A DNA stretch of 35,399 bases from positions 1 to 35,399 of the forward strand of contig JAFTMI010000021.1 in NCBI GenBank assembly GCA_017452505.1. Direction: 5' to 3'. The notes beneath the pieces are model-generated. The model did no database searches. It saw only the letters and a list, made by a program, of their open reading frames with translations, and was not told the origin of the DNA. This DNA comes from Oscillospiraceae bacterium. GTDB taxonomy: Bacteria > Bacillota > Clostridia > Oscillospirales > Oscillospiraceae. Both the position numbers and the translations under genes were made by a program. Below, one piece after another: positions 1 through 35,399 of the stretch (its first letter is position 1; the number at the start of each line of letters is the position of its first letter).

Positions 1-1422
1 ATTGACCATTCCGGTATGTTACCGAAGTTATATAAGGACGGTTTCCGGGGCAGTATTTATGCAACCTCCACCACTTGTGACCTTTGTAACATTATGCTGC
101 GGGACTCCGCCCACATTCAAGAATCCGAAGCGGAGTGGCAGAACCGGAAAGCGCAGCGTGCCGGTGATGATTTGGTTACGCCAGTCTATACAATGGCAGA
201 TGCAATCGGTGCTATCTCCCGTTTTCGTCCCTGCGAATACGGTCAGGTGATCCAGGCGGAGGAAGGAATCGTTGTCCGGTTCTCGGATATTGGACATCTG
301 CTGGGCTCTGCTTGTATTGAGTTGTGGCTGACCGAGGACGGGGTTACAAAGAAAATCGTATTCAGCGGTGACGTGGGTAACATCAATCAGCCGCTGATCA
401 AAGACCCTCTGCCGGTAGAAGAAACGGACTACCTTGTTCTGGAATCCACCTATGGCAACCGTCTCCACGAAAAGCCCGGCAATACCGTTGGGGAGCTGGC
501 TGAGGTCATTCAGCGCACCCTCGATCGGGGCGGTAATGTGGTGATCCCATCCTTTGCGGTGGGAAGAACACAGGAGATGCTGTATGCCATTCGGCAGATC
601 AAGCAGGAAGGCATGGTTAAGGGGCACGATGGCTTCCCGGTGTATGTGGATAGCCCTCTGGCGGTGGAAGCTACCGGCATCTTCCTGCAATGCGACCAAA
701 GCTGTTTTGATGAAGAAACTGCAGCATTGGTCAAACAAGGCATCAACCCGATTTGGTTTGACGATATCTGTCTGTCGGTAACCAGTGACGAATCCAAGCA
801 GATCAATTTCGATAAACGTCCCAAGGTGATCCTTTCTGCCAGCGGCATGTGCGAGGCGGGCCGTATCCGGCATCATTTGAAGCATAACCTATGGGGCGGG
901 GAAAATACTGTTCTGTTTGTAGGTTATCAGGCAGAGGGGTCTCTCGGCAGAAAGCTCCAGGACGGCGCACAGTATGTCCGGCTGTTCGGTGAGGATATTA
1001 CGGTCAATGCGGAGATCGCCGCGCTCCACGGCACCAGCGGTCACGCAGACCAGGCAGGCTTGATCCGATGGCTCGCAGGGTTCAAAGAAAAGCCTCAGAT
1101 GGTATTTGTCAATCACGGTGATGATACTGCCTGTATGATCTTCCAGAAACTGCTGACTCAGATGGGCTACCACGCAGATGCACCTTATAGCGGAGCTGAG
1201 TACGATCTGCTGACAGGCAGAATGACCGTGTTCGCAGACTCCAAGCCCATTCGCCGGGAAGAGATGACAAAGGGATCTGCCAGAGCCCGGGCCGTCTATG
1301 GAGAACTCCTTGCTGCAGCAGAAGCACTCCTGGCCTTTGTCAAAACCTGCAAAGGCCGCACCAATAAAGACAACGCAAAACTGGCCTCTCAGATCCGCAA
1401 TCTGATTGAAAAGTGGAGGTAA
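1..1422 (+). CDS. MBL-fold/beta-CASP RNA-processing-type hydrolase, 5' partial
   Basis: The reading frame is open from base 1 and the first residues, IDHSGMLPKLYKDGF, are the continuation of the HAHIDHSG metal-binding motif of beta-CASP metallo-beta-lactamases, so the true start lies upstream of the window. Other family signs are DIGHLLGSACIEL, FSGDVGN (metal Asp), LVLESTYGNR (motif typical of beta-CASP proteins), VIPSFAVGRTQEML, ILSASGMCEAGRIRHHL and the C-terminal HGTSGHADQAGLIRWL plus VFVNHGD of the Zn-dependent RNA-specificity domain. Relatives cut RNA or DNA in the cytoplasm; the substrate of this one cannot be told from sequence. It ends with TAA at 1420-1422. A C-terminal tail after the core (about residues 420-474, counted from base 1) is Lys/Ala rich. 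Confidence is high for family, low for exact substrate. Confidence 0.93.
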   Translation: MDHSGMLPKLYKDGFRGSIYATSTTCDLCNIMLRDSAHIQESEAEWQNRKAQRAGDDLVTPVYTMADAIGAISRFRPCEYGQVIQAEEGIVVRFSDIGHLLGSACIELWLTEDGVTKKIVFSGDVGNINQPLIKDPLPVEETDYLVLESTYGNRLHEKPGNTVGELAEVIQRTLDRGGNVVIPSFAVGRTQEMLYAIRQIKQEGMVKGHDGFPVYVDSPLAVEATGIFLQCDQSCFDEETAALVKQGINPIWFDDICLSVTSDESKQINFDKRPKVILSASGMCEAGRIRHHLKHNLWGGENTVLFVGYQAEGSLGRKLQDGAQYVRLFGEDITVNAEIAALHGTSGHADQAGLIRWLAGFKEKPQMVFVNHGDDTACMIFQKLLTQMGYHADAPYSGAEYDLLTGRMTVFADSKPIRREEMTKGSARARAVYGELLAAAEALLAFVKTCKGRTNKDNAKLASQIRNLIEKWR

Positions 1423-1444
1423 CCAAAAGCGACTAATAAAAATC

Positions 1445-1478
1445 AACCCAGCTAAGCCGATGAAGGTTTAGCTGGGTT
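1445..1478 (+). terminator. Hairpin after the beta-CASP gene, weak terminator
   Basis: Perfect 11-bp stem AACCCAGCTAA (1445-1455) / TTAGCTGGGTT (1468-1478) with a 12-nt loop, 22 nt after the stop codon. The following bases (ACTTACTTCAAC) are not a clean T-tract, so it may be a weak terminator or an mRNA 3'-end stabiliser. Confidence 0.5.
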
Positions 1479-1621
1479 ACTTACTTCAACATATATGAAC
1501 TTGGACGATATGCCACGGTCATATTTGCACGCTATGGTAAGCAATTATATTAGATTTTTGCATGTGAAAATAAAGCCGTGTCGGTTTCTGTGTCGGTTTT
1601 GGGGGTGGGTAGCATATAGCA

Positions 1622-1660
1622 CAAAAAAGAAGAAAGCCTGAAATCCGTTGGAATTCCAGG
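1622..1660 (-). terminator. Terminator of tRNA-Thr
   Basis: On the minus strand CCTGGAA (1654-1660) pairs with TTTCAGG (1637-1643), including one G-T pair, with a 10-nt loop, followed by a T-rich run ending TTTTTT (1622-1636). It starts a few bases after the tRNA CCA end, as expected for a factor-independent terminator. Confidence 0.65.
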
Positions 1661-1668
1661 TTTTTTCT

Positions 1669-1744
<76 letters not shown>

Positions 1745-1764
1745 ATTTAGTTGACAGCTTGGGT

Positions 1765-1793
1765 ATTATATCGCATCAATGCCCAATTGTCAA
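1765..1793 (-). promoter_or_regulatory. Sigma-A promoter of tRNA-Thr
   Basis: Consensus TTGACA (1788-1793) and TATAAT (1765-1770) with a 17-bp spacer, pointing at the tRNA 5' end at 1744. The -35 box overlaps the stop codon of the upstream EamA gene. Confidence 0.9.
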
Positions 1794-2671
1794 CCCTTTT
1801 TTGCAAATTTTCGGCCCATTTTTTCCGCCGGCAGTTCTCCGGCCAAAGTGCTGCCCAAAATCAGTACCGCCCCCAGGATTCCCTGCCAGCCCAACGGTTC
1901 TTTCAGCCACAGGGCAGACAGCACGATGGCGATCACGGGGTCTAAGTAGCTGAACAGCGCCACCGTTTGGGAAGGAAGCTTTCCCAGCGCGCCAAAATAC
2001 AGCCCGTAGGCAATGCCCGTATGCACGATGCCCACCACCGCCAAAAGCGCATAATCCCTGCCGCTCATTTGGCTCATGCCAAAGCCTCCGGTCAGCAGGA
2101 CATAGGGCAAAATCACCACAGCAGCAGCGATAAGCTGCGCGATGGTTTTGTCGTATGCATTGATAGGGCCTAACTTCTTATTGAGGAACATCACCGTAGC
2201 GTACAGCACCGCAGCGCCCACGGCAAAAGCAATACCTTTGCTGCCGGAAATTCCGCCCTCCGGCACCCCGGACACAAACACCATACCTACCAGCGCCACG
2301 GCGCAAAGCAGGCTCTTTTTGAGCGTGAGCCGTTCGCCCAACAGGGGCGATGCCAGCACCAAAAACACCGGTGCCAAATAATAGCAGATGGTAGCCGTGG
2401 CCACAGAGGTATGGTTATAGCTTTCAAAGAGAAAAACCCAGTTAAGGCCCATTGCACCGCCGGACAGGAGCAGCACCCACAAATTCTTTTTCAGATTCTG
2501 CCATTGGATCTTTTTCCCTGTGACCGCCATGATCCCCAACAGAAAAAGCAACCCCAGCACGCCCCGGAAAAATGCTACCGTCGCGCCGGGCAGGGGGATA
2601 TAGCGCACAAAGATACCCACTGTGCCGAATATAGCCATTGCGGTCAGCAAGCTGCACTTTGCCTTGTTCAT
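1790..2671 (-). CDS. EamA/DMT-family permease
   Basis: Protein of 293 residues made almost wholly of about ten hydrophobic helices (for example AMAIFGTVGIFVRYI, GVLGLLFLLGIMAV, YALLAVVGIVHTGIAYGLYFG, AIVLSALWLKEPLGWQGI), the two-times-five-helix pattern of the drug/metabolite transporter superfamily (EamA repeats). The second-repeat signature LDPVIAIVLSALWLKE(P)L is typical. It sits in the cytoplasmic membrane and probably exports a small metabolite; the substrate is unknown. The start was set at ATG 2671 because it overlaps the TGA of the upstream pseudouridine synthase as ATGA, which implies translational coupling; an in-frame codon 5 residues earlier is less likely. Confidence 0.88.
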   Translation of the reverse strand: MNKAKCSLLTAMAIFGTVGIFVRYIPLPGATVAFFRGVLGLLFLLGIMAVTGKKIQWQNLKKNLWVLLLSGGAMGLNWVFLFESYNHTSVATATICYYLAPVFLVLASPLLGERLTLKKSLLCAVALVGMVFVSGVPEGGISGSKGIAFAVGAAVLYATVMFLNKKLGPINAYDKTIAQLIAAAVVILPYVLLTGGFGMSQMSGRDYALLAVVGIVHTGIAYGLYFGALGKLPSQTVALFSYLDPVIAIVLSALWLKEPLGWQGILGAVLILGSTLAGELPAEKMGRKFAKKG

Positions 2672-3261
2672 TCCTCTACACTCCATTCAGGCTCTTTTTG
2701 GAATACATACGCCTTCCCCTTATAGGGGAAGCTGATCCGCCGGGAAAACAGCATCGGTTCTTTTCTTTCATCCCGGCTGCCGTACTTATGATCACCCACC
2801 AAGGGGAATCCCCGGCTGGAAAACTGCACCCGGATCTGGTGGCTTCTGCCGGTATAGAGCCGGATATGCACCAAACTCCGCTCCCCAGCCTTTATAAGCT
2901 GATAGGTCAGCCGGGCGGCTTTCACCCCGGCTCTTTGCCGTTTCACCACGAAGACCTTATTCTTCCGGCTGTCCTTAAACAGCAAATCTTCCCAATCTCC
3001 CTCAGCAGGGGGTGTTCCGTGGACCAAGGCCACATATTCTTTCACCATTTCGTCCTTTGTTATGGCTGCGGACAATTCGGCGGCGGCTTTTTTGTTCCGG
3101 GCGAAAACCATCACGCCGCCCACATTTTTGTCCAGCCGGTGCAACGGAAAAATCTCTCCGCCCAGCTGCTCCCGGAGCGCCCCGGGCACTTGGCTTTCCG
3201 AATCCAGACCCACGGGCTTGACGCAGGCTACAAAGTCCCGGTTCTCGAACAAAATCTCCAC
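2668..3261 (-). CDS. RluA-family RNA pseudouridine synthase
   Basis: Cytoplasmic enzyme of 197 residues that isomerises uridine to pseudouridine in RNA. The catalytic motif HRLDKNVGG is at residues 41-49, with Asp44 as nucleophile (family consensus HRLDxxTSG, so the T-S positions are changed to N-V-G). Further signs are the early FVACVKPVGL, the VKEYVALVHG strand and the C-terminal HIRLYTGRSHQIRVQFSSRGFPLVGDHKYG. At under 200 residues it lacks the S4 domain of RluC/RluD and resembles the short RluA type. The start is GTG at 3261 with AGGAGG seven bases upstream. It is first of a two-gene operon with the EamA permease. Whether the target is rRNA or tRNA cannot be told. Confidence 0.92.
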   Translation of the reverse strand: MEILFENRDFVACVKPVGLDSESQVPGALREQLGGEIFPLHRLDKNVGGVMVFARNKKAAAELSAAITKDEMVKEYVALVHGTPPAEGDWEDLLFKDSRKNKVFVVKRQRAGVKAARLTYQLIKAGERSLVHIRLYTGRSHQIRVQFSSRGFPLVGDHKYGSRDERKEPMLFSRRISFPYKGKAYVFQKEPEWSVEE

Positions 3262-3283
3262 ACCGCCACCTCCTTTTGCTACC

Positions 3284-3311
3284 AGTATAGCAGAGATTTT
3301 CCTAAAGTCAA
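3284..3311 (-). promoter_or_regulatory. Promoter of the pseudouridine synthase/EamA operon
   Basis: TTGACT (3306-3311), 16-bp spacer, TATACT (3284-3289), about 22 bases before the GTG start. Confidence 0.75.
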
Positions 3312-3327
3312 AAGAAACAGGATTTTA

Positions 3328-3356
3328 TTGCAATTTTTTAGCCGTTTCAGTATAAT
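3328..3356 (+). promoter_or_regulatory. Promoter of the ABC exporter gene
   Basis: TTGCAA (3328-3333), exact 17-bp spacer, TATAAT (3351-3356). The resulting leader of about 60 nt contains the short palindromic repeat at 3369-3404. Confidence 0.8.
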
Positions 3357-3368
3357 AAGAGACAAAGA

Positions 3369-3404
3369 GATTGCCACGTCGCTGTGCTCCTCGCAATGAC
3401 GTGG
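3369..3404. repeat. REP-like intergenic palindrome, short form
   Basis: The unit contains ATTGC/GCAAT (3370-3374/3393-3397) nested with CCACGTC/GACGTGG (3374-3380/3398-3404), so two alternative foldings are possible. Read on the minus strand it shares the blocks GTCATTGCGA, CACAGCGACG and GTGGCAATCTC with the longer element at 13277-13424, so both are members of one repeat family. It lies in the 5' leader of the ABC exporter mRNA. Confidence 0.8.
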
Positions 3405-3422
3405 TTGTTTGGGAGGTTTACT

Positions 3423-5174
3423 ATGACCACGAAAGATTATCAGAGGAAACGGCCTCTGTTTATTTTCCTCAGTTATTTTAAGAATCACAAAAAGCTGTTT
3501 TTGGTGGATGTGTTGTGCGCCTGCCTGATCGCCGGCGTGGATCTGCTTTTTCCGCTGATCACCCGCAGCGCCCTTTATGATATGCTTCCCGGGAAGCTGT
3601 ACCGGACCTTCTTCATTGTGATGGTTGCGGTAGTAATTTGCTATGTTCTGCGCTCGCTCCTTAACTACATTGTGACCTTCTTTGGCCATATGTTCGGCGT
3701 GCGGGTAGAGGCAGATATCCGCAAGGATCTGTTTGCCCATATGCAGACCCTCAGCTTTGATTTCTATGACCGCAACCGCACCGGCAAGCTTATGTCCCGG
3801 CTTACTTCCGACCTGTTTGAATTGGTGGAGCTTGCCCACCACGGCCCGGAAGATCTGATCACCTCCACCCTTACCATCATTGGCGCGCTGATCGTCATGG
3901 GCAGCGTGCAATGGCAGCTGGCGGTGATCGTACTGCTGATGATCCCCCTTTTCCTCACCATCGTGATGTGTATGCGCCAGCGCATGAGCCGAGCCTCCGC
4001 CCTTTCCAAAGAAACCATGGGCCACATCAACCAGGAGATCGAATCCAGCCTGTCCGGTGTCCGCACCGCCAAGGCCTTTGCCAACGAGCAGGCGGAAAGC
4101 CAGCGTTTCCACAATGCCAACGAGCGATTCAAGACCGCCCGCCGGGATTTCTACAAAGCGATGGCCGTGTTTCACAGCTCCGTGGAATTTTTTCTGTGCA
4201 GCCTCAATGTGGTGGTCATCGGCGTGGGCGGCTACTATGTGATGAAGGGCTCTATGGACTACCGGGACCTGGTCACCTTCTGTCTGTATATCACATCCTT
4301 CGTTGGCCCTATGCGTAAGTTATCCGGTTTCTCCGAAATGTTCGCCAACGGCTTTGCAGGCCTCAAGCGCTTTGTGGAGGTTATGCGGATGGAACCCTCC
4401 GTGCAGGATAAGCCCAACGCACCCGACCTGGAGAATGTAAAGGGCGCGATTTCCGTGAAAGATGTGTCCTTTGCCTACGACGGCGATTTGGATGTGCTCC
4501 ACAATGTAAGCTTGGAAGTGAACCCCGGCGAGACCGTGGCAATCGTCGGCCCCTCCGGCGGCGGCAAAACAACATTATGTCAACTGATTCCCCGGTTCTA
4601 CGATGTATCCTCCGGCACTATCGCCATTGACGGCCAGGACATCCGGGATGTGACCCAAAGCTCCATTCATAAAAATATCGGCATTGTCCAGCAGGAGGTG
4701 TTCCTGTTCGCCGATACGATTTTTGAGAATATCCGCTATGGCAAGCCCGATGCCACCATGGAGGAGGTCATCGAGGCCGCCAAGAAAGCCGAGATTTACG
4801 AAGATATCCTGGCAATGCCTCAGGGCTTCCAGACCTATGTGGGCGAGCGTGGCACGCTCCTGTCCGGCGGACAGAAACAGCGTGTGGCTATCGCCCGGAT
4901 CTTCCTGAAGAATCCGCCCATTTTGATTTTGGACGAGGCAACCTCTGCATTGGACTCCGTCACCGAAGCCAAGATCCAGCGTGCCTTTGATGCCCTGTCC
5001 CAGGGTCGTACCACTTTGATCATTGCTCACCGGTTGTCCACCATCCGGGCGGCCCAGCGGATCGTGTCCATTGCCGACGGCAAGATCACCGAATGCGGCT
5101 CTCACGAGGAGCTGATGGCCCAGGGTGGCATCTACGCAAATCTTTATCAAACCCAAAATGCAACTTTTGCATAA
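3423..5174 (+). CDS. ABC exporter, fused membrane and ATPase domains
   Basis: Half-transporter of 583 residues that would work as a homodimer or with a partner. Residues about 1-320 form a six-helix type I exporter membrane domain (SLLNYIVTFFGHMFGVRVEADIRKDLF, then SFDFYDRNRTGKLMSRLTSDL coupling region). The nucleotide-binding domain holds Walker A GPSGGGKTT (376-384), Q-loop IGIVQQEVFLF, signature LSGGQKQR (480-487), Walker B ILILDE (500-505, catalytic Glu505) and H-loop IIAHRLST, all intact. The start at 3423 has GGGAGG six bases upstream; an earlier in-frame ATG lies inside the repeat and lacks a site. It is a single-gene unit with its own promoter. Relatives export lipids, drugs or peptides; nothing nearby shows the substrate. 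Confidence 0.95.
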   Translation: MTTKDYQRKRPLFIFLSYFKNHKKLFLVDVLCACLIAGVDLLFPLITRSALYDMLPGKLYRTFFIVMVAVVICYVLRSLLNYIVTFFGHMFGVRVEADIRKDLFAHMQTLSFDFYDRNRTGKLMSRLTSDLFELVELAHHGPEDLITSTLTIIGALIVMGSVQWQLAVIVLLMIPLFLTIVMCMRQRMSRASALSKETMGHINQEIESSLSGVRTAKAFANEQAESQRFHNANERFKTARRDFYKAMAVFHSSVEFFLCSLNVVVIGVGGYYVMKGSMDYRDLVTFCLYITSFVGPMRKLSGFSEMFANGFAGLKRFVEVMRMEPSVQDKPNAPDLENVKGAISVKDVSFAYDGDLDVLHNVSLEVNPGETVAIVGPSGGGKTTLCQLIPRFYDVSSGTIAIDGQDIRDVTQSSIHKNIGIVQQEVFLFADTIFENIRYGKPDATMEEVIEAAKKAEIYEDILAMPQGFQTYVGERGTLLSGGQKQRVAIARIFLKNPPILILDEATSALDSVTEAKIQRAFDALSQGRTTLIIAHRLSTIRAAQRIVSIADGKITECGSHEELMAQGGIYANLYQTQNATFA

Positions 5175-5181
5175 TTTCCCC

Positions 5182-5210
5182 TTGCTTTTTTTGAAAATAT
5201 GGTGTATAGT
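5182..5210 (+). promoter_or_regulatory. Promoter of tRNA-Leu
   Basis: TTGCTT (5182-5187), 17-bp spacer, TATAGT (5205-5210), 39 bases ahead of the mature tRNA 5' end. Confidence 0.75.
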
Positions 5211-5249
5211 ATGTGGGTAACTGAGAGCAATCCCGGTTATCCACCATCC

Positions 5250-5336
5250 GCCGGTGTGATGGAATTGGTAGACGTAGTGGACTCAAAATCCACCGATGGC
5301 GACATCGTGCCGGTTCGAGTCCGGCCACCGGCACCA
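5250..5336 (+). tRNA. tRNA-Leu(CAA)
   Basis: Acceptor GCCGGTG (5250-5256) / CACCGGC (5326-5332), anticodon stem GTGGA/TCCAC with loop CTCAAAA (anticodon CAA, leucine), a class II long variable arm (GATGGCGACATC), T-arm GGTTCGAGTCC, discriminator A and encoded CCA (5334-5336). The 87-nt length fits a leucine tRNA. The 3' part of this gene is partly repeated, inverted and direct, in the cassette that follows. Confidence 0.96.
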
Positions 5337-5338
5337 AA

Positions 5339-5373
5339 AATCCTCGACCCCCAAAGGGGGCCGGGGATTTTTT
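5339..5373 (+). terminator. Terminator of tRNA-Leu
   Basis: Stem AATCCTCGACCCCC (5339-5352) / GGGGGCCGGGGATT (5356-5369) with an AAA loop and one mismatch, followed by TTTT. The A-run on the left makes it potentially bidirectional. Confidence 0.9.
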
Positions 5374-5374
5374 A

Positions 5375-5544
5375 GTGCCGGTGGCCAGTCAGACTCGAAC
5401 CGAAGGTGAGAGTCTGGGGAGCGAGGCGACCGCCGCCAGTGGCGGAGGCAAGGGAGCCGAGTGAGTGGCAGTGATCGGTGAGCGAGGAAGGCGCTCCGTC
5501 GCCGACGAGAGCACCGAGCATCACAACAGGAACACCGGCACCAA
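5375..5544 (-). other. tRNA-Leu-linked palindromic cassette
   Basis: Directly after the terminator an inverted copy of the tRNA 3' part appears: GTGCCGGTGGCC (5375-5386) and GACTCGAACCG (5392-5402) are exact reverse complements of tRNA bases 5323-5334 and 5311-5321, with a 5-nt instead of 1-nt gap. At the far end CACCGGCACCAA (5533-5544) is a direct copy of tRNA bases 5326-5337. GTGCCGGTG (5375-5383) therefore pairs with CACCGGCAC (5533-5541) as a 9-bp terminal stem. The GC-rich core has internal pairings, for example CCGCC/GGCGG around 5431-5444 and GTGAT-CGGTG (5471-5480) with CACCG...ATCAC (5512-5525). No protein is supported. It could be a mobile-element scar, a MITE-like unit, or a structured RNA read from the minus strand. 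Confidence 0.7.
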
Positions 5545-5546
5545 TT

Positions 5547-5825
5547 CTATTTATTTTTCCTGCCATCCACAGCATCCTCAATGGTTGGCAAAAACTCCAA
5601 ATTTAATACATACTGCAACAATTCTTTGCTAAGATATTCCTTTGAAACAAAGCCATTCTCATTTGGTTCTTCGTAGATATAATTATCGCAAGCTGCCGTG
5701 TATGGGCGTTTTCTTTTAGGGCTTTCATATGTGCAGTGTCCACAATTCACCCGGAATATACGGCGCTTATCAAATGTGTAGTGCTGCCGAAAATATGTGC
5801 AGCTTTTGCAGGTATTATTTTCCAC
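5547..5825 (-). CDS. Small Cys-rich (two CxxC) protein
   Basis: Protein of 92 residues with CKSC near the N terminus and CGHC about 25 residues later, plus a further Cys in TAACDNY. Two CxxC pairs suggest a single zinc-binding knuckle; the rest is charged and soluble, with no membrane segment. Similar small proteins of unknown function seem to be common in Clostridia, but no function can be given. The start was set at GTG 5825, eight bases after GGAGG; an in-frame GTG three codons earlier sits on the binding site itself. It is divergent from the XRE regulator and shares its operator region, so it is likely under that regulator's control. Confidence 0.75.
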   Translation of the reverse strand: MENNTCKSCTYFRQHYTFDKRRIFRVNCGHCTYESPKRKRPYTAACDNYIYEEPNENGFVSKEYLSKELLQYVLNLEFLPTIEDAVDGRKNK

Positions 5826-5848
5826 CGTTATCACCTCCGAAGCTTATT

Positions 5849-5890
5849 TTAACCTGTTTCAGGTTAAAAGTCTATAATCTGTTTTAGGTT
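5849..5890. promoter_or_regulatory. Tandem operators between the divergent XRE and Cys-rich genes
   Basis: A perfect 19-bp palindrome TTAACCTGTTTCAGGTTAA (5849-5867) is followed 25 bp on (centre to centre) by a weaker copy AATCTGTTTTAGGTT (5876-5890). The second copy lies between the -35 TTGTAC (5894-5899) and -10 TATAGA (5871-5876, 17-bp spacer) of the minus-strand gene. This is the usual layout for repression by a small HTH protein; the XRE protein at 5919 is the obvious candidate. Confidence 0.8.
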
Positions 5891-5899
5891 AGTGTACAA
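5871..5899 (-). promoter_or_regulatory. Promoter of the Cys-rich gene
   Basis: TTGTAC (5894-5899), 17-bp spacer, TATAGA (5871-5876); the spacer is covered by the second operator copy. Confidence 0.6.
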
Positions 5900-5918
5900 T
5901 ATTTTGCGAGGTGATTTT

Positions 5919-6119
5919 ATGTACCAACGTATTCGTAGTCTTCGGGAAGACCGAGACCTAACACAGACACAAATCGCACAAATGCTGGGCATGTCACAAA
6001 CCGGCTATTCTAAATATGAAACCGGCGAAAATGACATTCCTACCTCCGTTTTAATTAAGCTCGCTGACTTTTATGGCACAACAACCGATTATCTTCTGGA
6101 AAGAACGGACAAGAAATAA
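5919..6119 (+). CDS. XRE-family HTH regulator
   Basis: Protein of 66 residues that is almost entirely one helix-turn-helix domain: RIRSLREDRDLTQTQIAQML, then GMSQTGYSKYETGENDIP (recognition helix) and LIKLADFYGTTTDYLLERTD. This is the classic phage-repressor-like (Cro/CI, XRE) fold; it binds DNA as a dimer. The start at 5919 has GAGGTG seven bases upstream. It has no sensor or protease domain, so how the signal is received is not visible. It probably represses itself and the divergent Cys-rich gene through the palindromes between them. Its own promoter is less clear (TACAAT at 5895-5900 without a good -35). Confidence 0.92.
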   Translation: MYQRIRSLREDRDLTQTQIAQMLGMSQTGYSKYETGENDIPTSVLIKLADFYGTTTDYLLERTDKK

Positions 6120-6140
6120 ATTTTCTGAGAAGCAAACATT

Positions 6141-6168
6141 AAGAACGACCCTCCCCGGTCGTTCTTTC
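6141..6168 (+). terminator. Terminator after the XRE gene
   Basis: Stem AAGAACGACC (6141-6150) / GGTCGTTCTT (6157-6166), CTCCCC loop, followed by TCTCGTTT; a good factor-independent terminator. Confidence 0.8.
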
Positions 6169-6194
6169 TCGTTTCCCCATTTCAACAATATATC

Positions 6195-6223
6195 TTGCAA
6201 CTTGCTAAATTTTATGATATACT
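6195..6223 (+). promoter_or_regulatory. Promoter of the CNNM/CBS operon
   Basis: TTGCAA (6195-6200), 17-bp spacer, TATACT (6218-6223). The leader of about 80 nt before the ATG holds a small hairpin AGCGC-TATCG-GCGCT, with no recognisable riboswitch. Confidence 0.8.
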
Positions 6224-6310
6224 GTCAGTTAATGGGTGGAGTATACCCTATTCCCCCTAAAAACAGCGCTATCGGCGCTTTCCAAAAAGGAAGGAGAACA
6301 CATCCATATT

Positions 6311-7348
6311 ATGGACGGAGACAGTAGTAGTTGGTTATTATTCGCAGCTTTAATTCTCTTGATTCTTGGCGGCGGCTATTTTGCTGCAGCTGAAACAGCT
6401 TTTGCCTCAGTAAACCCCATTCACATCAAACAGAGGGTTGAAAACGGCGAAAGAAAAGCCAAGCGGGCCCAGTATGTGCTGGATCACTTCAACAAGGCCC
6501 TCTCCACCCTGCTCATCGGCAACAACATTATGCACATCGGCACAGCATCCCTTGCCACCTACCTGGTGGTGGAAGTGCTGAAGCGCCCGGATCTTACCAC
6601 TGCCAGCACCCTGGTAACCACCGTGGTGGTATTCCTGGTGGCAGAAATGATCCCCAAGCAGTTTGCAAAGGATTGCCCCGAAGCTACCGCTTTGGCCTTT
6701 GCGCCCTCTCTTTCTTTGCTGATGAAGATTCTGACCCCCATCTCCGCATTTTTTGACGGACTTTCCGTTTTCGTATCCAAATTCTTCAATGTTGCTCCGG
6801 AGCCGGTCATCACCGAGGACGAGCTGATCGAAGCCATTGATTCTTTGGCCGAGAACGAAGAAAGCACCCCCGAGCGCCAGGAGCTTTTGCACTCTGCGCT
6901 GAAATTTGACGATGCCATCGTGTTTGACATTATGACCCCCCTGGATCAGGTGGAATGCGTGGAGATCGGTATGAAGCCGGAGGAGGTCTTGGCAATCGCC
7001 CGGGCCACCAAATATTCCAGACTCCCTGTTTATAAATCCACCAAGGATAACCTGGTTGGCCTTCTGAACATCCGAGATTATATCAAAGCCCATTTAGCTG
7101 CCCCCGGTACTGTAACCGTTTGGGAGCAGATGCATCCGGCTATGACAACCGACGATGCAAAGCAGATCGACGAGCTGTTTGACGAAATGAACCAGGCAAG
7201 AAGACATATGTGTCTGGTAACAAACAGCGAGTATAAGTATGTGGGCATTGTCACTATGGAAGATATCCTGGAGCAGCTGGTTGGCGAAATTTGGGACGAA
7301 GCTGATGAAGTCCCTGCCGAACTGCTCAGTGAGGAGGCTGCACAATGA
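6311..7348 (+). CDS. CNNM/CBS-pair membrane protein, short form
   Basis: Membrane protein of 345 residues. Residues about 1-180 form the CNNM (DUF21) transmembrane domain (LLFAALILLILGGGYFAAAETAFASVN, ALSTLLIGNNIMHIG, VVVFLVAEMIPKQFAKD), followed by two CBS domains (FDIMTPLDQVECVEI; HMCLVTNSEYKYVGIVTMEDILEQLVGEI). Relatives (CorC/MpfA/YfjD, 'hemolysin-like') act in Mg2+ efflux or homeostasis. It stops just after CBS2 and lacks the C-terminal CorC/HlyC domain that its downstream paralogue has. The start at 6311 has AAGGAGG 14 bases upstream, a rather long spacing. Its TGA overlaps the next ATG as ATGA, so the two are co-translated and may form a heterodimer. Confidence 0.92.
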   Translation: MDGDSSSWLLFAALILLILGGGYFAAAETAFASVNPIHIKQRVENGERKAKRAQYVLDHFNKALSTLLIGNNIMHIGTASLATYLVVEVLKRPDLTTASTLVTTVVVFLVAEMIPKQFAKDCPEATALAFAPSLSLLMKILTPISAFFDGLSVFVSKFFNVAPEPVITEDELIEAIDSLAENEESTPERQELLHSALKFDDAIVFDIMTPLDQVECVEIGMKPEEVLAIARATKYSRLPVYKSTKDNLVGLLNIRDYIKAHLAAPGTVTVWEQMHPAMTTDDAKQIDELFDEMNQARRHMCLVTNSEYKYVGIVTMEDILEQLVGEIWDEADEVPAELLSEEAAQ

Positions 7349-8607
7349 GTTATGTCTTAATAGCCTTCTTATTGGTTTGTTCTGCATTTTTCTCCTCTAC
7401 GGAAATCGCATTTGCCTCTGCCAACCCCTCCCGTTTGCGGAAAGCTGCAGAATCCGGTTCCAAAAGCGGAAAACGGGCGCTGCACATCAAAGAGCATTAC
7501 GACAAAGCTCTTTGCACCATCCTCATCGGCAACAACCTGGTAAACATCGCCTCTTCCTCCGTAGCCACCGTGATCGCGCTGGATCTTGTGGGCGATGCAG
7601 GCGTGGCTATTGCCACCGGTGTTATGACCGTGCTGCTGCTGATTTTCGGCGAGATTTTGCCCAAGCAGATGGCAAAGCAGTTCTGCGACAAATACGCCCT
7701 GTTCTCCGCGCCTCTGCTGCATCTGCTTTATAAGATCACCACGCCCCTCGTTTGGGTATTTATGAAGATGATCGCCCTGGTCTCCAAGGTATGGACCAAG
7801 GCCAAAACCGACGATTCCATCACCTATGACGACTTGATGACCATGGTGGAGATCGTCGAAGAAGAAGGCCTTTTGGAAGATACCAGCGTGGAGCTTTTGC
7901 AGGCTGCCATTGAATTTGACGATATCGAAGTCCACAAGGTCATCACCCACCGGGTAAATATGACCGCCCTGGATATTAACGATCCCATTGAAGAGTCTAT
8001 CCAGACCGCTTTGGCATCTGAATATTCCCGTATCCCCGTGTACGAAGACAGCATTGATAACATCATCGGCATCCTGCCTGTGAGTGTGTTGCTGAAAGCA
8101 TTGCTGGATAACCCCACTCCCGATATCCGCGCCATGCTCACCGAGCCTTTGTTCGTTCCCCAGACCAAGAATCTGCCGGAAGTTTTGGATCAAATGCGCC
8201 GAACCAAGTTCCACATGGCTGTGGTCACCGATGATTACGGCGGAACGCTGGGTATCGCCACTATGGAAGATATCCTGGAAGAGCTGGTGGGCGAAATTTG
8301 GGACGAGACCGACGAGATCGAGCCGGACATCGTGGAAGTCACCGAAGAGCATCTGCTGGTTGAAGGCGATATGCTGATGGTGGACTTCTTAGAGTACATT
8401 GAAGAGGAAGACCCGGAGTTGGACGGCGATTTTGCCACCGTAAACGGTTGGGTTACCGAGGTTTTGGACAAGTACCCCGAGGAAAACGACACCTTCCAGT
8501 ATCGGAACTATCAGATCACCGTGTTGGAAACCGACAATCTGTGCGCTTCCAAGCTGCAGATCATAAAGCTTCCCGACCCGGAAGAAGAGGAATCCGAAGA
8601 AGATTGA
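7345..8607 (+). CDS. CNNM/CBS-pair protein with CorC/HlyC domain
   Basis: Paralogue of 420 residues of the preceding gene, starting inside its stop codon (ATGA overlap). Order: CNNM membrane domain (FLLVCSAFFSSTEIAFASANPSR, LCTILIGNNLVNIAS, LLIFGEILPKQMAKQF), two CBS domains (HKVITHRVNMTALDI; HMAVVTDDYGGTLGIATMEDILEELVGEIWDE) and a full C-terminal transporter-associated domain (about 335-405, EGDMLMVDFLEYI ... TVNGWVTEVL), ending in an acidic tail. Both proteins share ETAFAS/EIAFAS, LIGNN and TMEDIL motifs. A role in divalent cation (Mg2+) export or sensing is inferred from the family only. Confidence 0.93.
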   Translation: MSYVLIAFLLVCSAFFSSTEIAFASANPSRLRKAAESGSKSGKRALHIKEHYDKALCTILIGNNLVNIASSSVATVIALDLVGDAGVAIATGVMTVLLLIFGEILPKQMAKQFCDKYALFSAPLLHLLYKITTPLVWVFMKMIALVSKVWTKAKTDDSITYDDLMTMVEIVEEEGLLEDTSVELLQAAIEFDDIEVHKVITHRVNMTALDINDPIEESIQTALASEYSRIPVYEDSIDNIIGILPVSVLLKALLDNPTPDIRAMLTEPLFVPQTKNLPEVLDQMRRTKFHMAVVTDDYGGTLGIATMEDILEELVGEIWDETDEIEPDIVEVTEEHLLVEGDMLMVDFLEYIEEEDPELDGDFATVNGWVTEVLDKYPEENDTFQYRNYQITVLETDNLCASKLQIIKLPDPEEEESEED

Positions 8608-8613
8608 TCGCTT

Positions 8614-8645
8614 AAAAAGAACGACCCTGTCGGGCCGTTCTTTTT
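8614..8645. terminator. Bidirectional terminator between CNNM operon and pyridoxal kinase
   Basis: AAAAAGAACG (8614-8623) pairs with CGTTCTTTTT (8636-8645); A- and T-runs on the two flanks let it serve both convergent genes. The arms resemble those of the 6141 terminator. Confidence 0.85.
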
Positions 8646-8647
8646 GT

Positions 8648-9478
8648 TTACTTCAGCATATGGATGAGGTCGCCCAAGGCGGTCTCGAACTTTGCGCCGT
8701 ACCAATGGGTGGGATCACCCTGGGAATTTTCAATGCACTTGACAGTGTAATCCGCTGCGATACAAGCGGCATTAAACACAGTCTTGTCATTCATCAAGGC
8801 ACCCACAAAGGCGGATGCGTAAATATCGCCGGTGCCGTGGCAGCCCTTTGCGATCTTATTGTGTACATAATAGTGGCACTTATTGTTCTCATAGACCAGC
8901 ACACCGGTCTTGCCGGCTTCATAGCTGACACCGGTAAGCACCACAGTCTTTGCGCCTAAGGCCAGAAGCTTCTCCACCAGAGCCGCAATATACGCCTCAT
9001 CGTAGACTTCCTTGTACTCTGTTCCGGTCAGGAAACAAGCCTCGGTGATGTTGGGCACAAGAATATCCGCCACACCGCACAGGTCCTTCATACCCTCTAC
9101 ATATTCCATATCAAAGATGGAATACAGCTGGCCATTGTCCGCCATAGCGGGGTCAACCACCCGGATGCAATCCTCTGTGCCCATCGTTTCCAAGATATTT
9201 TTTACATAGCCGATCTGCTTGAGGCTGCCTAAGTAGCCGGTGTAAATGGCGCTGAACTTGATGCCTTCCTTCTGCCAGTGGGCTTGAATGGCAGGCATAT
9301 CGTCGGTGAGATCCCGGAAAGTAAAGCCGCTGAAGCCGGCAGTGTGGGTGGAAAGAACCGCCGAAGGCAGAATGCAGGTCTCCAGACCGCAGGCGGACAG
9401 AATGGGAAGCGCCACCGTCAACGAGCATTGCCCCACGCAGGAAATATCCTGGATGGTGAGAATTTTTTTGTAAGCCAT
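8648..9478 (-). CDS. Pyridoxal/pyridoxamine kinase (PdxK/PdxY type)
   Basis: Cytoplasmic kinase of 276 residues of the ribokinase fold that phosphorylates B6 vitamers with ATP. Signs: N-terminal ILTIQDISCVGQCSLTVALPILSACG and LPSAVLSTHTAGFSGFTFRDLT, VVDPAMADNGQLY, ILVPNITEACFLTG, and the anion-hole motif GCHGTGD with catalytic Asp218. The length matches the family (about 280). The start ATG has AAGGAG eight bases upstream. It is divergent from a MocR-type regulator, and the overlapping promoters strongly suggest that regulator controls it. A close alternative is a kinase for another hydroxymethyl-pyrimidine-like substrate, but the STHTAGF and GQ(C)SL motifs favour pyridoxal. Confidence 0.9.
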   Translation of the reverse strand: MAYKKILTIQDISCVGQCSLTVALPILSACGLETCILPSAVLSTHTAGFSGFTFRDLTDDMPAIQAHWQKEGIKFSAIYTGYLGSLKQIGYVKNILETMGTEDCIRVVDPAMADNGQLYSIFDMEYVEGMKDLCGVADILVPNITEACFLTGTEYKEVYDEAYIAALVEKLLALGAKTVVLTGVSYEAGKTGVLVYENNKCHYYVHNKIAKGCHGTGDIYASAFVGALMNDKTVFNAACIAADYTVKCIENSQGDPTHWYGAKFETALGDLIHMLK

Positions 9479-9489
9479 ATTTCTTCTCC

Positions 9490-9518
9490 TTGCTATTTTG
9501 TTTTCCTTAGTTTATACT
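9490..9518 (+). promoter_or_regulatory. Promoter of the MocR-type regulator
   Basis: TTGCTA (9490-9495), 17-bp spacer, TATACT (9513-9518). Its -10 box overlaps the -10 box of the divergent kinase promoter. Confidence 0.65.
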
Positions 9519-9544
9519 ATAACTGATAATATAAAAATACCCAA
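9516..9544 (-). promoter_or_regulatory. Promoter of the pyridoxal kinase gene
   Basis: TTGGGT (9539-9544), 17-bp spacer, TATAGT (9516-9521). The near-palindrome AGTTTATACTATAACT (9509-9524) spans both -10 boxes and is a candidate regulator site. Confidence 0.65.
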
Positions 9545-9568
9545 AACAGGAGAAATATATATAACCAG

Positions 9569-10645
9569 ATGAAGTACAAAGTTGATAAAACCATCCGGCC
9601 TGCCTACCTGCAGATCTACAACCAAATCAAAGAGGACATCATTTCCGGGGTGCTGGACAGCAAGCTCCCCTCCAAGCGGCTGCTCTCAGACGAATTGGGG
9701 GTCAGCACCATCACCGTGGAACACGCCTACGCTCTTCTGGCTGACGAAGGCTATATCGAGCCCCGGGAGCGCAGCGGGTATTTTGTGATCTTTCAGCAGA
9801 CAGACGGGTTTTCCTTAGGCGAACCCACCGCGGCTGTACCCCAGTTTCAACCTAACCACAGCTACCCGGACTTCCCATTCTCCGTGCTGAGCAAGACTAT
9901 GCGGAATATCCTCTCCGTCTATGGAGAACGGATCTTGGAGAAATCCCCCGGTGAGGGCTGCGGGGAACTGAGAACCGCCCTTGCCCGGTACTTGGCGCGA
10001 AACCGGGGCTTGAATATCACCACCGAGCAGATCGTCATCGGCTCCGGTGCGGAATATCTCTATGGCCTCATTATCGAGCTGCTGGGCCGTGACCGGGTCT
10101 ACGGCATTGAAAAGCCCTCCTATGAGAAGATCGAGCAGGTTTACGGCGCGGCAGAGGTTTCTTTGGAGCATTTGCCTTTGTCCCACGATGGCATTGACAG
10201 CGTCGCCCTGGCCGCCACCACCGCCACCGTGCTGCATACCACCCCCTACCGCAGCTTCCCCAGCGGTGTCACCGCCTCCGCCTCCAAGCGGCATGAGTAT
10301 ATCCGTTGGGCGGAAAGGGGCAGATACATCATCGAGGACGATTTTGAGTCGGAGTTTTCCGTTTCCACCAAGGCTGAGGATACCCTGTTTTCCCTATCCA
10401 AATCCGATAATGTGATCTACCTGAACTCCTTTTCCAAGACCATCTCCCCCGCCCTGCGTATCGGCTATATGGTGCTGCCCAAGGCGTTGGTGCCTGCATT
10501 CCGGGAAAAGCTGGGCTTTTACTCCTGCACCGTTCCCACCTTTGAACAGCTGGTCATCGCCTCCCTGCTGGGTAGCGGCGACTTCGAGCGCCACATCAAC
10601 CGCGTCAGAAGAAAGCTAAGAAAGGCGCAACAAACAAAAGACTAA
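9569..10645 (+). CDS. MocR/PdxR-type GntR regulator, C-terminally truncated
   Basis: Protein of 358 residues: winged HTH of the GntR class (1-75: PAYLQIYNQIKEDIISGVL, LPSKRLLSDELGVSTITVEHAYALLADEGYIEPR) then a type I aminotransferase-like domain with IIEDDFESEF and the PLP Schiff-base Lys290 in NSFSKTISPALRIGYMVLP. Known MocR proteins run about 90-110 residues further; here homology ends at HINRVRRKLRK and six unrelated residues follow, with the stop codon inside a copy of tRNA-Val sequence. The C-terminal subdomain is therefore lost; whether the protein still works is unclear. The nearest start has AGGAGA 15 bases upstream, a poor spacing. Divergence from a pyridoxal kinase suggests an original PdxR role in vitamin B6 control. 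Confidence 0.85.
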   Translation: MKYKVDKTIRPAYLQIYNQIKEDIISGVLDSKLPSKRLLSDELGVSTITVEHAYALLADEGYIEPRERSGYFVIFQQTDGFSLGEPTAAVPQFQPNHSYPDFPFSVLSKTMRNILSVYGERILEKSPGEGCGELRTALARYLARNRGLNITTEQIVIGSGAEYLYGLIIELLGRDRVYGIEKPSYEKIEQVYGAAEVSLEHLPLSHDGIDSVALAATTATVLHTTPYRSFPSGVTASASKRHEYIRWAERGRYIIEDDFESEFSVSTKAEDTLFSLSKSDNVIYLNSFSKTISPALRIGYMVLPKALVPAFREKLGFYSCTVPTFEQLVIASLLGSGDFERHINRVRRKLRKAQQTKD

Positions 10646-10761
10646 TGGACTCGGTGCATTTTTACCTTCGGTAAAAATAAATGTAGCCACCAGTGTTTGC
10701 ACTGGTGGCAGGAACTGTCCACCGGACAGTTCCACTGCTATGGGTTCGAGTCCATTAGCCT
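10639..10761 (+). other. tRNA-Val-linked structured cassette, possible ncRNA
   Basis: A 12-bp perfect terminal stem is formed by CTAATGGACTCG (10642-10653) and CGAGTCCATTAG (10747-10758), both copies of the T-arm/acceptor region of the adjacent tRNA-Val. Inside are three perfect hairpins: ATTTTTACC/GGTAAAAAT (10658-10666/10670-10678), GCCACCAGTG/CACTGGTGGC (10686-10695/10700-10709, TTTG loop) and GGAACTGTCC/GGACAGTTCC (10711-10720/10724-10733). Before the closing strand runs GGTTCGAGTCC, a T-loop-like sequence. The result is a stem with three arms, and a bidirectional terminator (10772-10816) follows. Its left edge coincides with the truncated end of the MocR gene. It may be a mobile-element remnant, a MITE-like unit or a transcribed structured RNA; no promoter of its own is seen. 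Confidence 0.75.
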
Positions 10762-10771
10762 AAATACCGAT

Positions 10772-10816
10772 ACCAAAAGAAAAAACCTACCCGGTTGGGT
10801 AGGTTTTTCTTTTGGT
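10772..10816. terminator. Bidirectional terminator beside tRNA-Val
   Basis: A very long inverted repeat with 20 paired positions and one bulge: left arm 10772-10792 (begins ACCAAAAGAAAAAACC), right arm 10797-10816, GGTT loop. The right arm includes the complement of the tRNA ACCA end, so the palindrome reaches into the tRNA gene. It can end transcription from both sides. Confidence 0.9.
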
Positions 10817-10889
10817 GGAGACTAATGGACTCGAACCATCGACCTCATGCGTGTGAAGCATGCGCTCTAACCAGCTGAGCTAAGCCTCC
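10813..10889 (-). tRNA. tRNA-Val(CAC)
   Basis: Minus strand: acceptor GGAGGCT/AGTCTCC, D-arm AGCTCAGCTGGTTAGAGC, anticodon stem CATGC/GCATG with loop TTCACAC (anticodon CAC, valine), T-arm ATGGTTCGAGTCCAT, discriminator A and encoded CCA (10813-10815). It is a single gene with its own promoter. Its T-arm sequence recurs twice in the cassette downstream. Confidence 0.96.
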
Positions 10890-10905
10890 ATTGGGAACAT
10901 ACTGA

Positions 10906-10933
10906 ATTATAACACAAATACAGGAATTGTCAA
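10906..10933 (-). promoter_or_regulatory. Promoter of tRNA-Val
   Basis: TTGACA (10928-10933), 16-bp spacer, TATAAT (10906-10911), 17 bases ahead of the tRNA. Confidence 0.88.
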
Positions 10934-10964
10934 CCCTTTTGTTTCCCCTGCAGAGGTGGGCTTT

Positions 10965-10993
10965 TTGCATTTGGGGACAAAATTCGTTATAAT
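10965..10993 (+). promoter_or_regulatory. Promoter of the ECF sigma/anti-sigma pair
   Basis: TTGCAT (10965-10970), 17-bp spacer, TATAAT (10988-10993). It looks like a housekeeping sigma-A promoter; an extra ECF-type promoter cannot be recognised. Confidence 0.75.
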
Positions 10994-11080
10994 AACAAAA
11001 AAGAAGTGAGACTTTTTGCGCCCTCATTCGTTTAATAGGTGAAAGGGCTTAAAAAGAACCTTTCGGAAAGGAGTATGTCA

Positions 11081-11638
11081 ATGGATAACGGTGCAAGTAG
11101 CTACCGCCGTTTTCTGAATGGCGACGACAAGGGCTTAGGCGAGATCGTACGGGATTATGCAGACGGCTTGACCCTTTATCTCAACGGCATTGTGAATAAC
11201 ATATCCCTTGCTGAAGAATTGATGGAAGAGACCTTCTTTCGGCTTATCACGAAGAAACCGAAGTTTCACCCCAAGCACGCTTTCAAAACCTTTCTCTATA
11301 CCATCGGGCGAAACGTGGCCATCGATCATCTCCGGCGCAGCGCCAAAATATCGGACACATCTTTCGAGGATTTAGAGAACTGCATTCAAGATGAATATGA
11401 CTTAGAAAATCTCTACATCATTGAGCAGCGGAAAATCACGGTACATAGAGCGCTGAAAAAACTGAACACTGACTATCGGCAGGTTCTTTGGCTGCTCTAT
11501 TTTGAGGATCTTTCCCATGCAGAGGCTGCAGCCGTTATGAAAAAGAGTGCCCGTCAAATGAAGAATCTCGTATACCGTGCCAAAAGCGCTTTGAAATCAG
11601 AACTTGATAAGGAGGGCTTTGTTTATGAAGAATTATGA
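11081..11638 (+). CDS. ECF-type RNA polymerase sigma factor
   Basis: Protein of 185 residues with sigma region 2 (about 10-85: YADGLTLYLNGIVNNISLAEELMEETFFRL, then FKTFLYTIGRNVAIDHLRR, the -10 binding helix) and region 4 (about 120-180: ALKKLNTDYRQVLWLLYFEDLSHAEAAAVMKKSARQMKNLVYRAKSAL, HTH for the -35 box). No regions 1.1 or 3, as in the extracytoplasmic-function group. The start at 11081 has AAGGAG seven bases upstream. The next gene begins 14 bases before this one stops and encodes a single-span membrane protein, the usual layout of a sigma/anti-sigma pair. The stimulus is unknown. Confidence 0.92.
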   Translation: MDNGASSYRRFLNGDDKGLGEIVRDYADGLTLYLNGIVNNISLAEELMEETFFRLITKKPKFHPKHAFKTFLYTIGRNVAIDHLRRSAKISDTSFEDLENCIQDEYDLENLYIIEQRKITVHRALKKLNTDYRQVLWLLYFEDLSHAEAAAVMKKSARQMKNLVYRAKSALKSELDKEGFVYEEL

Positions 11639-12404
11639 GGAATTAACCAAGGATCTGCTTGCCCGCAGAGACTGCTATGTTGCGGCGCAAAAGCAGAAAA
11701 GAATAACCGCCGTCACTTCCCTTTGCTGTGTCTGCATTTTGGCGCTGCTTGGCTTTGGATTTTGGAAAGGCGGTTTTTTTCGCCCCGTAACCGGAGGCCA
11801 AACCATCAGCGGCAACATTCTTTACACGCCGACCACCACCATCGGGAACGCAACCATTCCTACCAAAAACGCGCCCATTCAAATCTCCTGGGTGGTAAAC
11901 CAGGTCAAAGGCTTTGTCGGCGGCGCAAGATTAAACTACGAAACCTCTATGTATTACAGCGAAACGAAAAACATAGCGGAAATGGCCCAGCACTTTGGCC
12001 GTGACTTTAGCACCCTGACCGAGGTAATGCCTGACGGCTTCCAATTTGCCGGTAACTATGAAAGAAAATTTTATTATGAAAACAACGGCACTTTGGTCTG
12101 CGATGATTGCCACTTCTACTACACCAAAGGTGAGCAGGAAATTGCGATTCACGCCAGTAAAATCGGTGTTCCTTACGACTACCTGTACAGGCTGGATAAC
12201 CTCATTCCTTCCAACATTAACGGCGTGGAAATGATTATCGGTGAATTTTATTCCAACAATATCTCCCCCAAAACCGACCTTGTTTTTGCGGATTTTTCTC
12301 ACAAGGGTATCCAGTATCGGGTCACTGTCAAGAATGTACCTTTTGACGGAAGCAAGGATGCCCCCTCTTGGTTGGTGGATATTCTTGCAGAACTAATTAA
12401 ATGA
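11625..12404 (+). CDS. Probable membrane-anchored anti-sigma factor
   Basis: Protein of 259 residues: short Lys/Arg-rich cytoplasmic N terminus (about 1-27), one transmembrane helix (about 28-48, AVTSLCCVCILALLGFGFW) and a roughly 200-residue outer domain with Tyr/Phe-rich strands (NYERKFYYENNGTLVCDDCHFYYT) and a CDDC pair. It overlaps the sigma gene by 14 bases, with AAGGAGG nine bases before ATG 11625. The cytoplasmic segment is short for a classical anti-sigma domain, so the role is inferred from gene order and topology. The outer domain resembles those of other clostridial anti-sigma-like proteins (DUF4367-like at most). It could be a sensor for cell-envelope state. Confidence 0.75.
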   Translation: MKNYEELTKDLLARRDCYVAAQKQKRITAVTSLCCVCILALLGFGFWKGGFFRPVTGGQTISGNILYTPTTTIGNATIPTKNAPIQISWVVNQVKGFVGGARLNYETSMYYSETKNIAEMAQHFGRDFSTLTEVMPDGFQFAGNYERKFYYENNGTLVCDDCHFYYTKGEQEIAIHASKIGVPYDYLYRLDNLIPSNINGVEMIIGEFYSNNISPKTDLVFADFSHKGIQYRVTVKNVPFDGSKDAPSWLVDILAELIK

Positions 12405-12410
12405 TCCGAA

Positions 12411-12436
12411 AAGCCCACCATTTGGTGGGCTTTTTT
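12411..12436 (+). terminator. Terminator of the sigma/anti-sigma operon
   Basis: AAGCCCACC (12411-12419) / GGTGGGCTT (12424-12432) with a 4-nt loop and a T-tract to 12436. Confidence 0.92.
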
Positions 12437-12437
12437 C

Positions 12438-12466
12438 TTGCCAAAGAGGCCGCTATTTGCTATACT
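12438..12466 (+). promoter_or_regulatory. Promoter of the MBL-fold hydrolase gene
   Basis: TTGCCA (12438-12443), 17-bp spacer, TATACT (12461-12466), starting right after the preceding terminator. Confidence 0.8.
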
Positions 12467-12495
12467 GTAACCAAACACCAAAGGAGCGGCTTTTT

Positions 12496-13269
12496 ATGGT
12501 TACACTGATCTCTTCCCGCATTCGGCGGATCACCATTCCCTACAAGGATATTTACACCAGCGTGTTCATTTTGGACACTAAGGATGGCACGATCCTCTTT
12601 GACACCGCCTCCGGCGACTACGATGTGGACACCTACATCCTCCCGGAGCTGCGAAACCGGGATCTGCGCTATATTTTCATCTCCCACAACCACCGGGATC
12701 ACGCCTGGGGTTTAGAGAGGCTGATGGCGGTCTATCCCGAGGCCTGCATCGTCACCCAAAACGACGCGCTGGCAGAGAAATTTGCCAAATTCTCCGTTCT
12801 TCGCCCCAAGGAGGACGATATGCTCTTAGACACCTTCCGGGTGGTGAATATCCCCGGCCACACCGCTGATTCCCAGGGTCTTTTTGATGTGACCACCGGC
12901 ACGCTCTTTACCGGTGATGCCCTCCAGGCCTATGGTATTTGGGGCGGCAGCCCCTGGGGCGCTTGCATCCGCTGTATTCCGGAGCATTTGGAAGCTCTGA
13001 AGAAGCTGCGGGAGCTGCCTGTTGTAGATCTGCTGATGGCCCACGATTACCACCCCTACGGCAACGAAGTCTATGGCACAGAAGAGATCCACAAATGCCT
13101 GGACATCTGCGTCAAGGCGCTGCTGCAGGTGAAAGAGGCGGTATGCGCCCACCCGGCGCTGAGCGACCAGGAAGTAGCCGATCTTTATAACGCCGATTCC
13201 GGCCTGCCCGCTGTTCCGGCCTTTGTGGTGGAGGCCATCCGCACGGCCATTACCCAAGACGCATTTTAA
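12496..13269 (+). CDS. MBL-fold metallo-hydrolase
   Basis: Soluble protein of 257 residues of the metallo-beta-lactamase fold. Metal ligands are visible: HNHRDH (HxHxDH motif), NIPGHTADSQG (third His), FTGDALQ (bridging Asp) and LLMAHDYHPYG (last His). The early strand pattern FILDTKDGTILFDTASGDYDVDTYIL is typical of glyoxalase II-like members. The substrate cannot be named; the family includes glyoxalase II, lactonases and thiolesterases. The start at 12496 has AAAGGAG nine bases upstream. It is a single-gene unit with its own promoter and ends at the hairpin repeat 13277-13424, which probably terminates it. Confidence 0.9.
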   Translation: MVTLISSRIRRITIPYKDIYTSVFILDTKDGTILFDTASGDYDVDTYILPELRNRDLRYIFISHNHRDHAWGLERLMAVYPEACIVTQNDALAEKFAKFSVLRPKEDDMLLDTFRVVNIPGHTADSQGLFDVTTGTLFTGDALQAYGIWGGSPWGACIRCIPEHLEALKKLRELPVVDLLMAHDYHPYGNEVYGTEEIHKCLDICVKALLQVKEAVCAHPALSDQEVADLYNADSGLPAVPAFVVEAIRTAITQDAF

Positions 13270-13276
13270 TAAAAAT

Positions 13277-13424
13277 CGGTCATTGCGAACCAGTGCGCCA
13301 CAGCGACGCGCTAAGAGCCGCCGCTTTGCGGCGGTTGCGCTCTGCACGCGCCTGCTGGCGCAGTGGTGTGGCAATCTCCTTCTTACAAGGGGATTCCCAC
13401 GGGCTAAAGCCCTCGGAATGACCG
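13277..13424. repeat. REP-like intergenic element, long form
   Basis: A 148-bp element bounded by perfect 8-bp inverted repeats CGGTCATT (13277-13284) and AATGACCG (13417-13424), with AAAAAT before and TTTTTG after, so it doubles as a bidirectional terminator for the convergent genes on either side. Internal palindromes include CCGCCG-CTTTG-CGGCGG, ATTGCGAACCAGTGCGCC facing GGCGCAGTGGTGTGGCAAT, and ATTCCCACGGGC-TAAA-GCCCTCGGAAT. It shares GTCATTGCGA, CACAGCGACG and GTGGCAATCTC with the shorter copy at 3369-3404, so it looks like that unit carrying an extra core. No coding capacity. Confidence 0.85.
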
Positions 13425-13432
13425 TTTTTGTC

Positions 13433-14149
13433 TTATTCTTCTGTCAGGAATTTGAAAATCTCCGGGAGCATATCGTCCACCTCCGGGTGGAACTGGACAC
13501 CTAAGATATTGCTGCCGTTATCCAGGCCCTCGATGGTGCCTGTGCCGTCGGTTGCCCAGGCATTCACCGTCAGCGCTTCTGCCGGATCTTCTACCCGCCA
13601 ATGGTGGAAGCTTGCCACACGCGCTTTCGTTCTGCCCAGCAAACGGTTCAGCACAGTGCCGGGTACTACATCCACATCGTGCTTGGCAGTGTCCTTCCCC
13701 TGCTGCAGATGGTCGTAGTCTATCAACCAATGACCCTCCACGCGCTTCAGCAGATCGTGGCCCACCTCTTTGTTGTAGAACAGGTCCATGATATTCTCAA
13801 GAACATCGCCCTCCAAACCCATATCCGCCACCATTTTCCGCATAGCATAATACCGGTGGATCAGCTGCATACCCAGGCAAATGCCCAAGTATTTCTTGCC
13901 GGTATTATAGGCGTGGTCGATCACCTGGAAATGGTAGGGCCACATTTGGGTGCCACCCTGGGCGACAAAGCCGTCACACATCTCCAGCTGCTCCTGGGTA
14001 AGCCGACCGTCCACAGGTGCCAGGCACACAGGAATACAGCCGGCCTCCAGTACCCGCTTGGTATAATTGTTGCCCAAGGTATATGTATCGCGCTTTTCCG
14101 GATCAAAAAGGATGCCAAACGGGAGAATGCCGATTACTTTCTTTTTCAT
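13433..14149 (-). CDS. Class I glutamine amidotransferase-like hydrolase (peptidase C26/PuuD type)
   Basis: Cytoplasmic protein of 238 residues with the GATase1 triad: Cys91 in GICLGMQLIHRYY, and His221/Glu223 in GVQFHPEVDDML. GCIPVCLAP and MCDGFVAQGGTQMWPYHF match the gamma-glutamyl-GABA hydrolase group, which cuts gamma-glutamyl amides. KARVASFHHWRVEDPAEALTVNAWATDG replaces the usual NSxHHQ motif with SFHHWR, so substrate preference may differ. It is transcribed alone, convergent with the MBL-fold gene. Its start has a modest AAGGGAAG site. No polyamine genes lie nearby, so a putrescine pathway role is not supported by context. Confidence 0.9.
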   Translation of the reverse strand: MKKKVIGILPFGILFDPEKRDTYTLGNNYTKRVLEAGCIPVCLAPVDGRLTQEQLEMCDGFVAQGGTQMWPYHFQVIDHAYNTGKKYLGICLGMQLIHRYYAMRKMVADMGLEGDVLENIMDLFYNKEVGHDLLKRVEGHWLIDYDHLQQGKDTAKHDVDVVPGTVLNRLLGRTKARVASFHHWRVEDPAEALTVNAWATDGTGTIEGLDNGSNILGVQFHPEVDDMLPEIFKFLTEE

Positions 14150-14178
14150 AAGGTTACTTCCCTTCCGCGTTTTTTATC

Positions 14179-14206
14179 ATTATAGACGTTTTCCTAAATA
14201 AGCCAA
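14179..14206 (-). promoter_or_regulatory. Promoter of the glutamine amidotransferase gene
   Basis: TTGGCT (14201-14206), 16-bp spacer, TATAAT (14179-14184). Confidence 0.65.
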
Positions 14207-14215
14207 TTCCTTTGC

Positions 14216-14243
14216 TTGCAAAATGGCGAAAATCTGCTATGCT
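14216..14243 (+). promoter_or_regulatory. Promoter of sfsA
   Basis: TTGCAA (14216-14221), 16-bp spacer, TATGCT (14238-14243), 19 bases ahead of the sfsA ATG. Confidence 0.7.
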
Positions 14244-14262
14244 ATTAAAAAGAGGTGTGCTT

Positions 14263-14940
14263 ATGGAATACAAAAACATCGTGCCGGGGGTGTTTTTTGC
14301 CCGGCCCAACCGATTCATTGCCCATATTGAAATTGACGGCAAGGAAGAAATCTGCCATGTCAAAAACACCGGCCGCTGCCGGGAGCTGCTTCCCGTGGGC
14401 GCAAAGGTTTGGTGCGAAAAATCCGATAACCCAGCCCGGAAAACCGGGTATGATTTGATCGCCGTGCAAAAGGGACACCGGCTCATCAATATGGACTCCC
14501 AAGCCCCCAACGCTGCCGCTAGGCAGTGGCTGGAAAAGGGCGGATTGGGGCAAATTGAAAACTTAAAACCTGAGAGCCGCCAGGGAGATTCCCGGTTCGA
14601 TTTTTCTTTCACCCGGGACGGCAAAGCCTGTTTTTTAGAGGTCAAAGGTGTGACCTTGGAAAACGACGGCGTATGCGCCTTCCCCGATGCCCCCACCACC
14701 CGTGGTGCCAAGCATTTACGGGAACTGACCAACCTTGCAAAAGAGGGTTATGGCGCTTATGTTCTGTTTGTCATTCAGATGGCAGATGTAAAATACCTGC
14801 ACCCCAATGACATAACCGACCCGGATTTTGGCGCAGCCCTCCGGGATGCCGCCGCTGCGGGTGTGCAGATTTTAGCAATGGATTGCAATGTAACACCGGA
14901 AACCATGACCCTGCGTTCCCCTGTAGAAGTCCGGTTATAA
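14263..14940 (+). CDS. sfsA: DNA/RNA nuclease SfsA
   Basis: Protein of 225 residues, the usual length for SfsA. The N-terminal OB-like part reads NIVPGVFFARPNRFIAHIE, then CHVKNTGRCRELLPVGAKVW; the nuclease core contains SRFDFSFTRDGKACFLEVKGVTLENDG (PD-(D/E)xK-like Glu/Lys), FPDAPTTRGAKHLREL and YVLFVIQMADVKYLHPN. SfsA was first described in E. coli as a sugar fermentation stimulation protein and later assigned nuclease activity. The start at 14263 has AGAGGTG five bases upstream; longer in-frame starts have no site. It is a single-gene unit, and a hairpin repeat and a bidirectional terminator follow. Confidence 0.95.
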   Translation: MEYKNIVPGVFFARPNRFIAHIEIDGKEEICHVKNTGRCRELLPVGAKVWCEKSDNPARKTGYDLIAVQKGHRLINMDSQAPNAAARQWLEKGGLGQIENLKPESRQGDSRFDFSFTRDGKACFLEVKGVTLENDGVCAFPDAPTTRGAKHLRELTNLAKEGYGAYVLFVIQMADVKYLHPNDITDPDFGAALRDAAAAGVQILAMDCNVTPETMTLRSPVEVRL

Positions 14941-14950
14941 CAGGTAAATA

Positions 14951-15063
14951 GCCTTCCCCTCGAGGGGAAGGTGCCCCAGTGCACACACTGGGGCGGATGA
15001 GGTGTTTTTTACTTTCCACCTCATCAGTCACCTACGGTGACAGCTTCTCCTCAAGGAGAAGCC
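14951..15063. repeat. Multi-hairpin intergenic repeat, copy 1
   Basis: A 113-bp chain of hairpins: CCTTCCCCT/AGGGGAAGG, GCCCCAGTG/CACTGGGGC (approximate), GATGAGGTG/CACCTCATC across a T-rich loop, GTCACC/GGTGAC, and CTTCTCCT/AGGAGAAG. It starts with GCCTTCCCC and ends with AGGAGAAGCC. The ends and GGATGAGGTG block are shared with 20785-20929. No coding capacity; it is a non-autonomous palindromic repeat of the kind frequent in gut Clostridia. Confidence 0.85.
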
Positions 15064-15064
15064 T

Positions 15065-15102
15065 AAAAAAACACGGCAACAAAATCGTTGCCGTGTTTTT
15101 TT
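15065..15102. terminator. Bidirectional terminator between sfsA and the MATE gene
   Basis: Stem AAAAAACACGGCAAC (15066-15080) / GTTGCCGTGTTTTTT (15087-15101) with a 6-nt loop; A- and T-runs on both sides serve the convergent genes. Confidence 0.92.
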
Positions 15103-15104
15103 AA

Positions 15105-16463
15105 TTACACCAAACGCTTGTGGATCCATTTACCGCTGCGGTAGCGCATAATATTGACGACGGTACGGACAAACCAGTCTGCCCACATACCGATGTAAAT
15201 ACACAGAGGGCCAAGCTCCGGCTTTATCCAATAGGCCACAAAGCTGAAGCCCACACGGCACACAAACATACAAATGCCGGAGAAGATCATTGTAAAGCGA
15301 ATATCTCCCGCTGCCCGGAAGCCGTTGGCGGGTGTAAAAGAGAGAGAATACAGGCTAAAAATCGAAGCCAACGCGCCCACACCAGTGTAGTAAGCGGTCA
15401 TCTTCAGGGTTTCCGGTTCAAAATCATACAACCGTACCAGGCCGCCCCGGAAGAAATAGATTCCGGAAAACAGCACCAGCATAACACCGGTGGCAGCGCC
15501 TGACAGCTTTTTCATATTCAGCTTTGCCTGTTCCACTTCGCCTGCGCCAATGCACTGACCCACCGTGGTAAGCATAACGGTACCGAAGCTGATAATCACT
15601 GTCCAGCCGATATTGTTGATGGTGTAGGATGCAGAATAGGCCGCAATGGCAGCCGTGCCAAAACCGGCAAGCAGTCCGGAAATCAGCACCTTGCCCAAAT
15701 GAAAAAGGCTGTTTTCCGTGCTGTTGGTGATGCCGATACGGAACACTCGACGCAGAATATCTTTATCCAGCCGAAACTTGAGCAGATCTTCAAAATGGGC
15801 TGTCAAAGATTCCTTGCGAGCAAACCACATACCCCCAGCCGCATAGATCACCCGGCTCAGACTCGTAGCAATGGCCGCACCGGCCACGCCCATATGGAAA
15901 CCATAAATTAAGGCAGCATTGCCGATGACATTGAAAATATTCATAACGATCACAACCGCCACTGCCTGACGGTTTTTTCTTTGCGACCGCAGCACTGCAG
16001 TAGAGGACGCACCTATGGCAAAGAACGGAAAACCTAAGAGGGTAAACATGAAATAGGTGCTGGCATTTTGGAACACATCCGCTTCCAGCTGGCCATAAAC
16101 CAGCCTCAGAACCTGATTCCGGAAGCAAAGCAAGACCAGCATCATTCCCGTTGCCACAGCAGTTGCCAGGTATAAAAGCTGATTTGTGCTGACACAGGCT
16201 TTTTTATAATTCCTGCTGCCAATATACTGGGAAGTGATTACACTGCCGCCATTGGCCATACCGGTAAAGGCTGTGATAAACAGCAAGTTGATGGTATCCA
16301 CCAAAGAGACTGCGCTCACCGCCGCCTCACCGGCAGACGACACCATCACCGAGTCCACCAGGCCCGCCACGATGGCCAAAAGGCCGGACAGCATCTCCGG
16401 GATCACCATTGCCGCCAACATTTTATTGGTAAATAGTAGCGGCTTTTGGTCTGTCAGTTTCAT
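15105..16463 (-). CDS. MATE-family efflux transporter
   Basis: Membrane protein of 452 residues with about twelve hydrophobic helices in two related halves, as in the MatE family (NorM/DinF). Typical segments: MVIPEMLSGLLAIVAGLVDSVMVSSAGEAAVSAVSLVDTINLLF (first half), NVIGNAALIYGFHMGVAGAAIATSLSRVIY, and TVGQCIGAGEVEQAKLN, the usual loop after the seventh helix region. It would export drugs or metabolites with Na+ or H+; the substrate is unknown. The start has AGGAGG eight bases upstream. It is a single-gene unit with its own promoter and a shared terminator with sfsA. Confidence 0.93.
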   Translation of the reverse strand: MKLTDQKPLLFTNKMLAAMVIPEMLSGLLAIVAGLVDSVMVSSAGEAAVSAVSLVDTINLLFITAFTGMANGGSVITSQYIGSRNYKKACVSTNQLLYLATAVATGMMLVLLCFRNQVLRLVYGQLEADVFQNASTYFMFTLLGFPFFAIGASSTAVLRSQRKNRQAVAVVIVMNIFNVIGNAALIYGFHMGVAGAAIATSLSRVIYAAGGMWFARKESLTAHFEDLLKFRLDKDILRRVFRIGITNSTENSLFHLGKVLISGLLAGFGTAAIAAYSASYTINNIGWTVIISFGTVMLTTVGQCIGAGEVEQAKLNMKKLSGAATGVMLVLFSGIYFFRGGLVRLYDFEPETLKMTAYYTGVGALASIFSLYSLSFTPANGFRAAGDIRFTMIFSGICMFVCRVGFSFVAYWIKPELGPLCIYIGMWADWFVRTVVNIMRYRSGKWIHKRLV

Positions 16464-16503
16464 AGATAAACCCTCCTACAAAAGGCATACTCTATTCACC
16501 CGT

Positions 16504-16531
16504 ATCATACTCCTTTTATTTCTTTTGTCAA
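16504..16531 (-). promoter_or_regulatory. Promoter of the MATE gene
   Basis: TTGACA (16526-16531), 16-bp spacer, TATGAT (16504-16509). Confidence 0.75.
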
Positions 16532-16544
16532 CCCCCTAAAACAG

Positions 16545-16583
16545 AAAAAACGGCAATGACATTCGGGGTCATTGCCGTTTTTT
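16545..16583 (-). terminator. Terminator of the ATP synthase operon
   Basis: AAAAAACGGCAATGAC (16545-16560) pairs fully with GTCATTGCCGTTTTTT (16568-16583) across a 7-nt loop, ten bases after the atpC stop. Confidence 0.93.
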
Positions 16584-16592
16584 GACATTTTC

Positions 16593-17003
16593 TTATTTTG
16601 GCTTGTATGCCGCCACGCTCTGGCGGATCAACGCACGCTTCAAACGGGCTTCAGCCAAACGAATATCCGTGTTGCTGGAGGTTTTATCTGCAAGGATCTC
16701 CTTGGCTCGCTCCTCCGATGCATGGGCACGGGCAGTGTCGATCTGGTCCGCCCATTCAAAGGTAGTGGGCACTAACTTCACATTTCCGTCCAGCACGGTC
16801 AGCATTCCGCCGATGCAAGCGCCATAGCGCTTTTCCCCATCGATCTTCACCGTGGCCATACCCATTCCCAAGGGAGCAACGCAGTTCATATGCCCGGCCA
16901 AAATACCTAAATCGCCGCTGACTGCGCGGACGATCAGCTCCTCCGCCTGACCTTCAAACTGCAGGCCGTCGGAGGTTACAATTTTCAAAGAAAAGGTGTT
17001 CAT
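16593..17003 (-). CDS. atpC: ATP synthase F1 epsilon subunit
   Basis: Protein of 136 residues: N-terminal beta-sandwich (FSLKIVTSDGLQFEGQAEELIVRAVSGDLGILAGHMNCVAPL, the family's GxxGILxxH pattern) and a C-terminal two-helix domain (ARAHASEERAKEIL ... IRLAEARLKRALIRQ). It belongs to the rotor stalk and regulates ATP hydrolysis. The start has AAGGGGAG six bases upstream. Unusually, it does not follow atpD directly: a hydrolase gene ends 18 bases upstream and an NlpC/P60-like gene lies before that, all on the same strand and without a visible terminator between. Confidence 0.95.
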   Translation of the reverse strand: MNTFSLKIVTSDGLQFEGQAEELIVRAVSGDLGILAGHMNCVAPLGMGMATVKIDGEKRYGACIGGMLTVLDGNVKLVPTTFEWADQIDTARAHASEERAKEILADKTSSNTDIRLAEARLKRALIRQSVAAYKPK

Positions 17004-17021
17004 AGGGTCTCCCCTTTCAAA

Positions 17022-17825
17022 TTACTTGCTAAAATGCTCGATTGTGATACGGGCAATGGTAGCCCGGTGCATGGGGAACATATGGCCGTCCTCCAGCAGA
17101 TGGCAGGTTGCATCAAATCCGGCCTTCTTCATTTCTTCCACCAGCGGACCCATTTTTGTAGAGGTTGTATCCTTGACGCCGTCGATGAACGCCATAGGCA
17201 CACGCTTATCCCAGGAAGCCATCAGATTGCGGAAATTCCACTTTTCTGCATTTTCCGCAGCATCCTCTTCCAGGGCATTTTCCGAAGCAAGGTTAAAATA
17301 ACCGCTTTCCTTGCAGGCCATTACGCTGTCGAAATTGGGGCGGTTATACAGGTACTGATAGCCGGCATCGTAAGGTGCCATCAGCACCGCGCCGCTGACC
17401 TTCAGACCGCACGCCATAGCGTTCAGCGCAGAGAAGCCGCCCATGCTGTGACCGAACAGGAAGACCTTCTGGGGGTCTATGCGGTATGTGTCTGCCTTTG
17501 CCCGCAGGAAGTCTACCGCGGAGATCACATCCTCAATGTTGTGGGACAAAAGGTAGTCACCGTGACTGCCCCAAACGCCCCGATAGGACATCACAGCCAC
17601 TGCAAAGCCGTTAGCCCGCAACGCCTCACCGATGTCTAAGTTCTTATCGCCGCCGGGATGGCCGTGGAGCATCAGCACCACAGGGCAGCGGCTTTCCTTG
17701 TCAAAGAAATCCGGCAGCAGAAGTCTGCCGAACAGACGGCTGCCGTGGCTGTCAAAGGTAATATAAGTGCCGTGGGCAGGTTCTACTGCCTCCGGGTTTC
17801 CGTCTTTCAACAAGTAAAGATCCAT
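17022..17825 (-). CDS. Alpha/beta hydrolase inside the ATP synthase operon
   Basis: Soluble protein of 267 residues with the alpha/beta-hydrolase layout: oxyanion loop HGHPGG (54-59), nucleophile elbow GHSMGG (Ser127), probable acid Asp219 in IDGVKD and His248 in EDGHMF. It fits the dienelactone-hydrolase/serine-aminopeptidase-like group; substrate unknown, no signal peptide. The start was set at ATG 17825, seven bases after the upstream stop, with GTGAGGA four bases before it; a longer frame would run into the preceding gene. It is co-directional with the ATPase genes and lies between the NlpC/P60-like gene and atpC, so it is probably transcribed with them. Confidence 0.88.
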   Translation of the reverse strand: MDLYLLKDGNPEAVEPAHGTYITFDSHGSRLFGRLLLPDFFDKESRCPVVLMLHGHPGGDKNLDIGEALRANGFAVAVMSYRGVWGSHGDYLLSHNIEDVISAVDFLRAKADTYRIDPQKVFLFGHSMGGFSALNAMACGLKVSGAVLMAPYDAGYQYLYNRPNFDSVMACKESGYFNLASENALEEDAAENAEKWNFRNLMASWDKRVPMAFIDGVKDTTSTKMGPLVEEMKKAGFDATCHLLEDGHMFPMHRATIARITIEHFSK

Positions 17826-17832
17826 ACAATCC

Positions 17833-19341
17833 TCACAATCCCTGTGCAGGCCGCAAAAGCAGGAACGCAAAGCGGCCAAACAGACTGTCTATAAATGTAT
17901 CCATCTCTTCGCCGGAAATACTGCGGTTCTTTCCACCTGCTTCAAAGCAGCCGATCAGCTTTTCACCGTCAAAGAATGCGCTGTAGGCAACATCTCCAAA
18001 GCTGTCCTCCAGGCAAAGGAGTACATCGCCGGGGAGCAGATCAGCTGTAGAAATAAATGTAGTCCGCACATAGCTTCCGGCGGCCATTTCCGGGGTGATT
18101 ACATTCTTGCCGCCAAAACCGGTGTAGACCGCCAGGTCTTCAAAGGGCTTTTGGGGGCGGCGGGAAATCACATCGCCGGCGGGGGTATCATGGTAGCAGA
18201 ATTTGCCCCAGCTGTAATGCTTTTGCACCGGGTCTATTTGAATACCCAATCGTCCATAAGCCTTGGCAGCAGCGGCAATGGCAGTTTTGCCTTTGGAAAT
18301 TTCTTCCAAAGCAGTTTCTTTTACCTGCTGCCACTGGTTATCGGTCATCTGCCGACCCAAAAGAACCGGATGGGCATAGATGATCAAATCATTGACTGTC
18401 ACCACCGGGCCTTCCAACTGAATCGCGGTGTTGGCCTTGTCCACAGTGGCAGAGAAAGTCACGCGCTTTTCTTCGCCGGCCTGCAAAGTAAATTCCGCCT
18501 TGCCCTCACCGGCAAAAGTCGTACCGGCAGGCGCAGCAAAGGTCACAGCAATCTCTCTTGCATCGTCATTTTGATTACGGACGATCACGGTATAATCTAC
18601 TTTACCGCCGGGATAAGCCTGGCGCAAGCCGGGCGCAGAGTTTTCCACTGCGCACCACAGATCCTTGGCGCGCCCCATACGCAGCTTTGCCTGGGGCAGG
18701 ATATCTCCCACAATTTCTAGAGGCCGGTGAATTGAGAAACGCTTAATATTTTCGTGAAACAGGCCCTTGTTGCTCTCCCAATCCTCCTGGGTCAGGGGGA
18801 ATTTCACATCCAATGTGTCACGCCACCACAGGCCGCGCTCGTAAAGCTGGTTCTTGCATTCCTCGTAATTATAGCTGTTTTTCATTTTGGGCGGGGTTGT
18901 GCATTCGGTGTAGCGCCCCTCACCCAGGTACATAACGATATGACCGCTGCCCGTATACCGCTGCCAGGTGATCAGATCACCGGGCTGCAAAATCGCATAC
19001 ATCTCATCCTTGACCCGCTGAATATCTGCAAAGGTCTCCTCGTGGGTCAGGTTATACAGATATTTCCGGGGCTCCATCTGATCCACCATGATCCAAGTCA
19101 GATCGGAGGGCAGCTCATAGCCAAAAGCAGTCAAATAAATGGCGCTCATATATCCGGAGCAATCCAAAAAATGGGTATACTGACTGTTACCGGCCTCCGG
19201 AGGCAGATACTTTCTGCGCCGGGGTGTGACCTGGATCAGACGGTCCATACTCCGTTGGTCATACTGGGTGTAAGCGCCACGGTCATAAAAAGCTTTCGCC
19301 ACAGTCAGCACCGCTTGCTGCTTTTGCTCCATAGAATCCAT
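17833..19341 (-). CDS. NlpC/P60-like cysteine-hydrolase protein inside the ATP synthase operon
   Basis: Protein of 502 residues. The N-terminal part has the NlpC/P60 arrangement: Cys61 in FLDCSGYMSAIYL, PGDLITWQ (120-126) and His134 in GSGHIVMYLGEG. A middle beta-rich region (about 240-300, GGKVDYTVIVRNQNDDAREI) looks like a CARDB/DUF11-type domain. The C-terminal part repeats the pattern LLPGDVLLCLEDSFGDVAYSAFF without an obvious catalytic Cys/His, suggesting a degenerate second NlpC-like domain. There is no signal peptide or membrane helix, odd for a wall hydrolase, so it may act on cytoplasmic substrates. It starts two bases after the atpD stop with GAGGAG upstream. Function otherwise unknown. 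Confidence 0.8.
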   Translation of the reverse strand: MDSMEQKQQAVLTVAKAFYDRGAYTQYDQRSMDRLIQVTPRRRKYLPPEAGNSQYTHFLDCSGYMSAIYLTAFGYELPSDLTWIMVDQMEPRKYLYNLTHEETFADIQRVKDEMYAILQPGDLITWQRYTGSGHIVMYLGEGRYTECTTPPKMKNSYNYEECKNQLYERGLWWRDTLDVKFPLTQEDWESNKGLFHENIKRFSIHRPLEIVGDILPQAKLRMGRAKDLWCAVENSAPGLRQAYPGGKVDYTVIVRNQNDDAREIAVTFAAPAGTTFAGEGKAEFTLQAGEEKRVTFSATVDKANTAIQLEGPVVTVNDLIIYAHPVLLGRQMTDNQWQQVKETALEEISKGKTAIAAAAKAYGRLGIQIDPVQKHYSWGKFCYHDTPAGDVISRRPQKPFEDLAVYTGFGGKNVITPEMAAGSYVRTTFISTADLLPGDVLLCLEDSFGDVAYSAFFDGEKLIGCFEAGGKNRSISGEEMDTFIDSLFGRFAFLLLRPAQGL

Positions 19342-19343
19342 TT

Positions 19344-20929
<1,586 letters not shown>

Positions 20930-20932
20930 TCA

Positions 20933-21775
20933 TTAAGAACCGGCAATAATTTCGGTAATTTCTTGGGTGATGGCGGCTTGTCTTGCCCGGTTGAACTGCA
21001 GGCTGAGGCCCTCGATCATCTCCTGGGCATTTTGGGTAGCCGCATCCATTGCGGTACGGCGGGCCGCCTGCTCGGAGGCACGGCTCTCGCACAGCGCACC
21101 ATACAGCACACCGCCCAAATATTCCGGCACGATGGCTGCAAACACAGTTTCGCTGTCCGGCTCATAAAGCATTTCCTGCACTGTGCCGGAGGGGGCATCT
21201 CCCTGCTTTTCCAAAGGCAGAAGCTGCAAGCAGCGGGTCTCCTGGGAAAGCACGGAACGAAAATCCGTATACACCACATATACTTTATCGTACTCGCCCT
21301 GCAAATAGGCCTTGCAAAGCTGCTTTGCAACAGAGAAGCAATCGCCGATACTGACAGTTTCGGCAGTGGTGTAATTCTCCGTCAGCACAGGGATTTTGTG
21401 GGCCTTAAAATAGTCCGCGCCCTTTTTGCCGATGGGCAAAATGGCAGCATTCTTGCCCTCCATTTGGGCGCTTAGCAGCTTCAGCACATTGCTGTTGTAG
21501 CCGCCGGCCAAGCCCCGGTCACCGGAAATCACGATAAAGGCCGCCTTATTGCCACTTCTTCCCGCAAGGTAGGGGGAAGAAAAATCCCGATCGTGATTCA
21601 CGATATCCCACATGGTAGCGTACAGGGTCTCAAAATAGGGGCGGCAGTTCAACGCCTGGGACTGGGCCTTGCGCAGCTTGGCGCTGGCCACCATCTCCAT
21701 AGCCCGGGTGATCTGCCGGGTGGACTCCATGCTGCGAATGCGGGTTTTGATTTCTTTGGTAGAAACACCTGCCAT
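20933..21775 (-). CDS. atpG: ATP synthase F1 gamma subunit
   Basis: Protein of 280 residues forming the central rotor shaft. N-terminal helix GVSTKEIKTRIRSMESTRQITRAMEMVASAKLRKAQ, central FIVISGDRGLAGGYNSNVLKL and C-terminal ASEQAARRTAMDAATQNAQEMIEGLSLQFNRARQAAITQEITEIIAGS match the family over its whole length. The start was set at ATG 21775, directly after the atpA stop; an in-frame GTG three codons upstream overlaps atpA and is possible. It is part of the atp operon; a repeat element follows it. Confidence 0.96.
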   Translation of the reverse strand: MAGVSTKEIKTRIRSMESTRQITRAMEMVASAKLRKAQSQALNCRPYFETLYATMWDIVNHDRDFSSPYLAGRSGNKAAFIVISGDRGLAGGYNSNVLKLLSAQMEGKNAAILPIGKKGADYFKAHKIPVLTENYTTAETVSIGDCFSVAKQLCKAYLQGEYDKVYVVYTDFRSVLSQETRCLQLLPLEKQGDAPSGTVQEMLYEPDSETVFAAIVPEYLGGVLYGALCESRASEQAARRTAMDAATQNAQEMIEGLSLQFNRARQAAITQEITEIIAGS

Positions 21776-21776
21776 A

Positions 21777-23285
21777 TCAGCCACCCATTTCGCTTAGCAG
21801 CTGCTGCAAAGCTTCCTTGATGCTCTCTTCAGCAGCCTCTTCCAGCTTGCCGGTCTCCCGGATGGAAATAAGCGCCTTTTCATAGCGGGTCTCCATCAGC
21901 TCGGACAGCCGCCGCTCAAACTCGGGGATCTTGTCCACTTCCAGGGTGTTCAGCCAGCCGTTTACCACAGCGTACAGAATGCAAACCTGGTGGGCAACCT
22001 CCACAGGGGCATTGTTCTTCTGCTTCAGCACCGCCACGATCCGCTCACCCAAAGCTAGTCTTGCCTTGGTGTCTGCATCCAGGTCAGAACCGAACTGAGC
22101 AAAGCTCTGCAGCTCCCGGTACTGGGAGTACAGCAGCTTCAAAGAACCTGCCACCTTCTTCATGGCCTTGATCTGGGCAGCGCCGCCCACACGGGACACA
22201 GAAATACCCGGGTTCACCGCAGGCATAACGCCGGCATTGAACAGCTCACTTTCCAGGAAGATCTGTCCGTCGGTAATAGAAATAACGTTGGTGGGAATAT
22301 ATGCAGACACGTCACCTGCCTGGGTCTCGATAATGGGCAGAGCGGTCAAGCTGCCGCCGCCGTTCGCTTTCGACATATGGGCAGCCCGCTCCAACAGTCT
22401 GGAGTGGAGATAAAACACGTCGCCGGGGTAAGCTTCCCGTCCGGGAGGACGGCGGATCAGCAGAGAAATGGCACGGTAGGCCACAGCGTGCTTGCTGAGA
22501 TCGTCATAGATCACCAGCACATCCTTGCCTTGCAGCATAAAATGCTCACCCATGGTACAGCCGGTATAGGGGGCAATGTACTGCATAGGCGCCAGCTCCG
22601 ATGCGGTAGCGGAAACCACGGTAGTATAGTCCATTGCGCCGCCCAGGGTCAAGGCATTCACGATCTGGGCCACAGTGGAACGCTTCTGTCCGATGGCCAC
22701 ATAGATACAAATAACATCCTTGCCCTTTTGGTTGAGAATGGTATCGGTGGCAATGGTGGTCTTACCGGTCTGCCGGTCACCGATGATCAGCTCACGCTGA
22801 CCCCGGCCAATGGGGATCATAGAGTCGATGGCCTTGATACCGGTCTGCAAAGGCACATTGACGGGCTCACGCTCGATAATGCCGGGTGCCGGGGATTCGA
22901 TAGGCCGGTAGGCATCCGCCTCAATGGGGCCCTTGCCGTCGATAGGCTCACCCAAGGCGTTCACAACACGGCCGATCAGGCCCTTACCCACAGGCACGGA
23001 CACAACCTTGCCGGTACGCTTGACAGTATCTCCCTCTTTGATGCCGTTGTCGCTGCCCAAAACCACGATGGAGGCAGTATCCTCCTCTAAGTTCTGCGCC
23101 ATACCATAAGCACCGTTGGGGAACTCCACCAGCTCGCCGGCCATACACTTGTCCAGGCCCGACACCTTGGCGATGCCGTCACCGGACAGGATAACCGTAC
23201 CTGTTTCGCTGGTCTGTAATTTATTTTCGTAGTTCTTGATTTGACTACGGATGATTTTCGTAATTTCTTCCGGTCTAAGTTCCAT
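21777..23285 (-). CDS. atpA: ATP synthase F1 alpha subunit
   Basis: Protein of 502 residues with regulatory nucleotide site: P-loop [76 protein letters not shown] and [27 protein letters not shown], all typical. Full family length. The start overlaps the end of atpH by 11 bases with GAGG inside atpH, so the two are translationally coupled. Confidence 0.97.
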
Positions 23286-23823
23286 AATTTACCTCATTTT
23301 TCAGAGTCTTGCTCATTTCATCCAGGCGACCCTGGATGGTACCATCCACCTGGCAGCCGTCATAGCGCAGGCGTACGCCGCCCAACACGGCAGGATCAAT
23401 CTTACAAAGAAGAGCGATTTTCTTACCTGTGAGGGCAGTGAGCTTGTCCGTCAAACGGACTTTTTGGGCATCGCTGAGGGCGATCGCCGTAAAGACCTGC
23501 ACCTCCAAAATGCCCTTGTCGGTATTGTACTGCTCCCGGTAGGCCTTGCAGCATTCCGGGAATTGGCGGATATGGTTCTTCTCCGTCAGCAGCTTGCAAA
23601 AATTCAGTACATAGGTCTGCACCTTCCCCCGGAAGCCCTCTTCCAAAAGGTCAAGCCGCTCCTGCAGGGGGATATTGTGGGAGGCAAGAAGCTTCAGAAA
23701 TTCCGGGTTTTCGCCAAATACGGTCTGCAAAACCGCCAGCTCACCCAAAATCTGTTCTTCCAAGCCTTCCTCCTGCGCCAGGGTATAAAGTCCCTGGCCA
23801 TAAACAGTTCCTGCCTGGCTCAT
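23275..23823 (-). CDS. atpH: ATP synthase F1 delta subunit
   Basis: Protein of 182 residues linking F1 to the peripheral stalk. [65 protein letters not shown] and the C-terminal [30 protein letters not shown] (delta/OSCP signature area) support it. It overlaps atpF by four bases (ATGA) and atpA by 11. Confidence 0.95.
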
Positions 23824-24326
23824 GGCTGCTCACCCAATTCTTCCAGGAAGCTGTCTACCAGCTGCTCCTGCCGGGCTGCATCCAAAGACTGTCCGACCAC
23901 CTTGCCGGCGATCTCCATAGCCAAAGAGGAAATCTCATTTTTGGCTTCACTGACAGCCTGTTTCTTCTCCCGGGCGATGTCCGCAGAGGCCTTCTCCCGG
24001 ATGGCATCGGCCTCCCGGTTTGCCTGGCGGATGATCTCCTCCTCCCGGCTCTTGCCCCGGGCCACAGCCTCTTTCACCAGCCGGTCGCTGGTTTCCTGGG
24101 CAGTTTCCAGCTTGGTCTGGTATTCCGATTCCAAAGCCTTCGCACTGTCCTGGGCGGATTGCGCCTGGGCATACATATCATCGATCTCCTGCTGGCGGTC
24201 GTGAATAATCTTCATAACCGGACCGAAAAGGAATTTCTTGGCTACGAAATAAATGGTCAGCGTGTTCAGCAGAACGAACAGAGCAGTCCAAAAGTTTACG
24301 CCTACAAATGCTTCAAATCGTCCCAC
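23820..24326 (-). CDS. atpF: ATP synthase F0 b subunit
   Basis: Protein of 168 residues with one N-terminal membrane helix (about 10-30, NFWTALFVLLNTLTIYFVAKKF) followed by a long charged coiled coil (RQQEIDDMYAQAQSAQDSAK ... ADAIREKASADIAREKKQAV), the peripheral stalk. The start is GTG at 24326 with AAAGGAG nine bases upstream. Only one b-type gene is present, as usual for homodimeric b2 enzymes. Confidence 0.95.
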   Translation of the reverse strand: MGRFEAFVGVNFWTALFVLLNTLTIYFVAKKFLFGPVMKIIHDRQQEIDDMYAQAQSAQDSAKALESEYQTKLETAQETSDRLVKEAVARGKSREEEIIRQANREADAIREKASADIAREKKQAVSEAKNEISSLAMEIAGKVVGQSLDAARQEQLVDSFLEELGEQP

Positions 24327-24361
24327 TTCTGCGTACTCCTTTCAAATATTCTTTTGGGAGA

Positions 24362-24607
24362 TCACAGAAGGAACATAATCAGCAGCGCAATAACCAGAGA
24401 GTAAATACCGGTGGTCTCTGCGATAGCACAGCCCATGATCATAGTGGAACGCAGAGTACCTGCAGTTTCGGGTTGACGCGCCATACCGTCCAGTGCGTGA
24501 GCTACAGCATTACCTTCACCGATACCGGGGCCGATAGCACCGATACCCATACACAGACCTGCACCGATAGCCTTGCCGGCGATTGCGATTGCGTTTGCTA
24601 ATTCCAT
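24362..24607 (-). CDS. atpE: ATP synthase F0 c subunit, two-carboxylate type
   Basis: Protein of 81 residues: two membrane helices joined by the polar loop ARQPE (43-47). Helix 1 has GIGAIGPGIGEG, placing Glu31 where Na+-coupled c subunits carry Gln and H+ types usually a small or Asn residue; helix 2 has the ion-binding Glu64 in CAIAETTGIYSLV, with Thr65-Thr66 where Na+ enzymes have Ser-Thr. The Glu/Glu pair matches the two-carboxylate motif described for the Na+ c-ring of Fusobacterium nucleatum. Na+ coupling is therefore likely but inferred. The RBS AGGAGG is well placed. Confidence 0.95.
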   Translation of the reverse strand: MELANAIAIAGKAIGAGLCMGIGAIGPGIGEGNAVAHALDGMARQPETAGTLRSTMIMGCAIAETTGIYSLVIALLIMFLL

Positions 24608-24649
24608 AATAATTTCCTCCTAATATTGTTGTTTATAATTACTTATGAA

Positions 24650-25549
24650 TTAAGTTTTTTCTTTCTCTTGGGGTTCCGGGAGAGATCCGGCAATATACAC
24701 CATCGTAAGCAAGCTGAACACATAAGCCTGCACAAAGCCGGAGAACAGATCGAAATAACAGGAAAGCACAGCAGGAATACCATAAGACAGGATGGGAATA
24801 CCCGAAAGCACACCCAACGCCTGCAACAGGCCAAACAAGCCAAGCACCCCGGAAAGGATACCGAACACCAATGCTGCTCTCTTTCCCTTTTTCTTCCACA
24901 GGAAACAAAGGCCTGCACCAACCGCCATCATCACTGCACCAACCAGCCAGCCCTGCGATGCGATCAGATTCAAAATTGCCACGGAGGCCGCGCTGAGCGC
25001 TGCGTAGATAATGGTGGTAATAACACCGCCGCCGGCCACATTGCCGAAATGACGGAAAGCCATAGACAAAGGCTGGGCGATCTCCGACACGATATTCATC
25101 GGTGTCATCACCACGATAGGCTCAGTAAAGCCCTTGAGCCAGCCGCCAAAACCTTTGTTTTTGATGCTGTTATACCAAATGATCGCTGTGACCATCAGCG
25201 CCCATACCATCACACAGCTTACATCCGCTGTTGCCGAACGCAGAAAGCCTGTTAATCCGATCAGTGTACCGCAGATGGAGCTGAGGAATATGGTGCCAAT
25301 AAAGGGAGTCCAATGGACATTATGCGCGCCCATAGTTTCCACCACCATATTTTGCAGCATCATCACGCCTTTTTCCACCATCACCTGCTTGCCATCCGGG
25401 CGTTTTTTCAACCCCTTGCCCAAAGCAATGCAGGCCCAGCACAAAATCACTGTTACGATCAAAAACGATACTGTGGTCTGGGTAATAGGGATCCCACCGA
25501 ATATGGGAATGGTAAAATAGATAAATGCGCCGTCAACACTTATATTCAT
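24650..25549 (-). CDS. atpB: ATP synthase F0 a subunit with extra hydrophobic insert
   Basis: Membrane protein of 299 residues, the stator channel. The essential Arg166 lies in SMAFRHFGNVAGGGVI, matching LRLFGN of the family, and FVQAYVFSLLTMVYIAGSL closes the last helix. Most a subunits are about 230-270 residues; here about 55 residues (roughly 196-252, containing WLVGAVMMAVGAGLCFLW, a KKKGKR loop and LVFGILSGVLGLFGLLQAL) are inserted between the two helices facing the c-ring, perhaps an extra helical hairpin. The start overlaps the TGA of the AtpI-like gene as ATGA. Confidence 0.94.
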   Translation of the reverse strand: MNISVDGAFIYFTIPIFGGIPITQTTVSFLIVTVILCWACIALGKGLKKRPDGKQVMVEKGVMMLQNMVVETMGAHNVHWTPFIGTIFLSSICGTLIGLTGFLRSATADVSCVMVWALMVTAIIWYNSIKNKGFGGWLKGFTEPIVVMTPMNIVSEIAQPLSMAFRHFGNVAGGGVITTIIYAALSAASVAILNLIASQGWLVGAVMMAVGAGLCFLWKKKGKRAALVFGILSGVLGLFGLLQALGVLSGIPILSYGIPAVLSCYFDLFSGFVQAYVFSLLTMVYIAGSLPEPQEKEKT

Positions 25550-25953
25550 ACTGACTTATCACCCGGCTTTCTTCTGAAAAATTCCCAAAGGGTCAAGGTA
25601 AACCGCACAAACACAAGCGGCACCACCAGGGCGATCACATTGCAGATGCCGCTTTTGGCAAAAGCAAACAGCACCACTGCCATTACAAGCATTCGCAGCG
25701 CATAAGAGCCTTTGATAGCCGCCTGTCCACCCTTCACATCCTGGTTTTGAGCCTTGTCCGCAGCAATGTTTACGCCGATGGCCATCACAAAGAAATTGGC
25801 AATCGCCACCAGACCGCCAACGATGCCGCCCCAAAGCACACCCATATCAAATTTCCCCAGCAGGGCAAAAATACCCATCATTGCCGCCACGCCCAGGGCT
25901 TCACCCAAGGCCACAATGCCGGTCTGCCGGAGGAGTTCTTTCCTTACGTCCAT
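25546..25953 (-). CDS. atpI: ATP synthase subunit I-like protein
   Basis: Small membrane protein of 135 residues with four predicted helices (TGIVALGEALGVAAMMGIFALLG, LWGGIVGGLVAIANFFVMAIGV, YALRMLVMAVVLFAFA, VIALVVPLVFVRFTLTLWEFF), matching the ATP-synt_I group that helps c-ring assembly or Mg2+ supply. It lies immediately before atpB with an ATGA overlap and after another small AtpI-like gene. The identification rests on topology, the GGxxAxxNF pattern in helix 2 and position. Confidence 0.8.
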   Translation of the reverse strand: MDVRKELLRQTGIVALGEALGVAAMMGIFALLGKFDMGVLWGGIVGGLVAIANFFVMAIGVNIAADKAQNQDVKGGQAAIKGSYALRMLVMAVVLFAFAKSGICNVIALVVPLVFVRFTLTLWEFFRRKPGDKSV

Positions 25954-25967
25954 TTATGCTTCTCCAA

Positions 25968-26222
25968 TCAATCGTGTTCCCCAAAGGAAACAGGGGGGTC
26001 TTCTTTTTCTTTCTCCTTGCTCAGCCTGTTCAGCACCTTCAGATTCCGGACAAATCCGTCAACGGCGCAAAACAGCCCCAATCCGATACCCAAAAGCACC
26101 ACCCACAGGCCCAGATCAAAACGGTTTTTCAGCCAAACAGCCAGCAGAACGAAGCCTGCCAGGGGCACTGCCGTGCTTAATCCCAGCTGGGTCAGCCAAA
26201 CAAGCAGGTGCAAATTTTTCAT
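25968..26222 (-). CDS. AtpZ/AtpI-like small membrane protein
   Basis: First gene of the ATP synthase operon. Protein of 84 residues with two helices (LTQLGLSTAVPLAGFVLLAVWL and LWVVLLGIGLGLFCAVDGFV) and a charged C-terminal tail. The GLS...P..G pattern and the two-helix hairpin match the F0F1-ATPase 'gene 1' (AtpZ) family, which forms cation-transport or assembly helpers with AtpI. The start was set at ATG 26222, five bases after GGGGTGG; an in-frame GTG three codons earlier is less likely. Confidence 0.8.
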   Translation of the reverse strand: MKNLHLLVWLTQLGLSTAVPLAGFVLLAVWLKNRFDLGLWVVLLGIGLGLFCAVDGFVRNLKVLNRLSKEKEKEDPPVSFGEHD

Positions 26223-26251
26223 ACATTCCACCCCATTATATATTGTCTTAT

Positions 26252-26279
26252 ATTATACCAAATTTTCCATATTATGCAA
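26252..26279 (-). promoter_or_regulatory. Promoter of the ATP synthase operon
   Basis: TTGCAT (26274-26279), 16-bp spacer, TATAAT (26252-26257) preceded by TGG, giving an extended -10. It is the only clear promoter found upstream of the twelve-gene run ending at atpC. Confidence 0.85.
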
Positions 26280-26373
26280 GTAGCCTTTTTTAAATTATTT
26301 CCCAAAACCCCTTTATAATTTCCCAAAAATATAGTAAACTTACAGAAGACAAAAAAAGACAGGAGGCGGTAGC

Positions 26374-28587
26374 TTGAACCAGCAGGAATTGGAGATTTTA
26401 CAGGGCACTATTGGTGCCGTTGTTTTTCAGAATTATGATAATGGCTACGCCGTCCTGCGCCTGCAGTTAGAGGACGGTCAAACCGTCACCGTGGTGGGCA
26501 CCATTCCCCTGCCGGCTATCGGCGAACGGCTGATGGTCACCGGCAAATGGGCCACCCACAGCAGCTACGGCAAACAATTCGAGGCGGAGTTTTTGGAGCG
26601 GCTGATGCCCCAAACCGCCCCGCAAATCATTACATATCTTTCTAGCCGTGTCATTAAGGGAATCGGTCCTGTGATGGCAAACCGGATCGTGCAAAAATTC
26701 GGCGATCAAACCTTAGTGGTTATGGAACGAGAGCCGGAGCGCCTTGCAGAGGTTGTGGGCATCTCTGACAAAAAGGCCATGGAGATCGGCGAGGCCTTCC
26801 GCCTGCAGGTGGGTATGCGCCATTTGATGGAGTTCTTCACGCTCCACCAGCTACCCACCGAACTGGCAGTAAAAACCTATAAAGTTTACGGCGAGGCAAC
26901 CATCGACCTGCTCTATGACAATCCCTATTTGCTGATGGACGAAGACTTGGAAGCGCCCTTTGGCGCTGTGGACCGTTTCGCCATCGACTTAGGTGTTGCC
27001 GGGGATGATACCCGGCGGGTCAGCGCAGGCATTCTCTTTGAGCTGCGCTATAATCTCACCGCAGGCCACAGTTTCCTGCCGGAAGACAAGCTCATCGGTG
27101 CCACCGCCCAGCTTTTGAATGTGGACAATGCCACCGTAGAAATGGGCATTGCCCGGCTTTTGGAAGAAGAGCAGCTGGTGCGGGATCATTTGGCCGACAT
27201 TCAAATCCTCTATCTGCCCCCTCTGTACCGGGCAGAAACCTACTGCACCCGGCGGTTACTGGCACATACCGCCACCCGCTACCCCGCCCCGGCATCCTTC
27301 AGCAAGAAGCTTCGTACTGCCGCCCAGTCAAGCGGCTTAGAATACTCCTCCCAACAGGAGCTTGCTCTGCAAGAAGCCGCCACCTCCGGACTTTTGCTGA
27401 TCACCGGTGGCCCCGGCACCGGTAAAACCACCGTTCTCAACGGCATTTTATCCCTGTATGAGCAGATGGGCCTTAAGACCCTTCTATGCGCTCCCACGGG
27501 CCGGGCCGCCAAGCGGCTGACGGACGTGACGGGCCGGGAGGCCTCCACCATTCACCGGCTCTTGGGTGCGGGCATTGACCCCCACACCGGCAAGCTTTTC
27601 TTTGCCAAGGACGAAAGTGACCCTCTGCGGGCTGACGCTGTCATTGTGGACGAGATGTCCATGGTGGATGTGCAGCTTTTGGGAAGTCTTCTCCAGGCCG
27701 TTCCCCAAACTGCCCGCTTGATTTTAGTAGGCGACCCGGATCAGCTTCCCCCTGTGGGCCCGGGCTTCCCCTTCAGTGATATGCTCCGCAGCGCTATGCT
27801 CCCGGCAGTAAAGCTGACGGAAATCTTCCGTCAAGCCCAGGAGAGCCTTATCGTTATGAATGCCCACCGGGTAAACCGTGGGGAAATGCCGGAGCTACGG
27901 AACACAAAAAGCGACTTTTTCTTCCTGCAGGGCCGTTCCGAGGCGCAGGTCGCCCAAACCATTGTAGGTCTGTGCGCCACAAGGCTTCCCCAAAATATGG
28001 GCATTCCTGCCGACCAAATTCAAGTCCTTTGTCCCACAAAGAAAGGCCCAGCGGGCACTGTGGCTCTGAACAAGCTGCTCCAGGCCCACTTAAATCCCGC
28101 TGCCCCCACCAAGCAGGAAAAAAATGTGGGTGATACGGTGTTCCGGGTGGGTGACCGGGTCATGCAGATCCGCAACAATTACGACCTTCTGTGGAAAAAG
28201 ACCGACGGCAGCGCCGTAGGCGCCGGTATCTTCAACGGCGACGTGGGTATCGTCACCAAGGTGGACAACCAATTGGAAGTGCTTACTGTGGTTTTTGATG
28301 ACCGGGAGGCAGACTATGATTTCACCCAGTTAAACGAACTGGAGCTGGCCTATGCCATGACCGTGCATAAGAGCCAGGGCAGTGAGTACCGGGCTGTGAT
28401 CCTCAGCGCCTGGAATGCATCCAGCTATCTGCTCAGCCGCAGCATTCTATACACCGCCATCACCCGGGCCCGGGAACTGCTGATCATTGCAGGTCGTCCG
28501 GAGACCGTGGCTACCATGACCCAAAATGCCAAGACCGGCCGCCGTTACACAGGCCTAAAGCTACGCTTGCAGAACAAAGGAGCGTAA
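26374..28587 (+). CDS. recD2: RecD2-type ATP-dependent DNA helicase
   Basis: Protein of 737 residues, the usual RecD2 length. Residues about 1-90 form an OB-like N domain; 90-140 hold helix-hairpin-helix elements (VIKGIGPVMANRIVQKFG, AEVVGISDKKAMEIGEAF); the SF1B motor follows with P-loop GGPGTGKTT (345-353), motif II VIVDEMSMVD, motif III VGDPDQLPPVGPG, and the C-terminal AYAMTVHKSQGSEYRAVIL and LYTAITRARELLIIAG. It unwinds DNA 5'-3' and acts in repair, outside a RecBCD complex. The start is TTG at 26374, with AGGAGG seven bases upstream and no closer ATG. It begins a plus-strand run with the comF-like gene; its promoter is not clear. Confidence 0.96.
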   Translation: MNQQELEILQGTIGAVVFQNYDNGYAVLRLQLEDGQTVTVVGTIPLPAIGERLMVTGKWATHSSYGKQFEAEFLERLMPQTAPQIITYLSSRVIKGIGPVMANRIVQKFGDQTLVVMEREPERLAEVVGISDKKAMEIGEAFRLQVGMRHLMEFFTLHQLPTELAVKTYKVYGEATIDLLYDNPYLLMDEDLEAPFGAVDRFAIDLGVAGDDTRRVSAGILFELRYNLTAGHSFLPEDKLIGATAQLLNVDNATVEMGIARLLEEEQLVRDHLADIQILYLPPLYRAETYCTRRLLAHTATRYPAPASFSKKLRTAAQSSGLEYSSQQELALQEAATSGLLLITGGPGTGKTTVLNGILSLYEQMGLKTLLCAPTGRAAKRLTDVTGREASTIHRLLGAGIDPHTGKLFFAKDESDPLRADAVIVDEMSMVDVQLLGSLLQAVPQTARLILVGDPDQLPPVGPGFPFSDMLRSAMLPAVKLTEIFRQAQESLIVMNAHRVNRGEMPELRNTKSDFFFLQGRSEAQVAQTIVGLCATRLPQNMGIPADQIQVLCPTKKGPAGTVALNKLLQAHLNPAAPTKQEKNVGDTVFRVGDRVMQIRNNYDLLWKKTDGSAVGAGIFNGDVGIVTKVDNQLEVLTVVFDDREADYDFTQLNELELAYAMTVHKSQGSEYRAVILSAWNASSYLLSRSILYTAITRARELLIIAGRPETVATMTQNAKTGRRYTGLKLRLQNKGA

Positions 28588-28590
28588 CCC

Positions 28591-29247
28591 TTGTTTTCCT
28601 GGCTGCTCGACTTGCTGTTTCCACCCAAATGCGTGCTGTGTAAGAGTCTTCTTTCCCGGGAAGAGACGGATATTTGCCACCGTTGCCGGCAGAATACCCC
28701 GGAAATGGAAAAACCAAAATTTAGGCTTTCTTTTGTTGCAGGATGGACCGCTTTGTGGTATTATAAAGATGATGTTCGATCAAGTATGCTCCGATTCAAA
28801 TTCGGCAAGAAACGCCATTATGCTCTGTCCTACGGACGGGCATTGGCAATGCATCTGCAGCAAAAGGGCTTTGATCAGTACGATGTGCTTACCTATATCC
28901 CTGTGTCGCCCTTGCGAAAATTCCGCCGCAGCTATGACCAGGTAGAGCTGATTGCCGGAGCTGTGGCAGATGAGTTGGGCCTTCGGCTCACTCCCACCTT
29001 GCGGAAAATCCGCAATACACCGCCTCAATCGGGCTTTAAGGATGTATCCCAGCGCCGTGCCAATGTGCTGGGCGCATACAGAATCAAAGACTCCGACCTG
29101 ATCCGGGGAAAACGGATCCTTCTGCTGGACGATGTGATCACCACCGGTGCCACCGCCTCAGAATGCGCCAGGGTCCTTCTGGTGGCCGGTGCAAAAGAAG
29201 TATACTGTGCCGCTATGGCAGCGGCCCATCAAGATAAGAATAAGTAG
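28591..29247 (+). CDS. ComF-family phosphoribosyltransferase-like protein
   Basis: Protein of 218 residues with an N-terminal double zinc finger (CVLC and CHRC) and a PRTase fold with PRPP loop LLLDDVITTGAT. The middle has YIPVSPLRKFRRSYDQVELIA and RKIRNTPPQSGFKDVSQRRANV, the ComF hallmarks. In Bacillus ComF aids DNA uptake; many non-competent bacteria also keep the gene, so competence is not implied. The start is TTG at 28591, three bases after the recD2 stop, with AAGGAG upstream, so it is co-transcribed with recD2. Confidence 0.93.
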   Translation: MFSWLLDLLFPPKCVLCKSLLSREETDICHRCRQNTPEMEKPKFRLSFVAGWTALWYYKDDVRSSMLRFKFGKKRHYALSYGRALAMHLQQKGFDQYDVLTYIPVSPLRKFRRSYDQVELIAGAVADELGLRLTPTLRKIRNTPPQSGFKDVSQRRANVLGAYRIKDSDLIRGKRILLLDDVITTGATASECARVLLVAGAKEVYCAAMAAAHQDKNK

Positions 29248-29255
29248 GTGAGGTT

Positions 29256-30296
29256 ATGCAATTTGTATCCCAAGACTTAGGTATTGACCTGGGTACTTCC
29301 AATGTTTTGATCTATGCCGCAAACCAGGGCATCACCGCAAGAGAGCCCTCTGTGGTTGCCGTGGATAAGAACTCCGGTAAGATCCTCCAGGTTGGCGCTG
29401 CCGCCCGGAATATGCTGGGCCGTACCCCCGGCAATGTGGTGGCTATGCACCCGTTGAAAGACGGCGTGGTCTCCGACCACGAAATGACCGTGAAGATGCT
29501 GCAGCATCTGATCCGTTCCGCCACTAACAAATCTTCCCTCTTCACTCCCAAACCCAGAGTAATTATCTGCGTGCCCAGCAGCATCACCGAGGTGGAAGAG
29601 CGTTCCGTTATCAATGCCGCTCTGGAAGCCGGCGCTCGCCGTGTGTACCTGATCGAAGAGCCTTTGGCAGCTGCCCTGGGCGCCGGTCTTGACATCAGCG
29701 GTCCTAAGGGCCATTTGGTCGTAGATATGGGCGGCGGTACAACAGATATCGCTGTGCTTTCTATGAACGGCGTGGCAAATGCCACCTCTTTGAAGATCGC
29801 CGGTGACCATTTCGACGAAATCATCGCTCGGCATATCCGCCGTAACCACCAAGTCGTTATCGGACAGTCCACCGCCGAGGACATTAAAATCCAAATCGGC
29901 TCCGTGTTGCGCCGGAACGAAGAATTGTTTATGGAAGTCAAGGGCAGAGATGCCAAGTCCGGCAGACCCAGAAGCATCGAAATCAATTCTACGGAAATCT
30001 GCGGTGTTCTTTACCGCCCCGCCCTCCGAATTGCCGAGGCGGTAAACGCCATGTTGGAGGACACCTCCGCAGAATTGGTTGGTGACCTGAACGAAACCGG
30101 TATCGTGCTCACCGGCGGCAGCAGCCAGCTTTGGGGTATGGATATGCTCCTGGAAAAGGAAGTGGGTATCCCCTGTACCATCGCCGACGACCCCGCCGCC
30201 TGCGTGGCTTACGGCTGCGGCAAGAGCCTTGCCTGGATCACCCGTATGACCGACGGCCCAGTAAATATCGCGCGAAAGCGTTTAATGAGAGGATAA
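29256..30296 (+). CDS. MreB/Mbl rod-shape protein
   Basis: Actin-like protein of 346 residues that polymerises under the membrane and directs lateral wall synthesis. Phosphate 1 LGIDLGTSNVLIYA, connect-1 LIEEPLAAALGAGLDI, phosphate 2 LVVDMGGGTTDIAVLSMNG and adenosine motif GIVLTGGSSQLWGMDMLL are complete. The family name (MreB, Mbl or MreBH) cannot be fixed because no mreC/mreD follow. It sits eight bases after the comF-like gene, and a ceramidase-like gene follows after five bases, so the run recD2-comF-mreB-ceramidase-like is probably one transcript. Confidence 0.95.
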   Translation: MQFVSQDLGIDLGTSNVLIYAANQGITAREPSVVAVDKNSGKILQVGAAARNMLGRTPGNVVAMHPLKDGVVSDHEMTVKMLQHLIRSATNKSSLFTPKPRVIICVPSSITEVEERSVINAALEAGARRVYLIEEPLAAALGAGLDISGPKGHLVVDMGGGTTDIAVLSMNGVANATSLKIAGDHFDEIIARHIRRNHQVVIGQSTAEDIKIQIGSVLRRNEELFMEVKGRDAKSGRPRSIEINSTEICGVLYRPALRIAEAVNAMLEDTSAELVGDLNETGIVLTGGSSQLWGMDMLLEKEVGIPCTIADDPAACVAYGCGKSLAWITRMTDGPVNIARKRLMRG

Positions 30297-30301
30297 AGAT
30301 T

Positions 30302-31648
30302 ATGAACACATTACAAGTTGGTTTTTCCCGTGTAAATGTTACCCCTATGCTGGGCATCGGCATGGCCGGTTACCAGATCCGTCGGAACGCCGACGGTGTC
30401 CTTGATGAGTTGGAGATCAACTGCCTGGCCGTTGCCTGTGGCGACAGCAAAGCTGTCCTCATTGCCATTGACCACTGCGGCATCGTGAAATCCGTGCTGA
30501 ATCCTATGCGTCAGCAGATCTGCGATGTGACCGGTCTTCCCTGGGAGGCTGTGTACATCCACTCCACCCACACCCACACCGGTCCTTTCCTGAACCCCAA
30601 CCCCACCGATCCTCTGGAGATCGAATATGCCCAAACCGTCACACGGAAGATGGGCGATGTAGCCAAGATGGCTTTGGATGATCTGAAGCCTGCCAAGATG
30701 GGCTACGGTGTGGGTCATGCACCCAACATTGCCTTTGTCCGCCGTTTCCGTATGAAGGACGGCTCTGTCCGTACCAACCCCGGCGTGGATAATCCCGATA
30801 TCCTCCACCCCATCGGCGATGTGGATGAGCGGGTGAATGTGCTCCGCTTTGACCGGGAAGACGGTCAGAGTTTTGCCCTCGTTAACTTCGGCAACCATCC
30901 CGATGTGGTTGGCGGCTGCAAAATTTCCGCTGACTGGCCCGGCTTCACCCGTAAGACCGTGGAAAAGGTGCTGGACAACACCAAATGCATTTTCTTCAAC
31001 GGTGCCCAGGGCGATGTGAACCATGTGAATGTTCACCCCACTGGCGGCTACCTCAACGATATGTTTATGGACTTCGACGATGTAGCCCGTGGCTACAAGC
31101 ACGCAGAGTACTTAGGCCGTGTGGTCACCGCAGGCGTGCTGCAGATCTGGGACAAGGTCAAGTATGTGGATGTGGACTCCATCCGTTTCACTCAGAAGAT
31201 TCTGGAAGTCCCCTCCAATATGCCCACGCCCGAGGATGATATGGCAGAGGCCCATCGGATCGCCCAAGTCCACGACGAGGGCCGCGACGAGGAACTGCCA
31301 TGGGTGGGTATGATGCGTACCACCGTGGTTGCCAAGGCCTGCCGCCTGGTGCGGCTGGAGAATGGTCCGGCCATCTTCCAGATGCCCCTGTCCGGCATCG
31401 CCATCGGCCCCGTGGCTATGGTTGGTATCCCCGGCGAGCCCTTCACCGGTGTAGGCCGTGGCTTGAAGGAAGCCCCCGATTGGGCAATGGTCCTGCCCAC
31501 CTGTAACACCAACGCCAAGGAAGGCTACTTCCCCATGCTGGAGTGCTACGAAGAAGGCGGCTACGAGGCCGGCGGCTCCAACTACAAGGCCGGCGTTGCG
31601 GAGATCCTCATCAAAGAGGGTCTGGATATGCTGAAAAACCTCAAATAA
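30302..31648 (+). CDS. Neutral/alkaline ceramidase-like protein
   Basis: Protein of 448 residues resembling the N-terminal catalytic domain of neutral ceramidases: VGFSRVNVTPMLGIGMAGY at the start, VLIAIDHCGI, HSTHTHTGP with His87/His90/His92 (zinc site region), FALVNFGNHPDVVGG and FNGAQGDVNHVN. It lacks a signal peptide and the C-terminal domain of true secreted ceramidases, so a cytoplasmic amidase-type hydrolase is more likely; the natural substrate is unknown. The start ATG 30302 is preceded by GAGAGG nine bases upstream and lies five bases after the mreB stop. Confidence 0.85.
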   Translation: MNTLQVGFSRVNVTPMLGIGMAGYQIRRNADGVLDELEINCLAVACGDSKAVLIAIDHCGIVKSVLNPMRQQICDVTGLPWEAVYIHSTHTHTGPFLNPNPTDPLEIEYAQTVTRKMGDVAKMALDDLKPAKMGYGVGHAPNIAFVRRFRMKDGSVRTNPGVDNPDILHPIGDVDERVNVLRFDREDGQSFALVNFGNHPDVVGGCKISADWPGFTRKTVEKVLDNTKCIFFNGAQGDVNHVNVHPTGGYLNDMFMDFDDVARGYKHAEYLGRVVTAGVLQIWDKVKYVDVDSIRFTQKILEVPSNMPTPEDDMAEAHRIAQVHDEGRDEELPWVGMMRTTVVAKACRLVRLENGPAIFQMPLSGIAIGPVAMVGIPGEPFTGVGRGLKEAPDWAMVLPTCNTNAKEGYFPMLECYEEGGYEAGGSNYKAGVAEILIKEGLDMLKNLK

Positions 31649-31655
31649 ATACACC

Positions 31656-31690
31656 AAGACCCAGGAACTTGTTATTCCTGGGTCTTATTT
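31656..31690 (+). terminator. Terminator of the mreB/ceramidase-like unit
   Basis: AAGACCCAGGAA (31656-31667) pairs with TTCCTGGGTCTT (31675-31686), 7-nt loop, followed by ATTTG. A small hairpin GGCGGGGGC/GCTCCTGCC (31695-31714) follows and ends at the convergent gene. Confidence 0.8.
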
Positions 31691-31716
31691 GTAGGGCGGG
31701 GGCTTGCTCCTGCCGT

Positions 31717-32424
31717 TTATAATGCAATGGTTGCAATATGGGGTCTGTGGTCGGAAGACACGATAGCGGGGATATCCGCGCTGAGCACCTGCATATCCTT
31801 GGATGTAAAAATATAGTCGATCTTCATCGTGGGATCGTCCGAAGGCCAGCTGAGCTTTGGCCCGTCAAATTTCTCCGCCGTATCATAAAGCCGCTCCCGG
31901 ATGGGGTTCAAAATCTCATTTTCCGGCTGCATATTGAAATCGCCCATTAGGACACATCTTTCATCAGCCATATTGGCAAGCACTGTGTCCACAGCATTTT
32001 CGTGCTCATCGGGATTCAACCCAAAGTGGCCGACCAGCACAGTCAGACCGCCGGCCACATCCAGCTTTACCTTCAGCAGGCAGCGGGTTTCGTAGTAACC
32101 GTGGTATTTCTTCTCCACCGGATTGGGGATCATAATGGTCTCGGCCTCCAAAATAGGATACCGGGAAATGAGTGCATTTCCGTAATCGTTTCCGTCTTTG
32201 GCGTGGAGTGCCGATGCAAAATAGTGGTAAAAGCCCAACCTTTCTGCCAAATGCTCTGCCTGGGGAAGGCGAACTGATCCCACGCCCTTTTTATACATTT
32301 CCTGCATACCGACGATATCCGCGCCACACTTTTTGATGGTGTCCGCCATAATATCAAAGTCGATTTCCTTGGTCAGATAGTTCATACAGTGCTGGGTATT
32401 GTAGCTCATTAGGGTAATGTTCAT
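31717..32424 (-). CDS. Endonuclease/exonuclease/phosphatase-family protein, copy 2
   Basis: Protein of 235 residues of the DNase I-like/EEP fold: N-terminal LMSYNTQHCMNY, metal Glu in GMQEMY, GHFGLNPDE, catalytic MGDFNMQPENE and C-terminal SSDHRPHIATI. It cuts phosphodiesters or phosphomonoesters; the substrate is unknown and no signal peptide is seen. It is a tandem copy of the upstream gene, roughly two thirds identical by eye and nearly gap-free apart from a short variable stretch after QEM. The start was set at ATG 32424 with GAGGTG seven bases upstream, the same arrangement as in copy 1. Confidence 0.9.
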   Translation of the reverse strand: MNITLMSYNTQHCMNYLTKEIDFDIMADTIKKCGADIVGMQEMYKKGVGSVRLPQAEHLAERLGFYHYFASALHAKDGNDYGNALISRYPILEAETIMIPNPVEKKYHGYYETRCLLKVKLDVAGGLTVLVGHFGLNPDEHENAVDTVLANMADERCVLMGDFNMQPENEILNPIRERLYDTAEKFDGPKLSWPSDDPTMKIDYIFTSKDMQVLSADIPAIVSSDHRPHIATIAL

Positions 32425-32439
32425 TTCGTAACACCTCAT

Positions 32440-33153
32440 TTACACAAGTTCAATGGTTGCAATATGTGGTCTGTGGTCAGAAGATACGATGGCAGGGATA
32501 TCCGCGCTGAGAACCTGCAGATCCTTGGTGGTAAAGATGTAATCGATCTTGCCTCTGGGCTCATCGGAAGGCCAACTACCCTTTTCTCCGTCAAACAGCT
32601 CCGCAGTATCGTAGAGACGCTCCCGGATAGGAACGATCCGTTCATTTTCCGGCCGTACATTGAAGTCGCCCATCAGCACACCTTTCTCCCGGGGCAGATT
32701 GGCGATCACTGTATTCACAGCATTCTCCTGCTCGTCAGCATTCAACCCAAAATGGGTAACCAGCACATTCAGGCCACCGGCCACATCCAGCTTTGCCTTC
32801 AAAAGGCACCGGGTCTCATAATACCGTTTACCGGTGCGCACCTCCGGGTCGGGGATGATCACCGTTTCCGCCTCCAGAATAGGATAGCGGGACAAAAGAC
32901 CGTTGCCGTAGGGATACTTCCCCTTTTCCAATTTGGTTGCCTCGGCAAAATAGTAGTAGAATCCCAGCTTTTCTGCCAGGACCTTCGTTTGCTCGGTAAA
33001 ATCCTCGGTTTCGCCCAAATTGAACATCTCCTGCAGGCCGATAATATCCGCACCGCATTTGCGGATGGTGTCCGCCATAATGTCAAAGTCGATTTCCCGG
33101 GTCACATAGTTCAGGCAATGCTGGGTGTTATAGCTCATGAGGGTAATCTTCAT
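32440..33153 (-). CDS. Endonuclease/exonuclease/phosphatase-family protein, copy 1
   Basis: Protein of 237 residues with the same EEP motifs as its downstream copy (LMSYNTQHCLNY, GLQEMF, THFGLNADE, MGDFNVRPENE, SSDHRPHIATI). GAGGTG lies seven bases before the ATG. It is the promoter-proximal member of a two-gene operon. Relatives include exonuclease III, sphingomyelinases and inositol phosphatases; which class applies cannot be told, though an acidic/His set suited to Mg2+-dependent hydrolysis is complete. Confidence 0.9.
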   Translation of the reverse strand: MKITLMSYNTQHCLNYVTREIDFDIMADTIRKCGADIIGLQEMFNLGETEDFTEQTKVLAEKLGFYYYFAEATKLEKGKYPYGNGLLSRYPILEAETVIIPDPEVRTGKRYYETRCLLKAKLDVAGGLNVLVTHFGLNADEQENAVNTVIANLPREKGVLMGDFNVRPENERIVPIRERLYDTAELFDGEKGSWPSDEPRGKIDYIFTTKDLQVLSADIPAIVSSDHRPHIATIELV

Positions 33154-33180
33154 TTCACCGCACCTCTTTGCTTTTTTCTA

Positions 33181-33209
33181 AGCATAGCACAATATCTTCA
33201 ACTTTGCAA
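33181..33209 (-). promoter_or_regulatory. Promoter of the EEP pair
   Basis: TTGCAA (33204-33209), 17-bp spacer, TATGCT (33181-33186), starting just after the rplQ terminator. Confidence 0.75.
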
Positions 33210-33215
33210 CCAATA

Positions 33216-33249
33216 AAAAGAGCGTACTGCAATCGCAGCACGCTCTTTT
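33216..33249 (-). terminator. Terminator of the alpha operon
   Basis: AAAAGAGCGTACTGC (33216-33230) pairs with GCAGCACGCTCTTTT (33235-33249) with one mismatch and an AATC loop; a T-run follows on the minus strand. Confidence 0.88.
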
Positions 33250-33268
33250 ATTTGTTATGAACCGGGGA

Positions 33269-33610
33269 TCAAACCAGCTCGATGACTGCCATCTCAGCAG
33301 CATCGCCGCGGCGGGCGCCGATGCGGGTCACACGGGTGTAACCGCCATTGCGCTCAGCATATTTGGGAGCAATCTCATCAAACAGCTTCTTAGCCACGTC
33401 TTCCTTGGTAATGAAGGACAGAGCCTTACGGTAGTTAGCCAGGCCCTGCTTCTTGCCCAGGGTAATCATTTTTTCAACAACGGGCTGAACTTCCTTAGCG
33501 CGGCAGAAAGTGGTCTCGATCTTGCCTTTTTCCAGCAGATCGGTTACCTGCTGACGCAGCAGCGCTTTTCTCTGTGCGCTGGTCTTGCCCAGTTTACGAG
33601 TACCGAACAT
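33269..33610 (-). CDS. rplQ: Ribosomal protein L17 (bL17)
   Basis: Protein of 113 residues: [24 protein letters not shown] at the N terminus and [23 protein letters not shown] at the C terminus, full family pattern; [12 protein letters not shown] is the common ending. It is part of the large ribosomal subunit at the exit tunnel. Last gene of the alpha operon, 23 bases after rpoA, with AGGAGG before the ATG. Confidence 0.97.
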
Positions 33611-33633
33611 AAACGTTTCCTCCTAACTCAGAA

Positions 33634-34593
33634 TTAGTTGTTGCTGCCGGAATCCTCGCTGGCCAGGGACAAGCCCATCATTTCCAGCTTCTTCTGCACT
33701 TCGTCCAGAGACTTCTTGCCCATGTTACGCACCTTCATCATATCCTCACCGGTCTTGCTGATCAGATCAGCAACGGTGTTGATATTGGCGCGCTTCAGGC
33801 AGTTGAAGCTACGAACGGACAGATCCAGCTCGTCAATGGTCATTGCCAGCTTGGTATCGGGGCGATCAGCGGACTTCTCCACAACAGTGGAACCAGTGCC
33901 GACAGTGTCAGACAGGTTGGTGAACACTGTCAGATGGTCGGACAGAATCTTAGCGCCCAGGGACACAGCGTCCTTAGCGGAAATGGTGGAATCGGTCCAG
34001 ACCTCCAGGGTCAACTTGTCAAAGTCAGTCTTGTCGCCAACACGGGTGGGCTCCACCGTGTAATTCACCTTGGTAACAGGGGAATAGATGGAGTCAATGG
34101 GAATCACACCGATCACGGTCTGTGCGGTCTTGTTCCGATCAGAGGGAACATAGCCGCGACCCTGGGACAGAGTGATCTCCATATTGAATGTTGCACCTTC
34201 ACCCAGCGTGCAGATGTGCAGCTCGGGATTCAGAATTTCAACCTCGCCATCAGCCTTGATATCGCCGGCGGTGACCTCACAGGGACCAACAGCGTCGATA
34301 TATACGGTCTTGGGCTCCTGGCTGTGCAGCTTCATGATCATACGCTTCACATTCAGAACGATCTCGGTCACATCCTCGGTAACACCGGGAATGGTGGAGA
34401 ACTCGTGCTGTACGCCGGCGATCTTCACAGAAGTTGCAGCGTAGCCGGGAAGGCTAGACAGCATGATACGACGCAGGGAGTTACCCAGGGTCATACCGTA
34501 GCCGCGCTCCAGGGGCTCAACAACATACTTGCCGTAAGAAGGATCCTCGGGAGTATCCAGGCAAGTGATACGAGGCTTTTCAATTTCTACCAT
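33634..34593 (-). CDS. rpoA: RNA polymerase alpha subunit
   Basis: Protein of 319 residues. N-terminal assembly domain: [65 protein letters not shown]-terminal DNA- and activator-binding domain: [61 protein letters not shown] precedes the ATG. Standard alpha-operon position between rpsD and rplQ. Confidence 0.98.
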
Positions 34594-34670
34594 AGAATCT
34601 TACCCTCCTAATTTAGTGTGCGGGGTGTAGAATGCACCCAGCAATAGCATTCGAACGGACAGGGTGTCGA

Positions 34671-35267
34671 TTACTTAGAGTACAACTCGACGATCAGGTG
34701 GACAGCGATGTCGAAGTCGATATCTGCCTTGGTGGGCATAGCAACGACCTTACCGGTGAGGGTGTTCTTATCGCGATCCAGCCACTTGGGAGCAGCAACA
34801 AAGGTGTCAGCTTCCTTCAAGCCCTTGAAGAAGGCATTGGAAGCGCTCTTCTCGCAAACTGCCACAACATCGCCAGCCTTGATCAGGTAGCTGGGAATGT
34901 TCACGCGGCCACCGTTCACGGTGAAGTGACCGTGGTTGACCAGCTGACGGGCCTGACGGCGGGAGTTAGCGAAGCCCAGACGGTAGACAACATTGTCCAG
35001 TCTGCGCTCAACCAGAGTCAGCAGGTTGTCGCCGGTGTTGCCTTCCTGGCGAGCGGCCTTCTCGTAGTAGTTACGGAACTGCTTCTCCTGGATGCCGTAT
35101 ACAAACTTGACCTTCTGCTTCTCAGTCAGCTGAGTAGCGTACTCGGACTTCTTAGCTCTTCTCTGACCGCCGGGGTTCTTGTTGGAAGTCTTGCTGTAAC
35201 CCATTGCGGCAGGAGAAACGCCCAGCGTTCTGCAACGCTTCAGCACAGGCTGCATATTCTTAGCCAT
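34671..35267 (-). CDS. rpsD: Ribosomal protein S4 (uS4)
   Basis: Protein of 198 residues: KRCRTLGVSPAAMGYSKTSNKNPGGQ, KQKVKFVYGIQEKQFRNYYEKA and the S4 RNA-binding domain LTLVERRLDNVVYRLGFANSRRQARQLVNHGHFTVNGGRVNIPSYLIKAGD. The N-terminal zinc-site cysteines are absent, i.e. the Cys-minus type. A primary 30S assembly protein, located here between rpsK and rpoA. A 77-bp gap before rpoA contains only a small hairpin. Confidence 0.97.
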   Translation of the reverse strand: MAKNMQPVLKRCRTLGVSPAAMGYSKTSNKNPGGQRRAKKSEYATQLTEKQKVKFVYGIQEKQFRNYYEKAARQEGNTGDNLLTLVERRLDNVVYRLGFANSRRQARQLVNHGHFTVNGGRVNIPSYLIKAGDVVAVCEKSASNAFFKGLKEADTFVAAPKWLDRDKNTLTGKVVAMPTKADIDFDIAVHLIVELYSK

Positions 35268-35292
35268 AATTCAAATTCCTCCTATTCCGAAA

Positions 35293-35399
35293 TCAGACAC
35301 GACGTCTCTTGGGGGGACGGCAGCCATTGTGAGGAATGGGGGTGACGTCCTGAATCAGAACGACGTCCAGACCTGCAGTCTGCAGAGCCCGGATAGCAG
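35293..35399 (-). CDS. rpsK: Ribosomal protein S11 (uS11), 3' part
   Basis: The last 34 codons and the stop are in the window. Translation reads [26 protein letters not shown] then RPPKRRRV, the invariant C terminus of S11 that binds 16S rRNA in the 30S platform. The gene continues past the window's right edge, and its position before rpsD matches the usual rpsM-rpsK-rpsD-rpoA-rplQ order. Confidence 0.97.

What the first reader, a model, noticed from the sequence alone, without database searches (positions are those of the whole stretch)
10639..10816. tRNA-Val-linked cassette folds as a stem with three perfect hairpins
Between the MocR gene and tRNA-Val lies a 123-base block with a 12-bp perfect terminal stem (10642-10653/10747-10758) built from two opposite copies of the tRNA's T-arm/acceptor sequence. 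It encloses three perfect hairpins of 9, 10 and 10 bp with 3-4 nt loops, then a T-loop-like GGTTCGAGTCC, then a bidirectional terminator. Only one base separates hairpins 2 and 3. This is far more structure than chance gives in 123 bases and resembles an enlarged tRNA cloverleaf. It may be a structured RNA, a substrate of a recombinase that acts on hairpin DNA, or a MITE-like repeat. The function is inference.
Basis: partly seen in the sequence, partly recalled or inferred. Interest (0 to 1): 0.75.

Follow-up and report, generated by a model that had tools for sequence, protein, structure and literature searches.

The report
Mobile DNA hairpin units behind tRNAs
A gut bacterium carries a short DNA unit made almost wholly of hairpins right behind a tRNA gene; similar units sit behind many other tRNA genes in its relatives, each carrying a copy of that gene's own tail, and sister species differ by whole units, which points to an undescribed kind of mobile or exchangeable DNA module.

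Summary
The structure is real, but it is neither unique nor likely an RNA. It is one copy of a repeated DNA unit of about 140-160 bp: bidirectional terminator, inverted copy of the host tRNA's 3' part (IR), hairpins C, B, A, then a direct repeat of the tRNA 3' end (DR). Of 100 units counted, 66 lie within 80 nt of a tRNA or tmRNA 3' end (28 kinds), 24 lie farther behind one, and 10 have none in the stretch. Ends follow the host tRNA; cores are most alike within a genome. Stems covary strongly (98.5% of 1885 cells paired) with few wobble pairs, as expected for DNA palindromes. In a sister species the window's own locus holds another core, swapped at the T-loop, and a tRNA-Ser locus differs by an exact 161 bp, a 141-bp unit plus a 20-bp repeat. 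Arrays occur; some hold genes between units, including restriction-Shedu and ParE toxin genes. Best reading: integrase-less cassettes moved in trans at tRNA ends, integron-like in layout. No enzyme was found: no integron integrase reached cut-off in 61 genomes, and 8 of 11 unit-bearing genomes lack a reverse transcriptase.

The parts
10813..10889 (-). tRNA-Val(CAC), host gene of the unit
   Evidence: ARAGORN; Rfam tRNA 67.9 bits
10813..10834 (-). proximal direct repeat: last 22 nt of the tRNA (T55-A76), part of the gene
   Evidence: sequence
10772..10816 (.). bidirectional terminator palindrome, reaching into the tRNA CCA
   Evidence: inverted repeats I2 and I4
10743..10761 (+). IR: inverted copy of the tRNA T-arm/acceptor strand (95% complementary over 19 nt)
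   Evidence: inverted repeat I1
10711..10733 (.). hairpin C (10 bp, loop 3; on the tRNA strand its tip is CCGGTGG)
   Evidence: covariation
10686..10709 (.). hairpin B (10 bp, loop 4, tip CCAGTGTTTGCACTGG)
   Evidence: covariation
10658..10678 (.). hairpin A (9 bp, loop 3), absent from some units
   Evidence: presence varies
10639..10653 (+). distal direct repeat of the tRNA 3' part (15 nt here, 20-22 nt in many other units); overlaps the MocR stop codon
   Evidence: direct repeat D1
10639..10812 (.). whole unit as found here (distal repeat to terminator)
   Evidence: boundaries by analogy with the exact 141-bp unit of tRNA-Ser
5250..5336 (+). tRNA-Leu(CAA), host of a second, divergent unit in this window
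5375..5401 (+). inverted copy of the tRNA-Leu 3' part (IR of the second unit, imperfect)
   Evidence: read by eye
5430..5445 (+). short hairpin with tip CCAGTGG in the second unit; rest of its core unlike R1 and R2
   Evidence: read by eye; no R1 match there
5533..5543 (+). partial direct repeat of the tRNA-Leu 3' end
   Evidence: read by eye

Best explanation
The feature is one copy of a family of non-autonomous DNA cassettes that are gained, lost and exchanged at the 3' ends of tRNA and tmRNA genes by an enzyme acting in trans. Shown: (1) a unit is terminator, IR, hairpin C, hairpin B, often hairpin A, DR, directly behind a tRNA; (2) DR, and less strictly IR, match the particular tRNA, while cores are most alike within a genome; (3) core stems stay near-perfect Watson-Crick palindromes while their sequence changes; (4) at orthologous loci of two sister species units are present or absent, single or tandem, or hold another core, with breakpoints at the T-loop and the CCA end; (5) some arrays hold genes between units. 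Inferred: (6) when one DNA strand folds, IR pairs with DR, so the closed site shows a duplex copy of the T-arm, the same duplex the target gene offers, with the hairpins as landmarks for the enzyme; (7) strand exchange in the T-loop adds a unit next to the tRNA and regenerates the gene's end; (8) the IR comes to match a new target either by copying of the tRNA tail during insertion (fold-back at a terminator) or by later perfection of the imperfect palindrome through template switching. Steps 6-8 were not tested.
For: 66 of 100 counted matches within 80 nt of a tRNA/tmRNA end on the expected strand, 28 kinds. DR over tRNA positions 61-76 matches its own tRNA at 14 or more of 16 in 39 of 66, against 0.6% for other tRNAs; IR 14 of 66 against 0.7%. 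Core similarity within a genome across tRNAs 0.493, same tRNA across genomes 0.380, neither 0.334; genome-label shuffles 0 of 1000, tRNA-label shuffles 27 of 1000. Covariation with scarce wobble on either strand. Exact 161-bp difference at tRNA-Ser, the unit nearest the tRNA, 141 bp plus a 20-bp repeat. Core swap at the window's own locus. Occupied against emptier sites at tRNA-Arg and tRNA-His. Tandem arrays. Genes between repeated units, with complete flanking units in L060, L061 and L063. Patchy spread: 18 of 300 genomes, 12 of 106 genera.
Against: No enzyme, circle or movement seen. The 161-bp difference could be a deletion by recombination between the repeats rather than an insertion. Only one sister pair was compared. 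Same-tRNA similarity across genomes also slightly exceeds chance (27 of 1000 shuffles), so some units are probably inherited in place. Many IRs are imperfect (own-tRNA match 11 or more of 13 in 14 of 66) and 10 of 100 matches have no tRNA in the stretch. In L059 and L062 the unit behind the cargo lacks a recognisable DR, so cassette status is weaker there. The draft is 82.5% complete with 6.1% contamination, and metagenome assemblies may misplace repeats.
Confidence: 0.52

Rival explanations
1. Attachment-site debris: ends of ordinary tRNA-targeting integrative elements, multiplied by homologous recombination between the repeats and kept palindromic by replication template switching (quasi-palindrome correction). 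No dedicated cassette system exists.
For: Ordinary islands do use these tRNAs: the 8.75-kb insertion with two recombinase-like ORFs in the G083 tRNA-Val, a large serine recombinase at the unit in L223 and similar ORFs at two more loci, prophage-like contigs beside units. The tRNA-Ser difference fits loss between repeats. Paired changes in both arms between orthologous tRNA-Tyr units fit palindrome correction.
Against: Cores alike across many different tRNAs of one genome need movement or conversion; core swap at the T-loop boundary; units of conserved layout behind 28 tRNA kinds.
Confidence: 0.25
2. A structured RNA made from the unit, for example one regulating or mimicking the tRNA.
For: Very stable RNA fold, strong covariation, a terminator at one end.
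Against: G.T 15 and A.C 9 against 1841 Watson-Crick cells: pairs that RNA tolerates are not preferred. No Rfam family above its gathering score except tRNA. Presence/absence and core exchange between sister species. No transcript data were available.
Confidence: 0.07
3. RNA-templated insertion: a reverse transcriptase copies the 3' half of a pre-tRNA, primed by its terminator hairpin, giving the inverted copy, and joins it to a core transcript.
For: In two units the inverted copy matches 36 of 36 nt through T-arm, CCA and trailer (L062 Arg, L207 Leu); IR and DR both end in the T-loop.
Against: No reverse transcriptase in 8 of 11 unit-bearing genomes searched, while 1 of 7 genomes taken as unit-free has one. 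The same terminator recurs behind the distal repeat in only 6 of 54 units, some of them tandem arrays. Scarce wobble.
Confidence: 0.06
4. A REP or other palindrome family moved by a Y1 (RAYT or IS200/IS605-like) transposase.
For: Hairpin B's tip is shared with a REP-like palindrome of related genomes; Y1-like genes exist in the own genome.
Against: No Y1_Tnp match at E 0.01 in two of five unit-rich genomes. The RAYT-like gene examined is flanked by another palindrome (by eye). Direct repeats of the target are not expected of this class (recalled).
Confidence: 0.05

Closest known systems
Integron gene cassettes and attC sites
   Same: Arrays; genes followed by a foldable site made of imperfect inverted repeats; most picked cargo ORFs in one orientation; the extra unit in tRNA-Ser lies next to the fixed platform; sites alike within a genome.
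   Different: Platform is any tRNA end, not attI; the stem is a copy of each target; units without genes are common; no integron integrase over cut-off in 61 genomes.
tRNA-targeting genomic islands (tyrosine integrases)
   Same: Direct repeat of the tRNA 3' end flanks the insert and the gene stays whole.
   Different: About 140 bp, no integrase gene, many tRNA kinds in one genome, target-matched inverted copy.
MITEs, REP/BIME palindromes
   Same: Short, non-coding, multicopy, palindromic, presumably moved in trans.
   Different: Confined mostly to tRNA ends; ends change with the target; RAYT link not supported.
CRISPR arrays and casposons (recalled)
   Same: Long duplicated target segment, growth next to a leader-like flank; casposons can use tRNA 3' ends.
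   Different: Inverted copy of the target and hairpin core are not part of those systems; Cas1 was not searched for here.

Membership tests
Integron cassette/attC | integron integrase (IntI) in the genome | tested here: not met
   TIGR02249 over its cut-off in 0 of 61 genus genomes; 8 of 9 own tyrosine recombinases scanned, none reaches it
Integron cassette/attC | foldable recombination site with outer inverted arms and array growth at a fixed platform | tested here: inconclusive
   layout and fold present; recombination not observed
Integron cassette/attC | one gene per cassette before the site | tested here: inconclusive
   genes between units at five loci, complete units on both sides in L060, L061, L063 only; many units have no gene
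tRNA-targeting genomic island | direct repeat of the tRNA 3' end at both ends of the insert | tested here: met
   39 of 66 with 14 or more of 16 nt; exact in tRNA-Ser
tRNA-targeting genomic island | integrase gene inside the element | tested here: not met
   the 141-bp unit has no room for a gene; in the units the stretch from tRNA to DR is likewise short
MITE | terminal inverted repeats belonging to the element, plus target duplication | tested here: inconclusive
   target repeat present; the inverted arms change with the target instead of being fixed
REP/RAYT | resident RAYT/Y1 transposase flanked by the same palindrome | tested here: inconclusive
   Y1_Tnp in 3 of 5 genomes at E 0.01, over cut-off in 2; one RAYT-like gene flanked by another palindrome
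Structured RNA (Rfam) | match to a described family | tested here: not met
   only tRNA over gathering score
Structured RNA (any) | transcript; wobble pairs tolerated on one strand | tested here: inconclusive
   wobble scarce on both strands; transcription not testable here
Retroelement | reverse transcriptase in carrier genomes | tested here: not met
   absent from 8 of 11 unit-bearing genomes
Casposon/CRISPR | Cas1-type integrase | not tested

The most novel reading that the evidence does not exclude
tRNA genes of these bacteria act as scattered docking sites of an undescribed cassette-capture system: single-stranded DNA cassettes fold so that a copy of the tRNA T-arm closes them, an unknown recombinase of broad T-arm specificity joins them to almost any tRNA gene without damaging it, the cassette ends are rewritten to match the new tRNA, and the arrays collect defence and other genes.
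Probability: 0.33. Interest if true: 0.95.

Novelty: new variant of a known kind. Interest (0 to 1): 0.77.

Why it matters
A small element whose ends are those of whichever tRNA it sits behind departs from the usual pattern of one integrase for one tRNA site. If it moves as inferred, it is an integron-like way of gathering genes, with restriction, Shedu and toxin genes among the cargo, in gut Clostridia where no integron integrase reached cut-off. It makes a sharp question testable: how does a mobile DNA acquire an inverted copy of each new target? It also shows very strong covariation that is probably due to DNA folding, a caution for finding RNAs by covariation alone.

Tried and rejected
Rfam at gathering and relaxed thresholds: only tRNA above a gathering score. 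MocR truncation by the unit: not supported; its four closest homologues have no tRNA nearby, so they gave no empty site. Phage and plasmid collections: no match. Viral contigs: three contigs with units, at least two with phage-like ORFs by eye, no enzyme identified. Clustering 684 neighbouring ORFs: the recurrent clusters look by eye like chromosomal neighbours, apart from a large serine recombinase at 3 loci. Resident integron integrase, Y1 transposase, reverse transcriptase. An early idea that the tRNA's native terminator is always duplicated was weakened: it recurs behind the distal repeat in 6 of 54 units by script, some of them tandem arrays, and differs in the cleanest case. Literature: six answered searches; I saw listings and starts of abstracts only, opened no paper, and none of the listed titles describes such units. 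Most subscription papers and all preprints are outside that library.

Limits. Loci were not random: from the listing (which says more matches exist) I fetched the stronger matches and spaced pairs, plus some named contigs. Of the 103 matches, one search counted 100: two were dropped as copies (L005 is the same stretch as L075) and one (L072:1875-1938) was lost by a typing slip. The 22 genome labels include five named contigs that may belong to genomes also held under a G handle. The alignment was fitted to the model's structure, which favours pairing; for the G.T against A.C count this bias works against my conclusion. Functions said to be 'by eye' rest on no call.

Full report
The observation. 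The block folds far below shuffled controls with DNA (z -9.7) and RNA parameters (z -8.4). The stem arms are copies of the 3' part of the neighbouring tRNA-Val(CAC): a direct one (10639-10653) and an inverted one (10743-10761).

A repeat family. A DNA search of the draft genome gave 12 matches, two of them at the window locus itself. A covariance model of hairpins B and C (R1, 65 nt, from 7 copies) gives 22 matches at E up to 1 in the own genome, 15 below 0.02, the window included. Of 60 genomes (the own one counted) 28 have matches, all among the 37 of the same genus; none of the 23 from other families of the order has one. Of 300 genomes of the family 18 match, in 12 of 106 genera, some only weakly. 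I do not name the genus.

Anatomy. Read on the tRNA strand a unit is: tRNA ending in CCA, bidirectional terminator, IR, hairpin C, hairpin B, often hairpin A, then DR, the tRNA's positions 55-76 again. Of 100 matches counted, 66 lie within 80 nt of a tRNA or tmRNA end on the expected strand, 18 at 81-600 nt, 6 at 601-6000 nt, and 10 have no tRNA in the stretch; one has a tRNA in the opposite arrangement within 200 nt. The directly placed units cover 28 tRNA kinds, tmRNA included, under 22 genome labels.

Ends follow the target, cores follow the genome. DR over tRNA positions 61-76 matches its own tRNA at 14 or more of 16 in 39 of 66 units, against 0.6% of comparisons with other tRNAs. The IR signal is weaker but points the same way: 14 of 66 against 0.7%. 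Core similarity is 0.493 within a genome between different tRNAs (125 pairs), 0.380 between genomes at the same tRNA (75) and 0.334 with neither shared (1944). Shuffled genome labels never reach the first value (0 of 1000); shuffled tRNA labels reach the second in 27 of 1000, so a weaker signal of inheritance in place is also there.

DNA rather than RNA. On 98 distinct sequences 98.5% of 1885 cells pair, 17 of 20 pairs show changes on both sides, and sliding the partner by 1-3 columns drops pairing to 28-40%. Counted by type: 1841 Watson-Crick, 15 G.T, 9 A.C, 20 other. Wobble is scarce on either strand, as expected if selection or repair acts on a DNA palindrome.

Sister species. G083 is 92-97% identical to the own genome in most shared stretches. 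At the window's own locus it has the same flanks, terminator, IR and DR, but between them another core (type II), exchanged at GACTCG/CGAGTC. An insertion of about 8.75 kb, with two ORFs that look like tyrosine recombinases, has there entered the tRNA and parted it from the unit. At tRNA-Ser(GGA) the genomes differ by 161 bp: a 141-bp unit plus a 20-bp repeat, next to the tRNA. With one period taken out in a script, 1064 of 1113 aligned columns agree; in the compared 1.15 kb the only other internal gap over 5 nt is one of 13 nt. At tRNA-Arg(TCT) G083 is empty and the own genome occupied, with other differences nearby; at tRNA-His they have two units and one. Of 30 tRNA-Tyr loci of the genus, 8 hold a type II core (model R2), at least 3 a type I-like core next to the tRNA, and by eye most others show no unit in the 420 nt printed. 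The orthologous tRNA-Tyr units of the sister species differ by paired changes in both arms of hairpin C.

Arrays and cargo. Tandem units occur, e.g. with periods of 157 bp (L242) and 139 bp (L071). At five loci genes lie between cores. L061: HaeIII-type endonuclease, two cytosine methylases, Shedu SduA. L063: ParE toxin and a Phd/YefM-like partner below the Pfam cut-off. L059: a histidine kinase and, by eye, a response regulator. L060: three ORFs without Pfam match. L062: lipid enzymes by eye. The 13 ORFs I picked there lie on the tRNA strand. Complete units flank the genes in L060, L061 and L063; in L059 and L062 the far unit lacks a clear DR. L221 has AbiE-like genes, by eye, beside a unit near a contig start. 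Whether these are cassettes or islands caught between units is open.

Mechanism. The layout is that of an integron cassette: cargo, then a foldable site, in arrays at a fixed platform. Here the platform would be the tRNA T-arm, and pairing of IR with DR would make the folded site show the same duplex. That step, the enzyme and the origin of the matched IR are inferred. No integron integrase reaches its cut-off in 61 genomes; 8 of 11 unit-bearing genomes have no reverse transcriptase; two of five unit-rich genomes have no Y1 match. I therefore file the family under none of these and say only that it works most like an integron cassette. Direction of change at tRNA-Ser is not known, and a reading as attachment-site debris kept palindromic by repair stays a serious rival.

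Second unit in the window. Behind tRNA-Leu(CAA) (5250-5336) a divergent unit can be read by eye: terminator, imperfect inverted copy of the tRNA end (5375-5401), a hairpin with tip CCAGTGG (5430-5445) and a partial repeat (5533-5543).

Verdict. A real, multicopy, tRNA-linked DNA hairpin unit that differs between sister species and appears in no title listed by six paper searches (listings only). It joins marks of tRNA-site integration with those of folded-site cassettes and adds a target-matched inverted copy that, as far as I recall, neither has.

Noticed in passing
window 5250-5543: A second, divergent unit behind tRNA-Leu(CAA), read by eye; R1 did not find it.
   Followed up: partly
window 14952-14994; L077-L156: A REP-like palindrome whose centre is the hairpin CCAGTG...CACTGG, the same tip as hairpin B; several repeat families of these bacteria seem to exchange hairpin tips.
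   Followed up: partly
L326 (G083) about 2040-10790: About 8.75 kb inserted in the tRNA-Val of the sister species, with two tyrosine-recombinase-like ORFs by eye and a 52-bp repeat of the tRNA.
   Followed up: partly
L371 about 9860-10100; L036/L215: Short tandem repeats that join a piece of the tRNA 3' end to a mini-hairpin, just behind a unit.
   Followed up: no
L223 2126-3883 (tRNA-strand coordinates); L096; L333: A large serine recombinase beside units; in L223 its gene ends at a copy of the tRNA CCA end.
   Followed up: no
L340 392-937 (own genome, contig C20): RAYT-like gene flanked by a classical-looking palindrome different from the units.
   Followed up: partly
G000 contigs C51 and C68: The same unit-bearing stretch appears on two contigs of the draft, probably an assembly duplicate.
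   Followed up: no
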